Assembly (NCBI RefSeq): GCF_018860545.1
Contig: NZ_JAHKPN010000011.1
Coordinates: 62,001-126,000, forward strand
DNA length: 64,000 nucleotides
Reading direction: 5' to 3'
Source of the DNA: Winogradskyella psychrotolerans
GTDB taxonomy: Bacteria; Bacteroidota; Bacteroidia; Flavobacteriales; Flavobacteriaceae
The notes under the pieces were generated by a model. The model was given only the letters and a program-made list of their open reading frames with translations. It made no database searches and was not told the DNA's origin. A program made the position numbers and the translations under genes. Positions 1 to 64,000 of this stretch are shown here, one piece after another; the stretch's first letter is position 1, and each line of letters begins with the position of its first letter.

Positions 1-32
1 TTATAGTTTTCATATTATGCTTTTTTTAATTT

Positions 33-2384
33 TTATTCGGTTTTTAAACTATCCACAGGATTTGCAATTGCCGCTTTAATCGCCTGAAAACTTACCGTCA
101 CCATTGCAATTACAATAGCAACTATTCCAGCTATAACAAAAATCCATCCATTGATTTCTATGCGGTAGGCATAATTCCCTATCCAATTATCCATAACATA
201 CCAAGCCACAGGAATAGCAATTACAATGGCAAGACCAACGAGTTTTAAAAAGTCTTTAGATAATAATTTGACAATACCAGAAACACTTGCGCCTAAAACT
301 TTACGAACTCCAATTTCTTTGCTGCGCTGTTCTGCAGTGTATGCTGCCAATCCAAAAAGTCCCAAACATGAAATAAGAATGGCCAATAAGGCAAAAAGCT
401 GAGATAGCTTCCCAACGAGTTGTTCACTTTTAAATTTAGCGTTAAACGCATCATCTACAAAACTGTACTCAAAAGGAAATGCTGGATTGTGTTTTTTCAT
501 TACTGCTTCAATTTTAGACAACACATCGCTAGTTCCTATTTTAGGATTTGTTTTTAAATACATATAACTCGCTTCACCATGATAGTTAAAAAATAGCACA
601 GGATCACTTTGTCCATACATGTCATCAAAAAGGTAATCTTTTACAACACCAACAACCGTATACACATCTCCTCGATCTATCTTTTTACCAATAGCACTGC
701 CTTCTCCCATTAGTTTTGCAAAGGATTCTGTAATTAAAACACTCGTACTGTCTTTTGCCATGTTTTCATAAAACCCACGACCTTCAACGAGTTCCATTCC
801 TGCAGTTTCCAAGAAATCGGAACTAATATATCTAAAGAAAATTAAGACGTCTTCTGTGTTTGTTCCACCTGTCCACGTTAAGTTAGAACCATTATTACCT
901 CCATTTAAAATCCCTGAATTGTTTAAGCCTACACTTGAAACCGCTCCTGTTTGAATTAAATCTTGTTTAATGACATCAAATTTTTCGATCATGGTTCCAT
1001 TGACATTCAACGAAATCAATTGGTCTTTATCAAAACCTAAGTCTCTATTTTTTATATGCTGAAGTTGTTGATAGACTAGAATCGTACAAATGATAAAAAC
1101 GATTGAAATTGTAAACTGGCCAACAACGAGTCCTTTCCGGATATAATTGGCAGAACCTTGAGTAACTTTTAGTCCTTTTAAAACCTCAACAGGCTTAAAT
1201 GAGGATAGATAAAAAGCCGGATACAGTCCTGCGAAGATGCCGCACACTAGCGTAATGCCTAATAAAAATACAATGTGAAATGGTTGCGACAATCCTAAGA
1301 CTAAATCTTTCTCTATCAACAAATTGAATTGTGGCAATAAGACAAATAGCAACAAGACACTTACTAAAGTTGCCATAAAAGCAAGAATCAAAGCTTCTGA
1401 AATAAATTGAAAAATTAATCGTGTGCGACCAGAACCCATCGCTTTTCTAACACCAACTTCGTTTGCTCGTTTTTCGCTTCGTGCTGTGGATAAATTCATA
1501 AAATTAATACACGCAATGAGTAAGATAATTAAAGCAATGATAGTAAATAGTCTCACCGAATCTATGCGTCCACCAACTTGCTTTCCATTTTCAAAATGAT
1601 CTCTTAAATGCCAATCTTTTATAGAATGTAAAAATGCTTTTGAGTCACTATCTCCTGTTTTCTTCTCTAATAAACTTCTTACTTGAGCATCAACATTATT
1701 AAAATCAGCTTCTGGTGATAATTCTACAAAGGTATCGGCGAAAAAACTACCATAACCATTGGTCCACTCTTTGTCTCCACTCCAACGCTCAAATGGCGCA
1801 ATCCAATTAATAGGAAATGTGACGTTTTTTGGAAGATTTTCAATCACTCCAGAAATTAAATAGTTCTCAGTATTATCTACTTTGAGTACTTTACCAATAG
1901 CCTTTGCATTTTTGCCATAAAGCTGTTCTGCCGTTTCTTGCGTAATAACAATGGCTTCAGGATTATTGAAAGCCTCTTTAGCATTACCTTCAACAAATTT
2001 TAAGCTAAATATTGTTATAAAATCTTCATCTACAAAACGTCCACCACTATTAATGGCATTATCATTTACAGAAAATAATAAATCTCTATGTTTTGTGCGT
2101 GATGCTTTAACAATTCCAGGAATTTCCGTTTTCATAGCTTCCGCAAATGGTCCTGGTGTAGAATTGAACGTTCTCCATTCTCCATCATATTCTTGATGCG
2201 TTGGCACATAATACACTTGATCTTGCTTTTCAAATTCTGAATCGAAACTCAACTCATCTTCAACCCATAGAAAGATTAAACTGGCACAGGTAATTCCGAT
2301 GGCTAATCCGAAAATATTCAGAAAGCTATACCCTTTATTTTTACGTAACGTCCGGAATGCTATTTTTATATAATTTAAAATCAT
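33..2384 (-). CDS. MacB/FtsX-family ABC transporter permease (permease 1)
   Basis: Large inner-membrane permease (783 aa) of the MacB/FtsX type, inferred to work with the ATPase at 10075 and the adaptor at 10865. It has an N-terminal membrane helix, a periplasmic MacB-like domain, three helices near residues 280-430, a second periplasmic domain and three C-terminal helices. The family motif appears twice, as EVGVRKAMGS in the first half and EIGVRKVLGAS near residue 700. It is last in the array, 150 bp after permease 2, and that gap contains its own sigma-54-like promoter. By eye it resembles permease 4 most (shared CINF-NLSTARSEKRA stretch). An ATG at 13-11 on the same strand may start a further gene outside the window. 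Substrate unknown. Confidence 0.93.
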   Translation of the reverse strand: MILNYIKIAFRTLRKNKGYSFLNIFGLAIGITCASLIFLWVEDELSFDSEFEKQDQVYYVPTHQEYDGEWRTFNSTPGPFAEAMKTEIPGIVKASRTKHRDLLFSVNDNAINSGGRFVDEDFITIFSLKFVEGNAKEAFNNPEAIVITQETAEQLYGKNAKAIGKVLKVDNTENYLISGVIENLPKNVTFPINWIAPFERWSGDKEWTNGYGSFFADTFVELSPEADFNNVDAQVRSLLEKKTGDSDSKAFLHSIKDWHLRDHFENGKQVGGRIDSVRLFTIIALIILLIACINFMNLSTARSEKRANEVGVRKAMGSGRTRLIFQFISEALILAFMATLVSVLLLFVLLPQFNLLIEKDLVLGLSQPFHIVFLLGITLVCGIFAGLYPAFYLSSFKPVEVLKGLKVTQGSANYIRKGLVVGQFTISIVFIICTILVYQQLQHIKNRDLGFDKDQLISLNVNGTMIEKFDVIKQDLIQTGAVSSVGLNNSGILNGGNNGSNLTWTGGTNTEDVLIFFRYISSDFLETAGMELVEGRGFYENMAKDSTSVLITESFAKLMGEGSAIGKKIDRGDVYTVVGVVKDYLFDDMYGQSDPVLFFNYHGEASYMYLKTNPKIGTSDVLSKIEAVMKKHNPAFPFEYSFVDDAFNAKFKSEQLVGKLSQLFALLAILISCLGLFGLAAYTAEQRSKEIGVRKVLGASVSGIVKLLSKDFLKLVGLAIVIAIPVAWYVMDNWIGNYAYRIEINGWIFVIAGIVAIVIAMVTVSFQAIKAAIANPVDSLKTE

Positions 2385-2426
2385 ATTCTTTTTTTGACTG
2401 AATTAATTATTACTACTTATTATGTA

Positions 2427-2441
2427 GTGAAGATGATGCCA
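2427..2441 (-). promoter_or_regulatory. Sigma-54-like promoter of permease 1
   Basis: On the minus strand the site reads TGGCATCATCTTCAC, identical over 15 bases to the site before the adaptor gene (12146-12160). GG and the final C have the spacing of the -24/-12 elements recognised by RpoN, but the usual GC at -12 is AC. The start codon of permease 1 (2384) lies about 40 bp downstream. Assignment as sigma-54 is inference, supported by the nearby NtrC-family regulator gene. Confidence 0.6.
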
Positions 2442-2492
2442 AAACCACAGAACACTAAAAATCAATTAATTAATTTTTATTTTAAAATCTAT

Positions 2493-2533
2493 AGTGTTCG
2501 TTTTTGATACACATCTTGTTCGTAAATGAACAA
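2493..2533 (-). promoter_or_regulatory. Tandem operator (enhancer-like) sites upstream of permease 1
   Basis: Two dyads sit 50-105 bp upstream of the promoter-like element. One at 2493-2513 reads AGTGT-N11-ACACA on the plus strand. The other at 2516-2533 is a perfect inverted repeat TTGTTC-N6-GAACAA. Both align with dyads before the adaptor gene (12212-12252). Position and tandem arrangement suit binding by the NtrC-type regulator encoded at 12323. The module begins immediately after the stop codon of permease 2. Confidence 0.55.
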
Positions 2534-2534
2534 T

Positions 2535-4982
2535 TTATTCTGAGCGTAAAGAATCCACAGGATTAGCATTTGCCGCCTGAAGCGTTTTCACACTGATAAC
2601 TAATAAAGCAAAGAAAATCATAGCCAAACCACTCACTAAAAACACCCAAAAACTGATACGCGTTTTGTATGCAAAATCTTGTAACCAATTATTAATGCCG
2701 TAATACGCAATTGGTGCCGCAATGATAAAAGCAATCGCTACCAAGGTTAAAAACTCCTTACATAAGAGTGTATTAATCTGTAACAATGACGCTCCCAAAA
2801 CTTTACGCACTCCTATTTCTTTTACACGACGGTTAGTGGTATAAATCACAAGTCCGAGCAATCCTAAACAGCTAATGAGAATTGATAAGCCTGTTGCCCA
2901 ATTTAAAAGTTTGGACATCTTTTGCTCCCGATTATAAAACCTCTGGATGGTTTCATCTAAAAACTCTACGCGATAATCGTCTGTTTCTGAATAAACCGAT
3001 TTATAAGCATTTTCAATTTTTGAAAGTGTTCCTTTAAAATCTGCTGATGATTCATTTTGAAATGCGATATGAACGGCTTGAAACTGACTCCAATCTGGTT
3101 GATACCAATCTCCTCTATATGCCATCGGTTTAATATCACTTCGCAAAGAACGTTGGAAAAAATCTGTCATAACTCCGACTATAGGCACACTTTGATCACC
3201 TAATAAAACTGTTTTACCAATTGCTTCATCGGGACTTTTGAAACCAAGTCTTTTTCTACACGTCTCATTAATCACCAACTCTTTAACGGTATCATTTCGG
3301 ATGGTTCGTCCTGCTATAAGATTTAACTCAAATACCTCAACGTAATTGACGTCACCAAAAATAAATTGTAAGTCTAAATTAACCTCATTGTCACCATTAT
3401 TATAAGTGACTGAAGAACTATTAGTAGAAATAGATGCAGGTGCATTGCCTCCAATACTAATCGATTTAATTTCCGGAATAGCTCTTAATTTTAGGGCATA
3501 AAGCTCTTTTTTAGAGATTTCGCGTTCCGCTCTAGGGCTATAAACAGACACAATAGCATCCGTTTTAAAACCCATATCTGTTTCTAAAAGAAAATTAATT
3601 TGTTGACCAACCAACAACGTAGCAATTACAAATACTTGAGCAATGGAAAACTGAAAAACCGTTAAGAATTTTCTGAGCTTCACTTTTTTATTTCCGACAG
3701 CTAAATGATTTTTTAAAACTGAAACGGTATTGAACTTTGAAAGTACTAATGCTGGATAAAAACCAGATAAAAATGTTACTAATAGTAATAGAATAGCAAT
3801 ACCAAGAATAATTAAAGGTGATTTCATCAGTTCATAACTTAAACCTTCTGGCACAAAATCGGAAAATACATTAATCAACCATCTAGAAAGCAATAGCGAT
3901 AATACCGCAGACACCAAAACCAATAAAAATGTTTCACCCATAAATTGACCTATGAGTTGTTTTCTAGAGCTTCCTAATGTTTTACGGATTCCTATTTCTT
4001 TAGCACGCTGAGAAGCTTGCGCTGTATTTAGATTGATAAAATTAATACAACCTAAAAGCAATAGAAATATCGCCACTAAAGCAAGATTTATAAGTAGCGA
4101 TTTACTGGCCTGACCTTTAGACCAATCGTAAATACCATACTTTTCGTTGAAGTGAATATCTCCTAATGGTTGTAGTGTAAACTTTTGTTCATCACCATAT
4201 TTTTTAGATTCCTCATCTTGGTGCTCCTTTGCTAAATCATCCAAACGATTTTGTATGGCTGATAAGTCGGCATTTGAAGTCACCTTTACAAATAGCTGAG
4301 ACGCATCGTTGGTGTTATTCCAATTTTTATTGAGGAAATCGTCTCGCAATCGAGTTTGTAAAATTGTTGAATGCGAGATAAATTCTTCAAACACAAAATC
4401 TGTTCGTTCTTTAAAATTCTCAACAATTCCTGTAACTGTTATATGAAGTGAATCATTGTAAACTAAGGTTTTTCCAATAATATCTGAAGGTTTTGTATTT
4501 GGAAAATAATCAGCTGCTCGATTTTCGGTAAGAATAACATTATTTGGACTTGCTAAAATTTCAGATGTATTACCAGCTAAAAATTTATAATCGAAAATCT
4601 TAAAATAATTAGCATCTGCAAAAACGACGAAGTTGGGCCATTTAAATTCGGAATTTAATACTCTATTTTCAACTTTTGAAGGCCGTTCAATATAAAACCC
4701 ACTAACGGTTTCAAAATTTGAATTCTCGGAAATAGCATCCTCCAAAGCTAAAGTGACTCCTGGAATTGAAAAATTAGCTTCAGGACTCGTTAAATCGGTA
4801 ACTACTCTATAAATACGATCCTTATCTTTATGAAATGTATCAAAGGTAGCATCGTAATAAATCATTAAACCAATCACAAAAGAAGCACTTAAACCAATGG
4901 TTAATCCAATAATATTTATTAGAGAAAACACCTTATGCTTCATGAGGTTCCTCCATGCTATTTTGAAATAATTTTTAATCAT
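2535..4982 (-). CDS. MacB/FtsX-family ABC transporter permease (permease 2)
   Basis: About 815 aa, with the same two-part architecture as its neighbours: N-terminal helix, periplasmic domain, three helices, second periplasmic domain and three C-terminal helices. The motifs EIGIRKTLGSSRK and EIGVRKVLGASLL mark the two FtsX halves. I start it at the ATG giving MIKNYFKIAWRN, because all four paralogues begin with this kind of sequence (xxKNYxKIAxRNL). A start nine codons upstream (5009) is open but would add an unrelated leader. It begins 59 bp after permease 3 ends, and a small palindromic repeat lies in that gap. Its role is inferred from context and its substrate is unknown. Confidence 0.92.
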   Translation of the reverse strand: MIKNYFKIAWRNLMKHKVFSLINIIGLTIGLSASFVIGLMIYYDATFDTFHKDKDRIYRVVTDLTSPEANFSIPGVTLALEDAISENSNFETVSGFYIERPSKVENRVLNSEFKWPNFVVFADANYFKIFDYKFLAGNTSEILASPNNVILTENRAADYFPNTKPSDIIGKTLVYNDSLHITVTGIVENFKERTDFVFEEFISHSTILQTRLRDDFLNKNWNNTNDASQLFVKVTSNADLSAIQNRLDDLAKEHQDEESKKYGDEQKFTLQPLGDIHFNEKYGIYDWSKGQASKSLLINLALVAIFLLLLGCINFINLNTAQASQRAKEIGIRKTLGSSRKQLIGQFMGETFLLVLVSAVLSLLLSRWLINVFSDFVPEGLSYELMKSPLIILGIAILLLLVTFLSGFYPALVLSKFNTVSVLKNHLAVGNKKVKLRKFLTVFQFSIAQVFVIATLLVGQQINFLLETDMGFKTDAIVSVYSPRAEREISKKELYALKLRAIPEIKSISIGGNAPASISTNSSSVTYNNGDNEVNLDLQFIFGDVNYVEVFELNLIAGRTIRNDTVKELVINETCRKRLGFKSPDEAIGKTVLLGDQSVPIVGVMTDFFQRSLRSDIKPMAYRGDWYQPDWSQFQAVHIAFQNESSADFKGTLSKIENAYKSVYSETDDYRVEFLDETIQRFYNREQKMSKLLNWATGLSILISCLGLLGLVIYTTNRRVKEIGVRKVLGASLLQINTLLCKEFLTLVAIAFIIAAPIAYYGINNWLQDFAYKTRISFWVFLVSGLAMIFFALLVISVKTLQAANANPVDSLRSE

Positions 4983-5004
4983 GATGTGTTGTTTTATAGC
5001 AAAA

Positions 5005-5031
5005 TCCACAAGGTTTTAAACACCTTGCAGG
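5005..5031. repeat. Small palindromic repeat, CCTTGCAGG type
   Basis: An imperfect inverted repeat (TCCACAAGG, a TTTTAAACA loop, then CCTTGCAGG) lies between permeases 3 and 2. A close relative is at 10043-10069 in the same cluster. The two share the CCTTGCAGG arm and an A/T-rich loop. It looks like an interspersed REP-like element, and a role as an RNA-stabilising hairpin within the operon is possible. Confidence 0.5.
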
Positions 5032-5041
5032 TTGATGATGA

Positions 5042-7459
5042 TTATTCCGTTCTTAAAGATTCTACAGGATTAGAGGTTGCCGCTTTTATTGTTTTTACAG
5101 CTATGGTTAACATGGCAATCACTACTGCTATGCTACCCGCACCTAAAAACATCCAAATATTAAGTTCTATACGATACGCGTAATTCTGCAGCCATTTACT
5201 CATGGCCCACCATGCTATTGGCGACGCGATTAAAAAAGCGATAACGACTAATTTTAAAAAGTCTTTAGTCAGTAATATTGTAATAGCCGAGACACTCGCA
5301 CCGACTATTTTACGAACTCCAATTTCCTTTTTACGTTGTGCTACAATGAGTAATGACATGGCAAACAAACCGATACAACTTAAGATTATGGCAAGTATTG
5401 AACCACTACCAATCATGGTAATCATAGTGCGCTCATGACGTAGGGTTCTATCAATATTTTCATTTAAAAAAGACCCTTGAAATTCGGCATTAGGTTCAAT
5501 AGCATTCCAAGCTGCTTTTACATCGGTGTAGGCTTGCTCTAAATTTTGTGATGACACCTTAACGTATACGTTGCGTAAATTCCAGTTAGGAAGCGCAAAT
5601 AAAGTCATTGGTGCAATCGTCTGGTCGAGTTCTTGAAAATTGAAATCTTTAATAACACCTACTACAGAATATACAGCATCATCTAAATCCATCTGTGAGG
5701 CTAAAATATCATCTTCATTAAGTTGCTTCGCCATGGCTTCATTGATAATAACCGAAAGACTATCACTCGCTAAGTTTTTTCGAAAAGAACGACCTTCAAT
5801 AATATTCAAGTCTAAGGTTTCAATATAGTCTGCATCAACCACCACCATGTGTGTTTCTACACCGCGACCATGATGTTCAAAACCCAAGACACTTGTAGAA
5901 CGCGAGCCATCTTTTCCTAAACCTAAAATGTTATTGGATGCTGTAACACTTACAATATTAGGTTTATCTTGAAGCGTATTTCGAAGTAATTCTATTGCTT
6001 GTTGATCATTCAGTTGGCCATTCAGTGGAAAAGCAATCACCTGATCTTTATTGAAACCTAAATCTTTAGTCCTCATAAATTCCACCTGATCCCAAAGTAC
6101 AAGCGTACCACTAATCAGTAAAATAGCAATACCGAATTGTAAGACCATTAAACTATTTCGTAAATGGTTTTTACCATTGACGTCGAGCTTCCCTTTTAAG
6201 CTTTGTAAGGTTCCTAGGCGACTCATTAATAATGCAGGATAACCTCCAGCAATTAATGTAATCAGCAAAACACTTAAAATAAGCACCAACAACAAAGATG
6301 GGTTTAGTAAGGTTGCCAATGACGCTTGGGTTTTAAATAAGGTTTGAAAATGAGGTAGTAGAAACACAGCTAATAAAATTCCTAGTCCGATGGAAATTAA
6401 AAACACTAAAATGCTTTCACCCCAAAACTGAAAGAATAGCTGTTTTTTGTTTGCTCCAAGCGTTTTTCGCATGCCAATCTCACGCAATCGTTGCGCACTT
6501 TTTGCAATACTCATATTGATAAAATTCACACAAGCGATAAACAGAATTAAAATTGAAATCCCCAAAACCAAATAAGGCATAGTACGACTTACAGTTACCT
6601 GACCTTGATTAAAATTAGCAAAACGAACATCTGCCAAAGGCAATAGTTTTAGTTGTCTATAAAGTCCTTCAGCATTTGGTTGAAACCCATCACGCTTAGC
6701 ATTATCAATCTCGTTTTTGTAATGTAATTGCGTAAAATCTGTGGTACTTTTTTCAAATTGCTCAGGTTGTACACTTTCTGCAAGTTGCATATATACTTCA
6801 TGGTTCTCCATGTCCCAACGACCGATAGTTCTAGCATAGGCATGTTCATTCTGACTTTTAAAATTCAGAACGATATCAAATCCCATAGAACTGGTATTCG
6901 GAAAATCTTTTACGATTGCAGTAACCGTAAACGGTACTTGTTGCTCATCCCTTAGAATGCTAACCGTTTGTCCGATGGGCTCTTCATCACCAAATATACG
7001 TTTCGCAGCTAGCTCAGTCATTACCACAGAAGACTCTGACGTTATTGGATTTGTCTTATCACCTTTTATAATTGGAAAGCTAAACATGTTAAAAAAATCG
7101 GGATCCACATAAGCCGTACTCATACCGAATTGCTTGTCTTCTTGACTTAATAAGACACTAGTACTAACATAGCGCGTAATTTTTTCAACTCCCGCAACCT
7201 CTTCTTTTAAAGCGGCAGCAAAAGGTTCGGATTTTGAGGTATTAGCCTCAATACCATTTAACCCACTATCTTCTGTATACACTTGATAGATTTCATCTCC
7301 ATGCTCATGAAAACGATCAAAAGACAATTGAAAAACGGCATACATCGCCAACAATATGGCCACACCAAATGCTGCCGTAAGTCCAACAACATTAAGCGCT
7401 GTAAAAGTTCTATTCTTCCAAAGGTTTCTGAATGCTATTTTTATATAATTTTTAAACAT
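5042..7459 (-). CDS. MacB/FtsX-family ABC transporter permease (permease 3)
   Basis: 805-residue permease beginning MFKNYIKIAFRNLWKN. It carries EIGMRKTLGANKK in the first FtsX half and EIGVRKIVGASVSA in the second, each followed by hydrophobic helices, and ends NPVESLRTE like its paralogues. The start is 24 bp downstream of the stop of permease 4, so the two are probably co-transcribed. It is more diverged from permeases 1 and 4 than those are from each other. No ATPase motifs are present, so it must depend on a separate nucleotide-binding subunit, most simply the one at 10075. Confidence 0.93.
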   Translation of the reverse strand: MFKNYIKIAFRNLWKNRTFTALNVVGLTAAFGVAILLAMYAVFQLSFDRFHEHGDEIYQVYTEDSGLNGIEANTSKSEPFAAALKEEVAGVEKITRYVSTSVLLSQEDKQFGMSTAYVDPDFFNMFSFPIIKGDKTNPITSESSVVMTELAAKRIFGDEEPIGQTVSILRDEQQVPFTVTAIVKDFPNTSSMGFDIVLNFKSQNEHAYARTIGRWDMENHEVYMQLAESVQPEQFEKSTTDFTQLHYKNEIDNAKRDGFQPNAEGLYRQLKLLPLADVRFANFNQGQVTVSRTMPYLVLGISILILFIACVNFINMSIAKSAQRLREIGMRKTLGANKKQLFFQFWGESILVFLISIGLGILLAVFLLPHFQTLFKTQASLATLLNPSLLLVLILSVLLITLIAGGYPALLMSRLGTLQSLKGKLDVNGKNHLRNSLMVLQFGIAILLISGTLVLWDQVEFMRTKDLGFNKDQVIAFPLNGQLNDQQAIELLRNTLQDKPNIVSVTASNNILGLGKDGSRSTSVLGFEHHGRGVETHMVVVDADYIETLDLNIIEGRSFRKNLASDSLSVIINEAMAKQLNEDDILASQMDLDDAVYSVVGVIKDFNFQELDQTIAPMTLFALPNWNLRNVYVKVSSQNLEQAYTDVKAAWNAIEPNAEFQGSFLNENIDRTLRHERTMITMIGSGSILAIILSCIGLFAMSLLIVAQRKKEIGVRKIVGASVSAITILLTKDFLKLVVIAFLIASPIAWWAMSKWLQNYAYRIELNIWMFLGAGSIAVVIAMLTIAVKTIKAATSNPVESLRTE

Positions 7460-7483
7460 GATTGTTCGTTTTATGATTGATGA

Positions 7484-9883
7484 TTATTCGGTACGCAATG
7501 ACTTTACCGGATTAGAGGTTGCCGCTTTAATCGCTTGGAAACTTACAGTGATTAGTGTAATGATTAACGCTCCAAAACAAGCAATAGCGAAGACATCCCA
7601 ACTGACTGTGGTACGATAGCTAAATTTTTGTAACCATTGTCCCATAATATAATAGGCTAACGGAGATGCAATTAATAATGCGATGAATACCAGCGTGATG
7701 AAATCTTTTGAAAGCAATAACCATAACTGACTGATGGATGCTCCTAAGACTTTACGAACACCAATTTCTTTTGTACGTTGTTCAGCCACAAAAGATGCTA
7801 AACCAAATAAACCTAAACAACTAATAAAAATCGCTAACACTGTAAATACTCTGGCTAAACTGGCAACGCGTTCTTCTGATTCAAACTTTGCACCATATTC
7901 TTCATCTACAAACTGATAGTCGAAAGGAGTGTTAGGGAAGTTCTTTTTAAAGACACCTTCAATAAGCGATAAATTTTCACTGGTGCTTTTTTCAGGATTA
8001 AGTCTTACATTATAAAACGCCGTATTATCTTCGCTATCAAAAACATACATCGCTTGTTTCACAGGACTGTAAGGCGACTGAATAATCATATCTTCAACAA
8101 CTCCTACAATTTTTAAAGGAGGACTTGGATCTTCAGTATCAGAATCTCTAATAAATTTACCTATTGGGTCTATAAGTCCCATGTATTTCACAGCTGTTTC
8201 ATTAAGTAATACAGCATTTGAATCTGAAGCAAATTCCCGAGAAAACCCTCGACCAGCAGTAACTTTTAAGCCTAAAGTTTCCACAAATTCATATGAGACT
8301 GATGTATATGCTAAATCTTCCTGGAAATCAGCTGGCTTACCATCCCAAGTATAACCAGATCGGTTAGACCATACATTAGTCATTGGCCCACTTGTACCCG
8401 TCATTTCTAAAGCACCCCCAGAGGCTATAAACTGATTCCTCATGATATCTTTTTTCCCGATAAACTCGTTACTCATAACTGGAATTTGAATGAGTCCTTC
8501 TTTATCATATCCAACAGGTCGATCTTTAGAAAACTGTATTTGATTCATCACCACCAATGTTCCTATAATTAAGGCTACCGAAACGGTAAACTGTGCGACT
8601 ACTAAAATTTTTCGAGGTAAGGATGAATAACGACCAGATTTGAAGGTGCCTTTTAATACCGCAACAGGATTAAAAGATGATAAATAAATGGCTGGATAAC
8701 TGCCAGCTAAAAATGCCGTAATAATTACAAAAGCCAATGAAATTAACCAAAACTGAAGATTTTCCCAAGGAAAAACGATGGCTTTACTAGCCAAATTATT
8801 AAATCCGTTTAAGAATAACAACACTAATCCAAGTGCTACAATAAATGAGAGAAAAACTATTAAAAACGATTCACTTAAAAATTGAAAAATAAGCTGACTA
8901 CGTTGTGAGCCAATCGATTTTCTAATGCCAACTTCTGTCGCTCGTTTTTCGGAACGTGCTGTACTTAAATTCACAAAATTAATACAAGCTAATAACAGAA
9001 TAAACAAACCAATAACACCAAACAACCAAACGTTTTCGATGCGTCCACCGGATTGGACTCCATTTTCAAAATCACTACGCAAATACCAGTCTTTCATAGG
9101 TAATAAAAATAATTGCGGATTGTATTCAGCAGTTTCAGAAGAGCTATTCTTTTTAATATCTATAATTTTAGAGGTCACAACCTCCATAGTCGTACCCTCG
9201 TTAATTTGAACAAATAACTGAAATGAATTATTTCCCCAAGCATCTTTAGACAATTCTAACCAAGGTTGCGTTGTTACATAATGTTTCCACGGAATGATGT
9301 ATTCCATCTCGCTAAACGAGTTATTTGTTGGAATATCCCTATAAACCGAGGTAACAATTAAATCATCTTCATTATTTACTTTTACTATTTTCCCTAAAGC
9401 GGTTTCACTTCCAAATAAAGACTTTGCAACAGATTCAGAAAGCATTATCGAATTTTTGTCTTTAAGACCATTCTTTATACCAGAAATAATATCTAAATCT
9501 AACATGTCTGGTGCATCTTCTTGCATGGCATTACCAGTTCTGTAAATATTAGTTTCACCAAATTTTAGATATCGTGGTTGCTCCCATGACGCCATAATAA
9601 TATGTTTAAAATTATCTGCATAATCTTGACGTAACGCAAACTCCAAAGGTCTAGGGATAGCATTCATTGTGCGGATATCTCCATTGTTAGTTTGGTGCTG
9701 AAAAACTTGGGCAATAGTTGACTTATTTTTAAAGTGATTATTAAAATTTAATTCATCAGTGACCCATAAACCAATCATAATCGTCGCTGCCATGCCAACA
9801 GCTAAACCTGAAATATTGATAAATGAATACACCTTATTTTTAATAAGATTCCGAAACGCTATTTTAAAATAATTTTTGAGCAT
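7484..9883 (-). CDS. MacB/FtsX-family ABC transporter permease (permease 4)
   Basis: 799-residue permease (MLKNYFKIAFRNL start) with the full family layout: two large periplasmic domains, EVGIRKSIGSQRS and EIGVRKVLGASIS motifs, and helices around residues 280-430 and 680-795. It is the first permease after the ATPase gene, about 190 bp downstream of it. That gap holds a TGAT repeat tract and several hairpins, which could set relative expression of the downstream permeases. By eye it is the closest paralogue of permease 1. Expected role: inner-membrane core of a tripartite efflux or lipoprotein-type extrusion pump, with unknown substrate. Confidence 0.93.
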   Translation of the reverse strand: MLKNYFKIAFRNLIKNKVYSFINISGLAVGMAATIMIGLWVTDELNFNNHFKNKSTIAQVFQHQTNNGDIRTMNAIPRPLEFALRQDYADNFKHIIMASWEQPRYLKFGETNIYRTGNAMQEDAPDMLDLDIISGIKNGLKDKNSIMLSESVAKSLFGSETALGKIVKVNNEDDLIVTSVYRDIPTNNSFSEMEYIIPWKHYVTTQPWLELSKDAWGNNSFQLFVQINEGTTMEVVTSKIIDIKKNSSSETAEYNPQLFLLPMKDWYLRSDFENGVQSGGRIENVWLFGVIGLFILLLACINFVNLSTARSEKRATEVGIRKSIGSQRSQLIFQFLSESFLIVFLSFIVALGLVLLFLNGFNNLASKAIVFPWENLQFWLISLAFVIITAFLAGSYPAIYLSSFNPVAVLKGTFKSGRYSSLPRKILVVAQFTVSVALIIGTLVVMNQIQFSKDRPVGYDKEGLIQIPVMSNEFIGKKDIMRNQFIASGGALEMTGTSGPMTNVWSNRSGYTWDGKPADFQEDLAYTSVSYEFVETLGLKVTAGRGFSREFASDSNAVLLNETAVKYMGLIDPIGKFIRDSDTEDPSPPLKIVGVVEDMIIQSPYSPVKQAMYVFDSEDNTAFYNVRLNPEKSTSENLSLIEGVFKKNFPNTPFDYQFVDEEYGAKFESEERVASLARVFTVLAIFISCLGLFGLASFVAEQRTKEIGVRKVLGASISQLWLLLSKDFITLVFIALLIASPLAYYIMGQWLQKFSYRTTVSWDVFAIACFGALIITLITVSFQAIKAATSNPVKSLRTE

Positions 9884-9928
9884 GGCTTCTATGAATTACT
9901 GTTCGTTTTTTAATTGATTTGGCTTCGA

Positions 9929-9992
9929 CACTTCAGTACAGATACTGAACTAAATTCAGCACTCGTTGGTTGTTTTATGATTTACTGAAGTG
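9929..9992. repeat. Nested inverted repeats with alternative pairing
   Basis: The intergenic segment contains CACTTCAGTA (9929-9938) and its perfect complement TACTGAAGTG (9983-9992). Between them lie TACTGAA (9943-9949) and TTCAG (9955-9959). TTCAGTA can therefore pair with either TACTGAA copy, and CTGAA-CTAAA-TTCAG makes its own hairpin. The inner part (TACTGAACTAAATTCAGCAC) recurs almost unchanged just before trpE (19820-19838), which suggests an interspersed repeat family. Confidence 0.55.
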
Positions 9993-10001
9993 TTTTCGGC
10001 C

Positions 10002-10033
<32 letters not shown>

Positions 10034-10042
10034 CATTATATA

Positions 10043-10069
10043 CCTACAAGGGTTTAAAAACCTTGCAGG
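10043..10069. repeat. Small palindromic repeat, CCTTGCAGG type
   Basis: CCTACAAGG, a GTTTAAAAA loop and CCTTGCAGG form a nearly complete hairpin ending five bases from the stop codon of the ATPase gene. It is related to the element at 5005-5031. It lacks a long T-run on the minus strand, so it is more likely a REP-like hairpin than a strong terminator. Confidence 0.5.
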
Positions 10070-10074
10070 ATAGA

Positions 10075-10752
10075 CTACGCTAATATATTCTCAGTTACTT
10101 TTTGTCCGTCTAACATTCTTATAATTCTGTGACTGTATTTTGCATCGTGCTCACTATGTGTTACCATGATGATGGTTGTGCCTGCTTCATTGAGATCTAT
10201 TAATAAATCCATAACCTCATTACCATTGGTACTATCTAAATTTCCTGTGGGCTCATCGGCAAGAATTAATTTGGGTTTGTTTACAACCGCTCTTGCCACA
10301 GCTACACGTTGTTGCTGACCACCAGAAAGTTGTTGAGGAAAGTGATTTCTTCGGTGCATAATTTGCATTTTCTCTAAAACCGCTTCGACTTGCAGTTTAC
10401 GTTCTGCCGGTTTAACACCTGTGTAGATTAAGGGTAATTCTACGTTTTCAAACACCGTTAGTTCATCAATGAGATTAAAGCTTTGAAAAACAAAACCAAT
10501 ATTGTGTTTGCGTAATTCTGAACGCTTGCGCTCATTATAACCAGCGACTTCCGTGCCGTTAAACATAAAACTACCACCATCAGGATCGTCTAGTAATCCC
10601 AAAATATTTAATAGGGTCGATTTCCCACATCCCGAAGGTCCCATGATCGCCACAAACTCACCTTCTTTCACATCAAATGATAATTTGTTTAAGGCTATGG
10701 TTTGTACTTCTTCGGTTTTATAGAATTTTTCTAAATCTTTTATTTGTATCAT
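10075..10752 (-). CDS. ABC transporter ATP-binding protein, LolD/MacB type
   Basis: 225-residue nucleotide-binding subunit. It has Walker A GPSGCGKST near residue 39, Q-loop FQSFNLIDELT, signature LSGGQQQRVAVARA, Walker [14 protein letters not shown] and H-loop MVTHSEHD. The NLID and DEPTGNLD features are typical of ATPases serving MacB, LolCE and FtsX-type permeases. It is the only ATPase in the cluster and lies between the adaptor gene (113 bp upstream) and the four permease genes, so it probably energises all of them. Cytoplasmic, membrane-associated. Confidence 0.95.
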   Translation of the reverse strand: MIQIKDLEKFYKTEEVQTIALNKLSFDVKEGEFVAIMGPSGCGKSTLLNILGLLDDPDGGSFMFNGTEVAGYNERKRSELRKHNIGFVFQSFNLIDELTVFENVELPLIYTGVKPAERKLQVEAVLEKMQIMHRRNHFPQQLSGGQQQRVAVARAVVNKPKLILADEPTGNLDSTNGNEVMDLLIDLNEAGTTIIMVTHSEHDAKYSHRIIRMLDGQKVTENILA

Positions 10753-10864
10753 CGTATAAGTTTTTATCTTGTAGCTTTGGCTATTAGCCCTTAGTTATTG
10801 GTTGTTAATTTTAGTGTTTTTTCTATTCTCTATTATCTTGAATCTTGGTTCATGTCTCTTGTTT

Positions 10865-12115
10865 CTATTTCAAAATCAACTCTTCCGTATCTCCAAAAGC
10901 ATCATAACTCGAGGTGACTACTTTATCTCCAGGATTTAAACCATCAAGCACCTCATAATATTCTGTATTCTGGCTTCCTAATCTTATGTTGACTTTGTAC
11001 GCTGTGTTTCCATCTTCGCTGACTTTAAACATCCAGTTCCCTCCTGTTTTTTGAAAGAAGCCACCTTTCGCTACTAACAACGCTTCTTTTTCTGCACTTA
11101 AGGCCACACGAATTTGCAAATTCTGACCTCTACGAATGCCTTCAGGCACTTCACCTACAAATTTCATATCCACTTGAAAACGACCATTGGTAACTTGTGT
11201 AAATACCTTTTTAATTTCTAAAGTGTAGGTTTTATTATTCAACACAAAGGTTCCGGTTTGACCATTATAAATTCTAGAAATATAATGTTCATCAATATCT
11301 ACTCTTACTTTATAACCAGTGATCACATCGACTTGACCTAACCGTGTGCCTTTATTAATAGACTGCCCGATTTCAGCATCTAGCGACGTTAACTGACCGT
11401 CAATTGGTGCTCTCACCACTAAATCGCCTACTTTTTTTCGCATAAGCTCTAATGCACTTTGCGTTCTGGCATATGAGTTTTTCGCTTGACTCACTTCTAA
11501 TTTAGACGAAATAGTATCTTCAGATAAAACTTGTTTAGCCAGCTTCATCCGTTCTTTTTGGTATTCGTAATTATTCTGAGACGACTCATAATCCATTCTT
11601 CCTATCGCACCTTTTTCGTATAACCGTTTGTTTAAATTATAAACACGTTCGGCTTCAATCAGATTATTTTCAACATCTGTAAATTGATTTTGTCTGTTAA
11701 TAGTATTTTGGCGCGCTGCATTTTGAGAAATCTGCATTTGGGTTAATAAATTATACACCGACGTTTCTTGGTTAATGAGACTCAATTCCAAATCGGTATT
11801 TGATAACCTTAGAATTGGCTCTCCTTTTTTCAACATAGCACCATCTTCAACAAACTTCTCTTCTACTCGCCCACCTTCCAAAGCATCTAAATAAATTGTA
11901 GTGATTGGAAGCACAATGCCGTTAACCGGAATGTTTTCTTGAAATACATTTTCACTTACTGTACTAATTGAAATACGCTCTTTATCCACATTCAATTTAG
12001 AACCACCTGAGGTTTGAAAAATAACATATATGATTAAAGCTATTATTGCAATAATCCCTATAGCTAATCCTATTTTTTGAGTTGAAAATTTCTTCTTTTG
12101 AATTGGAACGTCCAT
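10865..12115 (-). CDS. HlyD/MacA-like periplasmic adaptor protein
   Basis: Membrane-fusion adaptor of about 416 aa. A short cytoplasmic N-terminus is followed by a membrane anchor (IGLAIGIIAIIALIIYVIF), a lipoyl-like half, a long helical hairpin region (NRQNQFTDVEN through LELMRKKV), the second lipoyl-like half (VRAPIDGQLTSLDAEIGQ) and beta-barrel domains. I start it at the ATG giving MDVPIQKKK. The longer frame up to 12187 would run through the sigma-54-like promoter at 12146-12160. It should bridge the inner-membrane permeases to an outer-membrane channel, but no TolC-like gene is in the window. It is first in the operon and divergent from the regulator genes. Confidence 0.92.
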   Translation of the reverse strand: MDVPIQKKKFSTQKIGLAIGIIAIIALIIYVIFQTSGGSKLNVDKERISISTVSENVFQENIPVNGIVLPITTIYLDALEGGRVEEKFVEDGAMLKKGEPILRLSNTDLELSLINQETSVYNLLTQMQISQNAARQNTINRQNQFTDVENNLIEAERVYNLNKRLYEKGAIGRMDYESSQNNYEYQKERMKLAKQVLSEDTISSKLEVSQAKNSYARTQSALELMRKKVGDLVVRAPIDGQLTSLDAEIGQSINKGTRLGQVDVITGYKVRVDIDEHYISRIYNGQTGTFVLNNKTYTLEIKKVFTQVTNGRFQVDMKFVGEVPEGIRRGQNLQIRVALSAEKEALLVAKGGFFQKTGGNWMFKVSEDGNTAYKVNIRLGSQNTEYYEVLDGLNPGDKVVTSSYDAFGDTEELILK

Positions 12116-12145
12116 TATATATCTATTATTTATACTTTTTATATA

Positions 12146-12160
12146 GTGAAGATGATGCCA
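12146..12160 (-). promoter_or_regulatory. Sigma-54-like promoter of the efflux operon
   Basis: The minus strand reads TGGCATCATCTTCAC followed by TATATAAAAAG. The GG and terminal C have -24/-12 spacing, but the -12 element is AC instead of GC. Transcription would begin near 12135, leaving roughly 20 nt before the ATG at 12115, which favours that start codon. The same 15 bases recur at 2427-2441. Confidence 0.62.
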
Positions 12161-12211
12161 AAAACACAAAATATTGATTTTCAACATATTATTGTTTTTA
12201 TCAAAACTAAA

Positions 12212-12252
12212 AGTGTCCGATTTTGATACACTTTATGTTCGAAAATGCACAC
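12212..12252 (-). promoter_or_regulatory. Tandem operator (enhancer-like) sites of the efflux operon
   Basis: On the plus strand AGTGT-N11-ACACT is a dyad at 12212-12232. A second related site, TGTTCGAAAATGCACA, begins at 12236. Both lie within 55-105 bp upstream of the promoter-like element and both have counterparts before permease 1. They are in the divergent region beside the NtrC-type regulator gene, the natural candidate ligand, and could also bear on that gene's own expression. Confidence 0.58.
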
Positions 12253-12322
12253 TTTTAAACACTACTAAAATTTTATTTTTTGAATTTTTATAAGCTGAAT
12301 TTAATATCGTAATATTGTATGG

Positions 12323-13675
12323 ATGGTATTAAAAAACGCTACAATATTAGTTATAGACGATGATGTTGATGTATTAACAGCATTACGCTTGCTTTTAAAA
12401 CCACTGGTTAGAGAGGTGGTTACCGAAAAGAATCCGAGTAATATTCTATCTCAAATTGAGAAGACTGCTTACGACATTATTGTTCTAGACATGAATTTTA
12501 ATGGTTTAGTCAATACAGGTAATGAAGGTATTTTTTGGCTAAATAAAATTCGACAACAAAAACCTGAAACCTCTGTTATTTTGATGACCGCTTATGCCGA
12601 TATTGATTTAGCCATACGCGGATTAAAAGAAGGAGCTTCTGACTTTTTAATGAAACCTTGGAAAAATGAAAAAATCGTAGAAACCATGACTACGATTCTT
12701 GGTCAGAAGACATCTCAAAACAGTACAAAGAACCAACTTCAAAATAATTCTGTTGACATTATTGGTGATAGCGATGTGATGACTGATGTATTTATGAAAC
12801 TTAAAAAAGTGGCTCCAACAGATGCTAATGTTTTAATCCTTGGTGAAAATGGTACTGGTAAAGATTTAATTGCTCGTGCGCTTCATGATAACTCTAATAG
12901 AAGACATCAACCTTTTGTAAAAGTCGATGTTGGTGCCTTAACCGAATCCTTATTTGAAAGTGAATTATTTGGGTATAAAAAAGGAGCTTTCACAGATGCT
13001 AGAGAAGATAGAAAAGGTCGATTTGAAGCCGCCCATGGTGGCACACTATTTTTAGATGAAATAGGAAATATTAGTTTGAGTCAGCAAGCCCGATTACTCA
13101 CCGTCCTACAAAACAGACAAGTGACTCCTTTGGGCTCAAATGAATCTATTTCTATAGATATTCGGTTGATTTGCGCTACTAATATCAATCCTCAAATTTT
13201 AGCAGACGAAAAGAAATTTAGAAAAGATTTAATTTACAGAATAAATACCGTTGATATTATTGCTCCACCACTTAGAGATCGTGGTACGGATATTACAGCA
13301 TTAGCACATCATTTTATAGCTTTATATGCTGAAAAATATAATAAAAGTCCGTTTTCTTTTGATTCCGGATTCATTTCAAAATTAAAAAAGCACGACTTCC
13401 CTGGTAATGTAAGAGAACTTCAATATGTTTTAGAACGTGCAATTATTATGACTGACGGCTCGGTTTTAAAACCAGAAGATTTAGTATTTTCATCTATAGA
13501 GCGTTCATCGACCTCTACAAATATGAAAACTCAAAGTTTAAACTTAGACGATTTAGAAAAGAACGCCATTTTAAATGTCCTTGAAAAAAATAAAGGTAAT
13601 GTTTCAAAATCAGCTAAAGAATTAGGTATTACCAGAGCAGCTTTATACAGAAGACTAGAAAAGTATGAACTATAG
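12323..13675 (+). CDS. NtrC-family sigma-54-dependent response regulator
   Basis: 450 aa. The receiver domain (1-120) has acidic pocket D12-D14, phospho-acceptor D56 (VLDMNF), TAY near 91 and the conserved lysine in MKPW. The AAA+ domain has Walker A GENGTGKD, GAFTDA at 221-226, Walker B GGTLFLDEIG and NPGNVREL-type motif FPGNVREL. It ends with a Fis-like helix-turn-helix (NVSKSAKELGITRAALYRRL). The sigma-54 contact loop is GAFTDA rather than GAFTGA. The gene overlaps the kinase gene by 11 bp, and the pair is divergent from the efflux operon it probably activates. The inducing signal cannot be read from the sequence. Confidence 0.95.
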   Translation: MVLKNATILVIDDDVDVLTALRLLLKPLVREVVTEKNPSNILSQIEKTAYDIIVLDMNFNGLVNTGNEGIFWLNKIRQQKPETSVILMTAYADIDLAIRGLKEGASDFLMKPWKNEKIVETMTTILGQKTSQNSTKNQLQNNSVDIIGDSDVMTDVFMKLKKVAPTDANVLILGENGTGKDLIARALHDNSNRRHQPFVKVDVGALTESLFESELFGYKKGAFTDAREDRKGRFEAAHGGTLFLDEIGNISLSQQARLLTVLQNRQVTPLGSNESISIDIRLICATNINPQILADEKKFRKDLIYRINTVDIIAPPLRDRGTDITALAHHFIALYAEKYNKSPFSFDSGFISKLKKHDFPGNVRELQYVLERAIIMTDGSVLKPEDLVFSSIERSSTSTNMKTQSLNLDDLEKNAILNVLEKNKGNVSKSAKELGITRAALYRRLEKYEL

Positions 13676-15008
13676 AAGTTATATTCTTTGGCTCTTTTTT
13701 AGAGTGCTTCTTTTAGTAGGTGCCATACTCGCGTTAGTGTATTCTATTTACAAAGATCAATCCGCTTATATTGTTATTATTAGCATCATGCTACTCTATT
13801 TATTTATAAACACCTATACCTTTGTAAAACGTCGTTTTGAAGCTATAGATGATTTTTTTGAAGCTGTAAAATATCGTGATTTCTCACGTTGGTTTCCAGA
13901 AGACAGAGGTCCTAAAGATATTCGGTTTTTGTACACAGGTTTTAATGAGATTAACAGAACCATTAAAGACATCAATTCACAAAACGAAGCACAATATGTG
14001 TATTTACAGAAGATTTTAGAAATGGTAGACATCGGAATTATTGCTTATAATCTCGAAACTGGAGATGTCTTATGGAGTAACGAGCCATTTGGAGACATTT
14101 TAGATGTCCCATCTTTTAAAAATATCCGCTTTGTTGAAAACAGAAAACCAGAATTGTATAATACCGTTTTTGAAACGTATCATCGCGAACCGGATTCGAT
14201 TTCCATTGCACTTCAAAATGAAACTATAAAAATTTTAATTTCCGATACGGTATTTCAAGTAAAAGATGATGCATTTAAATTGATTGTCATTCAAGATATT
14301 GATAATACGCTGAATAAAAATGAATCGGAATCTTGGAAGAAGTTATTAAGTGTGATGACCCATGAAATTATGAATTCCATTGCGCCTATTTCATCTTTAG
14401 CCGATACGCTTCAACAAAACTTACAACTCGCTATTGAGCATCCGGAAGAAACACGTTTAGAATTAGAAGACTTAAATGCTGGAGTCAAAACCATTAAAAA
14501 CCGCAGTGAAGGCCTTTTAAAATTTGCGAAAACCTATAGAAGTTTGAGTAAAGTGACACACCTCAACTTACAACGTGTTAAAATTGAAGACTTATTTAGT
14601 AATATCCAGCTTTTAATGGAACCATCCATAAAAGCCAAAGCTATTGCCATTACATTCGAGGTTACCTCACCCAAATTAGAATTAGATATTGATGCACATC
14701 TTATAGAACAAGTACTTATCAATCTTATTTTAAATGCTGTTGACGCCTGTAAGAGTAAAGACCATTCAGAAATTAAAGTATTAGCATCTCAAAACCCAAA
14801 TAGAGATATTGTAATTAAAGTTTTAGACAATGGCTCTGGTATCCCAAAAGATATTCTAGAGAACATATTTGTGCCTTTCTTTACTAGTAAAACTACGGGA
14901 AGTGGCATAGGATTAAGCCTTTGTAAGCAAATTATGTTGCTTCATAAAGGCAGAATCATTGTTAAAAGTGTAGAGGGAGAAGGTTCTGCATTTAGTTTGA
15001 TTTTTTAA
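13665..15008 (+). CDS. Membrane sensor histidine kinase (NtrB-like)
   Basis: 447 aa. Two N-terminal membrane helices (about 8-26 and 32-52) have almost no periplasmic loop, so any signal is sensed in the membrane or cytoplasm. A PAS-like segment follows ([21 protein letters not shown]), then the HisKA domain with H233 ([14 protein letters not shown]). The ATPase domain has the N-box [18 protein letters not shown] and [13 protein letters not shown]. It is translationally coupled to the preceding regulator by an 11-bp overlap and is its likely cognate kinase. Its stop region overlaps the convergent DsbD-like gene by 4 bp. Confidence 0.93.
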
Positions 15009-17410
15009 TCTTTAAAATTCCCTATACCTTCTTTTAACCATGCCTCATATTCTTCAATATTTGGAGTGTAAGCAACAGGCTCAATTAGATTTTCTTCATT
15101 ATGATCCATCAATACATAATATGGCTGTGTATTCGTTTTGTATTTAATGGTTTGCATTTCGCTCCACTTTTGTCCCTTGTTTTTCAATTTTTTACCCGGT
15201 CGTAATTTTGAATCTGGCGCTTCACCCTCAGGAAAATCAATTTGTTCATCTACGTACAATGAAATTAAAACAATATCATTTTTAAGTTTTGACAATACTT
15301 TTGGATCTACCCAAACATTTTGTTCCATTTTACGGCAATTGACACAAGACCAACCTGTAAAATCTAGCATCACAGGTTTTCCTACTTTTTTGGCATAAGC
15401 CAAACCTGTTTCGTAATCGTTGAATGCGATGATATCGTGTGGCGCTAATAAATGTGCGCCTTCGGGAACTTCAACCGTACCACTACCACCTTTAGAATTA
15501 CCAACACCATATGGAGATTCAGAATAATCCAACGGAGGCGGAAACGCACTTATAATTTTTAAAGGTGCTCCCCAAAGTCCAGGAATCATGTAAATCGTAA
15601 ACGTCAGCGTTAGTAAGCCAAATAATAATCGTCCTACTGAAATATGCTTTAGTGGAGAATCATGTGGTAATTGTATTTTACCAAAAAGATATAAAGACAA
15701 TGTCCCGAAAATGGCAATCCATATCGCGATAAATACTTCACGTTCTAAGAAGTGTAATTGTAATACTAAATCGGCTTGTGATAAGAATTTAAACGCTAAT
15801 GCTAATTCTAAAAATCCTAAAACGACTTTTACTGTATTTAGCCATCCACCAGATTTTGGTAATGAATTTAACCAACCCGGAAATGCTGCAAATAAAGCGA
15901 ATGGCAAGGCGATTGCAGATGAAAATCCTAACATTCCTATAACTGGAGCGATGCCTCCTTTAGAAGCCGCTTCTACTAAAATTGTTCCCACAATTGGCCC
16001 TGTACAAGAAAACGATACAATAGCTAAGGCTAAAGCCATAAAGAAAATACCAACAAGACCACCTCTATCGGCTTGTTTATCTGCTTTGTTTGCCCAAGAA
16101 TTTGGAAGTACAATTTCAAAAGCTCCCAAGAACGAAATGGCAAAAACCACTAATAATATAAAGAAGATGAGATTAAACCAAACGTTTGTCGCTAAGGCAT
16201 TCAACGCATCAGCACCGAAAATAGCCGTTATTATGGTTCCTAATAACACATAAATAACGATAATTGATAATCCATAAATGATAGCATTACGGATGCCTTT
16301 GGCTTTAGATTGACTTTGTTTGATAAAGAAACTTACCGTCATTGGTATCATTGGAAATACACAAGGAGTTAATAAGGCGACAAATCCTGAAAAGAACGCG
16401 ATAATAAATATAGACCATAAGCCTTTGCTCGACTCGTCGTCAGTTGACTCAGAATTCTCAGTAACATCGGAAGAAGCCACAATAGTCTTAGTTAAATCAT
16501 ATTCTAAATCGACATAGGTTGGTGCTGTGCATTGTGTATCATCACAAGACATGAAACCAACTTCTGATTCTATTGTAGTAATAGTAGAATCTGTGAGTTT
16601 AATTTTTTGTCTAAACTCTGTTTTATTTTTAAAGTATTTAATCTTCATCTCGAAGACCTTATCCATACTTTCTTCTCCGTTTTCTTCATGAGTAGTACCG
16701 AGTCGTTCTACACCGTCTTTCAGAGTATAATCGAAACTTGTTGGTATTGGTCCACCGTCTTCAATATGTTGAGCATATAACTTCCAACCCTTATCTATTG
16801 TTGCTATTGATACCAGTATGAATTCAGTGTCATTAAGTTTTTCTACAGCAGTACTCCATTTAACAGGTTCGAGGATTTTAGTTGTGGCCCCCATTAAATC
16901 TAAAGATGGCAATCCGGCTGAATCTTCTTCAACCGTTTCAGCATCCTTCAAATTAAACTTGAGATCAATATAATTTGGAGGTAGGCATTTTTCGTCATCA
17001 CAAACCATAAATTCTACTTCTCCTTCTACTAATGACAATTCCTCATTCAGCACTTTAATACGTTGTGTAAACTCGGCTTTGTTTTCAAAAAAGGTAATAC
17101 GCATTTGAAAAACAGGATCGTCAACCGTATGACCTTCGTCTTCTGAGGTTTCGCCAACTAACTCAAAATTCTCATTTTCTGTAAATGAAAAACCAGTCGG
17201 AATGGGTCCATTATCTGGAACATTTTGAGAATATAAATGCCATCCAGAATCAATAGTGGCTATGGAAACAAGGTCGTATTCAGTGTCCGACACTTTTTCA
17301 ACTTTAGTTTCCCATTTTACGGGGTCAAAAACTTGCGAAAATAAATTGAATGAAAATGAAAAAGCGAAAAGGCTTAGTAGAAGTACTTTTTTAAAATTCA
17401 TGAACGACAT
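15005..17410 (-). CDS. DsbD-like thiol:disulfide interchange protein
   Basis: 801 aa. A signal peptide is followed by two copies of the DsbD N-terminal domain (about 27-160 and 175-310; compare [16 protein letters not shown] with [16 protein letters not shown]). Each copy keeps a Cys pair (CDDEKC, CDDTQC). An eight-helix CcdA-type core with TPCVFPMIP and SCTGP follows. The C-terminal thioredoxin domain has [10 protein letters not shown] near 685-692. It should pass electrons from cytoplasmic thioredoxin to periplasmic substrates. The doubled N-terminal domain is unusual against the enterobacterial form. M4 (17401) is an alternative start. Confidence 0.93.
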
Positions 17411-17424
17411 GTTATGTTAATTTG

Positions 17425-17432
17425 CAAATGTA
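17425..17432 (-). promoter_or_regulatory. Promoter -7 box for the DsbD-like gene
   Basis: The minus strand reads TACATTTG, matching the Bacteroidota primary-sigma form TAnnTTTG, 15 bp upstream of the start at 17410. I see no clear TTTG at -33. Confidence 0.45.
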
Positions 17433-17511
17433 ACAGATGCATTTCTGTTTTACAGTTACAGTCGTCTAATTTATAAAAATCTTAAGAATATTAGATAAGA
17501 AATAGCAGTAT

Positions 17512-17538
17512 AAAAAAACCGAACACTAGGTTCGGTTT
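17512..17538 (-). terminator. Rho-independent terminator of the rhodanese genes
   Basis: AAACCGAAC (17516-17524) pairs perfectly with GTTCGGTTT (17530-17538), with a five-base loop. On the minus strand it runs into a T-rich stretch. It lies eight bases past the stop codon of the rhodanese lipoprotein gene. Confidence 0.85.
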
Positions 17539-17545
17539 ATTAAGA

Positions 17546-17956
17546 TTATGATTTCACCTTAATGTTAAGTTTATCTGAGTGTTTCCATTTAGAAAGGCCA
17601 CCCTCCAAATCGTATATCTTTTCAAAGCCGGCTGCTTCAAGTTTCCTAGCACATTTAGCACTACTTCTTCCAGAATTACAATACAGAATAACAGGCTTAG
17701 CTTTATCGAGTTTTGAAATATCCTCATCAAAAGTTGGGGATTTAAAGTCAATATTTTGGGAGTTGACAATATGCATATCTTCATGTTCTTCCGGAGTACG
17801 GATATCAATTAATTGCACATCTTCTAACTTTAAAATAGACTGCATTTCTGCTGCCGTTACGAGCTGAACTTCAGAATTATTTAGTGTACTATTTAAACAG
17901 CTAGTACTTAAACTTGCTATGAACAGCAAACAACATATTGCACCTATTTTTTTCAT
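17546..17956 (-). CDS. Rhodanese-domain lipoprotein
   Basis: About 136 aa. I start it at the ATG giving MKKIGAICCLLFIASLSTSC, which is a lipoprotein signal peptide with a cysteine at the expected position. The longer frame (to 18016) would overlap the upstream gene and bury this signal. The rhodanese domain has the active-site loop YCNSGRSS with its catalytic cysteine, preceded by LIDIRTPEEH. It should be anchored outside the cytoplasm. It follows the cytosolic rhodanese gene by 16 bp, so the two are probably one operon. Confidence 0.88.
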   Translation of the reverse strand: MKKIGAICCLLFIASLSTSCLNSTLNNSEVQLVTAAEMQSILKLEDVQLIDIRTPEEHEDMHIVNSQNIDFKSPTFDEDISKLDKAKPVILYCNSGRSSAKCARKLEAAGFEKIYDLEGGLSKWKHSDKLNIKVKS

Positions 17957-17972
17957 AATATTTAGTATTGAA

Positions 17973-18290
17973 TTATTCAATATGAGTAACTTCACCTTCC
18001 CATTCATTGAATCCACCTACAAGATTGTAAGCATTTTCAATTTCTAATTGATTCATAATAGCACATGCTTGTCCGCTTCTGTTTCCAGACCTACAATACA
18101 CATAAAAGTTTTTTGATTTATCTAATTCTTCAACCTCATTAATAAACCCTTGACCTTTAAATATGTCTATATGAATTGCATTAGGAATTATTCCTTCATT
18201 AACTTCATCTTGTGTTCTAACGTCTAAAACAATAGCATTGGTATCTGCTTCTAATTGTTTTGTCCATTCTTCTTGTGATAAATCAGCCAT
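17973..18290 (-). CDS. Single-domain cytosolic rhodanese
   Basis: 105 aa, one rhodanese domain with LDVRTQDEVNEG, active-site loop YCRSGNRSGQA and a conserved GGFNEWEG end. There is no signal peptide. Members of this family carry sulfur as a cysteine persulfide, and the specific acceptor here is unknown. It is the first gene of the pair with the lipoprotein rhodanese. A TAATTTTG box at 18313-18320 on the minus strand is a plausible promoter element about 23 bp upstream. Confidence 0.9.
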   Translation of the reverse strand: MADLSQEEWTKQLEADTNAIVLDVRTQDEVNEGIIPNAIHIDIFKGQGFINEVEELDKSKNFYVYCRSGNRSGQACAIMNQLEIENAYNLVGGFNEWEGEVTHIE

Positions 18291-18505
18291 TTTTCTTGTT
18301 CTTTATTTTTAGCAAAATTAACATTTCATTATGATATAGACGTAAAAAAACGGAAAGTGTTACATTTCGAGATCATTTTTTTTAAATACTTCGCTATGCG
18401 ATTCCATGTATGTATTTAAAAATGCGCTTTAAAAGATCGTATCAACCTAAGTCCACCATATTATAACTTTAACATAATATTAAGGTGATACCTCAATAAA
18501 ACAAA

Positions 18506-18531
18506 TACATTTGTCTATACAATTGTTGTAT
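18506..18531 (+). promoter_or_regulatory. Promoter and candidate MarR operator
   Basis: TACATTTG at 18506-18513 fits the -7 form TAnnTTTG. Directly after it, ATACAA-TTG-TTGTAT (18517-18531) is a perfect six-base inverted repeat touching the ATG at 18532. A dyad covering the transcription start of a marR gene suggests self-repression. The regulator-operator match is inference. Confidence 0.6.
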
Positions 18532-18996
18532 ATGAAAGAATTGAACGATATCTTAAAAAATAAAGCAGATATGCCCTTATCACGTGCAACGGCTGTAAAT
18601 ATTTATTACACCGCGTCATGGATGAAGGAGGACTTCTTACTTGCATTAAAACCATACGATTTATCTGTAGAACAATTTAATGTTCTTAGAATTCTTAGAG
18701 GTCAGCATGGAAACCCAATCAATTTGCAAGACATACAAGAACGTATGATTAGTAAAATGAGCAATACAACACGATTAGTAGATAAATTGATTAAAAAAAA
18801 CTTTGTACAACGTACGATTTGTAAAAGCAATAGACGAAAAGTTGAAATTTTAATTACGGATCTGGGTTTACAAACATTAGAAACAATGGATCCTATTATT
18901 GATGCTACTGAAGAAAATATGACCAAAAATTTAACTCAAGAAGAGTTGATACAATTAAACACCCTTTTAATTAAACTTAAAAACAAATCATTATGA
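18532..18996 (+). CDS. MarR-family transcriptional regulator
   Basis: About 154 aa with a winged-helix core. It includes LSVEQFNVLRILRG, the recognition region INLQDIQERMISKMSNTTRLVDKLIKKNFVQR and the wing CKSNRRKVEILITDLG. I use ATG 18532. A TTG frame start at 18511 would overlap the promoter-like box. Its last bases overlap the YceI gene (ATGA), so the two are translationally coupled. MarR proteins are dimeric regulators that usually respond to small molecules or oxidation. No effector is evident here. Confidence 0.92.
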   Translation: MKELNDILKNKADMPLSRATAVNIYYTASWMKEDFLLALKPYDLSVEQFNVLRILRGQHGNPINLQDIQERMISKMSNTTRLVDKLIKKNFVQRTICKSNRRKVEILITDLGLQTLETMDPIIDATEENMTKNLTQEELIQLNTLLIKLKNKSL

Positions 18997-19562
18997 AAAA
19001 CAAAAATTCGAAAATTGCCATGCTATTAATTTTAGCCTTATCATTTATGTCTTACACGACATTAAAAGATAAAACTGTGAAAGTTGAAGACAGTTCAATA
19101 ATTTGGAAAGGTTATAAAGTTGGTGGTGAACACACGGGAACTATTAACCTAAAGAGCGGGATGCTATCTTTTGATGGTGCAACCTTAACCGGTGGAACTT
19201 TTACTATTGACATGACCTCTATTAACACTACCGATTTACAAGGCGAATACAAAGGGAAATTAGATGGCCATTTAAAATCCGATGATTTCTTTGGAGTAGA
19301 AGAATTCCCAACAGCGACCTTAAAAATTACATCAGTTACTGGTAATGATGGAAACTATAATGTCAAAGCTGATATAACAATTAAAGGTAAAACAGAAGCG
19401 ATTTCTTTTCCTATGATCGTAAAAGGAAATTCAGCAACGGCAAACCTAAAAATTGATAGAACAAAACATAACATCACATATAAGTCGCCGTCATTATTAG
19501 AAACTATAAAGGATAAGGCCATTTATGATGACTTTGATTTAAATGTAACGCTTAAGTTTTAG
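18993..19562 (+). CDS. YceI-family secreted protein
   Basis: 189 aa. An N-terminal hydrophobic signal (IAMLLILALSFMSYTT) is followed by a YceI/lipocalin-like beta-barrel: WKGYKVGGEHTGTINLKSG, GTFTIDMTSINTTD, HLKSDDFFGVEEFPTATLKI, and a C-terminal DDFDLNVTLKF strand. YceI proteins are periplasmic and bind isoprenoid-type hydrophobic ligands. The exact role here is unknown. Coupling to a MarR gene by 4 bp suggests it is the main target of that regulator. A strong terminator follows at 19595. Confidence 0.92.
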   Translation: MKNKNSKIAMLLILALSFMSYTTLKDKTVKVEDSSIIWKGYKVGGEHTGTINLKSGMLSFDGATLTGGTFTIDMTSINTTDLQGEYKGKLDGHLKSDDFFGVEEFPTATLKITSVTGNDGNYNVKADITIKGKTEAISFPMIVKGNSATANLKIDRTKHNITYKSPSLLETIKDKAIYDDFDLNVTLKF

Positions 19563-19594
19563 TCCCTAGGTAATACATATAGCATTTAAATTTT

Positions 19595-19638
19595 GATTCT
19601 TGTTTTTATAAAAATTTTTAAAAACAGGAATCTTTTTT
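19595..19638 (+). terminator. Rho-independent terminator after the YceI gene
   Basis: GATTCTTGTTTTT (19595-19607) pairs with AAAAACAGGAATC (19620-19632) with one G-U pair. The T-run TTTTTT follows at 19633-19638. It separates the MarR-YceI operon from the tryptophan operon promoter. Confidence 0.85.
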
Positions 19639-19647
19639 ATTAAAGTG

Positions 19648-19678
19648 TTTGAAATCCGAAATTTGATTTCTATCTTTG
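19648..19678 (+). promoter_or_regulatory. Promoter of the tryptophan operon
   Basis: TTTG (19648-19651), a 19-bp spacer and TATCTTTG (19671-19678) match the Bacteroidota -33/-7 consensus exactly. Transcription should start only a few bases before the leader-peptide ATG at 19687. Confidence 0.8.
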
Positions 19679-19686
19679 ATGTTCAG

Positions 19687-19743
19687 ATGAAAATAAATAC
19701 AAATCATACTTGGTGGTGGAATTTCTCAAACTTACGTTCGTGA
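19687..19743 (+). CDS. trpL: Tryptophan operon leader peptide
   Basis: A complete 18-codon frame reads MKINTNHTWWWNFSNLRS and stops at TGA. Three consecutive TGG codons (19711-19719) make it a tryptophan sensor: ribosomes stall there when charged tRNA-Trp is scarce. It lies between a consensus promoter and a terminator hairpin, directly before trpE. That is the classical arrangement for transcription attenuation. The TGA stop codon (19741-19743) falls inside the segment proposed to form the antiterminator. Because the predicted transcription start is only a few bases upstream, there is little room for a ribosome-binding site. Confidence 0.9.
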   Translation: MKINTNHTWWWNFSNLRS

Positions 19744-19806
19744 ACTAACCCTTGGTATGTAATACTTATATAAAAAAAGGCTTGTCATTCACGACAAGCC
19801 TTTTTT
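19737..19806 (+). promoter_or_regulatory. trp attenuator: antiterminator and terminator
   Basis: Terminator: GGCTTGTC (19779-19786), six-base loop, GACAAGCC (19793-19800), then TTTTTT (19801-19806). Competing structure: TCGTGAA (19738-19744) is perfectly complementary to TTCACGA (19788-19794), which covers the terminator loop and the start of its 3' arm. A ribosome stalled at the Trp codons leaves 19738-19744 free to pair, so trpE is read. A ribosome reaching the stop codon hides it, so transcription ends. Folding was done by eye. Confidence 0.87.
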
Positions 19807-19820
19807 AATTTAACAAAATA

Positions 19821-19835
19821 CTGAAATAAATTCAG
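19821..19835. repeat. Small CTGAA/TTCAG hairpin before trpE
   Basis: CTGAA-ATAAA-TTCAG forms a short hairpin ending six bases before the trpE start codon. The context TACTGAAATAAATTCAGCAC nearly repeats the element at 9942-9961. It may be an interspersed repeat that also affects trpE translation. Confidence 0.45.
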
Positions 19836-19840
19836 CACAA

Positions 19841-21241
19841 ATGAAAACATTTAGTTTAAACACACATTATAAAAAAATACTTGCAGATACTATTACTCCA
19901 GTTAGTATATATCTAAAAATAAGAGATAAATTTCCTAACAGTATTCTCCTAGAAAGTAGTGACTACCATGCCAACGACAACAATTTTTCATATATCTGCT
20001 GTAATCCAATCGCTTCTATAAAAGTTGAAGGAGATATGATTCATCAAACCTATCCGGATGGAAGTTCTAAAAGTAATTTTATAGAAACCGTTGGTGTAGT
20101 TGAAGAAATCCACAAATTCACACAACGTTTTAAAGTAGATTCTAATGACGAATTCAAATTTATAAATAATGGTATTTTTGGATATACCGCTTACGATGCC
20201 GTTAAATATTTTGAAGATGTAGAGATTTCAAAAAAAGATAATTCAGTTAATATTCCTGAAATTTACTATGCCGTCTACCAAAATATAATTGCCATCAATC
20301 ATCAAAAAAGTGAAGCTTATATTTTTGCACATTGTTTCCATAGCGAAAATAACATCGACGACATTCTTCAACTCATTCAAACAAGACAATATGCATCTTA
20401 CGATTTTAAACCCGAAGGAAATATTGAATCCAATTTAACAGATGATGAATACAAACAACATGTAGAATTGGCTAAACAACATTGTGGCAGAGGTGATGTT
20501 TTTCAGTTGGTATTGTCTAAACAATTTTCGCAGCAATTTAGTGGAGATGAATTTAATGTTTACAGAGCCTTAAGAAGTATCAACCCCTCTCCTTACCTCT
20601 TCTACTTTGATTATGGGAATTTTAAAATCTTTGGGAGCTCACCAGAAGCGCAATTAGTAGTGAGCGAAGGAAAAGCCGAAATTCACCCAATTGCAGGTAC
20701 TTTTAAACGAAGCGGTAATGATTTAAAAGACGCGCAACTTGCCGAAGAATTAACAAAAGACGATAAAGAAAATAGCGAGCATGTGATGTTAGTTGACTTA
20801 GCACGAAACGACCTCAGTAGAAACGGAAGTAACGTGACTGTTGAAAATTATAGAGAAGTTCAATTCTTTTCGCACGTTATACATTTAGTGAGTAAAGTTA
20901 CAGGAACAATTCATAAAAACACGGACACCATGCAAGTGGTTGCAGATACATTTCCGGCAGGAACTTTAAGCGGAGCACCAAAACATAAAGCCATGCAATT
21001 GATAGAAAAGTATGAAAAAACCAGTAGAGGATATTATGGTGGAGCGATTGGCTTCATGGATTTTAATGGTAATTTTAACCATGCGATTATGATTCGTACG
21101 TTTTTAAGTCAGAATCATAAATTATTTTGGCAAGCAGGAGCTGGATTAGTGGCAAAGTCAAATCCAGAAAGTGAGTTACAAGAAGTTTACAATAAATTAG
21201 GTGCTTTAACCAAAGCGATAGAACAGGCTGAAAGTATTTAA
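19841..21241 (+). CDS. trpE: Anthranilate synthase component I
   Basis: 466 aa. It converts chorismate to anthranilate with ammonia supplied by TrpG. The tryptophan feedback element LLESS is present near residue 36. The chorismate-binding domain has SPEAQLVVSEGKAEIHPIAGTFKRS, the ENSEHVMLVDLARNDL core, FPAGTLSGAPK and YYGGAIGFMDF. First structural gene of the operon, 35 bp past the attenuator terminator, so its expression depends on readthrough. Two small palindromes separate it from trpG. Confidence 0.97.
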   Translation: MKTFSLNTHYKKILADTITPVSIYLKIRDKFPNSILLESSDYHANDNNFSYICCNPIASIKVEGDMIHQTYPDGSSKSNFIETVGVVEEIHKFTQRFKVDSNDEFKFINNGIFGYTAYDAVKYFEDVEISKKDNSVNIPEIYYAVYQNIIAINHQKSEAYIFAHCFHSENNIDDILQLIQTRQYASYDFKPEGNIESNLTDDEYKQHVELAKQHCGRGDVFQLVLSKQFSQQFSGDEFNVYRALRSINPSPYLFYFDYGNFKIFGSSPEAQLVVSEGKAEIHPIAGTFKRSGNDLKDAQLAEELTKDDKENSEHVMLVDLARNDLSRNGSNVTVENYREVQFFSHVIHLVSKVTGTIHKNTDTMQVVADTFPAGTLSGAPKHKAMQLIEKYEKTSRGYYGGAIGFMDFNGNFNHAIMIRTFLSQNHKLFWQAGAGLVAKSNPESELQEVYNKLGALTKAIEQAESI

Positions 21242-21251
21242 TTAATTTATC

Positions 21252-21321
21252 ATTCCTGCGTAGGCAGGAATCTATTTTAAAGATTGAAGTATAATTAAAA
21301 AGATTCCCATTTGCATGGGAA
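21252..21321. repeat. Two REP-like palindromes between trpE and trpG
   Basis: ATTCCTGC-GTAG-GCAGGAAT (21252-21271) and TTCCCAT-TTGC-ATGGGAA (21304-21321) are perfect hairpins. The second ends eight bases before the trpG start codon. They belong to the same GATTCC...GGAAT family seen at 24241, 24916 and 24963. Confidence 0.75.
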
Positions 21322-21328
21322 CATTAAG

Positions 21329-21901
21329 ATGAAAAAAATATTAGTCATAGATAACTACGATAGTTTCACATACAATCTGGTCCATTATTTAGAAGACTTA
21401 GACTGTGAAGTTACCGTAAAACGAAACGATAAATTGACACTAGATGAAGTTGATGCTTTTGACAAGATCGTATTATCGCCTGGTCCTGGAATTCCTGATG
21501 AAGCAGGTTTACTAAAAGAAATCATAGCAACCTACGCTCCAACAAAAAGTATTTTGGGTGTATGTCTAGGGCAACAAGCGATTGGTGAGGTCTTTGGAGG
21601 TACATTAGAAAACTTAGATAATGTGTATCACGGTGTAGCAACACATGTCACAGTTTCGGTTGATGATGAATCCCTATTTAAAGGTTTAAATAAAACATTT
21701 GAAGTGGGTAGATATCACTCTTGGGTTGTCAACGCCAATTTACCAGATAGTTTAGAAGCTACCTCATTTGATGAAAACGGACAAATTATGTCACTAAGAC
21801 ATAAGCTTTATGATGTTAAAGGTGTGCAATACCATCCGGAATCTGTTTTAACTCCTGATGGGAAAAAGATTTTAAAGAATTGGGTGAACAGTAAGAAGTG
21901 A
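21329..21901 (+). CDS. trpG: Anthranilate synthase component II (glutamine amidotransferase)
   Basis: 190 aa, class I glutamine amidotransferase. It has SPGPGIPDEAG, the nucleophile C79 in GVCLGQQ, HSWVV and the catalytic QYHPES near the C-terminus. It releases ammonia from glutamine for TrpE. I start it at the ATG giving MKKILVIDNYDSF, the usual beginning of this family. A TTG start at 21311 would translate the palindromic repeat. It is separated from trpD by 379 bp without a gene. Confidence 0.95.
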   Translation: MKKILVIDNYDSFTYNLVHYLEDLDCEVTVKRNDKLTLDEVDAFDKIVLSPGPGIPDEAGLLKEIIATYAPTKSILGVCLGQQAIGEVFGGTLENLDNVYHGVATHVTVSVDDESLFKGLNKTFEVGRYHSWVVNANLPDSLEATSFDENGQIMSLRHKLYDVKGVQYHPESVLTPDGKKILKNWVNSKK

Positions 21902-22280
21902 GAAAAAATTAAAATATAATTTGGGAAGAAACAAAAATCAGTAAAAATTAATGTCCCAAATTCCGACATCGTCGGAAACATCAAAATTAAGAAATAATGA
22001 GCGAAAGAACGAAGATGCGAGGCACAGCCTCAAGCACGAAGTTCTGAAAGTGAATGATACTTTAGCAAATGCATTGCATTCACGAATTCCTTATTAAAAA
22101 AATACGAATCAATGAGTAATTGCTTATTTTGATTGTGATTTTTGGTTCGTTTATTCGATGATGTTATTTTATGGAGCTCATGATGTGCTTCGGAATTGCA
22201 TCAAGGCAAATGAACAAAGAAAAAATATAATTTAGAAGAAAGTAATTAAAACCAGATTCCCACTGTAGTGGCAAGTAAAC
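21902..22280 (+). other. Gene-free spacer between trpG and trpD
   Basis: Within an otherwise compact operon this 379-bp spacer holds no open frame of note; the longest ATG frame near 21996 gives 16 codons. It contains a perfect hairpin TTCCGAC-ATC-GTCGGAA (21961-21977) and a long imperfect inverted repeat whose arms are TTTGGTTCGTTT and AAATGAACAAAG. It ends with a small hairpin CCAC-TGTA-GTGG (22260-22271) at the trpD start. It looks like an assembly of decayed interspersed repeats. Confidence 0.6.
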
Positions 22281-23276
22281 ATGAAACAACTACTAAACAG
22301 ACTCATTAACCAAGAAAGCATCTCAAGTGAAGAAGCAAAAAACGTCTTGGTTAATATATCCGAAGGACAATACAACCAAAGTCAAATCGCTTCTTTTTTA
22401 ACGGTTTATATGATGCGCAGTATCACTACTGAGGAACTTAGAGGATTTAGAGATGCCCTTTTAGAATTATGTATTCCAGTAAATTTAGAAGGATACAATA
22501 CCATCGATTTATGTGGAACCGGAGGTGATGGCAAAGACACTTTTAATATTTCAACATTGTCATCATTTGTTACGGCAGGTGCCGGAGTTCAAGTTACAAA
22601 GCACGGGAATTACGGTGTGTCATCGGCTTGTGGTTCGTCTAACGTTATGGAAAGCTTAGGTATAAAGTTTACTAATGACATTGACTTTTTAAAACGAAGT
22701 ATAGATGAAGCCGGCATTTGCGTTTTACACGCTCCACTATTTCATCCTGCCATGAAAAATGTGGCTCCAATCCGAAAAGCATTGGGGGTAAAAACCTTTT
22801 TCAATATGTTAGGGCCTATGGTTAATCCTGCATTTCCTAAAAACCAAATGGTTGGTGTTTTCAATCTTGAATTACTACGTCTCTACAGTTATTTGTATCA
22901 AGGCTCTGATAAAAATTATGCCATTGTTCATGCTTTAGATGGCTATGATGAAATTTCATTAACAGGGAAAACTAAGGTGATTTCTAATGCTTCAGAAACC
23001 TTATTTGAACCAAACGAATTAGGCGTCAACCAAATTGAACAATCAGAGATTTTTGGTGGAAACACCGTAAAGGAGGCAGCAAAATTATTCATTAAAATTA
23101 TTGAAGGCAATGGTACTGAAGCTCAGAACAATGTTGTATTTGCAAATGCAGGGTTGGCCATTGCCACAGCACAGCAAATTTCCCACAAAGAAGGATTTGA
23201 ACTAGCGAAAGAATCCCTTATGAGTGGAAAAGCAAAGCTAACTTTAGATAAGTTGATAGCGTTAAGCAATACATAA
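22281..23276 (+). CDS. trpD: Anthranilate phosphoribosyltransferase
   Basis: 331 aa. It transfers phosphoribose from PRPP to anthranilate. The PRPP-binding loop GTGGDGKDTFNIST and the KHGNYGVSSACGSSNVMESLG stretch are intact, as are the HPAMKNVAPIRKALGVKTFFN and LGPMVNP segments. Length is normal for the family. The ATG at 22281 follows a small hairpin of the operon's palindrome family. It is followed 72 bp later by trpC. Confidence 0.97.
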   Translation: MKQLLNRLINQESISSEEAKNVLVNISEGQYNQSQIASFLTVYMMRSITTEELRGFRDALLELCIPVNLEGYNTIDLCGTGGDGKDTFNISTLSSFVTAGAGVQVTKHGNYGVSSACGSSNVMESLGIKFTNDIDFLKRSIDEAGICVLHAPLFHPAMKNVAPIRKALGVKTFFNMLGPMVNPAFPKNQMVGVFNLELLRLYSYLYQGSDKNYAIVHALDGYDEISLTGKTKVISNASETLFEPNELGVNQIEQSEIFGGNTVKEAAKLFIKIIEGNGTEAQNNVVFANAGLAIATAQQISHKEGFELAKESLMSGKAKLTLDKLIALSNT

Positions 23277-23348
23277 ATTGGCCGTGTTAAGTATACAGGC
23301 TAATTACTGTGAACTAAACACTAAATACCGAACATTGAATACGAAATT

Positions 23349-24137
23349 ATGAACATTTTAGACAAAATAGTAATAGATAAACGCAAGGAAGTTAATCTAA
23401 AAAAAGAATTAATTCCAATTCAAGCGTATGAGCAACTGCCTTATTTCGGAAGGAAAACAAACTCATTATCAAAAAAATTAAGAGCAAGTCAGACTGGTAT
23501 AATTGCAGAATTCAAACGCAAATCTCCATCTAAATCTATTATTAATGATACAGCTTTAGTTGATGATGTCGCTATGGGTTATGAAAGTGCCGGTGTATGT
23601 GGCATGTCGATTTTAACTGATGAAATTTATTTTGGCGGTTCTATGGACGATTTAATGACTGCTAGAGAACACTGCGAATTGCCATTACTTAGAAAAGAAT
23701 TTATTATTGACGAGTATCAAATTATAGAAGCCAAAGCTATTGGAGCAGATGCTATTTTACTCATTGCAGCCATTTTAACAAAAGCCGAAATTAAGCAGTT
23801 TTCAGAAGTGGCCAAAAGCCTAAATTTAGATGTATTATTAGAAGTTCATAATGAAGAAGAATTACACAAATCCATCATGCCTTCTTTAGATATGCTAGGT
23901 GTAAATAATAGAAATTTGAAAACTTTTGAAGTCAGTTTAGAAATTTCAAAACAACTAAGTGCATTAATTCCTGATGACTTCGTAAAAGTATCGGAAAGCG
24001 GTATCAGTTCCGTTGAAGCCATAAAAGAATTACAACCTTATGGATTTAAAGGATTCTTAATTGGAGAGAACTTTATGAAAACGGATCATCCTGGAGCAAG
24101 TGCAACTCAATTTATAAAGGACCTAGCAGGTTTATAA
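23349..24137 (+). CDS. trpC: Indole-3-glycerol phosphate synthase
   Basis: 262 aa TIM barrel. EFKRKSPSKS contains the catalytic lysine, SILTDEIYFGGS and LLRKEFIIDEYQI hold further active-site residues, and LLEVHNEEEL, GVNNRNLKTF and VSESGISS complete the pattern. It closes the indole ring from CdRP. It is not fused to TrpF. The stop codon lies inside an imperfect palindrome (24120-24150) followed by a spacer with two more repeat elements. Confidence 0.97.
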   Translation: MNILDKIVIDKRKEVNLKKELIPIQAYEQLPYFGRKTNSLSKKLRASQTGIIAEFKRKSPSKSIINDTALVDDVAMGYESAGVCGMSILTDEIYFGGSMDDLMTAREHCELPLLRKEFIIDEYQIIEAKAIGADAILLIAAILTKAEIKQFSEVAKSLNLDVLLEVHNEEELHKSIMPSLDMLGVNNRNLKTFEVSLEISKQLSALIPDDFVKVSESGISSVEAIKELQPYGFKGFLIGENFMKTDHPGASATQFIKDLAGL

Positions 24138-24260
24138 AACCTAGCAGGTCTAAAATTAAAAAAAGGAACGAATTAAATTTAACATTACGTCAAGTGATTT
24201 TTGACGCATGAAAAAAATTGTATCGAGAAGAAATGAATAGATTCCTGCCTTCGCAGGAAT
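24120..24260. repeat. Palindromic repeats between trpC and trpF
   Basis: 24120-24150 is an imperfect palindrome built from two direct copies of ACCTAGCAGGT and overlapping the trpC stop codon. 24241-24260 is a perfect hairpin ATTCCTGC-CTTC-GCAGGAAT. A third, decayed copy begins at 24286 (ATTCCCGCTTTCACTGAAAT), where the right arm no longer pairs. Confidence 0.7.
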
Positions 24261-24307
24261 GACAAAAATTAAAAAGCGTGATGAGATTCCCGCTTTCACT
24301 GAAATAT

Positions 24308-24928
24308 ATGAAACTAAAAATCTGCGGAATGAAATTTAAAGACAATATAGAAGCTGTTGCAAGCCTGCAACCCGACTTTTTAGGCTTTATATTTTACGAT
24401 AAATCTGCTCGAAATTTTGATTCAATAATTCCAGATATTCCAACATCGATTAAAAAAGTTGGTGTCTTTGTAGATGAAACACTAGAAACTGTAAAAGAGA
24501 AAATAGAAAAATATAATTTACAAGCCGTTCAACTTCATGGACAAGAATCTCCTGAGTTTTGTGCAGCTATAGACCATGTTGAAGTCATCAAAGTATTTAG
24601 TATTAAAGATGAATTTAATTTTGAGGTGCTTCAACCTTATGAAGCCGTTTGTGACTACTTTTTGTTTGATACTAAAGGAAAACTACCAGGAGGCAATGGT
24701 TTCACCTTCAATTGGAATGTTTTAAAAAACTATCCATCAACCAAACCTTATTTTTTAAGTGGAGGCATCGGGTTGTATGAAATTGAAAAAATTAAAGAAT
24801 TTAAAGAAAGTCCAGCCTCAAACTATTGTTACGCCATTGATGTGAATAGTAAATTTGAAATTGAACCTGGATTGAAGAATATTGAAAAGTTAAAAAAGTT
24901 TATAACGCAGCTGTCATTCCGCACGTGA
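24308..24928 (+). CDS. trpF: Phosphoribosylanthranilate isomerase
   Basis: 206 aa TIM barrel. MKLKICGMKF carries the catalytic cysteine near the N-terminus, with PDFLGFIFYDKSAR, VGVFVD, VQLHGQESPEFC and FLSGGI. It isomerises PRA to CdRP. I use ATG 24308, ten codons inside a longer frame from 24278 that would translate a decayed repeat. The last residues (SFRT) and the stop are encoded by another copy of the palindromic repeat (24916-24936), so the repeat seems to have replaced or extended the original 3' end. Confidence 0.95.
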   Translation: MKLKICGMKFKDNIEAVASLQPDFLGFIFYDKSARNFDSIIPDIPTSIKKVGVFVDETLETVKEKIEKYNLQAVQLHGQESPEFCAAIDHVEVIKVFSIKDEFNFEVLQPYEAVCDYFLFDTKGKLPGGNGFTFNWNVLKNYPSTKPYFLSGGIGLYEIEKIKEFKESPASNYCYAIDVNSKFEIEPGLKNIEKLKKFITQLSFRT

Positions 24929-24982
24929 TGCGGAATCCACAATAAAAATCAAAAAATAATAGATTCCTACCTTCGCAGGAAT
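24916..24982. repeat. Two palindromic repeats at the trpF-trpB junction
   Basis: ATTCCGCA-CGTGA-TGCGGAAT (24916-24936) overlaps the end of trpF including its TGA. ATTCCTAC-CTTC-GCAGGAAT (24963-24982) ends 11 bases before the trpB ATG and is followed by GACAAAG, as in the copy at 24241. Confidence 0.75.
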
Positions 24983-24993
24983 GACAAAGGATT

Positions 24994-26181
24994 ATGAAAA
25001 ACACATACAACATCAACAACAAAGGCTATTACGGAGAATTCGGTGGAGCATATATCCCCGAAATGCTCTATCCAAACGTAGAAGAATTACGCCAAAACTA
25101 TCTGAAGGTAATGGCAGAACCTTCATTTCAAGACGAGTTCAATCAACTTTTAAAAGATTATGTTGGTCGTCCTTCGCCACTCTATTTTGCCAAACGTCTT
25201 TCGGAAAAATATAATACCAAAGTGTATTTAAAACGAGAAGACCTCAACCATACAGGGGCTCACAAAATCAATAATACCATTGGTCAAATTTTAATGGCAC
25301 AACGTTTGGGTAAAAAACGGATTATTGCGGAAACAGGAGCTGGTCAACATGGTGTCGCAACCGCAACCGTTTGTGCTTTAACAGGTATTGAATGTGTGGT
25401 TTACATGGGCGAAATTGATATTGCACGTCAAGCTCCAAATGTCGCCCGAATGAAAATGTTAGGAGCTAAAGTGGTTCCTGCATTATCTGGAAGTCGTACG
25501 CTAAAAGACGCCACTAATGAAGCCATTCGCGATTGGATTAATAATCCTGTGGATACGCACTATATTATTGGTTCTGCTATTGGACCACATCCTTATCCGG
25601 ACATGGTGACCCAATTTCAATCTGTTATTTCCGAAGAAATAAAATGGCAATTACATGAAAAGGAAGGTAGAGAAAACCCAGATTATGTCGTGGCTTGTAT
25701 TGGTGGCGGTAGTAATGCTGCAGGAACGTATCATCACTTTCTAGATAATGAAGAGGTTGGTATTATCGCTGTAGAAGCAGCTGGAAAAGGCATTCATTCT
25801 GGGGAAAGTGCTGCGACCTCTGTATTAGGAAAGGAAGGGATTATTCATGGGTGTAAAACCTTATTGATGCAAACTAATGATGGACAAATCACAGAACCTT
25901 ATTCTATTTCAGCAGGATTAGATTATCCTGGTGTTGGTCCTCTACATTCACATTTATATAAAACTGGTCGTGGTGAATTTTATTCAGCTACAGACGACGA
26001 AGCCATGACTTCTGGTTTGGAATTAACGAAGCTTGAAGGAATTATTCCGGCTATTGAAAGTTCTCATGCTTTGGCCATTTTTAAACATAAAACCTTTAAA
26101 CCTGAAGATGTGGTAGTGATTAGTTTATCTGGTCGTGGAGACAAGGATTTACAGAATTATATTGATTATTTTAAGTTGTAA
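24994..26181 (+). CDS. trpB: Tryptophan synthase beta subunit
   Basis: 395 aa, PLP enzyme that condenses indole with serine. The PLP lysine is in HTGAHKINN, the active-site glutamate in AETGAGQHG, and the phosphate loop is [17 protein letters not shown]-like N-terminus ([11 protein letters not shown]) and the COMM-region residues look normal, so it appears to be a standard TrpB1. Normally the alpha-subunit gene follows. Here the next gene is an FtsE-like ATPase, so trpA must lie elsewhere. Confidence 0.97.
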
Positions 26182-26311
26182 CTGACTAAAACTTGAAATC
26201 GAATTTGAAGCTTCAAAATGAAATATTAACAATCGGAATTTAGGATTTAGTTTTTGGAATTTGGTTTATTAGCAATACATTTACAATTACCAAATTATTT
26301 ATAACAATAAT

Positions 26312-26995
26312 ATGTCTGAAACGGTTTTAGAACTTAGAGATGCTACGATTTACCAAGGTGATAGTATGGTGCTGTCTAAGGTGAATTTTGAAATGAAAAA
26401 AGGAGATTTTGTCTATCTTATTGGCAAAACAGGAAGTGGGAAAAGTAGTTTCATGAAAACGCTTTATGGTGATTTACAATTAACCGAAGGCGAAGGTTCT
26501 GTTGTTGATTTCAATTTAAAAACCATGAAAGAGAAAGACATTCCATTTTTAAGACGAAAATTGGGTATTGTTTTTCAAGATTTTAAATTATTACCAGACC
26601 GTACGATTATCGGAAATTTAGAATTTGTATTAAAAGCGACTGGTTGGAAAGAAAAAGACCGCATTAAAGATCGCATTGATGTTGTTTTAGACAAAGTAGC
26701 CATGAAAACCAAAGGCTTTAAATATCCACACGAGTTATCTGGTGGAGAACAACAGCGTATTGCTATAGCACGTGCTTTATTAAATGATCCTGAATTGATT
26801 TTAGCAGATGAACCTACCGGAAATTTAGATCCTCAAACCAGTATTGAAGTTATGGAAGTGCTTCAAGACATCAATAAAAACGGAAATACCATTTTAATGG
26901 CCACTCATGATTATGCTTTGCTTTTAAAATACCCAAGTAAAACACTGAAGTGCGACGAAAATAAAGTCTTCGAAGTGGTACAGCGTAAGAGCTAA
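26312..26995 (+). CDS. ftsE: FtsE-like cell-division ABC ATPase
   Basis: 227 aa. Walker [10 protein letters not shown] (38-46), [11 protein letters not shown] after the Q-loop, signature [14 protein letters not shown] and Walker [17 protein letters not shown]. The [15 protein letters not shown] stretch is characteristic of FtsE rather than of MacB-type ATPases. FtsE with FtsX controls septal peptidoglycan hydrolysis at the inner membrane. No ftsX is adjacent. The gene stands 130 bp after trpB and 51 bp before the first glycosyltransferase. Confidence 0.88.
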
Positions 26996-27046
26996 AGCAC
27001 TCGAATGTAAAGCACCAAATTACATTTAGTAACCCTTGTCAAATCT

Positions 27047-27943
27047 ATGATTTCTGTTTTAATTCCTGTTTATAATTATAATATTTCAGACTTAGTTTCC
27101 GAATTACATAAGCAGTTAATAGCATCGGACATTTCATTTGAAATATTGTGTTACGATGACTGCTCTAATAATGTAAAACTGCAGGATGGTAATACAAATA
27201 TAAATTCACTCTCGCATAGTAAATATGCTATAATGCCAAAGAATGTTGGTCGTAGTTCTATTAGAAATAAGTTGGCCAAAAATGCAAAATACGACTGGTG
27301 TTTATTTCTAGATGCAGACGTTATTCCTAAAAATAGCAACTTTATTAGTACGTATATTGATGCCATTACAGAAAAATCTCAGATTATTTATGGTGGCATT
27401 TTATACCAAGAAAAACGCGTGGATGATTCGCGAATACTACGATGGATCTATGGCAATAAAAGAGAGGCTTTATCGGCTGAAGAACGAAACAAAAACACGT
27501 ATTTAAGTTTTTTAACTCTTAATTTCTTAATACATAAAACTATTTTTGACACCGTCCGATTTAATGAAGCCATTCCTAACTTGCGGCATGAAGACACTTT
27601 GTTTTCATATGATTTAAAACAAGAGAACATCACAATAGAACATATAGAAAACCCCGTATACCATCTTGGTTTAGATGACAGCGAAACCTTTTTAAAAAAA
27701 TCTTTAGACTCGGTTGGGGCCATCGACTTATTTATTAAGCAAGATTTATTACCGGCTAATTACACCCGAATCACTAAGTTGTACTCTAAAATTAAAAATA
27801 AAAGAATTTCAAAGTTACTCGCTTTTCTGTATCGTAAATTTGAAAATGTTTTTAGGAAGAATTTATTAGGTAAAGCCCCTTCACTTTTTATTTTTGACCT
27901 ATACAGATTAAGTTATTATTGCGCTTTAAATTCAAAAAAGTAA
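27047..27943 (+). CDS. Glycosyltransferase family 2
   Basis: 298 aa. The GT-A fold N-terminus SVLIPVYNYNISDLV is followed by CYDDCSNN and a DxD-type metal site in FLDADVIP. A late LRHEDTLFSYDL segment probably forms the acceptor site. There are no obvious membrane helices. It is directly followed (0 bp) by a second GT2 gene, so both likely act on the same surface glycan. Donor and acceptor sugars cannot be read from the sequence. Confidence 0.88.
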   Translation: MISVLIPVYNYNISDLVSELHKQLIASDISFEILCYDDCSNNVKLQDGNTNINSLSHSKYAIMPKNVGRSSIRNKLAKNAKYDWCLFLDADVIPKNSNFISTYIDAITEKSQIIYGGILYQEKRVDDSRILRWIYGNKREALSAEERNKNTYLSFLTLNFLIHKTIFDTVRFNEAIPNLRHEDTLFSYDLKQENITIEHIENPVYHLGLDDSETFLKKSLDSVGAIDLFIKQDLLPANYTRITKLYSKIKNKRISKLLAFLYRKFENVFRKNLLGKAPSLFIFDLYRLSYYCALNSKK

Positions 27944-28864
27944 ATGACATTTTTCTCTGTAATCATATCCGTTTATAACAAGGAAAAACATATTCAATCT
28001 ACAATTGAAAGTGTACTACACCAAACATTCAAAGATTTTGAAATTATAGTGATCAACGATGGTTCTACTGATAATAGCGAAAAAATTATTAACGCTTTCA
28101 ACGACGAACGCATTACGCTTATCACGACCCCTAATCAAGGAGCTTCGAATGCCCGGAACAGCGGTATAAAAGCAGCAAAATCAGATTATATTGCGCTCTT
28201 AGATGGTGATGATACTTGGGATTCATCTTATCTACAGCATATGTATGATGCGATTCAAAAATTTCCAAATTCAAAACTCTTCTCTACTGGGCTTGCTCAA
28301 AAATATAAAGACAAGATTACTCCGGTTAATTATAGTTTTATTCAAACTGAAACCCATGGATTACATAATTATTTTGAAGCCAGTAAAAAGTATACCTTAA
28401 TTACAAGTTCTAGTGTCGTTTTTAACACATCTATCCTAGAAAAAACAGGTGTATTTGACACAGAAATTGCCACAGGAGAAGATACTGATTTGTGGATTAG
28501 ATTTGGACTTCATTTTAGTGTACTATTTATAAATAAACCTTTGGCTTGTTATAATTATGATGATTATAGCTTATCTAATACAAATTTTGATATGGATAAA
28601 AAACCAAAGTTTAACCAGTATATTGAGCAAGAAAAAGACAATTCTGATTTAAAAATATTTTTAGATAGAAATAGGTATTCAATGGCAATACTTAGTATTT
28701 TAAAAAATGATAAAAAGCACTACAAATTTTATGTTTCCAATTTAGATGCTACTAACTTAAGTCTAAGACAACGTTTTCTTCTAAAATCACCGAAATGGTT
28801 ACTTTTATTATTACTTCAATTACAGTCCTTAAGAGGAGAATGGTTAATTTACCCTAAAAGCTGA
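27944..28864 (+). CDS. Glycosyltransferase family 2
   Basis: 306 aa. Classic GT2 motifs: FSVIISVYNKEKHI, IVINDGSTDNSE, NQGASNARNSGI, and the metal-binding LLDGDDTWD. The GEDTDLWIRFGL segment is the usual downstream catalytic acidic region. The start codon abuts the stop of the previous GT2 gene, indicating translational coupling. Its last 16 bp overlap the convergent FdtA-like gene. Confidence 0.92.
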   Translation: MTFFSVIISVYNKEKHIQSTIESVLHQTFKDFEIIVINDGSTDNSEKIINAFNDERITLITTPNQGASNARNSGIKAAKSDYIALLDGDDTWDSSYLQHMYDAIQKFPNSKLFSTGLAQKYKDKITPVNYSFIQTETHGLHNYFEASKKYTLITSSSVVFNTSILEKTGVFDTEIATGEDTDLWIRFGLHFSVLFINKPLACYNYDDYSLSNTNFDMDKKPKFNQYIEQEKDNSDLKIFLDRNRYSMAILSILKNDKKHYKFYVSNLDATNLSLRQRFLLKSPKWLLLLLLQLQSLRGEWLIYPKS

Positions 28865-29256
28865 TTACAAAATTTACTATACTCGCGTATATATTCATTT
28901 TCATCATAATTTGTAGATGCTAATACCAAGCACACAGCGCCTGAAGAAAAATTTTCAATTTCTCTCCAAATTTGTATAGGTATATACAAGCCTTGATTGG
29001 GCTTATTAAGCATTATTCTTTGTTTTCTTTTACCGTCATCAACAATCACCTCAAAACTCCCACTTAAAGCAATAATAATGGATTCCTGATTTTTATGGGC
29101 ATGTCCGCCTCTAAAACTATCATTTGGCACATCGTATAAATAATATACTCGTTTAATAGGAAATGGAATAGTGTCTTTTTCTATTACCGCTAAATAACCA
29201 CGCTCATCATGAACTTTAGGGATGTTAATTATTTTTACGCTTTGTATAGTATTCAT
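28849..29256 (-). CDS. FdtA/QdtA-like dTDP-6-deoxy-hexulose 3,4-ketoisomerase
   Basis: 135-residue cupin. The RGGHAHK motif holds H52 and H54, the catalytic histidines of the FdtA/QdtA (WxcM C-terminal-like) family. IPxQIWREIENFSSGAVCLVLAS is also typical. These enzymes isomerise dTDP-4-keto-6-deoxyglucose on the way to 3-amino sugars (Fuc3N, Qui3N). The partner aminotransferase is probably the DegT gene at 35030. It shares the minus strand with the GT4 gene 9 bp upstream. Confidence 0.85.
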   Translation of the reverse strand: MNTIQSVKIINIPKVHDERGYLAVIEKDTIPFPIKRVYYLYDVPNDSFRGGHAHKNQESIIIALSGSFEVIVDDGKRKQRIMLNKPNQGLYIPIQIWREIENFSSGAVCLVLASTNYDENEYIREYSKFCNQLLG

Positions 29257-29265
29257 GTCATTATT

Positions 29266-30348
29266 TTAATTCAATAATTTTTGCCATTGTTTTACAATAT
29301 AAGCTTCAGAGAAATGTGCAACGCTTGGTTTTGCACGCTCTTTAATATGTAAATATAAATCTTTATCCTCATACAAAAGGTTCATCGCACTTGCTAAAGC
29401 AACAGGTTTATAATTTTCAATTAAAAGACCATTTTGGCGGTGCTGAATAATTTCGTTGGGTCCAGACTTACAATCCACAGAAATCACAGGAGTACCTAAC
29501 GATAGTGATTCTAAAATAGACCTCGGAAAACCTTCATATCGACTTGTTAACAAAGTAAATAAAGCATGTTTTACTAGTTCTGAAGGGTTAATAATATAAG
29601 GTAAGAACTCTACCGTTGAAGATAAGTTTAAATCTTTAGATTTCAGTTTTAATTTTTCCAAATCTTTACCCTCACCTAAGATTTTAAGTTTCACATTATA
29701 AGCTGGTAATTTAGATTTAGCATAAGCGTCCAATAACAAGGAAATATTTTTTACGTCATCATCTAAACGACCAAAAAATAGAATATAGTTTTCTTTTTTT
29801 TCTGTCATTACCGTGGTATTGTCAACGGATACAGCGTTATAAATTGAGGTTACATTATCAAAATTATAACGTTCAGCTACGCTATTAGCAATGGCCTTAG
29901 AAACACCCACTATTTTAAACGCATTACCATAGGTTAATCTGGCCAAAACACGATTAGGATTTATGTACAAATCAATATTATAACTACGAATACAGTAAAT
30001 TGTATTCTTAGGATTATAAATAAATTGAGATATAATATATTCTTTTATACTACCAATTCTGGTTCGGTTATCTATGATAAAATCAAAATCGTTGACTTTC
30101 AAATAAGCTTTTAAAACCTTTAAACGCTGAAGCCTGCCTAGCCTGGTATCATTGTTCTCTTTTAATTCACCAAGATTAAGTAATTTACCTTTATATGGAA
30201 ACTCTATATCATTGAGCACACTAACGATATGTACGTCATAACCAACGTCAAAAAGCATTTGAGATAATAAGCCAGAAGAGCGTTCGGCGCCACCTTTTCC
30301 CAAAGAGGATACAACAATACAGATCTTTTTATTATTAGCTTTTAACAT
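29266..30348 (-). CDS. Glycosyltransferase family 4 (GT-B)
   Basis: 360 aa with a GT-B fold: N-terminal KICIVVSSLGKGGAERS, middle YILFFGRLDDDVKNISLLLDAYA and the C-terminal nucleotide-sugar site TSRYEGFPRSILESLSLGTPVISVDCKSGPNEII (EX7E). GGAERS at the start and the FGRL-KN pattern fit GT4 enzymes of O-antigen and capsule clusters. It is probably co-transcribed with the FdtA-like gene. A TACATTTG box lies 19 bp upstream of its start. Confidence 0.92.
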   Translation of the reverse strand: MLKANNKKICIVVSSLGKGGAERSSGLLSQMLFDVGYDVHIVSVLNDIEFPYKGKLLNLGELKENNDTRLGRLQRLKVLKAYLKVNDFDFIIDNRTRIGSIKEYIISQFIYNPKNTIYCIRSYNIDLYINPNRVLARLTYGNAFKIVGVSKAIANSVAERYNFDNVTSIYNAVSVDNTTVMTEKKENYILFFGRLDDDVKNISLLLDAYAKSKLPAYNVKLKILGEGKDLEKLKLKSKDLNLSSTVEFLPYIINPSELVKHALFTLLTSRYEGFPRSILESLSLGTPVISVDCKSGPNEIIQHRQNGLLIENYKPVALASAMNLLYEDKDLYLHIKERAKPSVAHFSEAYIVKQWQKLLN

Positions 30349-30366
30349 TAACTAGTATCTTTGATA

Positions 30367-30374
30367 CAAATGTA
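30367..30374 (-). promoter_or_regulatory. Promoter -7 box for the GT4-FdtA pair
   Basis: The minus strand reads TACATTTG, a match to TAnnTTTG, with the GT4 ATG about 19 bp downstream. A -33 element is not obvious. Confidence 0.45.
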
Positions 30375-30458
30375 ACATCTATATTTCAATGATATTCTCT
30401 ATTTAGATTATTCTTGAAAATGTTGGATAACTTAGCTCAAAATAATTAGAATTTACGC

Positions 30459-31592
30459 ATGAAAATTTTACTGGTTGGCGAATACAACAGGTCCCATAAG
30501 TATTTAAAAGAAGGGTTACAAAACTTAGGACATGAAGCAATGGTTGTTGGTTTGTGCGATGGCTTCAAAAAAGTAAATGTTGATATAGAAATAAATCAAA
30601 AATTTAGAATAGGTCCACTTAAAAAGTTGAGATCTTTAATTATGCGTTTTTTCTCAATTGATTTATATTTTATTCACTTAAGAAAACAATTATTAAAGCA
30701 AAAATCCGAACTTGAAAACTACGATATTGTTCAATTTATAAACGAGTCAGCGTTTCTCTGCTCAGCTAAAGATGAACAAATTTTATTTGATCTCTTAACT
30801 AGCTGGAATAAGAAAGCATACTTATTATCTTGTGGCACAGACTACTCTAGTGTAAAATTCTCACTTGATAAAAAATTTAGATACTCTATACATACTCCAT
30901 ATTTTGAAGGCCGTATAAAGCCAACAGATTTCTCGTTAGGTCTAAAATATGTAACGCCTGAATTTGTAAAATTACACCATCATATTTATAATACAATTGA
31001 AGGCGTAATTAGTTCTGACCTCGATTATTACATTCCTTTAGAAAACCATAAAAAACATTTAGGAATGATTCCCCATGTGATAAATGTTGATAGCATCCCT
31101 TATCAAGAACCTAATTTAGAGGGAAAACTAACAATTTTTCATGGTATAAATAGAGCTAGCTACTATAAAAAAGGGCATGACATTTTTAATGCCGCATTAG
31201 ATATAATTGATACAAAATACAAAACAAAAGTCAATATAATTAAAGTTGAAAATTTACCCTACAAAGAATACATCACAGCTTTTGATACTGCTCATATCCT
31301 ATTGGATCAAATCTACGCCTACGATCAAGGGTACAATGCCTTAGAAGCTATGGCAAAAGGAAAAGTAGTGTTTACAGGTGCTGAAAAGGAATGGGAAGAC
31401 TATTATAATGTAACACCAAATACAATTGTCATAAATGCGTTACCAGACGCCCAAGCAATTGCCTCAAAACTAGAATGGCTCATTGAAAACCCTGAGAAAA
31501 TAATTGACATTTCTAAGAATGCACGTCAGTTTGTAAAAAAGTATCATGACCATACCGAAAATGCGAAGTTATTTCTAGAAAAATGGGCTTAA
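30459..31592 (+). CDS. GT-B-fold glycosyltransferase-like protein
   Basis: 377 aa. MKILLVGEYNRSHKYLKEGLQNLGHEA is a GT-B type N-terminus. The C-terminal half has ILLDQIYAYDQGYNALEAMAKGKVVFTGAE, resembling the donor-sugar site of GT4-like enzymes, and ends with a helix ENAKLFLEKWA. The EX7E pattern is less clear than in the neighbour at 29266. It is transcribed alone on the plus strand inside a mostly minus-strand cluster, and overlaps the convergent dioxygenase gene by 4 bp. Confidence 0.8.
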   Translation: MKILLVGEYNRSHKYLKEGLQNLGHEAMVVGLCDGFKKVNVDIEINQKFRIGPLKKLRSLIMRFFSIDLYFIHLRKQLLKQKSELENYDIVQFINESAFLCSAKDEQILFDLLTSWNKKAYLLSCGTDYSSVKFSLDKKFRYSIHTPYFEGRIKPTDFSLGLKYVTPEFVKLHHHIYNTIEGVISSDLDYYIPLENHKKHLGMIPHVINVDSIPYQEPNLEGKLTIFHGINRASYYKKGHDIFNAALDIIDTKYKTKVNIIKVENLPYKEYITAFDTAHILLDQIYAYDQGYNALEAMAKGKVVFTGAEKEWEDYYNVTPNTIVINALPDAQAIASKLEWLIENPEKIIDISKNARQFVKKYHDHTENAKLFLEKWA

Positions 31593-32419
31593 TTTTTTTT
31601 CGGAAATCGAAGCTCTAAAGACACTCGTGTTATATCTTCATTTTCGTTGACTGCCGCACCATGGATTAAAAATGGAGAAAATAATAACGCCTCACCTTCC
31701 TTGGGGTTGGGTCTCGTCATCTTAATCTCACCAGATTTTGTCTCTAAAATACAAGGCACATTATAAATATTACCATTAATTTTTGCACCTCTACTTTCGG
31801 TTCTTAAAACCTCATTTTCAGGTATGAGATGACTTTTTGCAACTACTGGCAAAGATGATTTCTTATTACAGCCTGCAATGGGCAACCATACATTAACAAT
31901 ATCCTCCCAATAGCTTAAATATCCGTCTCTGTGTGGTGGATTTATATCCAAAGAGTTTGGCCTGCTTATTCTAATTTGAATATGGGATTTTTTAAGCTCT
32001 TCTACATAAGATGTCAGTCCATATCCTAAAATATCTCCAAACCGTTTTGCTAGTGCGTCTATATCGAAATCAAAATCTGAAGTTTCAAGATTACGTGTTA
32101 TAGCGATCACCTGATTATGAAGTGCGTCAGTAGTTACATAGTTGTGATAATCCTTTATGTCAAACAAGTCATGCTCTACAGCTACATTATGAGTCTTTAA
32201 AGCTTCAATTAAAATAGCCTTTACAGATTCTTGAAGCTTTAAAAAATCATGAACTTCAAATGCTTTAACACAACTAAAACCCTCATTTTCCCAAGACATT
32301 TTAGACAAAACATTATCGTGTTGCTGATACAGTAATTTAGGTTCTCCCCAAAAGAAATCCCCCTCTACTTTAAATTCAAAAGGTTTATTATCAATAAACA
32401 ACTTACATGTTTTTTCCAT
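31589..32419 (-). CDS. Fe(II)/2-oxoglutarate-dependent dioxygenase-like protein
   Basis: 276 aa. The C-terminal half has a complete facial triad for a phytanoyl-CoA-hydroxylase-like enzyme: H163 and D165 in PPHRDGY, H253 in LIHGAAVNENED, and R265 (ITRVSLELR) for 2-oxoglutarate. The N-terminal 120 residues are not recognised. Its place between glycosyltransferase and flippase genes suggests hydroxylation of a sugar or lipid-linked precursor, but that is inference only. It is 8 bp downstream of the first flippase gene and likely in its operon. Confidence 0.75.
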   Translation of the reverse strand: MEKTCKLFIDNKPFEFKVEGDFFWGEPKLLYQQHDNVLSKMSWENEGFSCVKAFEVHDFLKLQESVKAILIEALKTHNVAVEHDLFDIKDYHNYVTTDALHNQVIAITRNLETSDFDFDIDALAKRFGDILGYGLTSYVEELKKSHIQIRISRPNSLDINPPHRDGYLSYWEDIVNVWLPIAGCNKKSSLPVVAKSHLIPENEVLRTESRGAKINGNIYNVPCILETKSGEIKMTRPNPKEGEALLFSPFLIHGAAVNENEDITRVSLELRFPKKN

Positions 32420-32427
32420 CTGTAGAC

Positions 32428-33708
32428 TTATTTTTTTTGATTACTGAAGTATATTTTTATGACAAAAAAGACCATTATAAAGTAAATAATATATCGCACA
32501 AAATGAGCAATTACAATTCCTTCCGTTCCATAATATTGAATAAACACCTTAGACAGTACAAAAAACAATGCTAAGGACGCAATCTCAGTAATCACAAAAC
32601 TTTTTACCAATCGTTTCGCTAAAAACTGATGTGATAAGACCAAGGCTCCTAATCTCACAAAATCACCTAATAATTGCCATTTAAATAGCGGTTTCATTCC
32701 TAAGAAATCTGGATAAATAAGTAGAATAATATAATCTTTAAGAAGATAAACCAAAAGCATACCTAAACCAAAAATAGGCAGAATCGTTTTATAGATATTA
32801 AAAACTTCAACCTTAAACTCATTCTTATTATGAATACTCGCAAATTTTGGAAGCACGTATAGTGTAAACAATCCAGTAGCAAATACCATATAATTTTTAG
32901 AAATAAATGTTATGGCTGTCCAATACCCAGCTTCGTTAATACTGATTTCATCTGCAACCAAAGTTCTAATATTCAACTCTATATAATTCAATAAAAATGT
33001 GGAAATAAATGACATCAATGTAAATGCCAATAATTTGTTTTTATAAATAAGATTAAGACTTAAGGACTTAAATTTTACATAGTTTTTTAAAGTTTTGCCA
33101 AACACAAGAGCTAAAACTATCAATTGAAAAACAGGTGCCAATGCGATTGCTATAATTATACCTTTTAATTCGGAAGTATACAATCCTATTACAACTGCTC
33201 CTGTTGCTAAAAGGTAGCTAATTAATTCAATTTTAGCGTAGCGTTTATAATCTGACAGCCCGCTAACCACGGCATTCACAACGCGCCCCACAGCAATAAA
33301 AGGTACGATAACAGCTAATAGTTGAAAAATATAAATATAATCTTGGGACTGAAAAAGATAATCCGACAGATACGATGATCCAAAGAATAAAACAGCAGCA
33401 GAAACAAAAGAACCTATTATAGCGAAAACGGTAACTGTAGAAAATACTTTAGAAAGTTCGGGCTGATTATTTCTAAATTCAGCGACATATTTAACTATTC
33501 CATTAAATGTACCTAAGGTCGATGTACTAGTTAGCATGGCTAAAACGTTCCTCACTTGACCTATACTTGCATAGCCAGCTTCACCAACAGTAACAGAAAG
33601 TAAGCGTTGAATAAATGCAGAAACAATTAACCGAATCGTAATCACAACAGCATTTAGCGACGTAATCTTAAGCACTGTATTACTACTAATAAATTTTGGA
33701 AGCTTCAC
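32428..33708 (-). CDS. Wzx-like polysaccharide flippase (MOP superfamily)
   Basis: 426 aa, about twelve hydrophobic helices, no signal peptide. Typical of O-antigen translocases: LLSVTVGEAGYASIGQVRNVLAMLTSTSTLGTFNGIVKYVAEF near the N-terminus and a conserved INEAGYWTAITFISKNYMVFATGLFTLYVLPKFA stretch. It would flip undecaprenyl-linked repeat units across the inner membrane. It is preceded by a paralogous flippase gene only 13 bp upstream, which shares AGYWTA, LYxLPRF and the same order of helices. Confidence 0.88.
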   Translation of the reverse strand: MKLPKFISSNTVLKITSLNAVVITIRLIVSAFIQRLLSVTVGEAGYASIGQVRNVLAMLTSTSTLGTFNGIVKYVAEFRNNQPELSKVFSTVTVFAIIGSFVSAAVLFFGSSYLSDYLFQSQDYIYIFQLLAVIVPFIAVGRVVNAVVSGLSDYKRYAKIELISYLLATGAVVIGLYTSELKGIIIAIALAPVFQLIVLALVFGKTLKNYVKFKSLSLNLIYKNKLLAFTLMSFISTFLLNYIELNIRTLVADEISINEAGYWTAITFISKNYMVFATGLFTLYVLPKFASIHNKNEFKVEVFNIYKTILPIFGLGMLLVYLLKDYIILLIYPDFLGMKPLFKWQLLGDFVRLGALVLSHQFLAKRLVKSFVITEIASLALFFVLSKVFIQYYGTEGIVIAHFVRYIIYFIMVFFVIKIYFSNQKK

Positions 33709-33721
33709 CTGTTTGTTTTTA

Positions 33722-35029
33722 TTAATCGTCTGTTTTTTCTTGATCTAAAACACCAAACAAAGAACTACTAAAAAGTAATATTATTATACCGAAGTACATA
33801 ACATAACTTAAACAATACCCCATAACAGCACCCTCTACTCCAAATTCATCGATAAGATAAATACTAGAAATATACATCATCGTAAATAAGAATATTTCTA
33901 AAATTAAGAAATGAGCAAACATTTTTTTTGCTAAAAATTGATACACAATTACCATAGAAAGCACACGTGCAATATCTCCTAAAATTTGAAATCCGAATAA
34001 ATCCTCAACAGGTCTAAAATCTTCTGTAAATAATACATTTATAAGTAATGATCTGCTTAAATAAATAAGAAGAAGTATAATTAAAAAAGGGGGCATAATG
34101 GTTTTATAAAAGCCAAATACTTCCTTTCTAAACGCTTTTTTTGAATTTATTTCAGAAAATCGTGGTAAAATATAAAGCGCCATTAACGAATTAAAAAACA
34201 TTAAATAATAATCTGAGACGCGAGTCATAGCTGTCCAATAACCTGCAGAATTTATTCCTATTTCATCTATAAGGTAATTTCTAATAATAATCATTACCAG
34301 AGGCAGTGCAATAGCACTAACCAAAGCCATTACCATGTACGGACTCAATTTCGTTATAATAGAAAAACTAACTTGCGTGATCTTTATAGAGGACATCAAA
34401 CTGCGTCTAAATGCTATACCAACGATTGTAATTAACAAATTAAGTGCAGGTGTAATCACTATAGCAAGTAATGCTCCGTCTATATTATCTTGATATATTA
34501 ATAGTAAGGTGACCAATAGCCCTAAAATCTGCCCAAGAATATTAATAATGAGTAAATACTTATGCTTAGAGAACCCATTCATAATGGCAAAAGCAAACAT
34601 ATTTAAGGCATAAAACGGTAAAACAATAGCTAGCGTTTTTATAATATATGTATATCTATAACTTGAAGAAAAAATTAAACTATTTATAAACTCAGCATTA
34701 TAATAACACAAAAAAGACAAGAGTACTGACGAGAAAAACCCGAAATAAAATACGGTAGATAAGGTCTTAGTAAGCTGAACAATATCCTCTTTAAACTGAC
34801 TTATCAATCTAACAACACCTTTGTACAGTCCTGAAATAGACAAGGACTGAAGCGCACTCATAAAGTTCCTTAAATTCCCAATAAGCGCCATACCTTGTGG
34901 ACCAATATAAATGGCAATAAATTTAGAAACCAAAATACCTGCGACAATTCTAAGGCTAAGATTAGCCAAATTTAAATTCACAGCCTTTACCAGCACTTCA
35001 TTGTTAATATATTGGAAAAATTTCTTCAA
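33722..35029 (-). CDS. Wzx-like polysaccharide flippase (MOP superfamily)
   Basis: 435 aa with about twelve membrane helices. FIAIYIGPQGMALIGNLRNFMSALQSLSISGLYKGVVRLISQF corresponds to the N-terminal signature of the neighbouring flippase. INSAGYWTAMTRVSDYYLMFFNSLMALYILPRFSEI is shared nearly motif by motif. The gene abuts the aminotransferase gene (its start is 1 bp past that stop). Two flippases side by side suggest either two repeat units or an ancient duplication with specialisation. Confidence 0.88.
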   Translation of the reverse strand: MKKFFQYINNEVLVKAVNLNLANLSLRIVAGILVSKFIAIYIGPQGMALIGNLRNFMSALQSLSISGLYKGVVRLISQFKEDIVQLTKTLSTVFYFGFFSSVLLSFLCYYNAEFINSLIFSSSYRYTYIIKTLAIVLPFYALNMFAFAIMNGFSKHKYLLIINILGQILGLLVTLLLIYQDNIDGALLAIVITPALNLLITIVGIAFRRSLMSSIKITQVSFSIITKLSPYMVMALVSAIALPLVMIIIRNYLIDEIGINSAGYWTAMTRVSDYYLMFFNSLMALYILPRFSEINSKKAFRKEVFGFYKTIMPPFLIILLLIYLSRSLLINVLFTEDFRPVEDLFGFQILGDIARVLSMVIVYQFLAKKMFAHFLILEIFLFTMMYISSIYLIDEFGVEGAVMGYCLSYVMYFGIIILLFSSSLFGVLDQEKTDD

Positions 35030-36130
35030 TTAATAGGTATTTAAAACATCTATAACCGTTTGAATATCTTGTTCTGTCATCACAGGACTCATAGGCAAAC
35101 TTATAATTCTTTTATGGATCTTTTCTGTTAGCGGCAACTTAATATGAGAAAAATCTTTCAATGCCTCTTGTTGATGCGGAGGAATTGGATAATGGATTAA
35201 CCATTGGATTTGATGCTTATTTAGGAATTCAATGAAATTTGACCTATCATCAACCTCAATAACAAAAGCATAAAATACATGATTTTTAGTACCATCATAG
35301 AATGGCAACTTTAATTTTGAATTTTTTATACCGGTCAAATATGCTTTAGCTATTTTGCGTCGTTGATCATTATCACTATCCAAAGTTTTCAATTTTAAAC
35401 TTAAAAATGCCGCTTGTAGATCATCTAAACGACTATTAAAACCAATCATTTTATTAGTATACTTTTCTTTGCTGCCATAATTACGTAATAATTTTATGAC
35501 ATCCACTAATTCTGAATCGTTCGTGGTAACTCCTCCTCCATCTCCAAGTGCTCCTAAATTCTTAGTTGGATAAAAACTGAATGCGGCTGCATCAGATAAG
35601 TTTCCAGCCTTTCTGTTATTTAAATTTGAAGTTGCGCCATGAGCCTGAGCCGCATCTTCAATTAAAAGCAAATTAAAATCTTGAGCGATTTTATGAAAAA
35701 CTTCTACATCTGCAAGTTGCCCATATAGATGCACCATAATTATAGCTTTAGCTTCCCGAAATAGTTCTTTATCTGTATCGACAGCAATGTTATAAGTATC
35801 TGGATTGGGCTCAACTAAAACAGGAACTAATTCCGCATGTAAAACAGATAAAATCGTAGCGATAAACGTATTTGCAGGAACAATAACCTTATCCCCTTTT
35901 TTTAATTTACCGAGTTGTATGTATCCTTTTAAAATTAACATCAACGCATCTAAACCGTTGGCAGTACCAACACAGTATGTCGTGCCGCAATAGTCTGCAA
36001 ATTCATTTTCGAAAGTGGTAACGTTAGTGCCAAGGATAAAATGAGCATCATCTAAAGATTTACTAAACGCGGCTTGAAAAGCATCGCGAAAACGGTCATT
36101 AATTTTATATAAATCTAAAAACTTAATCAT
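35030..36130 (-). CDS. DegT/DnrJ/EryC1-family sugar aminotransferase
   Basis: 366 aa PLP enzyme. The lysine K190 is in [24 protein letters not shown] and [10 protein letters not shown] are conserved cofactor contacts, and VPANTFIAT is present. The [14 protein letters not shown] form is common in 3-aminotransferases such as FdtB and QdtB. With the FdtA-like isomerase at 28849 it would make dTDP-3-amino-3,6-dideoxyhexose. I start at the ATG giving [11 protein letters not shown]. The frame extends seven codons further to 36151. dTDP-glucose synthesis genes are not in the window. Confidence 0.92.
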
Positions 36131-36317
36131 CAATTTAAAATTAGAAAACAACTATCTGACTTCACTAATTGCATACTCATCAGATAAACCTGTGAAATAT
36201 AAAACAACAATTGGTTAAATTAAAACTTTAAGATATTTGATTTCATCACATTTTTAAAAACATTCCTATATTATGTTTCAATTCAATTTTAATAATGTAA
36301 ACGCTAAGAATTGCATT

Positions 36318-37235
36318 TTATGTTTTAGAAATTTTCAATCCCTTATGATTGGCAGTATTTACATGATAGGTATTTGCTGTATGACTTCTTGCACCACAGC
36401 TTTCCTTCCAAAATATCAACCCTTCATTTATTTTATTTCCGTTGTCTTCACTAGAGATATTGAAATCGAACCACCGTTTATCATCACACATTTTGTTAAT
36501 GATAAAATCATAAGCGAGATCTAAGCTGCCAAACGTATTTTTATCTGTATTACCCGACACATATTGCGGATGCACCGTAGTTTCCGTCAAAAACACAGTT
36601 GTTCCTGCGACAACCTTTCCATCTTTATAAATATTAACTTGTTTAATGTTAGTAGGAAAACGAGCTGCTAATAGTTCTATCTCCTCTAAAGAATGTACGG
36701 GTTTAATACCGTGTTTTTTCTTTAGATTAGGAATTAACACCTCTGTCCAAAATCCTTTAAAGTTAGTATCTACTTTTAATTCTAAACCAGAACGTAACGC
36801 TTTATTAATCCCTTCTCTTCTATTTTTCTGAAAGCGTAATTTATGTGCATAATCAATAACCATCAACACGTCCTTTTTTACTATCTGCGCATTGGCTTTA
36901 TACAGAAAATAATCTAATTCGTCTGAAGGCATTTTATTATAAAACGTTGGAATCACCTTTATTTCTAAAGTTTTCAAGCCTTCATTTTCATAATATGATA
37001 GCATAGCTTTAAAAGCCTCAAAAGCATAGAAAAACTTGGATTTATCTTGAAGCACAAAACTACCATAAGTCAACCCTTGATGAGATATCACTTGATCACC
37101 TACTCGATTTGCAGGAAGCACTGCATACAGCTGATCGTCTTTATATATCATCACTGAAAAGTCTTCAAAACGATCGCTATGGTAGTCCATAAAACCACGT
37201 TGAAATAAAAACGTTGCATTTTTTGCAGTTTTCAC
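36318..37235 (-). CDS. FemAB/GNAT-like acyltransferase-fold protein
   Basis: At least 305 aa, with a double GNAT (FemAB-like) appearance: FQRGFMDYHSDRFEDFSVMIYKDDQLYAVLPANRVGDQVISHQGLTYG, then KNRREGINKALRSG and NIYKDGKVVAGTTVFLTE, then SLDLAYDFIINKM and GLIFWKESCGAR. Such proteins transfer acyl or aminoacyl groups, here probably to a surface glycan. The only canonical start is GTG 37235. The frame continues upstream with plausible family sequence (KKYQPALQSEWDAF) to an ATT at 37289 but contains no ATG, GTG or TTG, so the true start may be ATT. Confidence 0.75.
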   Translation of the reverse strand: MKTAKNATFLFQRGFMDYHSDRFEDFSVMIYKDDQLYAVLPANRVGDQVISHQGLTYGSFVLQDKSKFFYAFEAFKAMLSYYENEGLKTLEIKVIPTFYNKMPSDELDYFLYKANAQIVKKDVLMVIDYAHKLRFQKNRREGINKALRSGLELKVDTNFKGFWTEVLIPNLKKKHGIKPVHSLEEIELLAARFPTNIKQVNIYKDGKVVAGTTVFLTETTVHPQYVSGNTDKNTFGSLDLAYDFIINKMCDDKRWFDFNISSEDNGNKINEGLIFWKESCGARSHTANTYHVNTANHKGLKISKT

Positions 37236-37380
37236 AAATGCATCCCATTCGGATTGTAAAGCTGGTTGATATTTTTTTACTGAGAAAATAATAGTTACGT
37301 ATTAGTTCGTGACTAAAGTAAATAAAAAACTATTAGTTCGGTTTATTTGTAAAGGCTTATTACTTAAAATTAAAACAAAA

Positions 37381-37412
37381 AAAAGAGAAACACTTTTCAG
37401 TATTTCTCTTTT
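37381..37412 (-). terminator. Rho-independent terminator of typA
   Basis: AAAAGAGAAA (37381-37390) pairs perfectly with TTTCTCTTTT (37403-37412). On the minus strand the hairpin is followed by a run of T's. It is 27 bp beyond the typA stop codon. Confidence 0.85.
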
Positions 37413-37438
37413 CTCAATTTTATAATTAATCTAATAGA

Positions 37439-39235
37439 TTAAAGTTTATTACGTTTACGGTCCACCTCTTTTAAATAGATTTTACGCAATCTTAAAGAAT
37501 TTGGTGTTACTTCAACATACTCATCTTTCTGAATATATTCTAAAGCTTCTTCTAAAGAAAACTTAATTGCTGGTACAATCTTAGCTTTATCATCTGCTCC
37601 AGAACTACGAACGTTACTTTGCTTCTTAGCTTTAGTAATGTTCACAGACATATCATCTTGACGAGAGTTCTCACCAATAACTTGTCCTTCATAAATATTT
37701 TCACCAGGCTCAACGAAGAATTTACCTCTATCCTGCAATTTATCAATTGAGTAAGGAATCGCTGTTCCGTTTTCCATAGAAATTAAAGATCCAGAAATAC
37801 GTCCAGGAATTTCACCTTTAAGAGGTTGGTATTCTTTAAAACGGTGTGCCATAATGGCCTCACCAGCAGTCGCTGTTAGTAATTGATTACGTAAACCAAT
37901 GATACCACGAGAAGGAATCATAAATTCACATACCATACGCTCACCCTTAGTTACCATACTTAATAACTCTCCTTTACGCTTAGTTACAAACTCTACAGCT
38001 CTACCAGAAACAGTTTCTGGAAGGTCAATAGTTAACTCTTCAATTGGCTCACATTTTACACCATCAATTTCTTTGATGATAACTTGTGGTTGTCCAATTT
38101 GTAATTCATAACCTTCACGACGCATGGTTTCGATTAATACCGATAAGTGTAAAACTCCACGTCCAAAAACCATAAATTTATCTGCAGTAGCCGTTTCACC
38201 TAAACGAAGTGCTAAGTTTTTCTCTAATTCTTTTTCTAAACGATCTTTAATATGACGAGACGTTACAAACTTTCCGTCTTTTCCGAAGAAAGGAGAATCG
38301 TTAATGGTAAATAACATACTCATTGTTGGCTCATCGATAGCAATCGATTTTAAACCTTCAGGATTTTCAAAATCAGCAATAGTATCACCAATCTCAAAAC
38401 CTTCAACACCAACAACTGCACAGATATCACCAGTTTGTACGCTTTCTACCTTTTTACGCCCTAAACCTTCAAAAATAAATACTTCTTTAATTCTGCTCTT
38501 TGTAACAGAACCATCTCTTTTTACTAATGAAATTTGCTGACCTTCTGAAATAATTCCTCTTTGCACTCTACCAATCGCAATACGACCAGTAAAATTAGAG
38601 AAATCTAAAGAGGTAATTAACATTTGAGTAGATCCTTCTGGAAAAACAGGTTCTGGTACATGCTCGATAACCATATCTAATAATGGCTCAATATTGGTCG
38701 TTTCATTTTTCCAATCGTCACTCATCCAGTTGTTTTTCGCTGAACCGTAAACTGTTGGAAAATCTAACTGCCACTCTTCAGCACCAAGTTCAAACATTAA
38801 GTCAAAAACCTTTTCATGTACCTCATCAGGAGTACAGTTTTCTTTATCAACTTTATTTACAACAACACAAGGCTTTAAACCTAAGTCAATCGCCTTTTGT
38901 AATACAAAACGTGTTTGTGGCATAGGACCTTCAAAGGCATCTACCAATAATACAACACCATCAGCCATATTTAACACACGCTCTACTTCACCTCCGAAAT
39001 CCGCGTGACCTGGTGTATCAATAATGTTAATCTTAGTATCCTTGTAAATAACAGAAACGTTTTTAGAAGTAATTGTAATACCTCTTTCACGTTCTAGATC
39101 ATTATTATCTAAAATAAGATCTCCTGTGTTTTCGTTTTCACGAAACAATTGACAGTGATACATAATCTTATCTACCAATGTTGTTTTACCGTGATCGACG
39201 TGTGCAATAATTGCAATATTTTTAATCTTAGCCAT
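37439..39235 (-). CDS. typA: Ribosome-associated GTPase TypA/BipA
   Basis: 598 aa translational GTPase. G1 AHVDHGKTT near residue 11, switch region RERGITITSKN, G3 DTPGHADFGGE and G4 NKVDKENC. Domains II and III follow, then the BipA-specific C-terminal domain (EFVTKRKGELLSMVTKGERMVCEFMIPSRGIIGLRN). It acts on the ribosome during growth at low temperature and stress. Monocistronic, with a TACATTTG promoter box 25 bp upstream and a strong terminator downstream. Confidence 0.97.
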   Translation of the reverse strand: MAKIKNIAIIAHVDHGKTTLVDKIMYHCQLFRENENTGDLILDNNDLERERGITITSKNVSVIYKDTKINIIDTPGHADFGGEVERVLNMADGVVLLVDAFEGPMPQTRFVLQKAIDLGLKPCVVVNKVDKENCTPDEVHEKVFDLMFELGAEEWQLDFPTVYGSAKNNWMSDDWKNETTNIEPLLDMVIEHVPEPVFPEGSTQMLITSLDFSNFTGRIAIGRVQRGIISEGQQISLVKRDGSVTKSRIKEVFIFEGLGRKKVESVQTGDICAVVGVEGFEIGDTIADFENPEGLKSIAIDEPTMSMLFTINDSPFFGKDGKFVTSRHIKDRLEKELEKNLALRLGETATADKFMVFGRGVLHLSVLIETMRREGYELQIGQPQVIIKEIDGVKCEPIEELTIDLPETVSGRAVEFVTKRKGELLSMVTKGERMVCEFMIPSRGIIGLRNQLLTATAGEAIMAHRFKEYQPLKGEIPGRISGSLISMENGTAIPYSIDKLQDRGKFFVEPGENIYEGQVIGENSRQDDMSVNITKAKKQSNVRSSGADDKAKIVPAIKFSLEEALEYIQKDEYVEVTPNSLRLRKIYLKEVDRKRNKL

Positions 39236-39259
39236 AACTGATGCTGATTTTTAAGCGTG

Positions 39260-39267
39260 CAAATGTA
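39260..39267 (-). promoter_or_regulatory. Promoter -7 box for typA
   Basis: The minus strand reads TACATTTG, fitting TAnnTTTG, with the typA ATG 24 bp downstream. No clear -33 TTTG at 17-23 bp spacing. Confidence 0.5.
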
Positions 39268-39446
39268 CGGTTAATTCTTGTTTTTCCGTTAATTATATGT
39301 TATAATTTCATAATCAAATAATTTGAAGTCGTATCTTTCGTTATACAATTGATTAACAGCGTAAGATCTATCCTACTAAACCAATCCCTAATTAGGTCAT
39401 TACCACTGCATTTCGCAGGTAAATCATAACTCTAAAAATAAAACAA

Positions 39447-39806
39447 ATGCACACCCTAAGCAAATACACCAAATTTATACCGTACCTCTATTTTTTATCG
39501 GTAATAACGTATTGGTTTACAACTATTAATCAAACCGAAGGCATTTCTGCTTATCCGATATTATTGTTTGGTATCCCATTTTTATGGCAACTCATTAAAC
39601 CTAATCGAAATTTAAATTTTTCTTTAGGAACTATATTTGTCTGTTTATCGTCATACTTAATTTTAGCCTACGTATTTGATTGGCTAAATATTATTCACTG
39701 GACAGAAACATCGAAAAGACTATTATTTTACGGAGGAATTTTAGTTGTTGGTAATTTTATAATGTCGCTTTGGATTGTACGAAATAGTATTAAAAAGGAG
39801 TTCTAA
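39447..39806 (+). CDS. Small four-helix membrane protein of unknown function
   Basis: 119 aa, not recognised. Four hydrophobic segments are clear: about 10-28, 35-50, 58-78 and 92-112, with a positively charged C-terminus (RNSIKKEF). There are no motifs beyond the helices. It is followed by another unrecognised gene and then kdsA, all on the plus strand. A real gene is likely because the frame is long for its AT content and starts with ATG. Confidence 0.7.
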   Translation: MHTLSKYTKFIPYLYFLSVITYWFTTINQTEGISAYPILLFGIPFLWQLIKPNRNLNFSLGTIFVCLSSYLILAYVFDWLNIIHWTETSKRLLFYGGILVVGNFIMSLWIVRNSIKKEF

Positions 39807-39923
39807 TTAAAAGCTAAAGACGGTATCGATTTTTTTCTTTAGGAATAATTATCGTGCACATGTCGCAGCTTATTTACATTTAAAATAATTATATTTAGAG
39901 CTTAATGTTTTAAACCTGAAGCT

Positions 39924-40466
39924 TTGGATACTAGTTTTATTCATAATTATAGACAACTGCAAGTAGTTGTGTGTATACTATTACTACCAACATTATTTGC
40001 ATGCCCTTCAGATAATGATTGCACAAAAACAATCACTATTCCACAAGTTTATTTTGTAGGAAACCAAAGCTACACGCAAGACATCACACAAGAGGTTCCT
40101 TGTGATTACCCTGAACCTACAGAACCCGAAATTATTGAAGCGCCTGTTTTAGAAAATTTCACATACGAAATACTGAGTTTTAATTACGAACCATACACCG
40201 ATACTAACACAACACGTGTTCAATATGAAATTCAGCTGAATAATCATAATAATTACGATGTCATTGGGATACCTATTTTGACTGCCTATGATGGTCATAT
40301 AGAATTTTCAGGAAACCTTTCCGCAGAAGCAGATGAACCTTGTAATGAAATTTCAGCAAATTCTAGTTGCATTTTATCTTTTAATAAAGAATATCCAGTA
40401 GACCCAGCAATTCCTCCATCATCTACTTATCAAATTGTTAATGTTGAATATGTTGTAATCAATTAA
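39924..40466 (+). CDS. Putative lipoprotein of unknown function
   Basis: About 180 aa, not recognised. Near the N-terminus VVVCILLLPTLFAC gives a hydrophobic signal ending in a lipobox-like cysteine. The rest is polar, with Pro- and Glu-rich stretches (EPTEPEIIEAP) and Ile/Tyr strands as in a small beta-sandwich, and several cysteines (CTKT, CDYP, CNEIS, SCIL). No ATG is available; the first usable codon is TTG 39924, so the start is uncertain. It probably faces the periplasm. Confidence 0.6.
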   Translation: MDTSFIHNYRQLQVVVCILLLPTLFACPSDNDCTKTITIPQVYFVGNQSYTQDITQEVPCDYPEPTEPEIIEAPVLENFTYEILSFNYEPYTDTNTTRVQYEIQLNNHNNYDVIGIPILTAYDGHIEFSGNLSAEADEPCNEISANSSCILSFNKEYPVDPAIPPSSTYQIVNVEYVVIN

Positions 40467-40558
40467 CATTTTAGTATTTAAAGGTTGTCTCTCTTTGACC
40501 TCCTAAAGTTATCGTTATATAGTATATTTGCACACTAAACATACTCATAGATACCGTT

Positions 40559-41377
40559 ATGGATTTGACATATATACCTAAAATAAAACACACTGATTCT
40601 AACAACTTCTTTCTCCTTTGTGGTCCTTGCGCTATTGAAGGTGAAGATATGGCATTGCGTATTGCTGAAAACGTTGTAAAAATCACGGATAAACTTGAAA
40701 TTCCTTACGTCTTTAAAGGTAGTTTTAAAAAAGCCAATCGAAGTAGAATTGACAGTTTTACAGGTATTGGAAATGAAAAGGCCTTAAAAATTCTGAGAAA
40801 AGTTTCTGAAACTTTTGATGTGCCTACAGTAACTGATATACATGAAGTATCTGATGCTGCCATGGCTGCAGAATATGTGGATGTTTTACAAATTCCTGCG
40901 TTTTTAGTACGACAAACCGATTTGGTAGTTGCTGCTGCCGAAACTGGAAAGGTTGTTAATCTAAAGAAAGGACAATTTATGAGTCCTGAAGCGATGAAAC
41001 ATGCGGTTCAAAAAGTAAAAGATGCTGGTAACGAAAACGCTTGGATTACGGATAGAGGAACTATGTTTGGATACCAAGATATGATTGTCGATTTTAGAGG
41101 TATTCCAACCATGCGTCAATATGCACCAACAGTATTAGATGTTACACATTCACTGCAACAACCCAATCAAAGTATTGGTGTTACAGGTGGGCGACCAGAT
41201 ATGATTGAAACTATAGCTAGAGCTGGAGTTGTAAATAACGTCGATGGTTTATTTATAGAAACCCATTTTGATCCTGCTAATGCAAAAAGTGACGGAGCCA
41301 ATATGTTGCACTTAGATAATCTAGAAAGCTTATTATCTAATTTAGTTGCTATTAGAAAAACCACACATAGTTTATAA
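40559..41377 (+). CDS. kdsA: 3-deoxy-8-phosphooctulonate synthase
   Basis: 272 aa TIM barrel of the DAHP/KDO8P synthase family. It joins arabinose 5-phosphate with phosphoenolpyruvate for lipopolysaccharide Kdo. GPCAIEG, KGSFKKANRSR, TDIHE, LQIPAFLVRQTDLV, KKGQFMSPEAM and the C-terminal HFDPANAKSDGANML are characteristic KdsA signatures. Length is normal. Eight bases downstream a GNAT gene begins, probably in the same transcript. Confidence 0.97.
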   Translation: MDLTYIPKIKHTDSNNFFLLCGPCAIEGEDMALRIAENVVKITDKLEIPYVFKGSFKKANRSRIDSFTGIGNEKALKILRKVSETFDVPTVTDIHEVSDAAMAAEYVDVLQIPAFLVRQTDLVVAAAETGKVVNLKKGQFMSPEAMKHAVQKVKDAGNENAWITDRGTMFGYQDMIVDFRGIPTMRQYAPTVLDVTHSLQQPNQSIGVTGGRPDMIETIARAGVVNNVDGLFIETHFDPANAKSDGANMLHLDNLESLLSNLVAIRKTTHSL

Positions 41378-41384
41378 CATAAGT

Positions 41385-41858
41385 TTGAACAAATCTATAG
41401 AAATACGACAAGCTACTTTAGAAGATATTCCTGAAATCACTTCACTTTTCAGAAATACAATTACGCATATTAATAAGAAGCATTATTCCGAAAATCAGAT
41501 TATTGCTTGGGCTTCTGGTGCTAATGATACAGAAGAATGGGAAAAGCGCATCATGAAACTTTATTTCATTGTTGCGGAAATCAAAACTAATGTGGTTGGT
41601 TTTGCCTACCTAAAAAATGGCAATTATTTAGATGGCCTTTTTGTACATAAAGACTATCAACGTCAAGGTATAGGATCAAAATTATTACGAATTATAGAAT
41701 CTCAAGTGATGATGAATGATTTTGAGGTCTTAAAATCAGATGTCAGCAAAACAGCTTTACCATTTTTCGATAATAAATATTTTGAAGTATTAAAAAAACA
41801 AAAGAAGATTGTAAAAGGTGTTGGCTTCGAAAATTACCTGGTAGAAAAGCAATTCTAA
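41385..41858 (+). CDS. GNAT-family N-acetyltransferase
   Basis: About 157 aa. The acetyl-CoA loop DYQRQGIGSKLL is clear, preceded by FAYLKNGNYLDGLFVH and followed by the usual PFFDNKYFEVLKKQ strand-helix. The start is TTG at 41385, giving an N-terminus NKSIEIRQATLEDIPEI typical of the family, 8 bp after the kdsA stop. An ATG-less frame upstream to 41346 overlaps kdsA and is less likely. Substrate unknown. Confidence 0.88.
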   Translation: MNKSIEIRQATLEDIPEITSLFRNTITHINKKHYSENQIIAWASGANDTEEWEKRIMKLYFIVAEIKTNVVGFAYLKNGNYLDGLFVHKDYQRQGIGSKLLRIIESQVMMNDFEVLKSDVSKTALPFFDNKYFEVLKKQKKIVKGVGFENYLVEKQF

Positions 41859-41892
41859 TCAAACAAATTCAAAGCTAAAACAGGCTGTAGCT

Positions 41893-42495
41893 CTAGTGAT
41901 ATTTAAAAGCCTTTACTCCTGCTTCAATTTCTAAATCAAGATAGTTCACGCTTGGCACAATTGGGCATGAATACTTCTCATTATATGCACACATTGGATT
42001 GTATGCTGAATTGAAATCTATCTCAATTGTATTACCTTTTGGTATCTGTAAATCAATATAACGCCCTCCTCCATACGTTGACGTGCCATTGGTATGATCT
42101 AAAAAAGGTAGAAATAAATAATCTTTATAACCTTCAGTTTCCATTAATTCTTCACCTTGATAAGCATTTAGTTGATACGATTTTCCTTTTAGTTCAAAAG
42201 TTAAAACTCCTAAAACCCGCTCTTTTGACAAACGTTCTGTATTGGTTTTCATATGAAACCATTCGCTATTTGGCGTCCGCTTTAAAGTTGCTGTAACAAC
42301 AAATGTAGAATCATAAGGAAAGAATTCTAAACCTTCAAAGTTTTTTAAATCCTTTGCTTTTAAAGGCGATCTTGAGGCATCCTTAAATTCATCATTCATC
42401 TTTCTTTGAAACGGAGTTTCATCACCTATCATCTTTTTTCTTTCGGTACAACCAAAGGAAACTATTACTAATAAAAACAATACCAAATTCTTCAT
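41893..42495 (-). CDS. DUF1684 lipoprotein
   Basis: 200 aa. The lipoprotein signal MKNLVLFLLVIVSFGC is followed by the DUF1684 pattern: PFQRKMNDEFKD, SPLKAKDLKNFEGLEFFPYDS, FELKGKSYQLNAYQ, FLPFLDHTNGTSTYGGGRYIDL and FNSAYNPMCAYNEKYSCPIVP. The GGGRYIDL and NPMCAY-CP motifs are intact. Function of the family is not established. A TATTTTTG box lies on the minus strand at 42515-42522. Confidence 0.9.
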   Translation of the reverse strand: MKNLVLFLLVIVSFGCTERKKMIGDETPFQRKMNDEFKDASRSPLKAKDLKNFEGLEFFPYDSTFVVTATLKRTPNSEWFHMKTNTERLSKERVLGVLTFELKGKSYQLNAYQGEELMETEGYKDYLFLPFLDHTNGTSTYGGGRYIDLQIPKGNTIEIDFNSAYNPMCAYNEKYSCPIVPSVNYLDLEIEAGVKAFKYH

Positions 42496-42611
42496 TTCTA
42501 ATCAATTTAGAATTCAAAAATACAATATCTAGAATTTCATAATAACTAATAAAAGATATTTTATAGCTTACATTTTATAATTATCTGTATTAATTGTAAT
42601 TTTATATACCT

Positions 42612-43586
42612 ATGAAAGATTTAGATGTATTAATTATCGGAGCAGGCCCAATAGGAATTGCTTGCGCTTTAGAATGTAAAAAACGAGGATGGGAGTATAC
42701 TATTATTGAAAAAGGAGCTTTGACCAATTCCTTATTCAATTACCCACTAAATATGACTTTTTTTTCAACTTCAGAAAAATTAGAAATTGATGACATTCCT
42801 TTCATCAGTAACAACCCTAAACCCACTAGAAATGAAGCTTTAGAATATTACAGACGCGTTTCAACCTCAAATAATCTGAATATTAAGCTTTATGAAAAAG
42901 TGATAGACATCAGTAAAACAAAAGCCGGTTTTATAATTGAATCAGATAAAGCCCACTATCAAAGTAAGAAAGTAATTATCGCAACAGGCTTTTATGACAT
43001 TCCGAATTTACTCAATGTACCTGGTGAGGATTTACCAAAAGTGTTCCATTATTATAAGGAAGCACATCCATTTACGCTTCAGAATATTGCCGTTGTAGGC
43101 GCAAGTAATTCGTCAGTGGATGCAGCATTAGAAATTTACAGAAAAGGCGGCAACGTGACCATGATTGTGCGAGGTGATGCTATTGGAGACCGAGTTAAAT
43201 ATTGGGTAAAACCAGATATTTTGAATCGAATTGAAGAAGGAAGCATTAAGGTCTATTTTAATTCAGAAATTAAAAAAATTACACCTTCCGAAGTTATTTT
43301 AACCACTCCAAATGGTGAAAAAGCAATCGATAACGATTATGTGATTGCATTGACTGGCTATAAACCAAATTTTAAGTTTTTGGAAAAAGCAGGAATTGAA
43401 TTCTCAGAGGATGGTAAATCCATTCCTAATTACAATTCAAAAACTATGGAATCTAATATTGAAGGTCTTTATTTAGCAGGAGTCATTTGTGGTGGTAAGG
43501 AAACTCATAAATGGTTTATTGAAAACTCTAGAATCCATGCAAAAATGATTGCTGAACATTTAGAACAAAACATGTCAGACGTATAA
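42612..43586 (+). CDS. YpdA-like FAD/NAD(P)-dependent disulfide reductase
   Basis: 324 aa. N-terminal FAD-binding LIIGAGPIGIACALEC and a second dinucleotide fold with VVGASNSSVDAALEIYRKGG, with VIALTGYKPNFKFL toward the end. It lacks the CxxC of thioredoxin reductase and keeps FFSTSEKLEIDDIPF, as in YpdA (putative bacillithiol disulfide reductase). Such enzymes are thought to reduce low-molecular-weight disulfides with NADPH. Monocistronic, facing a convergent Lrp-type regulator. Confidence 0.88.
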   Translation: MKDLDVLIIGAGPIGIACALECKKRGWEYTIIEKGALTNSLFNYPLNMTFFSTSEKLEIDDIPFISNNPKPTRNEALEYYRRVSTSNNLNIKLYEKVIDISKTKAGFIIESDKAHYQSKKVIIATGFYDIPNLLNVPGEDLPKVFHYYKEAHPFTLQNIAVVGASNSSVDAALEIYRKGGNVTMIVRGDAIGDRVKYWVKPDILNRIEEGSIKVYFNSEIKKITPSEVILTTPNGEKAIDNDYVIALTGYKPNFKFLEKAGIEFSEDGKSIPNYNSKTMESNIEGLYLAGVICGGKETHKWFIENSRIHAKMIAEHLEQNMSDV

Positions 43587-43625
43587 AAGGTATATCTCAA
43601 TAAATTGAAACTGGTTCAGCTACAA

Positions 43626-44069
43626 TTATGTTAACGGCTTAACCTCACTATATTTAATAACATGAGACAACACAATCTGTGTTTTGGTTTCACCATAACT
43701 AATCAATTGGTCTATGAAAACCTCCAAATGTTTTTGATTTTTCAGCACCACTTCCATGACTATATTTTCGTTGCCTGTAATACGATAACAGTTAACTACC
43801 TCATCGTAAGTCTTTACCTTTTCTAAAAACGGTTTGAGCATCCCCATGAATGCCCGAAGCGTAATTAAAGCTTTAAGTTGATAACCAGCTTCAAAGGGTG
43901 AAACGAATGTCGTATAACCTTGTATAATTTCGGCATCCTCCATCTTTTTAATACGCTCAGAAACAGCAGGAGACGTGATTCCAACACGTCTACCTATTTC
44001 CGCATTTGACATGCGCGCATTCTGCTGTAAGCATTTTAAAATCTTCCAATTTAAATTATCAATACTCAT
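43626..44069 (-). CDS. Lrp/AsnC-family transcriptional regulator
   Basis: 147 aa. N-terminal helix-turn-helix (NLNWKILKCLQQNARMSNAEIGRRVGITSPAVSERIKKMEDAEIIQGY) and a C-terminal RAM ligand-binding domain (KALITLRAFMG, YRITGNENIVMEVVLKN). These regulators form octamers and often sense amino acids. The gene is divergent from the plus-strand gene at 44187, which it could regulate, but no defined operator was found. Confidence 0.94.
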   Translation of the reverse strand: MSIDNLNWKILKCLQQNARMSNAEIGRRVGITSPAVSERIKKMEDAEIIQGYTTFVSPFEAGYQLKALITLRAFMGMLKPFLEKVKTYDEVVNCYRITGNENIVMEVVLKNQKHLEVFIDQLISYGETKTQIVLSHVIKYSEVKPLT

Positions 44070-44186
44070 TTAAAGAAATTTAACTAAATAAACACATATT
44101 CTAAAGTAAATATACATAATTACTTTAATTATTAAAGTGAACTTTAAATTTTAGTGCTTAATTTCGTATCAATTGCTATTGAAATT

Positions 44187-44582
44187 ATGAGTTACCACCT
44201 ACCATCTCATTTATCTGATTTGCCTATTTATAAAAAGGCCATGGATATTATTGTGCTTTCCAGAAGTATATCGACTTATCTTAACCAAGATTTGGCGTAT
44301 CTAAACGCGGATGGCTCTGAGGATCATCATATTTATTTCTCAGGTGATATTGTTCAACAATCTTCAAATCTAGCACCACAAATTATTAACGTAGAACAAG
44401 AAAGTTGTTCGGATAAAAAAAGTAAGCACCTAGAAAGTTTAGATTACTTAACCACCCGTTTATACAGCAATTGTAAACGATTAGAAAAATCGAATAGCAA
44501 TGGTAGAGATTATTTGCCTATTCTACGTGGTGAATTAAAAAAATTCAGAAAATTGCAACGGACTTGGATGTTGACACTTTAA
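44187..44582 (+). CDS. Helical protein of unknown function
   Basis: 131 aa, not firmly recognised. The sequence is helix-rich with LPIYKKAMDIIVLSRSISTYL, an acidic middle and a basic C-terminus GELKKFRKLQRTWMLTL. It vaguely recalls four-helix-bundle (23S rRNA intervening-sequence type) proteins. I start at the ATG giving MSYHLPSHLSDLP. The upstream 11 codons to 44154 look like leader DNA. Divergent from the Lrp-family gene and convergent with the helicase-domain gene, only 4 bp away. Confidence 0.7.
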   Translation: MSYHLPSHLSDLPIYKKAMDIIVLSRSISTYLNQDLAYLNADGSEDHHIYFSGDIVQQSSNLAPQIINVEQESCSDKKSKHLESLDYLTTRLYSNCKRLEKSNSNGRDYLPILRGELKKFRKLQRTWMLTL

Positions 44583-44586
44583 GCTA

Positions 44587-45201
44587 TTATTTCTGCGTAA
44601 TAACCTGTGCATTACTCATAAAATTATTCTGATAGTTCTTAATTTTAGAATACATCTCATCTGCAATAATTACAAATTGACACTTACTCACACTCTCAGA
44701 TAATCTTAAAATGAGATTATACGCATTATTTCGACCTAAATAATCAGCATCTTCAATAGCAAATAACTGAACCTCCCCTAAATGAATGCCATTTAAAAAA
44801 TATAACTTACTTAATCGCGCAGGAGTTGCAATTACGATATCTTGACCGTAATAAACTTCTGTTTTTTGTTTTTCAATATCATATTCATCATAAAGGGCAT
44901 ATACTCTTAAGTCCGTATTTTTAGTAAATCTTTCAAACTCATCTTTTAAAGCTAAGACTTCCGCTTTATCTTTTGCAACGATAATAGCACGCGGAGAATC
45001 CTCAAACGCTGCGGCTTTTAATTTGTGAATCGTTGCAATAATGAGTGCCGTGGTTTTTCCCTTTCCTTTTGGGGCTATGACATACGCATCTGAACCACCT
45101 TTAATAATAGGTAGTACTTTTTTCTGAAAAGGATTTGAAGTTTCAAAACCTGCGTTTTCTAAAGATGCTTTTAATAAAGGGTGTAGTTTTTTGAAAGACA
45201 T
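44587..45201 (-). CDS. Lone DEAD-box-like helicase N-terminal domain
   Basis: 204 aa, one RecA-like domain only. Q-motif-like NPFQKKVLPIIKGG, motif I APKGKGKTT (43-51), Ia-like IIVAKDKAEVLALKDEF, ATPARLSKL and a degenerate motif II IEDADY. SAT-like motif III and the whole helicase C-terminal domain are absent, and no continuation exists downstream because the neighbouring gene starts 4 bp away. It may bind RNA or ATP without unwinding. It follows the sigma-factor gene by 59 bp on the same strand. Confidence 0.8.
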   Translation of the reverse strand: MSFKKLHPLLKASLENAGFETSNPFQKKVLPIIKGGSDAYVIAPKGKGKTTALIIATIHKLKAAAFEDSPRAIIVAKDKAEVLALKDEFERFTKNTDLRVYALYDEYDIEKQKTEVYYGQDIVIATPARLSKLYFLNGIHLGEVQLFAIEDADYLGRNNAYNLILRLSESVSKCQFVIIADEMYSKIKNYQNNFMSNAQVITQK

Positions 45202-45260
45202 TGTCGTTATTATAAAAATAAGGCGATTAGTAATTTAACCTTGAAGCCTCAAAGATACTA

Positions 45261-45800
45261 TTAATGACAAACTTTACAGTCTGCTTTGTCTTGTATTTCT
45301 CCAACCAAATGACCTTCATCATTCATAACAAAACCACAACAATCCATAAAGCCTTGAGCTATTTGCTGTCTGGCACGTTGAATTTGAGATTTTACGGTTG
45401 GCAAGGATAAGTGTAATTGATTAGCCACCTCTTGTTGTTTCAGTCCTTTTATGTCTGACAAAAACAAAGGGTCTCTATATTTTTTAGGTAAGCTTTTTAT
45501 AATGCCTCTCAAACAATCTTGCTCAGAATGTTCCATTGGTTCTGAATCCGCTTCTAATTCCAATTCCTCAACCGGCAATTCTTTTTTATTTTTTCTGAAA
45601 TGATCTAAAATCGTATAACGTGCTATAGAGAATAACCACGATTTTAGCTTATGTTCATCTTTTAAAGTATGTAGTTTGGTATGTACCTTAATGAAGGTTT
45701 CTTGAAGCAGATCTTCTGTTATCGATGTGTTTTTCACCTTACTTAAAATAAAGTGTTTCACATCGTCCGCATAAATTCCCCAAACTTCTTTTGTAGTCAT
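45261..45800 (-). CDS. SigZ-like RNA polymerase sigma factor with Cys-rich tail
   Basis: 179 aa, ECF-type sigma factor. Region 2 has EDLLQETFIKVHTKLHTLKDEHKLKSWLFSIARYTILDHFRKN. Region 4 has LPKKYRDPLFLSDIKGLKQQEVANQLHLSLPTVKSQIQRARQQI. After region 4 comes a 29-residue tail with C154, C155, C175 and C178 (DCCGF ... DCKVCH), which could bind metal or respond to redox. No anti-sigma gene is adjacent. A metallothionein-like mini-gene lies 59 bp upstream in the same orientation. Confidence 0.9.
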   Translation of the reverse strand: MTTKEVWGIYADDVKHFILSKVKNTSITEDLLQETFIKVHTKLHTLKDEHKLKSWLFSIARYTILDHFRKNKKELPVEELELEADSEPMEHSEQDCLRGIIKSLPKKYRDPLFLSDIKGLKQQEVANQLHLSLPTVKSQIQRARQQIAQGFMDCCGFVMNDEGHLVGEIQDKADCKVCH

Positions 45801-45859
45801 AATCTAAAGTAATTAAAATTAGTTCGGACACAAAATGTCGTATCCGAACTAACACTAAT

Positions 45860-45961
45860 TTAACAGTTGCAATTGTTGCACGTACAGTTTTCGCAGGTAC
45901 AGTTGTTACAATTTCCTTTTGAGCAACCATCACAGTTGCAGTTACATTCTATATTTTTCAT
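45860..45961 (-). CDS. Metallothionein-like cysteine-rich mini-protein
   Basis: A complete 33-codon frame begins ATG AAA AAT ATA GAA and ends TAA. Eleven residues are cysteines: 6, 8, 10, 13, 18, 21, 23, 26, 28, 31 and 33. They are arranged in CxC and CxxC units separated almost only by Asn, Gly, Thr, Asp and Glu. There are no aromatic or long hydrophobic residues, as in metallothioneins, so metal binding is the obvious inference. It precedes the sigma-factor gene by 59 bp on the same strand and probably shares its transcript. No named family could be assigned by eye. Confidence 0.75.
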   Translation of the reverse strand: MKNIECNCNCDGCSKGNCNNCTCENCTCNNCNC

Positions 45962-45987
45962 AATTTCTAATTTTTATGTTCATATAA

Positions 45988-46016
45988 TAGACGAGAAAGG
46001 TTGAAAAAAGATGCAA
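45988..46016 (-). promoter_or_regulatory. Possible ECF-type promoter before the Cys-rich gene
   Basis: On the minus strand TTGCATC (46010-46016), a 16-bp spacer and CGTCTA (45988-45993) resemble an ECF sigma -35/-10 pair, about 27 bp before the ATG at 45961. If the SigZ-like factor recognises it, the operon would be autoregulated. This rests on one sequence only. Confidence 0.33.
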
Positions 46017-46045
46017 AAAAATGTAACTATTTTTTAAAAATGGAA

Positions 46046-46519
46046 TTATGCCACCACAATAGTGGGTTTATGAGAAATCAGAAAATTGCAAGAGTTCGCT
46101 ATAAAACAGAGTTCATTCGCTTTCGTGTGAAGACGTAAGGCTAAATCCTTTTGGCTCTCATCTTTTATGGTAACCCTAGGTTGTAATCTTACTGTTGTAA
46201 AACTTCCGCTTCCATTTGCTTTGACTTCTAAATCTCCTTCCGATGCATCTGTATAACTCAAAACTTCAATGTGATGCTGCGCACAAACATATAAATAAGA
46301 CATCATATGACACGAGGTTAAAGCTGACAACAATAGATCTTCAGGATTAAATAATGAATCATCACCTCTAAACGGTTTTGCTGCAGAAACTTGTAAATCG
46401 GCAACCTTATTTGCTATTGTTACATTATGATTTCTGCTGAACGTTCTCGGATTAGTAGTGCTTCCTCCTTCGTTAATTGTCCAATTGACTTGGGATTTGA
46501 ACGTGTGTTTTATAGACAT
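46046..46519 (-). CDS. OsmC/Ohr-family peroxiredoxin-like protein
   Basis: About 157 aa. FNPEDLLLSALTSCHMMSYLYVCAQ carries the first reactive cysteine and HTKANELCFIANSCNF the second, the normal OsmC pairing for reducing organic peroxides. I start at the ATG giving MSIKHTFKSQVNW. The longer frame back to 46732 would run through the icmF terminator and into icmF itself. The gene stands alone between the icmF terminator and the sigma-factor operon. Confidence 0.92.
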   Translation of the reverse strand: MSIKHTFKSQVNWTINEGGSTTNPRTFSRNHNVTIANKVADLQVSAAKPFRGDDSLFNPEDLLLSALTSCHMMSYLYVCAQHHIEVLSYTDASEGDLEVKANGSGSFTTVRLQPRVTIKDESQKDLALRLHTKANELCFIANSCNFLISHKPTIVVA

Positions 46520-46537
46520 GACTTTTTTTTTGAAAGT

Positions 46538-46568
46538 AAAAAAAGCGTTTCTAAAAATGAAACGCTTT
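46538..46568 (-). terminator. Rho-independent terminator of icmF
   Basis: AAAGCGTTTC (46542-46551) pairs with GAAACGCTTT (46559-46568). On the minus strand the stem runs into seven T's. It lies about 110 bp past the icmF stop and just upstream of the osmC start. Confidence 0.85.
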
Positions 46569-46676
46569 TTGTTATAATTAATTAAAGATCTTTGACTTGA
46601 ATCTTTGAGATCCCAAAACAAATTTGGGATAAGCGATTCACGCACATTTAGTGAAAAACAAAATGTGGTTCTCTGC

Positions 46677-49600
46677 TTACATATTTCGGCGATACTGACC
46701 GCCAACCTCAAACAACGCTGAAGTGATTTCACCCAAACTACAGACCTTACAAACCTCCATTAAGGCTTCAAAAATATTCTCATTATTAATGGCTTTATCT
46801 TGTAAATCTTTTAGCAATGCTTTAGTGTCATTAGCTTCATGCAGATTTTCCAAAGTTTTAATTTGAAACTGCTTTTCTTCCTCAGTTGCTCTAATCACCT
46901 CCGCTGGTTGAACCGTTGGTGAGCCTTTAGAACTTAGGAACGTATTCACACCAATAATAGGAAACTTCCCATTGTGCTTCAACGTTTCATAATATAAACT
47001 CTCTTCTTGTATTTTAGAACGTTGATACATCGTTTCCATAGCTCCTAAAACACCACCACGTTCTGTAATGCGATCAAACTCTAACAACACCGCTTCTTCA
47101 ACCAAATCTGTTAATTCTTCGATAATAAACGCTCCTTGAATTGGATTTTCATTTTTAGCTAATCCTAATTCTTTATTGATAATTAATTGAATCGCCATGG
47201 CTCTGCGAACTGACTCTTCCGTTGGTGTCGTTATCGCTTCATCATAAGCATTGGTATGTAATGAATTACAATTATCATAGATAGCATACAGGGCTTGAAG
47301 CGACGTACGTATATCATTAAAATCGATTTCCTGAGCATGTAAACTACGTCCAGACGTTTGAATATGATATTTCAACATCTGCGCTCTAGGGTTGGCTCCG
47401 TATTTATGCTTCATGGCCTTTGCCCAAATCTTACGAGCCACACGACCAATAACTGCATATTCTGGATCTATACCATTTGAAAAGAAGAAGGATAAGTTGG
47501 GCCCGAATTTATTTATATCCATACCACGACTTAAATAATATTCTACATACGTGAAACCATTAGATAAGGTTAGGGCTAATTGCGTAATTGGATTGGCTCC
47601 GGCTTCTGCAATATGATATCCAGAAATAGAAACCGAATAGAAATTACGCACATTATTTTCAATAAAATACTCTTGTACATCTCCCATTAAACGCAAAGCA
47701 AACTCCGTAGAGAAAATACAAGTATTTTGTGCCTGATCTTCTTTTAAAATATCAGCTTGAACCGTTCCTCTAACTTGCGCAATGGTATTCTTTTTTAGTT
47801 CTGCGTAAACATCTGCAGGCAACACTTGATCACCTGTCACACCTAAAAGCATTAAGCCTAAACCGTTATTTCCTTCTGGTAATTCTCCATGATAAGAAGG
47901 ACGTGTTTTCCCTTTATAAATGTTCGCTATTTTAGCTTCAACCTCCTTTTCAAGTTCATTTTCTTTAATGTACAATTCACATTGTTGGTCTATGGCGGCA
48001 TTCATAAAAAAGCCTAGTAACATTGGTGCAGGACCATTAATCGTCATACTTACCGAAGTCATAACGTTTGCTAAATCAAAACCAGAATATAATTTCTTAG
48101 CATCATCTAAGCAGCAAATAGACACGCCCGCATTTCCGATTTTCCCGTAGATATCTGGACGTAAATCCGGATCATTTCCGTACAAGGTTACACTATCAAA
48201 AGCTGTAGATAATCGTTTTGCTGGTAAACCCATACTTACGTAATGAAAACGTTTGTTGGTACGTTCTGGTCCGCCTTCTCCTGCAAACATACGCGCTGGA
48301 TCTTCACCTGTTCTTTTAAATGGATACAAACCTGCTGTATACGGAAATTCTCCTGGTACATTTTCTTGTAAACACCATCTTAAAACATCGCCCCACGCTT
48401 GGTACTTTGGCAACGCTACTTTTGGTATTTGCGTATGCGACAGAGATTCGGTATGTGTTTCTATTTTAATTTCTTTGTCTCTAACTTTAAAAGTATAAAT
48501 AGGGTCTTTATATGTATTTACTTTTTGATCCCAAGCTGTAATGACTTCCCAATTATAAGGATCTAGGTTTAATTTTACGCGGTCGAATTCAGCAATAAGT
48601 AATTTAACTAAATCTGTTTTATCATCCGCAACTTCTTTTAAAATCTCATCTTGATCAAGTCCTTGCTTGCTAATAAAAGACCTTTCGACTGCGCTCGATG
48701 TGACATCCATTACCGAACAAATCGTTTTATAAATCCCATAAAGTTTCTGAGCCACTTCAACTTGTTCTTTAGCCGTTTTATCATAAGCTCTATTGCTTTC
48801 TGCAATTTCAGATAGATAACGTGTTCTTGAAGGAGGAATAACAAAAATCTTCTCACTCATTTCTTTAGAGATTTCGAAAGTAGATTTTAAATCTGAATCT
48901 GCCTTTTCAACCAATTTATCCATAATCGCTTTATAGAGCGTATTCATTCCTGGATCATTGAATTGAGAGGCTATTGTTCCATAAACCGGCAAATCATCTT
49001 GATGCACATCCCAAAGATTATTGTTACGCATGTATTGCTTTTTCACATCGCGTAAGGCATCCAATGAACCACGTTTATCAAATTTATTAATGGCTACTAA
49101 ATCGGCAAAATCGAGCATATCAATTTTTTCTAATTGTGTCGCTGCCCCAAACTCAGGTGTCATTACGTATAAAGACACATCAGAATGTTCAATAATTTCG
49201 GTATCGGATTGCCCGATTCCTGAGGTCTCCAAAATAATTAAGTCGTATTCAGCAGCTTTTAAAACCTCAACAGCTTCATTAACATATTTAGATAAGGCTA
49301 AGTTAGATTGACGTGTGGCCAAACTTCGCATATAAACTCTTGGCGAGTTAATAGCATTCATACGGATACGATCTCCTAAAAGTGCTCCACCTGTTTTTCG
49401 TTTTGATGGATCTACAGACACTAGTCCAACCGTTTTTTCTGGAAAATCGATTAAGAATCGACGTACTAATTCATCGACTAAAGAAGACTTTCCTGCACCA
49501 CCTGTTCCGGTGATACCGAGTACTGGTGTTTTTGAAGTTGCATTTTTAGCATGAATAGCATCTAAAGTGTCTTTTGCTACTTCTGGAAAGTTTTCCGCAG

Positions 49601-50114
49601 AAGAAATCACTCGTGCAATAGCTTTTGGATTTTTTTTATGAAGTGTTTTTCCTTCATCACCAAGAACATCTCCAATGGCAAAATCTGATTGCTGTACCAA
49701 ATCATTAATCATACCTTGCAACCCAAGAGCTCTTCCGTCATCTGGAGAATAGATTCTAGTAATTCCATAATCCATTAATTCTTTGATTTCTTCAGGAAGA
49801 ATAACTCCACCTCCACCTCCGAAGATTTTAATATGACCTGCTCCTTTTTCGTTGAGCAAATCGTACATATATTTAAAATATTCGTTGTGTCCACCTTGGT
49901 AAGACGTTAAGGCTATAGCATTGGCATCTTCCTGAATCGCAGTATTAACGACTTCCTCTACACTTCTATCATGACCTAAATGGATCACTTCCACTCCTGT
50001 AGATTGAATGATACGACGCATAATATTGATAGCAGCATCGTGTCCATCAAAGAGTGATGCGGCTGTAACTATACGTACTTTATATGTTGGTTTATAAGGT
50101 GTAGCTTGTTCCAT
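46677..50114 (-). CDS. icmF: IcmF: fused acyl-CoA mutase with G-protein chaperone
   Basis: 1145 aa in three parts. The B12-binding domain has DGHD with base-on ligand H25, the SYQGG loop and GGGG. The MeaB-like GTPase has Walker [10 protein letters not shown] and [20 protein letters not shown]. The mutase domain follows from about residue 580 and ends [11 protein letters not shown]. It rearranges branched acyl-CoA using adenosylcobalamin, with the GTPase guarding the cofactor. By eye, Gln796 (AQNT) is the isobutyryl-CoA-mutase residue, whereas Tyr597 (LYPFKR) is the methylmalonyl-CoA-mutase residue. Monocistronic, with no cobalamin riboswitch seen upstream. Confidence 0.93.
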
Positions 50115-50141
50115 TCTTAAAAATCTTACTTATTTAAGCAG

Positions 50142-50149
50142 CAAATTTA
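50142..50149 (-). promoter_or_regulatory. Promoter -7 box for icmF
   Basis: The minus strand reads TAAATTTG, fitting TAnnTTTG, 27 bp upstream of the icmF ATG. A TTG 22 bp further upstream could be the -33 element. Confidence 0.5.
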
Positions 50150-50259
50150 AGGAATATTCAAAAATCTAAAGCAATAATCGATAAATATCTAAAACTTAAC
50201 GAAAATGATAATAGGTCACAATTTTAATTACTTTTATCTATTCATCTAAGATTAATTTT

Positions 50260-51114
50260 ATGCATAAAATCACCTTACTTATTAATTGCGCAGACCAACC
50301 AAATATTATCGCATCAGTGACCAATTTTATGGCTGCAAATGATGGGAATATTGTGTATATCGATCAGCATGTTGACAGAGAACAGAATATCTTTTTTATG
50401 CGTTTAGAATGTGAATTTTCTTCGAGTTCATTTTCACTTGGAACATTTAAACAAGTCTTCAATTCTGATTTAGCTGAAAAATTTCAATTAAAATGGAAAA
50501 TCCATTCCGCAGAGAGAAAACCAAAAATGGCGTTGTTCGTTTCTAAATACGATCATTGTTTATATGATATATTAGGGCGTTATAATTCGGGTGAGTTATT
50601 TTTAGAAATCCCATTTATATTAAGCAATCATCTCGATTTAAAACCGATTGCAGACAGTTTCAACATTCCCTTTTATCATGTACCTGTAACCAAAGCAACG
50701 AAGCATGATGCGGAACAAGAACAATTAAAATTATTAGAAGAACATAGCATCGATTTTATTGTATTGGCGCGCTATATGCAAATTGTTTCAGAAACATTAA
50801 TTGATAAATTCCCTAACCGAATCATAAATATTCACCATTCCTTTTTACCAGCGTTTGTTGGGGCAAAGCCTTATCATTCAGCATATAAACGTGGTGTGAA
50901 AATCATTGGAGCGACGAGTCATTATATTACTGAAGAATTGGATGCAGGACCAATTATTGAGCAAGATGTGGCTCATGTAACGCATACGTTTTCAATTAAA
51001 GACTTAATTGCAAAAGGTCGGGATTTAGAAAAAATTGTATTATCTAATGCTATAAAACTTCATGCGAACAGAAAGGTTATGGTCTATAATAATAAGACTA
51101 TCATATTCTCTTAA
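50260..51114 (+). CDS. purU: Formyltetrahydrofolate deformylase
   Basis: 284 aa. N-terminal ACT domain (ITLLINCADQPNIIASVTNFMAANDGNIVYIDQHVD) and C-terminal formyltransferase-fold domain with VLARYMQIVSE, IINIHHSFLPAFVGAKPY and SHYITEELDAGPII, which supply the catalytic Asn/His/Asp set. It hydrolyses 10-formyl-THF to formate and THF, balancing one-carbon pools for purine synthesis. Single gene, divergent from icmF. Confidence 0.96.
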   Translation: MHKITLLINCADQPNIIASVTNFMAANDGNIVYIDQHVDREQNIFFMRLECEFSSSSFSLGTFKQVFNSDLAEKFQLKWKIHSAERKPKMALFVSKYDHCLYDILGRYNSGELFLEIPFILSNHLDLKPIADSFNIPFYHVPVTKATKHDAEQEQLKLLEEHSIDFIVLARYMQIVSETLIDKFPNRIINIHHSFLPAFVGAKPYHSAYKRGVKIIGATSHYITEELDAGPIIEQDVAHVTHTFSIKDLIAKGRDLEKIVLSNAIKLHANRKVMVYNNKTIIFS

Positions 51115-51378
51115 TGAAATTGGAATACATCAAAAAATCCGAGTACAAATTGCCATAAATAAAAAGAATAATTAATTTTATTAGTCTTTTTATACTTATC
51201 TGACTCTCCTGAATTTAGTAGTTTCACAACATAAATTACAATACTGCCTTGCACTAAAAAACATAAGAACTACAAGTTAATTGTGACTATTAATAAATAA
51301 TCGCGTCTCATTATATGTAAGAGGTTCATATCCTTTACTATATATACAAAATTATTTTATTAACTATTAACTTATTTT

Positions 51379-52479
51379 ATGAAACTAAAACTATTATTAT
51401 TCGTAGGCTTTATTGCAGGCATTGGATTTTCTCAGGCGCAAGGCCTTCCAACAAACCCAGAACCTGGAAAATGCTACGTAAAATGTATTACAAAAGATAC
51501 ATTTAAAGAAGTTGAAGAAACGATACAAACGTACCCTGCTTATACAACTTTAAATGTTATACCTGCAACTTACAAAACTGTTGAAGAGAAAGTCTTAGTA
51601 AAAGAAGCGACAAAAAAGTTGGTTTATGTGCCTGCGACCTATGAAACTGTAGAAATTCCTTACGTTAAACAGGCTAGTCGTACAGATTTGAAAGTCGTAC
51701 CTGCAACTTTTGGTAATGATTCTAGAACTTTTGAAGTTTACCCTAAGACTTCTGGATGGGAGTACAAAATTCTCGAGGATTGTCCATCTGTAAACAAAGA
51801 TGACTGTGTAGCTGCTTGTTTTGTTGAATATCCAGCTCAATCAAAAGATGTTGGTTTTACAACATTATCAGCAGATGCTAGCACTAATTCAATTCCTGTA
51901 CCCGAGCAATCTACATCTTACAAGAAACGTGTCATTAAGACACCTGCAAGAATGGATGAAATTGAAATACCAGCTGAATATACAACGATTAAGAGAAGAG
52001 TCATTGACACACCTGCATCAACGACTACAAATACAATTGCTGCACAGTACCAAACTGTAACTAGAACAATTTTAGATAAAAAAGGTGGCATTACTACATG
52101 GGAAGAAGTTGATTGTGAATTATTAGACCCTAATGTTTTACCTGTTTTTTATGAATTAGGTAGTGCAAGATTAACGTCAGCTTCAAAGAAGACTATTGAC
52201 GATACATTATTACCAATGTTATCAGATTCTAATGTTAGCATAGAAATTATGTCTCATACGGACTCAAGAGGAAATGATGATTTTAACCAATCTTTATCTC
52301 AACAAAGAGCTAATTCTGTAGTAAACTACTTGGTATCAAAAGGTATTAATAGAAGTAGATTAACAGCTAGAGGTTTTGGTGAAACTCGTTTAACAAACAG
52401 ATGTTCTAACGGATCTGATTGTTCGGAAGCTCAACATCAAAAAAATAGACGTACTGAATTCAGAGTTTTAAGCAACTAA
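51379..52479 (+). CDS. OmpA-domain protein with repeated PATY segments
   Basis: 366 aa. A signal peptide ends near FSQAQG. A repeat-rich region of about 200 residues has units of the form VPATYxTVE(E/I), seen at VIPATYKTVEEKVLVKEATKKL, VPATYETVEIPYVKQ, VVPATF, IPAEYTTIKRRV and IAAQYQTVTRTI, plus C-containing EPGKCYVKC and EDCPSVNKDDC. The C-terminal OmpA peptidoglycan-binding domain has ELGSARLT, SHTDSRGNDDFNQSLSQQRA and RGFGET. It likely tethers the cell envelope to peptidoglycan. A terminator follows immediately. Confidence 0.88.
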   Translation: MKLKLLLFVGFIAGIGFSQAQGLPTNPEPGKCYVKCITKDTFKEVEETIQTYPAYTTLNVIPATYKTVEEKVLVKEATKKLVYVPATYETVEIPYVKQASRTDLKVVPATFGNDSRTFEVYPKTSGWEYKILEDCPSVNKDDCVAACFVEYPAQSKDVGFTTLSADASTNSIPVPEQSTSYKKRVIKTPARMDEIEIPAEYTTIKRRVIDTPASTTTNTIAAQYQTVTRTILDKKGGITTWEEVDCELLDPNVLPVFYELGSARLTSASKKTIDDTLLPMLSDSNVSIEIMSHTDSRGNDDFNQSLSQQRANSVVNYLVSKGINRSRLTARGFGETRLTNRCSNGSDCSEAQHQKNRRTEFRVLSN

Positions 52480-52499
52480 GACAAGTGCCCCAATAATTA

Positions 52500-52527
52500 A
52501 AAGCTCCTTTCTAAGGAGCTTTTTTTT
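52500..52527 (+). terminator. Rho-independent terminator of the OmpA-like gene
   Basis: AAGCTCCTT (52501-52509), loop TCT, AAGGAGCTT (52513-52521), then TTTTTT. The hairpin contains the stop codon of the convergent thioredoxin-like gene (52511-52513). Confidence 0.85.
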
Positions 52528-53638
52528 GTATATAATATATTGGGTAATCTACAATCTCTTTTTCTGCTCTTATGCCAAAGTTATCTTCTAAATCTGCCTG
52601 CATAAGTTGAAAGAACTTGTAATGAAAATCCCAATCATGCAATGTGAGGCTTATTTCATTATCGTTAGGAACTATTATTGGTATATCTAAGACATGAGCC
52701 AATTGATACGCCACATCTCTCAATGACACATTATCAGCCTTTATTTGAGCATCACCCACCAAATATTGAGCATTATTTTTTCCCCAATCTATTTGATCTG
52801 TATTCCAAAATTTAGGCACTTCAACCACAAAACTAATAGCTTCTCCTTCAATATATTTACGCTCTATTCCTAGCTTCAATTCACTAATAAGTTTAAATGC
52901 AAGATTCTCATTGGTATTAAATGGCTTCTTAAAATAAATTTCGTAATTAGTATTTAAGTCTTCTTCCAACACAATCTGCTTCTCATATATTTTGGCCAAA
53001 TAACTTACAATATGCCTTAACGAACCCGATAGTTTTAAATAATTTTCATTATCTACAACCATAAGCTCACCTGCTTCATCGACCAAAGATTTAATCTCTA
53101 ACGCATTGGTTGGCAAATATTCAATTTCATTTTTTTCTTCAATTGATTCTATAATAAGGATGGAATTCAATGATGATTTATCTGATTCTCGTCTTAAAAA
53201 CTTAGAAATCATCTCTTTTTTTAAATCTGGAGCTCCACCTTTCCACAACACTTCTCCTTTAGAATTAAGCAGTACACCATCTGGTATAGCGACAACATTA
53301 TATGTTTTATGAGTTTCACCTTTATAATCTATAACGACAGCTAAATCTGTCTTTTTATTTTCTAAAAAACGTTCAACTCTCAGTGGATTTTCTTTGGTAA
53401 GTGAGAGGATATAAAGATCGTCAGGAAATTGCTTTTGTAAAACACCTAAATGTTCCTTTGCTGTAATACATGGACCACACCAAGTAGCCCAAAAATCAAT
53501 AAAAAAAAGTTTATTACTTTCTGAAGACGCAATTTTAGATTCTTGTAAAAATTCTGAAACCTTAATTTTGTTTTGAGCCCCTAAACTGCAAATGATAAGG
53601 AACAAGAAAACGAATAGGCTGTTTCTCAATAACTTCAT
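52511..53638 (-). CDS. TlpA-like thioredoxin fused to a DUF3738-like domain
   Basis: About 375 aa. The start is the ATG giving MKLLRNSLFVFLFLIICSLGAQ, a clean signal peptide. The 36 codons upstream (to 53746) are leader sequence. A thioredoxin domain follows with FWATWCGPCITAKEHL (CGPC) and the cis-proline loop VVAIPDGVLL. The C-terminal 200 residues contain NVSLRDVAYQLAHVLDIPIIV and DLEDNFGIRAEKEIVDYPIYYI, resembling DUF3738. It is a periplasmic thiol-disulfide protein of unknown substrate. Confidence 0.83.
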   Translation of the reverse strand: MKLLRNSLFVFLFLIICSLGAQNKIKVSEFLQESKIASSESNKLFFIDFWATWCGPCITAKEHLGVLQKQFPDDLYILSLTKENPLRVERFLENKKTDLAVVIDYKGETHKTYNVVAIPDGVLLNSKGEVLWKGGAPDLKKEMISKFLRRESDKSSLNSILIIESIEEKNEIEYLPTNALEIKSLVDEAGELMVVDNENYLKLSGSLRHIVSYLAKIYEKQIVLEEDLNTNYEIYFKKPFNTNENLAFKLISELKLGIERKYIEGEAISFVVEVPKFWNTDQIDWGKNNAQYLVGDAQIKADNVSLRDVAYQLAHVLDIPIIVPNDNEISLTLHDWDFHYKFFQLMQADLEDNFGIRAEKEIVDYPIYYIQKKAP

Positions 53639-53796
53639 ATAATATAATATTTTACAATATATAATCAAATATGATGCTAAAGTAAGAATTGAAATACTAA
53701 AAACACTTTTAATAACGTTTCTTACAGCAATTAATTGATATAACATTATATCTCGCCACCAAAAGTTTTATTATATATTTACAAAAAATTAAAAAA

Positions 53797-54507
53797 ATGA
53801 AAAAAATTATAACTTCAATTTTATGTCTTTCTCTTATGGTTTCTTGTGCTGAATTACAACAAGTTGTTGATTCATTACCACAAGGCACAAGTGATGTTCT
53901 TGGTAATGCTGATATTGCAGCAGGATTAAGAGAAGCCTTAGACACAGGTATTGAGAAACAAGTAACTAAATTAACCGCTGAAGATGGTTTCTTTAAAAAT
54001 GAATTGGTAAAAATTGTTTTACCTGAAGAACTACAAAAAGTAGATAGTGCGCTTCGTAAAATTGGATTAAGCAGTTTAGCCGACGAAGGTTTAAAAGTAC
54101 TGAACAGAGCTGCCGAAGATGCAGTATCTGAAGCGACACCAATTTTTGTAAATGCCGTCAAAGAGATCACTTTTGATGATGCTAAAAATATTCTTTTAGG
54201 AGATGATAATGCTGCAACATCATATTTAACATCTAAAACAGAAACAGAACTTTACAGCAAGTTTAAACCTGTTATTAATAATTCTTTTAGTAAAGTTGGG
54301 GCGGATCAAATTTGGTCTAACTTAATTACGAAATACAATAATATTCCTTTAACAAACAACGTTAATCCTGATTTAACGGACTACGTCACTCAAGAAGCAT
54401 TGAAAGGTGTTTATACTATGATTGCTGTAGAAGAAAAAGAAATTAGAACTAAAGTATCTTCTCGTGGATCAGATTTATTAAAGAAAGTATTTGCTCTACA
54501 AGACTAA
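53797..54507 (+). CDS. DUF4197 lipoprotein
   Basis: 236 aa. The lipoprotein signal MKKIITSILCLSLMVSC is followed by the DUF4197 pattern: AGLREALDTGIEKQVTKLTAEDGFFKNELVKIVLPEEL, NRAAEDAVSEATPIFVNAVKEITFDDAKNILLGDDNAATSYL, TYVTQEALKGVYTMIAVEEKEIR (read here as DYVTQEALKG) and the terminal LLKKVF. Helical, periplasmic side, function not known. Followed on the same strand by a small broken gene. Confidence 0.92.
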   Translation: MKKIITSILCLSLMVSCAELQQVVDSLPQGTSDVLGNADIAAGLREALDTGIEKQVTKLTAEDGFFKNELVKIVLPEELQKVDSALRKIGLSSLADEGLKVLNRAAEDAVSEATPIFVNAVKEITFDDAKNILLGDDNAATSYLTSKTETELYSKFKPVINNSFSKVGADQIWSNLITKYNNIPLTNNVNPDLTDYVTQEALKGVYTMIAVEEKEIRTKVSSRGSDLLKKVFALQD

Positions 54508-54604
54508 CAAATAGTCATTAATCAATTTTGTTATTTTTTTTGTAAAAAACAATTATTCTAGCTAAATTTTAGTAATTTACTGAGGTATTTATTAAAATTT
54601 AGCT

Positions 54605-54809
54605 GTGAGTAATTCAGATAAAATATTAAAAAAAAAGAACAAGGCTTAAGAAAAAGTATATTCAACTTATTGAAGATGCCTATAATTTAAGACAAACGGA
54701 TCACGCCTTAAGTGATTTTTCTGAATACCAAGCCACAAAAGTACTTTATAAAATTAATAAATTAGGATTCGTTGTCAATAGCCCTGAAACTCAAATCAAC
54801 CTGTCTTAA
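54605..54809 (+). pseudogene. Small gene with a frameshift in a run of nine A's
   Basis: A GTG frame at 54605 (VSNSDKILKKK...) stops after 14 codons. One base out of phase, the frame continues as RTRLKKKYIQLIEDAYNLRQ...ALSDFSEYQATKVLYKINKLG...NLS and ends at 54809. The switch falls exactly in A9 (54628-54636); eight A's would give one continuous protein of about 67 aa. Even amino-acid composition after the shift suggests a real coding sequence. It may be a decayed gene, a phase-variable gene, a slippage site or a sequencing error. Function unknown. Confidence 0.6.
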
Positions 54810-54923
54810 TTAATTCATACTTAATTATATCCTAACATTAACATAACCTTCAAAATGTATAAACTTATCATCTTTGCGGTGCAAAAGATTGAGTTAGTAA
54901 AATCTTAGAATAGTTAGTTTTGA

Positions 54924-54955
54924 AGTCGGTATTGTTGTTAGGTATCGACTTTTTT
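54924..54955 (+). terminator. Terminator ending a short transcript or possible small RNA
   Basis: AGTCGGTA (54924-54931) pairs with TATCGACT (54943-54950), including one G-U pair, and is followed by TTTTT (54951-54955). Just upstream, AAGATT (54885-54890) and AATCTT (54901-54906) make a second small hairpin, and ATCATCTTTGC at 54867 is a partial -7-like box. It may simply terminate the small broken gene, or close an RNA of about 75 nt. Confidence 0.55.
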
Positions 54956-54959
54956 GTGT

Positions 54960-55742
54960 CTAATTATGAAGCTCTTGAAAATACGAATACGACTGCAACA
55001 ACCGGCTACCATACCAAGAAAACAGCTCTCCATCTACAATTTTTATTATCTTTTCTGGAAATTTAGCTTGAAATTCTAATACGTGCTCCTCTTTAAAAGG
55101 AAATGGTTCACTTGACAGAAATATAAGATCAGCTTCTTTTAATTTTGAGTTATTTAAATCGATTTCTGGATACCGTTTGTCGTCTTCAAAAACATTTACA
55201 AAACCAGCTTCTTTAATCATAACATCAATAAAATTATCCGATGCGGCAACCATCCAAGGCTTTTTCCATATAAAGTAAGCAACTTTCAACTTGGCTGTAT
55301 TTTGAAATTGACGTTGAAATGCGTCGCGTTCTAATTGAATATTGGCTATTAAAGTTGATGTTGTTCTTTTTATGTTGAAGAGTTCTCCATACATAGTAAT
55401 GAGCTCAAAACAATCGTTGAGATTATAAATATCACTGATATGAATTGGAGCAATGCCTTCTAAACTTTCAATAATATCCTTCGTATTTTCTTCTTTATTG
55501 CAAAGAATAATATCTGGACACAGTGCTTTTATTTTTTCAATATGAATTTGCTTTGTACCACCAACAACAGCTTTAGATATCCGCAAGTGTTTTGGATGTA
55601 CACAAAACTTCGTTACACCAACAATTGAAGATTCTAAACCTAAATCGACTAACAACTCGGTTTGTGATGGCACTAATGAGATGATGCGTTTTGGCGTTTT
55701 ATTGAGTTGGATGTCTCGTTTAAGTTGGTCTATGTACGTCAT
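54960..55742 (-). CDS. Helical-backbone metal receptor (BtuF-like, no signal peptide)
   Basis: 260 aa. It starts MTYIDQLKRDIQLNKTPKRIISLVPSQTELLVDLGL, a BtuF/TroA-like binding-protein fold (IVGVTKFCVHP, GGTKQIHIEKIKALCPDIILCNKEEN, PWMVAASDNFIDVMIKEAGFVNVFED) ending SWYGSRLLQSYSYFQ. There is no export signal with this start. A longer frame to 55832 adds residues that overlap pyrF and do not form a signal peptide. It may act in the cytoplasm, or export may be unconventional. Third gene of the lepB-pyrF operon, 19 bp after pyrF. Confidence 0.85.
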   Translation of the reverse strand: MTYIDQLKRDIQLNKTPKRIISLVPSQTELLVDLGLESSIVGVTKFCVHPKHLRISKAVVGGTKQIHIEKIKALCPDIILCNKEENTKDIIESLEGIAPIHISDIYNLNDCFELITMYGELFNIKRTTSTLIANIQLERDAFQRQFQNTAKLKVAYFIWKKPWMVAASDNFIDVMIKEAGFVNVFEDDKRYPEIDLNNSKLKEADLIFLSSEPFPFKEEHVLEFQAKFPEKIIKIVDGELFSWYGSRLLQSYSYFQELHN

Positions 55743-55761
55743 ACTTCCTTGAAATGACAGT

Positions 55762-56571
55762 TTATAATTCAGCAGCCATCTGTAACTGTAATTCTTCAGC
55801 TTTCTGAGCAGCAGCTTCCGCGAAATTATCATCTTGAGAAGCGTAAATAATACCTCTAGACGAATTAATTAACAAGCCAACAGCGTCATTCATGCCATAT
55901 TTGCAAACGTCTTGAAGGTTTCCACCTTGGGCTCCAACACCAGGCACTAACAAAAAGCTATCTGGAATAATTTGTCTGATATCGCCTAAAAACTCCGCTT
56001 TAGTGGCACCAACCACATACATTAGGTTTTCAGAATTTGTCCAAGACTTAGACGTCTCTAATACCTGTTTGTACAACTCTACTCCATCAACGGTTTTAGT
56101 TTGAAAATCAAAAGCGCCTTGGTTAGAAGTTAAAGCTAAAAGAATAGTGTGTTTGTCTTCAAAGGCTAAAAAAGGTTCTACGGAATCTTTTCCCATATAT
56201 GGTGCAACCGTTACACTATCGAAACCTAAATCTTCAAAAAACGCCTTAGCATACATGGTGCTTGTATTACCGATATCTCCACGTTTGGCGTCGGCAATAG
56301 TATAAATTTCAGGATGATTATCGTTGAGATAGTTAATTGTTTTTTCTAAAGCTTGCCAACCTTTTATACCGTAAGCTTCGTAAAATGCTGTATTAGGTTT
56401 GTACGCCACACAAAGGTGATGTGTCGCATCTATAATGCCTTTATTAAAAGCGAAGATGGGATCTTCTTCTTTTAATAAATGCTTTGGAATTTTATTTAAA
56501 TCGACATCCAATCCTATGCAAAGGAAGGATTTCTTTTTATGGATTTGTTGTATGAGTTTGTTCGTTGTCAT
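55762..56571 (-). CDS. pyrF: Orotidine 5'-phosphate decarboxylase
   Basis: 269 aa, the longer (type 2) form of OMP decarboxylase. The catalytic Asp/Lys array is [17 protein letters not shown], with [29 protein letters not shown] and [11 protein letters not shown]. It makes UMP. Its ATG overlaps the lepB stop by 4 bp, so the two are translationally coupled. Confidence 0.96.
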
Positions 56572-57239
56572 TTATAAGTAAATAAAACAGTTCCTAAAAT
56601 TTCATCTTTATCGACAAGACCTCTGTATCTGGAATCAAGTGAATTATCCCTGTTATCACCAGAGAAAAAGTATTTTCCTTTTGGTAATGCTACTGGTCCG
56701 AAGTCACTTACCGTCCAATCTTGATGTGCTCCAAAAATTTCTTTTGAAAGATTCGAATTTCCAATATTTGTTATTCTATTCAATTGAACAGGTAATGTTT
56801 CAACAAATGAATCATCTAAAAAGGCAGTTATAGAATCCCTAAAGTGATACTTAAAAAAATCTGTATCGTTAATTTGATCTTTAACATAAGTGTCAAATAT
56901 AAATGGTGAAATTTTATACCCAAACCTTAAGTCAATATTCTCATCTATATTTATATTGTTGACAAAGTAATAACCATTTTTACATTCTAAAGTATCACCA
57001 GGTTGCGCTATTAATCGTTTAACTATAGTCCAACCATCTAAACTATCTGAAAATTTGAAATAAGCAAAATCAAGTCGATCAGGTCTTTTTAGACTTGAAC
57101 CAATTATTCTAGAACCAACAGTTAAAGTCGGTTCATTTGAACTTGAGGGTATTGCATAAACTCTAAATACTCCCGACATTCTAAACAGAACGTATAAAAC
57201 AACTAAAATTGCTATTGCAAAAAGTACTTTTTTCTTCAT
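56568..57239 (-). CDS. lepB: Signal peptidase I
   Basis: 223 aa, family S26. One N-terminal membrane anchor (residues 5-20) is followed by [10 protein letters not shown] with nucleophile S34, [12 protein letters not shown] with general base K74, and [12 protein letters not shown] near the C-terminus. The usual Met after the nucleophile is Asn. It cleaves signal peptides on the outer face of the inner membrane. The prfA terminator ends exactly at its start codon, so the 5' untranslated region must be very short or the gene depends on readthrough. Confidence 0.93.
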
Positions 57240-57261
57240 AAAAAAAGCCTCAAACGAGGCT
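57240..57261 (-). terminator. Terminator between prfA and lepB
   Basis: On the minus strand AGCCTC-GTTT-GAGGCT is followed by T's running directly into the lepB ATG (57239). The stem is 57246-57251 and 57256-57261. It begins six bases after the prfA stop codon. Confidence 0.8.
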
Positions 57262-57266
57262 CTAAT

Positions 57267-58343
57267 TTAAATCACATCATCATTAGCCTTCAACAATTCT
57301 GTGTTTTCAGCTAACATTAATTCGTCTATGATTTTTTGAATATCACCGTTAATAATATTAGATAAATCGTAAAGCGTTAAACCAATTCTATGGTCCGTTA
57401 CTCGTCCTTGTGGATAGTTGTAGGTCCTAATCTTAGCAGATCTATCACCAGAACTCACCATACTTTTACGCTTTTCAGAATCTGCAGCTTGTTGTTTCGC
57501 TAATTCTAAATCGTATAAACGTGAACGTAATACCTTTAAGGCTTTCTCTAAGTTTTTATGTGATGATTTCTGATCCTGACAGCTTACAATCATTCCTGTT
57601 GGTTCGTGATGTAACTTAATAGCCGAGTACGTTGTATTTACCGACTGACCTCCAGGTCCGGTTGATGTGGTACGCTCAATACGCACTTCCGTCATGTCTA
57701 ATTCATAATCAAACTCTTCTGCTTCTGGCAATACCATAACCGTCGCAGCACTGGTGTGCACACGACCTTGAGTTTCTGTTTGAGGTACACGTTGTACACG
57801 GTGTACACCAGCTTCAAACTTTAAAGTACCGTAAACATCTTCGCCAGACACTTCAAAAATGATCTCTTTAAAGCCACCTGAAGTACCATCACTCTGACTT
57901 ACCACGTCTACTTTCCAGCCTTTATCACTGCAATATTTTGAATACATTCGGTATAAATCTCCTGCAAAAATACTCGCTTCGTCTCCACCTGTACCTGCTC
58001 TAACCTCAACAACGACATTTTTAGCATCGTCTGGATCCTTAGGAATCAGCATAAAACGAATCTCTTCTTCAAGCTTCTCAATGGTTTCTTGAGCTTCTTC
58101 AAGTTGCATTTTGGCCATATCTACCATTTCGGCATCAGAGCCATCGGCAATAATTTCTTCGGCTTCAGCAACATTATCTAAGGCTTCTTTATAAATTTCA
58201 CCTTTATCTACAATTAACTTAAGGTCTTTGTATTCCTTCATCAGCTTCGTGTAGCGTTGCTGATCTGATATAATATCGGGTTGAATGATAAGGTCGTTCA
58301 CCTCATCAAAACGTTGTTTTATAATCTGTATTTTCTCTAACAT
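57267..58343 (-). CDS. prfA: Peptide chain release factor 1
   Basis: 358 aa. The GGQ motif is in [38 protein letters not shown] is the domain-2 signature, and [17 protein letters not shown] the conserved C-terminal stretch. It terminates translation at UAA and UAG. A TATTTTTG promoter box lies 22 bp upstream. A hairpin terminator separates it from lepB, so lepB expression may include some prfA readthrough. Confidence 0.97.
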
Positions 58344-58364
58344 CTATCTTCAAAAATTGAAGTT

Positions 58365-58372
58365 CAAAAATA
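58365..58372 (-). promoter_or_regulatory. Promoter -7 box for prfA
   Basis: The minus strand reads TATTTTTG, fitting TAnnTTTG, 22 bp upstream of the prfA start. No clear -33 element. Confidence 0.45.
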
Positions 58373-58565
58373 CAATTTTTTTAAGATATAAGAGAGGTTC
58401 CCTTTTAGAATAAAGAACGAAGGCTTGTAAGTTTAAAATGATAGTACTTCGCACTTTTAGTGACTATTATTAAAATCCATAGGCAGGTAAAATAAATTAG
58501 GAAAAGTTACAAGTGAAAACATATTTTAAAAATAAAATGCATAAAACGAACGTTACCTATAAAGT

Positions 58566-58853
58566 ATGTATCGATTCCTAGCTATACTTACATTTTACAG
58601 ACCGTTTGTGGTTTGGTCATTCATTGCAAATGTTATCATCGGATTTTTTAATCCACTTATAGCACCAGCCTTAGTGACTAAATTATTTCTTACGGTTTTT
58701 GCATGGTATTATGTCAGTGAAACTAATAACAAACGAAAACTAACTTTTTATAAAAATTTAGGTATTTCTACTTTAAGGCTTTTTTCCGTTATATTTATTT
58801 TAGACTGCATTTTAACCATTATTTTTATTACTATACTTAAGGAATTCACTTGA
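58566..58853 (+). CDS. Small membrane protein paired with an ABC ATPase
   Basis: 95 aa, not recognised. Three hydrophobic segments are visible (about 5-30, 33-50 and 68-90), with a positively charged loop NNKRKLTFYKN between the second and third. It begins with ATG 58566 and ends seven bases before the ABC ATPase gene, so the two are almost certainly co-expressed. It could be the membrane partner of that ATPase, though it is far smaller than a normal ABC transmembrane domain. Confidence 0.72.
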   Translation: MYRFLAILTFYRPFVVWSFIANVIIGFFNPLIAPALVTKLFLTVFAWYYVSETNNKRKLTFYKNLGISTLRLFSVIFILDCILTIIFITILKEFT

Positions 58854-58860
58854 TAACTAA

Positions 58861-59520
58861 ATGACATTTGAACTAGACAATGTAGAACTTTACTTTAAGC
58901 ACAAGCGCATTTTAAACGGTATTTACCTCAAAGCTGAAACCGGAAAAGTAACCGCTATTTTGGGCAGTAATGGCTGCGGAAAAAGTTGTTTACTCAATAT
59001 CGCTTTTGGAAATCTAAAACCAAAATACAAGCTCCTGAGATTAGATGGCAAACCGCTTTTGAAGCCTTTGTATACCACAGGAATTGCTGTATATCTACCA
59101 CAATATAATTTTATTCCAGATGAAGTAACGTTGTCTTTTGTTTTTAAGTTATATGCTATTAATTGGAATACTTTTATTGAAAATTTTGAGGCATTTTCAA
59201 TCTATAAAAACTCTAAGTTCAATGCCTTGTCAGGAGGTGAAAGACGTATTATTGAAACTTATGTTATTCTAAAAACCCAGAGTAAAATCGTATTTTTAGA
59301 CGAGCCTTTTTCGCATTTATCACCATTACACATCGATACGGTGAAGCAACTTATTGAAGAAGAAAAGAAAGAAAAAGTTATTATTATTTCAGATCATATG
59401 TATCAACATATCATTGAAGCTTCGGATACCATTTATCTATTAAGTAGTGGCACAACAAAGAAGGTTAAACAGCTCACTGAACTTGAAGATTACAAATATT
59501 TAAGTGAAGGTACTTTATGA
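58861..59520 (+). CDS. ABC-type ATPase of unknown transporter
   Basis: 219 aa. Walker A GSNGCGKS (35-42), Q-loop YLPQYNF, signature LSGGERR, Walker B IVFLDEPFSHLSPLH and H-loop IIISDHMYQH are complete. The segment after Walker A (NIAFGNLKPKYKLLRLDGKPLLKPLYTTGIAVYLPQ) is not typical of common importers or drug exporters. It pairs with the 95-residue membrane protein before it. The DUF3078 gene follows in the convergent direction 6 bp away. Function unknown. Confidence 0.85.
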   Translation: MTFELDNVELYFKHKRILNGIYLKAETGKVTAILGSNGCGKSCLLNIAFGNLKPKYKLLRLDGKPLLKPLYTTGIAVYLPQYNFIPDEVTLSFVFKLYAINWNTFIENFEAFSIYKNSKFNALSGGERRIIETYVILKTQSKIVFLDEPFSHLSPLHIDTVKQLIEEEKKEKVIIISDHMYQHIIEASDTIYLLSSGTTKKVKQLTELEDYKYLSEGTL

Positions 59521-59526
59521 AAAGAC

Positions 59527-60531
59527 TTAAGAGGATGAATTCTTTTTTATAATATTATCTAAGTCTACGACAACACCAACACCTAAAATTTGTTTCCATT
59601 GCAATTTTGGACCCACAATAACATTTTCTTCATTAGTCACCTCATTTGTTTCTACTTCAACTTTGATATCATCGTCATACCTAAGATGCGACCCTAAGGT
59701 TGCTTTGACAAATTTATTAACTTTCATATCTAAGTTAAGCTCCCACTCTAAATCTATATTCCCAAAACTATTAATATAATCGGTATACAAGCGCAGAAGA
59801 CTGGTGATTTTAATATTCTCAAACACCTCTTCTTCGTACTGATTGGTTAACAAAATCCCCAATTCTTGTCTTACTTTTTTTCCATCTCTAAGAATATTGC
59901 CTTCTAAATCATAGATAGCTGGGTCCACTCCAAAAGCTCCTTTATTCGCTAAATCATCATCTAACACAAATGTAGTTTTTAACGTAAATGGAGACGCGTA
60001 AAAAGACATACGCTCTATAAATCGTCCATACTCCATTCCTACACCAAAAAACATGTAACCAGGTGCCAAAAATTTTGAAATAGCATCATCTCTATTCGGA
60101 TAACTATATCCATTAGCTAATTGCGAATTAAAACTAAACTTCGCCGAATAAAACCAATTACTTTTTGGGTCTATCTCTAATCCAACATTAGAAATCACCT
60201 CTATAACATCTTCCGTTTTTCTAATATTTAAATCCTCTTGCTTATTTAAACCGTAACGAATATTAAAATTAGAATTCCAATACCATTTTTCTTGTTTGTA
60301 TTTCGCTTCTGCTATTCCGGTTACAATACCCGAAATTGAATTGGTACCACCAGCATTCCAGTTTGTAAAAGACACCTGATTAAGCGTTAGGCCAACTTCT
60401 TTTTTAGTTCTCCAACCTAATTGAATAGGTTCATTTTTTTTCTTTTGAAAGTATAAGGAATCTGGTTGTGCAAAAAGCACACTAGAACATAAGACAAATA
60501 AACTAAATATAAACCAAGAATAGTTTTTCAT
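59527..60531 (-). CDS. DUF3078 outer-membrane protein
   Basis: 334 aa. A signal peptide (MKNYSWFIFSLFVLCSSVLFA) is followed by the DUF3078 pattern: WRTKKEVGLTLNQVSFTNWNAGGTNSISGI, KWYWNSNFNIRYGLNK, WFYSAKFSFNSQLANGYSYPNRD and KFLAPGYMFFGVGMEYG. Alternating aromatic strands suggest a beta-barrel in the outer membrane. It lies 11 bp downstream of purM and is probably in the same transcript. Confidence 0.9.
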   Translation of the reverse strand: MKNYSWFIFSLFVLCSSVLFAQPDSLYFQKKKNEPIQLGWRTKKEVGLTLNQVSFTNWNAGGTNSISGIVTGIAEAKYKQEKWYWNSNFNIRYGLNKQEDLNIRKTEDVIEVISNVGLEIDPKSNWFYSAKFSFNSQLANGYSYPNRDDAISKFLAPGYMFFGVGMEYGRFIERMSFYASPFTLKTTFVLDDDLANKGAFGVDPAIYDLEGNILRDGKKVRQELGILLTNQYEEEVFENIKITSLLRLYTDYINSFGNIDLEWELNLDMKVNKFVKATLGSHLRYDDDIKVEVETNEVTNEENVIVGPKLQWKQILGVGVVVDLDNIIKKNSSS

Positions 60532-60542
60532 GTTTAAAAAAA

Positions 60543-61721
60543 TTAATATGTAAATGTGCCGTATTCAGTATTAATGGTGAGTTGCTTCTTATCTGAAGCT
60601 TCTACGCGACCAATAATTTTAGCATCTACATTAAACGATTTTGAAATCTCAATAATAGAATTTGCCACCTCTGGTTTTACGTATAATTCCATACGATGAC
60701 CACAGTTAAATACTTGATACATTTCTTTCCAATCCGTTTTAGATTGCTCTTGAATGAGTTTAAATAACGGTGGAACTTGGAACATATTATCTTTTACGAT
60801 ATGAAGTTCATCAATGAAATGAAGGATTTTTGTTTGCGCTCCTCCACTGCAGTGCACCATACCATGTATAGAGTCACTATTGTAATTATTTAGAATTGCT
60901 TTAATAATTGGAGCATAAGTTCGTGTTGGTGACAATACTAACTTACCGGCATCTATTGGTGCATCTTCAACAGCATCTGTTAATTTTGTTTGACCTGAAT
61001 ACACTAATTCTTCTGGCACAGCAGCATCAAAACTTTCTGGATATTTTTCGGCTAAATATTTTGAAAACACATCGTGTCTTGCAGACGTTAGGCCATTACT
61101 TCCCATTCCACCGTTATAGCTAGTTTCATAAGATGCTTGTCCAAAAGACTCTAGACCTACAATAACATCACCTGCAACAATATTAGCATTATCAATAACG
61201 TCAGAGCGCTTCATACGTGCTGTAACTGTAGAATCTACAATTATAGTACGGACTAAATCTCCTACATCTGCAGTTTCACCTCCAGTAGAGTGAATAGTAA
61301 CTCCAAATGATTTTAAATCCGCTATTAATTCTTCGGTCCCGTTAATAATTGCAGAAATAACTTCTCCTGGAATCAAATTTTTGTTTCTTCCAATAGTAGA
61401 AGATAACATTATATTATCCGCAGCGCCTACACATAATAAATCGTCAATATTCATAATTAACGCATCTTGTGCAATACCTTTCCAAACTGAAATATCTCCA
61501 GTTTCTTTCCAATACATGTACGCTAATGACGACTTTGTACCGGCTCCATCCGCATGCATTATTAAACAATAATCGTTATCATTGGTTAAATAATCTGGAA
61601 CGATTTTACAAAACGCTTTAGGAAACAACCCTTTATCTATATTTTTTATAGCGTTATGAACGTCCTCTTTTGAAGCGGAAACTCCTCTTTGCGCATATCT
61701 TTTACTCACCGAATTACTCAT
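60543..61721 (-). CDS. purM: Phosphoribosylformylglycinamidine cyclo-ligase
   Basis: 392 aa. It forms AIR from FGAM with ATP. ALIMNIDDLLCVGA, STGGETADVGDLVRT, GLESFGQ and the late NCGHRMELYV segment (the FNxGxGM region of PurM) are recognisable. The length near 390 rather than 345 is usual in Bacteroidota. The N-terminus SNSVSKRYAQRGVSASKEDVHNAI looks complete. TATTTTTG upstream at 61748-61755 is a likely promoter box. Confidence 0.94.
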   Translation of the reverse strand: MSNSVSKRYAQRGVSASKEDVHNAIKNIDKGLFPKAFCKIVPDYLTNDNDYCLIMHADGAGTKSSLAYMYWKETGDISVWKGIAQDALIMNIDDLLCVGAADNIMLSSTIGRNKNLIPGEVISAIINGTEELIADLKSFGVTIHSTGGETADVGDLVRTIIVDSTVTARMKRSDVIDNANIVAGDVIVGLESFGQASYETSYNGGMGSNGLTSARHDVFSKYLAEKYPESFDAAVPEELVYSGQTKLTDAVEDAPIDAGKLVLSPTRTYAPIIKAILNNYNSDSIHGMVHCSGGAQTKILHFIDELHIVKDNMFQVPPLFKLIQEQSKTDWKEMYQVFNCGHRMELYVKPEVANSIIEISKSFNVDAKIIGRVEASDKKQLTINTEYGTFTY

Positions 61722-61747
61722 TGTACAGTTTATTAAGGTTGGTGATG

Positions 61748-61755
61748 CAAAAATA
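61748..61755 (-). promoter_or_regulatory. Promoter -7 box for purM
   Basis: The minus strand reads TATTTTTG, fitting TAnnTTTG, about 27 bp upstream of the purM ATG. It lies in the short gap after the outer-membrane barrel gene. Confidence 0.45.
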
Positions 61756-61765
61756 AGGATTGCGT

Positions 61766-62440
61766 TTAATTATAAGGAATGATTAGGTTGGAATTAATGA
61801 CAGTTTTCATTTTTCGTCTCAACGCTTCCTTTTTCTTATTACCTCCGAAGTAAATATTAAGACCTAATCCAGCTCTGATTATGGCATCATCTGTATCTCC
61901 TAAAACAAGATTATCTAAGTGATTGTCTGTAAAGAAATAATTGTATTCCCCAAAAATTTTGAGGCCAACACCTTCTATTAATAAAAATTCGAGACCTAAA
62001 CCTCCTTGTACTTTTGTCTCGGTACTTTCCAAATAATTTGTGGAGTTGTAACCACCTCCGGCATATATTAGTGGTGACACATTTCTAAATGGACTTATGA
62101 GATATTCCAAATTTATATCGAAAGACATAAAACCTTCATTAAACACATCTTTTACAGCAACATTGTATTTATTATATGTGATATTGAGATTTAAATGACT
62201 TGTAAGATGATGTTTATATCCTGCTCTAAAATAGAGTTCATACTCAGCATCGGAATAATCCACTTCGCTACTTGCAGAACCTGCCGCAAATTCTACAGCG
62301 TGAGACCCTCGTTTTTCGAAAAATTTAAACCGTTTGGCAATTGCTTTATCATCTCGATCATTAGTGTCTTGAGCATGTATTGAATTAACACACACTAAAG
62401 TCAATAAAACACTCAAAGAAACACAAACCCTAAAAACCAT
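61766..62440 (-). CDS. Outer-membrane beta-barrel protein
   Basis: 224 aa. A signal peptide ends at IHAQ. The body is a series of amphipathic strands with aromatic belts (AEYELYFRAGYKHHLTSHLNLNITYNKYNVAV, PLIYAGGGYNSTNYLES, VGLKIFGEYNYFFTDN, IIRAGLGLNIYFGG), typical of small OmpX/W-like barrels. The C-terminal stretch RRKMKTVINSNLIIPYN resembles the end of CsgG-associated barrel proteins of Bacteroidota, a link I cannot confirm. Likely monocistronic. Confidence 0.78.
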   Translation of the reverse strand: MVFRVCVSLSVLLTLVCVNSIHAQDTNDRDDKAIAKRFKFFEKRGSHAVEFAAGSASSEVDYSDAEYELYFRAGYKHHLTSHLNLNITYNKYNVAVKDVFNEGFMSFDINLEYLISPFRNVSPLIYAGGGYNSTNYLESTETKVQGGLGLEFLLIEGVGLKIFGEYNYFFTDNHLDNLVLGDTDDAIIRAGLGLNIYFGGNKKKEALRRKMKTVINSNLIIPYN

Positions 62441-62512
62441 AAGTCACTCATTAGCAATTAGAAAGAGTACAATATAGGAAAATATTTATTTCAGAAAACA
62501 CTAATTTGAGAC

Positions 62513-62547
62513 AAAAAAAAGATAAAACCGAGTTATCGATTTTATCT
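62513..62547 (-). terminator. Rho-independent terminator of the small secreted peptide gene
   Basis: AGATAAAA (62520-62527) pairs with TTTTATCT (62540-62547). On the minus strand the stem is followed by eight T's. It lies about 40 bp beyond the stop codon of the 47-residue peptide gene. Confidence 0.78.
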
Positions 62548-62586
62548 TATAGATTTAATAGGTCAAAAGACCCTAACAATTTTGTC

Positions 62587-62730
62587 TTAATTTTTAAGAT
62601 CTGTTGGTAGCTTTACTTGGATACTTGCCACATTATCATTGCTGACATTATTCAATTCATCCGAATTGTCTTGAGACAAAATAAGCGTCGCCCCAACAAG
62701 AATTGCTACACTAAGTAGTAACTTTTTCAT
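62587..62730 (-). CDS. Small secreted peptide
   Basis: A 47-codon frame starts MKKLLLSVAILVGATLILSQ and ends with TAA, followed by a clear terminator. The first 20 residues form a signal peptide. The remaining 27 (rich in Asn and Asp, ending VKLPTDLKN) would be the mature peptide. I do not recognise it. ATG, signal and own terminator together support a real gene. Confidence 0.65.
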   Translation of the reverse strand: MKKLLLSVAILVGATLILSQDNSDELNNVSNDNVASIQVKLPTDLKN

Positions 62731-62888
62731 TTTTACAAATATTGATTAATAGCCCTACAAAAATAAGAAATAAACGTATTCTTAAATTGACTATGATCAA
62801 ATATTTAACATGATTTGAGCACCTTTTCGACAACTCGTTTAATGTCATCGACCAACTACATAAAACCCAAAATTAACGCGTCCCACTG

Positions 62889-62904
62889 TACGTATATATA
62901 CGTA
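62889..62904. promoter_or_regulatory. Perfect 16-bp palindrome upstream of the small peptide gene
   Basis: TACGTATATATACGTA is fully symmetrical. It lies between the 3' end of the glutamine synthetase gene and the small peptide gene, about 160 bp before the latter's start. It could be an operator or a short terminator-like stem. Nothing else in the window matches it. Confidence 0.35.
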
Positions 62905-62955
62905 TTTCATCGAATAAAAATAATGACGAATGCCCACCTAATTGCATCATTTATA

Positions 62956-64000
62956 TCATTTTGTAAACAAAAGCTCTCTATATTTGGTTAATGGCCATAA
63001 TTCATCATCAATCATTATCTCTAATTTATCACAATGATATCTAATATCTTGAAATAAAGGCTTCACTTTATTGCAATAACCATCTGCTTTCTTCTCTAAA
63101 TTCGTTTCCTTATTACATACTTTTCGCTCTTCTGTCATCTTTGTTACCGTAGAGTTAATCGTTTCAATATGTTCCGAAATTTCTTCAATAAGAACCAACT
63201 GTGCTTTTGCAAAATCTTTAAAGCGATCACCATAAATCGTTTTTAAACCTGTTACATTTTTAATTAAAATATTCTGGTATCTTACTGCTGTTGGTACAAC
63301 ATGATTTCTAGCAATATCTCCAATAACTCTGCTCTCTATTTGAATATGATGGATGTAATCTTCCATTTCAATTTCGTAGCGCGATTCAGATTCTATTTTA
63401 TTCATGACTCCCAAACTTTGAAAAAGCTCAATGCTCGATTTAGCTTTCTTAATTTGAAGAGCTTCAGGTGTGGTTTTATTATTACTTAACCTTCGTTTTT
63501 TCGCTTCCTCTTCCCATGCCTCACTATAACCATTGCCTTCAAAAAGAATAGCCTTCGAGGTTTTAATATACTCTCTTAAAACATTAAATATAGCATCATC
63601 CTTTTTCATTGACTTCTTATCGATTAATTCATCGACTTCAATTTTAAAATCTATGAGCTGTTTTGCAACTATGGTACTTAAAACTGTCATTGGATTAGCA
63701 CAGTTGGCTGTAGACCCCACCGCTCTAAACTCAAATTTATTACCTGTAAAAGCAAATGATGACGTTCTATTCCTATCCGTATTATCTAATATAACTTCAG
63801 GTATTTTACCAACGACATTCAGTTTTAGGTCTGTGATTTCCTTAGGAGATAATTTTCCTTTCGGCACCGTTTCTAATTCTGCCAGCACCTTAGTGAGTTG
63901 ATCTCCAATAAAAATAGAAATAATCGCAGGAGGTGCTTCATTAGCACCTAAACGATGGTCGTTACTTGCTGAAGCAATAGCTGCGCGTAATAATTCTTCA
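62956..64000 (-). CDS. glnN: Glutamine synthetase type III, 3' part
   Basis: The frame enters from beyond the window end and stops at 62956, giving about 348 C-terminal residues of a roughly 720-residue enzyme. NDHRLGANEAPPAIISIFIG and DRNRTSSFAFTGNKFEFRAVGSTANCANPMTVLSTIVA are signature parts of the GSIII active site. The helical C-terminal extension typical of type III follows (YNKVKPLFQDIRYHCDKLE-like). It makes glutamine from glutamate and ammonia. The ATG at 63888 inside the frame is internal, not the start. Confidence 0.93.
   Translation of the reverse strand, partial: EELLRAAIASASNDHRLGANEAPPAIISIFIGDQLTKVLAELETVPKGKLSPKEITDLKLNVVGKIPEVILDNTDRNRTSSFAFTGNKFEFRAVGSTANCANPMTVLSTIVAKQLIDFKIEVDELIDKKSMKKDDAIFNVLREYIKTSKAILFEGNGYSEAWEEEAKKRRLSNNKTTPEALQIKKAKSSIELFQSLGVMNKIESESRYEIEMEDYIHHIQIESRVIGDIARNHVVPTAVRYQNILIKNVTGLKTIYGDRFKDFAKAQLVLIEEISEHIETINSTVTKMTEERKVCNKETNLEKKADGYCNKVKPLFQDIRYHCDKLEIMIDDELWPLTKYRELLFTK

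Follow-up and report, generated by a model that had tools for sequence, protein, structure and literature searches.

The stretch of Winogradskyella psychrotolerans DNA analyzed here (64,000 nucleotides in all, referred to as the window) carries a trp operon, and the question raised by the locus is how the short, tryptophan-encoding reading frame and the intrinsic terminator that lie upstream of trpE might control that operon. The first structural gene, trpE (19841..21241, + strand), scored 431.4 bits with TIGR00564, which is below the curated cut-off of 517.7, while PF00425 and PF04715 were both above their cut-offs; its nearest named relatives, with up to 95% identity, are from Winogradskyella species. 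The rest of the operon in the window, trpG, trpD, trpC, trpF and trpB (21311..26181, + strand), was assigned with NCBIfam and Pfam profiles, the trpF reading frame (24278–24928) falling below the NCBIfam cut-offs and above that of Pfam PF00697. The approximately 380 bases between trpG and trpD (21902–22280) contain no plus-strand reading frame of more than 50 amino acids, which is unusual for an operon. Moreover, trpA does not adjoin trpB (24994–26312), and the trpA match of this genome is located on another contig (G000:C15:5067–5792). On the other side, an inverted repeat followed by a T run at 19595–19632, 3' of a YceI-like gene, is, judged by eye, probably the terminator of that gene; a consensus scan did not list this repeat as a terminator.

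A preliminary description of the region had reported an 18-codon frame with three consecutive TGG codons, a terminator hairpin with a T run, and a seven-base complementarity between the two, and had proposed from these that trpE is subject to ribosome-mediated attenuation. The reading frame was confirmed base for base: it runs on the + strand from ATG at 19687 to TGA at 19741–19743 (19687..19743; 18 codons, MKINTNHTWWWNFSNLRS followed by the stop), with TGG at 19711, 19714 and 19717 forming the proposed stall site (19711..19719). The terminator (19773..19806, + strand) folds as described, with a 14-bp stem that pairs 19773–19786 with 19793–19806, a loop at 19787–19792 and T residues at 19801–19806, and trpE starts 34 nt past it. 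Likewise, TCGTGAA at 19738–19744 is exactly complementary to TTCACGA at 19788–19794. In the RNA, UCGUGAA (19738..19744, + strand) constitutes the leader strand of what we consider the main antiterminator helix, and pairing scans and co-variation in relatives identify its target, UUCACGA (19788..19794, + strand), which consists of terminator loop residues and the first two bases of the 3' arm. The fold of 19680–19812 has a z-score of -4.34, and none of 200 shuffled sequences folded as well.

Absent from the preliminary description was a protector hairpin (19705..19759, + strand), found in both the minimum free energy and the centroid fold, that has the Trp codons in its 5' strand and CCUUGGUAUG as its 3' strand; in folds of the window it is the free-energy minimum until the terminator tip is exposed. 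A truncated-transcript fold additionally contains two short accessory antiterminator helices (leader strands within 19746..19753, + strand), in which UAA at 19746–19748 pairs with 19782–19784 and CCUU at 19750–19753 pairs with 19777–19780, thereby reaching the 5' arm of the terminator with 3 and 4 bp, respectively. Coming from the fold of the window alone, CCUU/AAGG is a weak candidate for a second antiterminator helix.

The seven-base match scores 17, above the 95th percentile (15.6) and below the 99th (17.6) of shuffled leaders from 203 related loci taken together, and is marginal when considered alone. What places it above chance, in our view, is where it lies, the way it is conserved and co-varies across relatives, and an independent match to Rfam (see below). 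A simple consensus scan for promoters and terminators listed neither the terminator at 19773..19806 nor a Bacteroidota promoter. The possibility that the hairpin is a generic terminator was rejected, as its 26-nt core occurs only once in the genome within three mismatches.

Positions 19664..19786 match the Rfam family RF01692 (Bacteroid-trp) with 68.1 bits (gathering threshold 49; E 2.6e-06, covariance model). The match spans model positions 1–131 of 131; no other Rfam match in the window reaches the gathering threshold, and no second RF01692 match was reported in the genome. Several model pairs are non-standard in the window and a few 3' positions are deleted, and the window folds a hairpin similar to that of the model at 19705–19759. 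The two are alike in sequence and structure over the whole model, in the Trp leader ORF (WWW within 18 codons), in the location before trpE and the trp biosynthesis genes, and in having a Bacteroidota host. They differ in that the RF01692 model includes no antiterminator helix and stops within the 5' arm of the terminator. The window element is a member of this catalogued family and not a new discovery.

The family was published in 2010 by Weinberg et al. (PMC2864571, as a row of Table 1), the Bacteroid-trp element preceding the Flavobacterium psychrophilum trp operon is noted in PMC6414381, and leader peptide attenuation in flavobacteria is mentioned in general terms in PMC9723704. A search of the open literature, with supplements and most subscription papers outside its reach, yielded no account of an RF01692 antiterminator. 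The element is therefore mostly known; novelty may lie in its antiterminator geometry, in the co-variation of that antiterminator, and in a nearly leaderless start.

To compare the anatomy of related loci, we assembled 210 of them, comprising every RF01692 match from draws of genus and family genomes and the new matches from draws of order and class genomes. Seven were dropped: three are second copies of genomes already in the set (L076, L125, L152), one has no credible leader (L075), and in three the finder used did not detect a terminator (L032, L128, L181). This left 203 usable loci, the window included. RF01692 matches were found in 56 of 60 genus genomes and 141 of 199 family genomes; the wider draws, which also contain members of the family to which the window belongs and were searched with stricter filters that lose weak matches, yielded 17/119 (order), 7/149 (class) and 14/148 (phylum).

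Among the 62 genus and family genomes without a match, 24 were examined. A trpD above the cut-off was present in 16 of these and lacking in eight, as compared with 12 of 12 matched genomes tested. From the 16 trpD-bearing genomes we took 17 stretches, 14 of which show trpE and its upstream region, and 12 of these 14 operons have a complete leader and terminator (WW in five, WWW in seven), indicating that RF01692 under-counts. The other two are L294, which has Trp codons and a terminator and a leader whose start is lost at a contig end, and L301 (G094), in which neither a Trp leader nor a terminator was found within 330 nt 5' of trpE. Adding the 12 complete loci gave an extended set of 215; the five stretches outside it are L294 and L301, L295 and L309 (no trpE start), and L306 (no trpE). 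One of the unmatched genomes (G062, L296) has two trpD matches above the cut-off; that on contig C35 has its own attenuator, GCGAG/CTCGC, and the start of the other trp operon lies beyond a contig edge.

The comparison within Flavobacteriaceae that had been suggested along with the original proposal supported it, in that all 203 usable loci encode WW and 197 of them WWW (the leader finder demanded at least two Trp codons). A CGTG core was present in 179 loci and lies 18–20 nt past the last Trp codon in 177 of these (19 nt in 135, 20 nt in 39), and thus the sensor codons lie at the ribosome-sized distance from the antiterminator that characterizes trp-type attenuators. The spacing between the core and the stop codon is less uniform. 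The preliminary description had placed the leader stop inside the antiterminator strand; this is correct for the window and for 113 of the 184 CGTG-core loci of the extended set, in which the core begins 2 nt ahead of the stop, and does not hold in general, as the core starts 7 nt before the stop in 39 loci, 6 nt before it in one, and 4–13 nt after the first base of the stop in 31. Because the distance to the Trp codons is fixed while the stop codon shifts, we conclude that the position of the antiterminator is set by the Trp codons and not by the stop. Such a ruler is what would be expected if a stalled ribosome had to leave the segment free. Given the size of a ribosome footprint, the stop codon is also always near enough to the core for a terminating ribosome to cover it. 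Conservation of UCGUGA on account of the peptide it encodes was rejected as an explanation, since the core occurs in two frames, with the stop before, in or after it.

We then asked which part of the terminator the leader pairs with, by searching for helices between the leader segment that extends from 8 nt past the last Trp codon to the stem and a target that consisted of the terminator's loop with the 5' arm before it and the first five bases of the 3' arm after it. The best helix includes no 5'-arm base in 195 of the 215 loci, some in 18, and 5'-arm bases only in two (L069, L305). When the tip alone was taken as the target, the best helix starts 15–22 nt past the last Trp codon in 212/215 loci and has at least 6 bp in 200/215. 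In the 176 loci having both cores, the helices are 5–9 bp long, 132 of them 7 bp, and extension on one side trades off against extension on the other (Fisher p 2.2e-15, uncorrected for relatedness). At least four expected leader:tip pairs are present in 201/203 loci as opposed to 227/1015 shuffles; for protector-like pairing, with at least five expected pairs, the numbers are 212/215 loci and 303/645 shuffles. The main antiterminator helix, which RF01692 does not model, thus appears to grip the terminator loop and the first bases of the 3' arm.

Support for this pairing also comes from loci in which the terminator tip has changed. In 19 loci with altered tips, leaders scored a mean of 15.81 with their own partners and 12.58 (sd 0.53) with permuted partners, the own-partner mean being reached in 0 of 2000 permutations (relatedness uncorrected); over all 215 loci, which are related and not independent, the corresponding values are 16.75 and 15.99 (sd 0.08; 0/1000). 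In L302 (G101) the terminator and antiterminator are wholly changed in sequence and still form 8 bp (GGATTCAG/CTGAATCC), and changed helices are likewise seen in L115 (TTGTCGCAAT/ATTGCGACAA), L078 (TCGTAAAC/GTTTACGA) and L307 (TGCGATGAT/GTCATCGCG), and further in L297, L296, L073 and L066. Hence the co-varying leader:terminator pairing anticipated for Flavobacteriaceae was indeed found, and the leader seems to tend to change together with the terminator tip.

The tendency has exceptions. Of the 19 altered loci, only 12 score better with their own tip than with the canonical one, and in only seven does the own tip rank in the top tenth; no convincing helix with the terminator tip was found in L071, L080, L082 or L305, L082 retaining UCGUGAA despite its changed tip; and in seven loci of the TTAGTGAAA type the tip helix has only 5 bp. 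L069 (G310, from another family of the order) has instead a 10-bp complement of the 5' arm only, the textbook arrangement replacing the tip-directed helix. Five position-wise tests of the pairs flanking the fixed core proved weak: two were uninformative (no shuffle effect), x2 gave 477/2000 and z 8/2000, and pair w was paired less often than when shuffled (19 versus 31.5). As in trp-type attenuators, antiterminator and terminator are alternatives linked by co-variation; they exclude each other incompletely, since no more than two bases of the stem are shared with the main helix in the window.

As to where the transcript begins, a Bacteroidota promoter consensus of TTTG/TANNTTTG is quoted in PMC6847099, and the window contains by direct reading a candidate -33 element, TTTG (19648..19651, + strand), and, fitting the -7 element (TAnnTTTG), TATCTTTG (19671..19678, + strand). 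Of the 203 loci, 196 have a TAnnTTTG in the 60 nt that precede the leader start, and 10 have one in a control stretch of equal length, 200–260 nt upstream. In an uncontrolled count, TTG is found 17–26 nt 5' of the -7 box in 181 of the 196 box-bearing loci. As the -7 box is reported at -12 to -5 in F. psychrophilum (PMC9723704), transcription in the window is predicted to start near 19683 (+ strand), which would leave a 5' UTR of about 4 nt and a nearly leaderless leader ORF. Box positions similarly predict a 5' UTR of 3–5 nt in 49 of 57 genus loci, and of no more than 5 nt in 102 of the 208 box-bearing loci of the wider set. Since 87% of F. johnsoniae transcripts are reported to have leaders of over 10 nt (PMC6847099), a near-leaderless trp transcript would be unusual.

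Taken together, the best explanation is very probably that the element is a ribosome-mediated transcription attenuator of the trpEGDCFB operon and a member of RF01692; the conserved Trp codons and the co-varying pairing support the attenuation of trpE originally proposed. From sequence comparison and folding we infer a start site, a stalling step, kinetics and a response to tryptophan that would combine as follows. Transcription would begin just 5' of the near-leaderless 18-codon ORF. When charged tRNA-Trp is scarce, the ribosome would stall on the UGG codons at 19711–19719 and mask the 5' strand of the protector, leaving UCGUGAA at 19738–19744 free. Once the 5' arm and loop of the terminator have left RNA polymerase, UCGUGAA could pair with UUCACGA at 19788–19794, the antiterminator being extended in the window by 3 and 4 bp onto the terminator's 5' arm. 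This would occupy the nucleation site of the terminator during transcription of the short U run, and polymerase would continue into trpE.

Folds of the nascent RNA are consistent with these steps. With the RNA covered to 19732, as by a stalled ribosome, the antiterminator dominates at exposed ends 19792–19799 (mean pair probability 0.82–0.95); with the RNA covered to 19753, as by a ribosome that has reached the stop, formation of the terminator begins at an exposed end of 19795–19796. From about 19800 exposed, the terminator wins in every ribosome state, and because the finished terminator is more stable than the antiterminator, the mechanism must depend on kinetics. In the E. coli model, some 8 nt of the transcript cannot yet pair (PMC1183508); on that basis, once polymerase reaches the last base of the U run (19806) the exposed end would be near 19798, and consequently the antiterminator need win only briefly. 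In the absence of a ribosome, the equilibrium fold prefers the antiterminator over the protector at exposed ends 19792–19798, so that read-through would be expected of a leader that is not translated, unless the protector traps the RNA kinetically.

We lean slightly towards a more specific reading, the parts of which we judge jointly: capture of the terminator tip, a nearly leaderless start without Shine-Dalgarno initiation, and a family wider than RF01692. Here the freed leader strand would pair with the loop and first 3'-arm bases and leave the terminator's 5' arm unreplaced; its target would be the last stretch to emerge from RNA polymerase before the U run, so that terminator nucleation may be blocked just long enough. 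The greater width of the true family is suggested by the joint change of tip sequences and their partners.

Other regulators could act on similar structures. Because T-boxes control trp genes in other bacteria, we considered a T-box or another RNA that senses tRNA-Trp directly; since no Rfam family other than RF01692 reaches the gathering threshold in the window, this is hardly credible. The T-box covariance model matched neither the window at that threshold nor 19560–19900 at a relaxed one, and a T-box was accordingly rejected. A TRAP-like or other RNA-binding protein that chooses between terminator and antiterminator, with the small ORF being incidental, could make as much use of the three structures (protector, antiterminator, terminator) as a ribosome. 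However, it would not lead one to expect tandem Trp codons in 203 of 203 usable loci (albeit with a finder that demanded two), nor an antiterminator that is spaced from these codons instead of from the stop codon, and we regard it as very improbable.

Scarcely more probable, and still highly unlikely, is a terminator that marks a constitutive or leaky 3' end, with the RNA or peptide of the leader acting in trans once released, in the manner of rnTrpL and peTrpL of Sinorhizobium meliloti. A leaderless trpL with trans roles has been described in that organism (PMC7298713), whereas the co-variation between leader and terminator tip in the loci analyzed here speaks for a switch in cis, beside which an added function in trans may exist. 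Ribosome-mediated attenuation thus remains our preferred explanation.

The proposed attenuator shares with that of the E. coli trp operon the logic of Trp codons, protector, antiterminator and terminator (PMC1183508), despite the different phylum and different sequence. In E. coli, the antiterminator employs segment III, which in the terminator is the partner of IV (PMC1183508), whereas the main helix in the window takes the loop and the first 3'-arm bases. Furthermore, E. coli has two adjacent Trp codons (PMC1183508), while the RF01692 loci analyzed here usually have three. The S. meliloti trpL resembles the window in that the transcript starts at the leader ORF or close to it; this 5' end is reported for S. 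meliloti (PMC7298713), and the 5' UTR in the window is a prediction. Structured 5' transcripts of F. psychrophilum likewise provide strong clues for leader peptide attenuation before amino acid operons, although the main text of that study names no tryptophan case (PMC9723704).

These analyses provide comparative evidence for how a catalogued Bacteroidota leader RNA, the mechanism of which we did not find described in the open literature, probably switches, and they yield both an antiterminator helix absent from RF01692 and the basis for a better model of the family. If the proposed mechanism is correct, the element would offer a clear-cut instance of control timed by the ribosome in bacteria whose initiation does not rely on Shine-Dalgarno sequences, and would show that a natural antiterminator can target a terminator's tip instead of its 5' arm.
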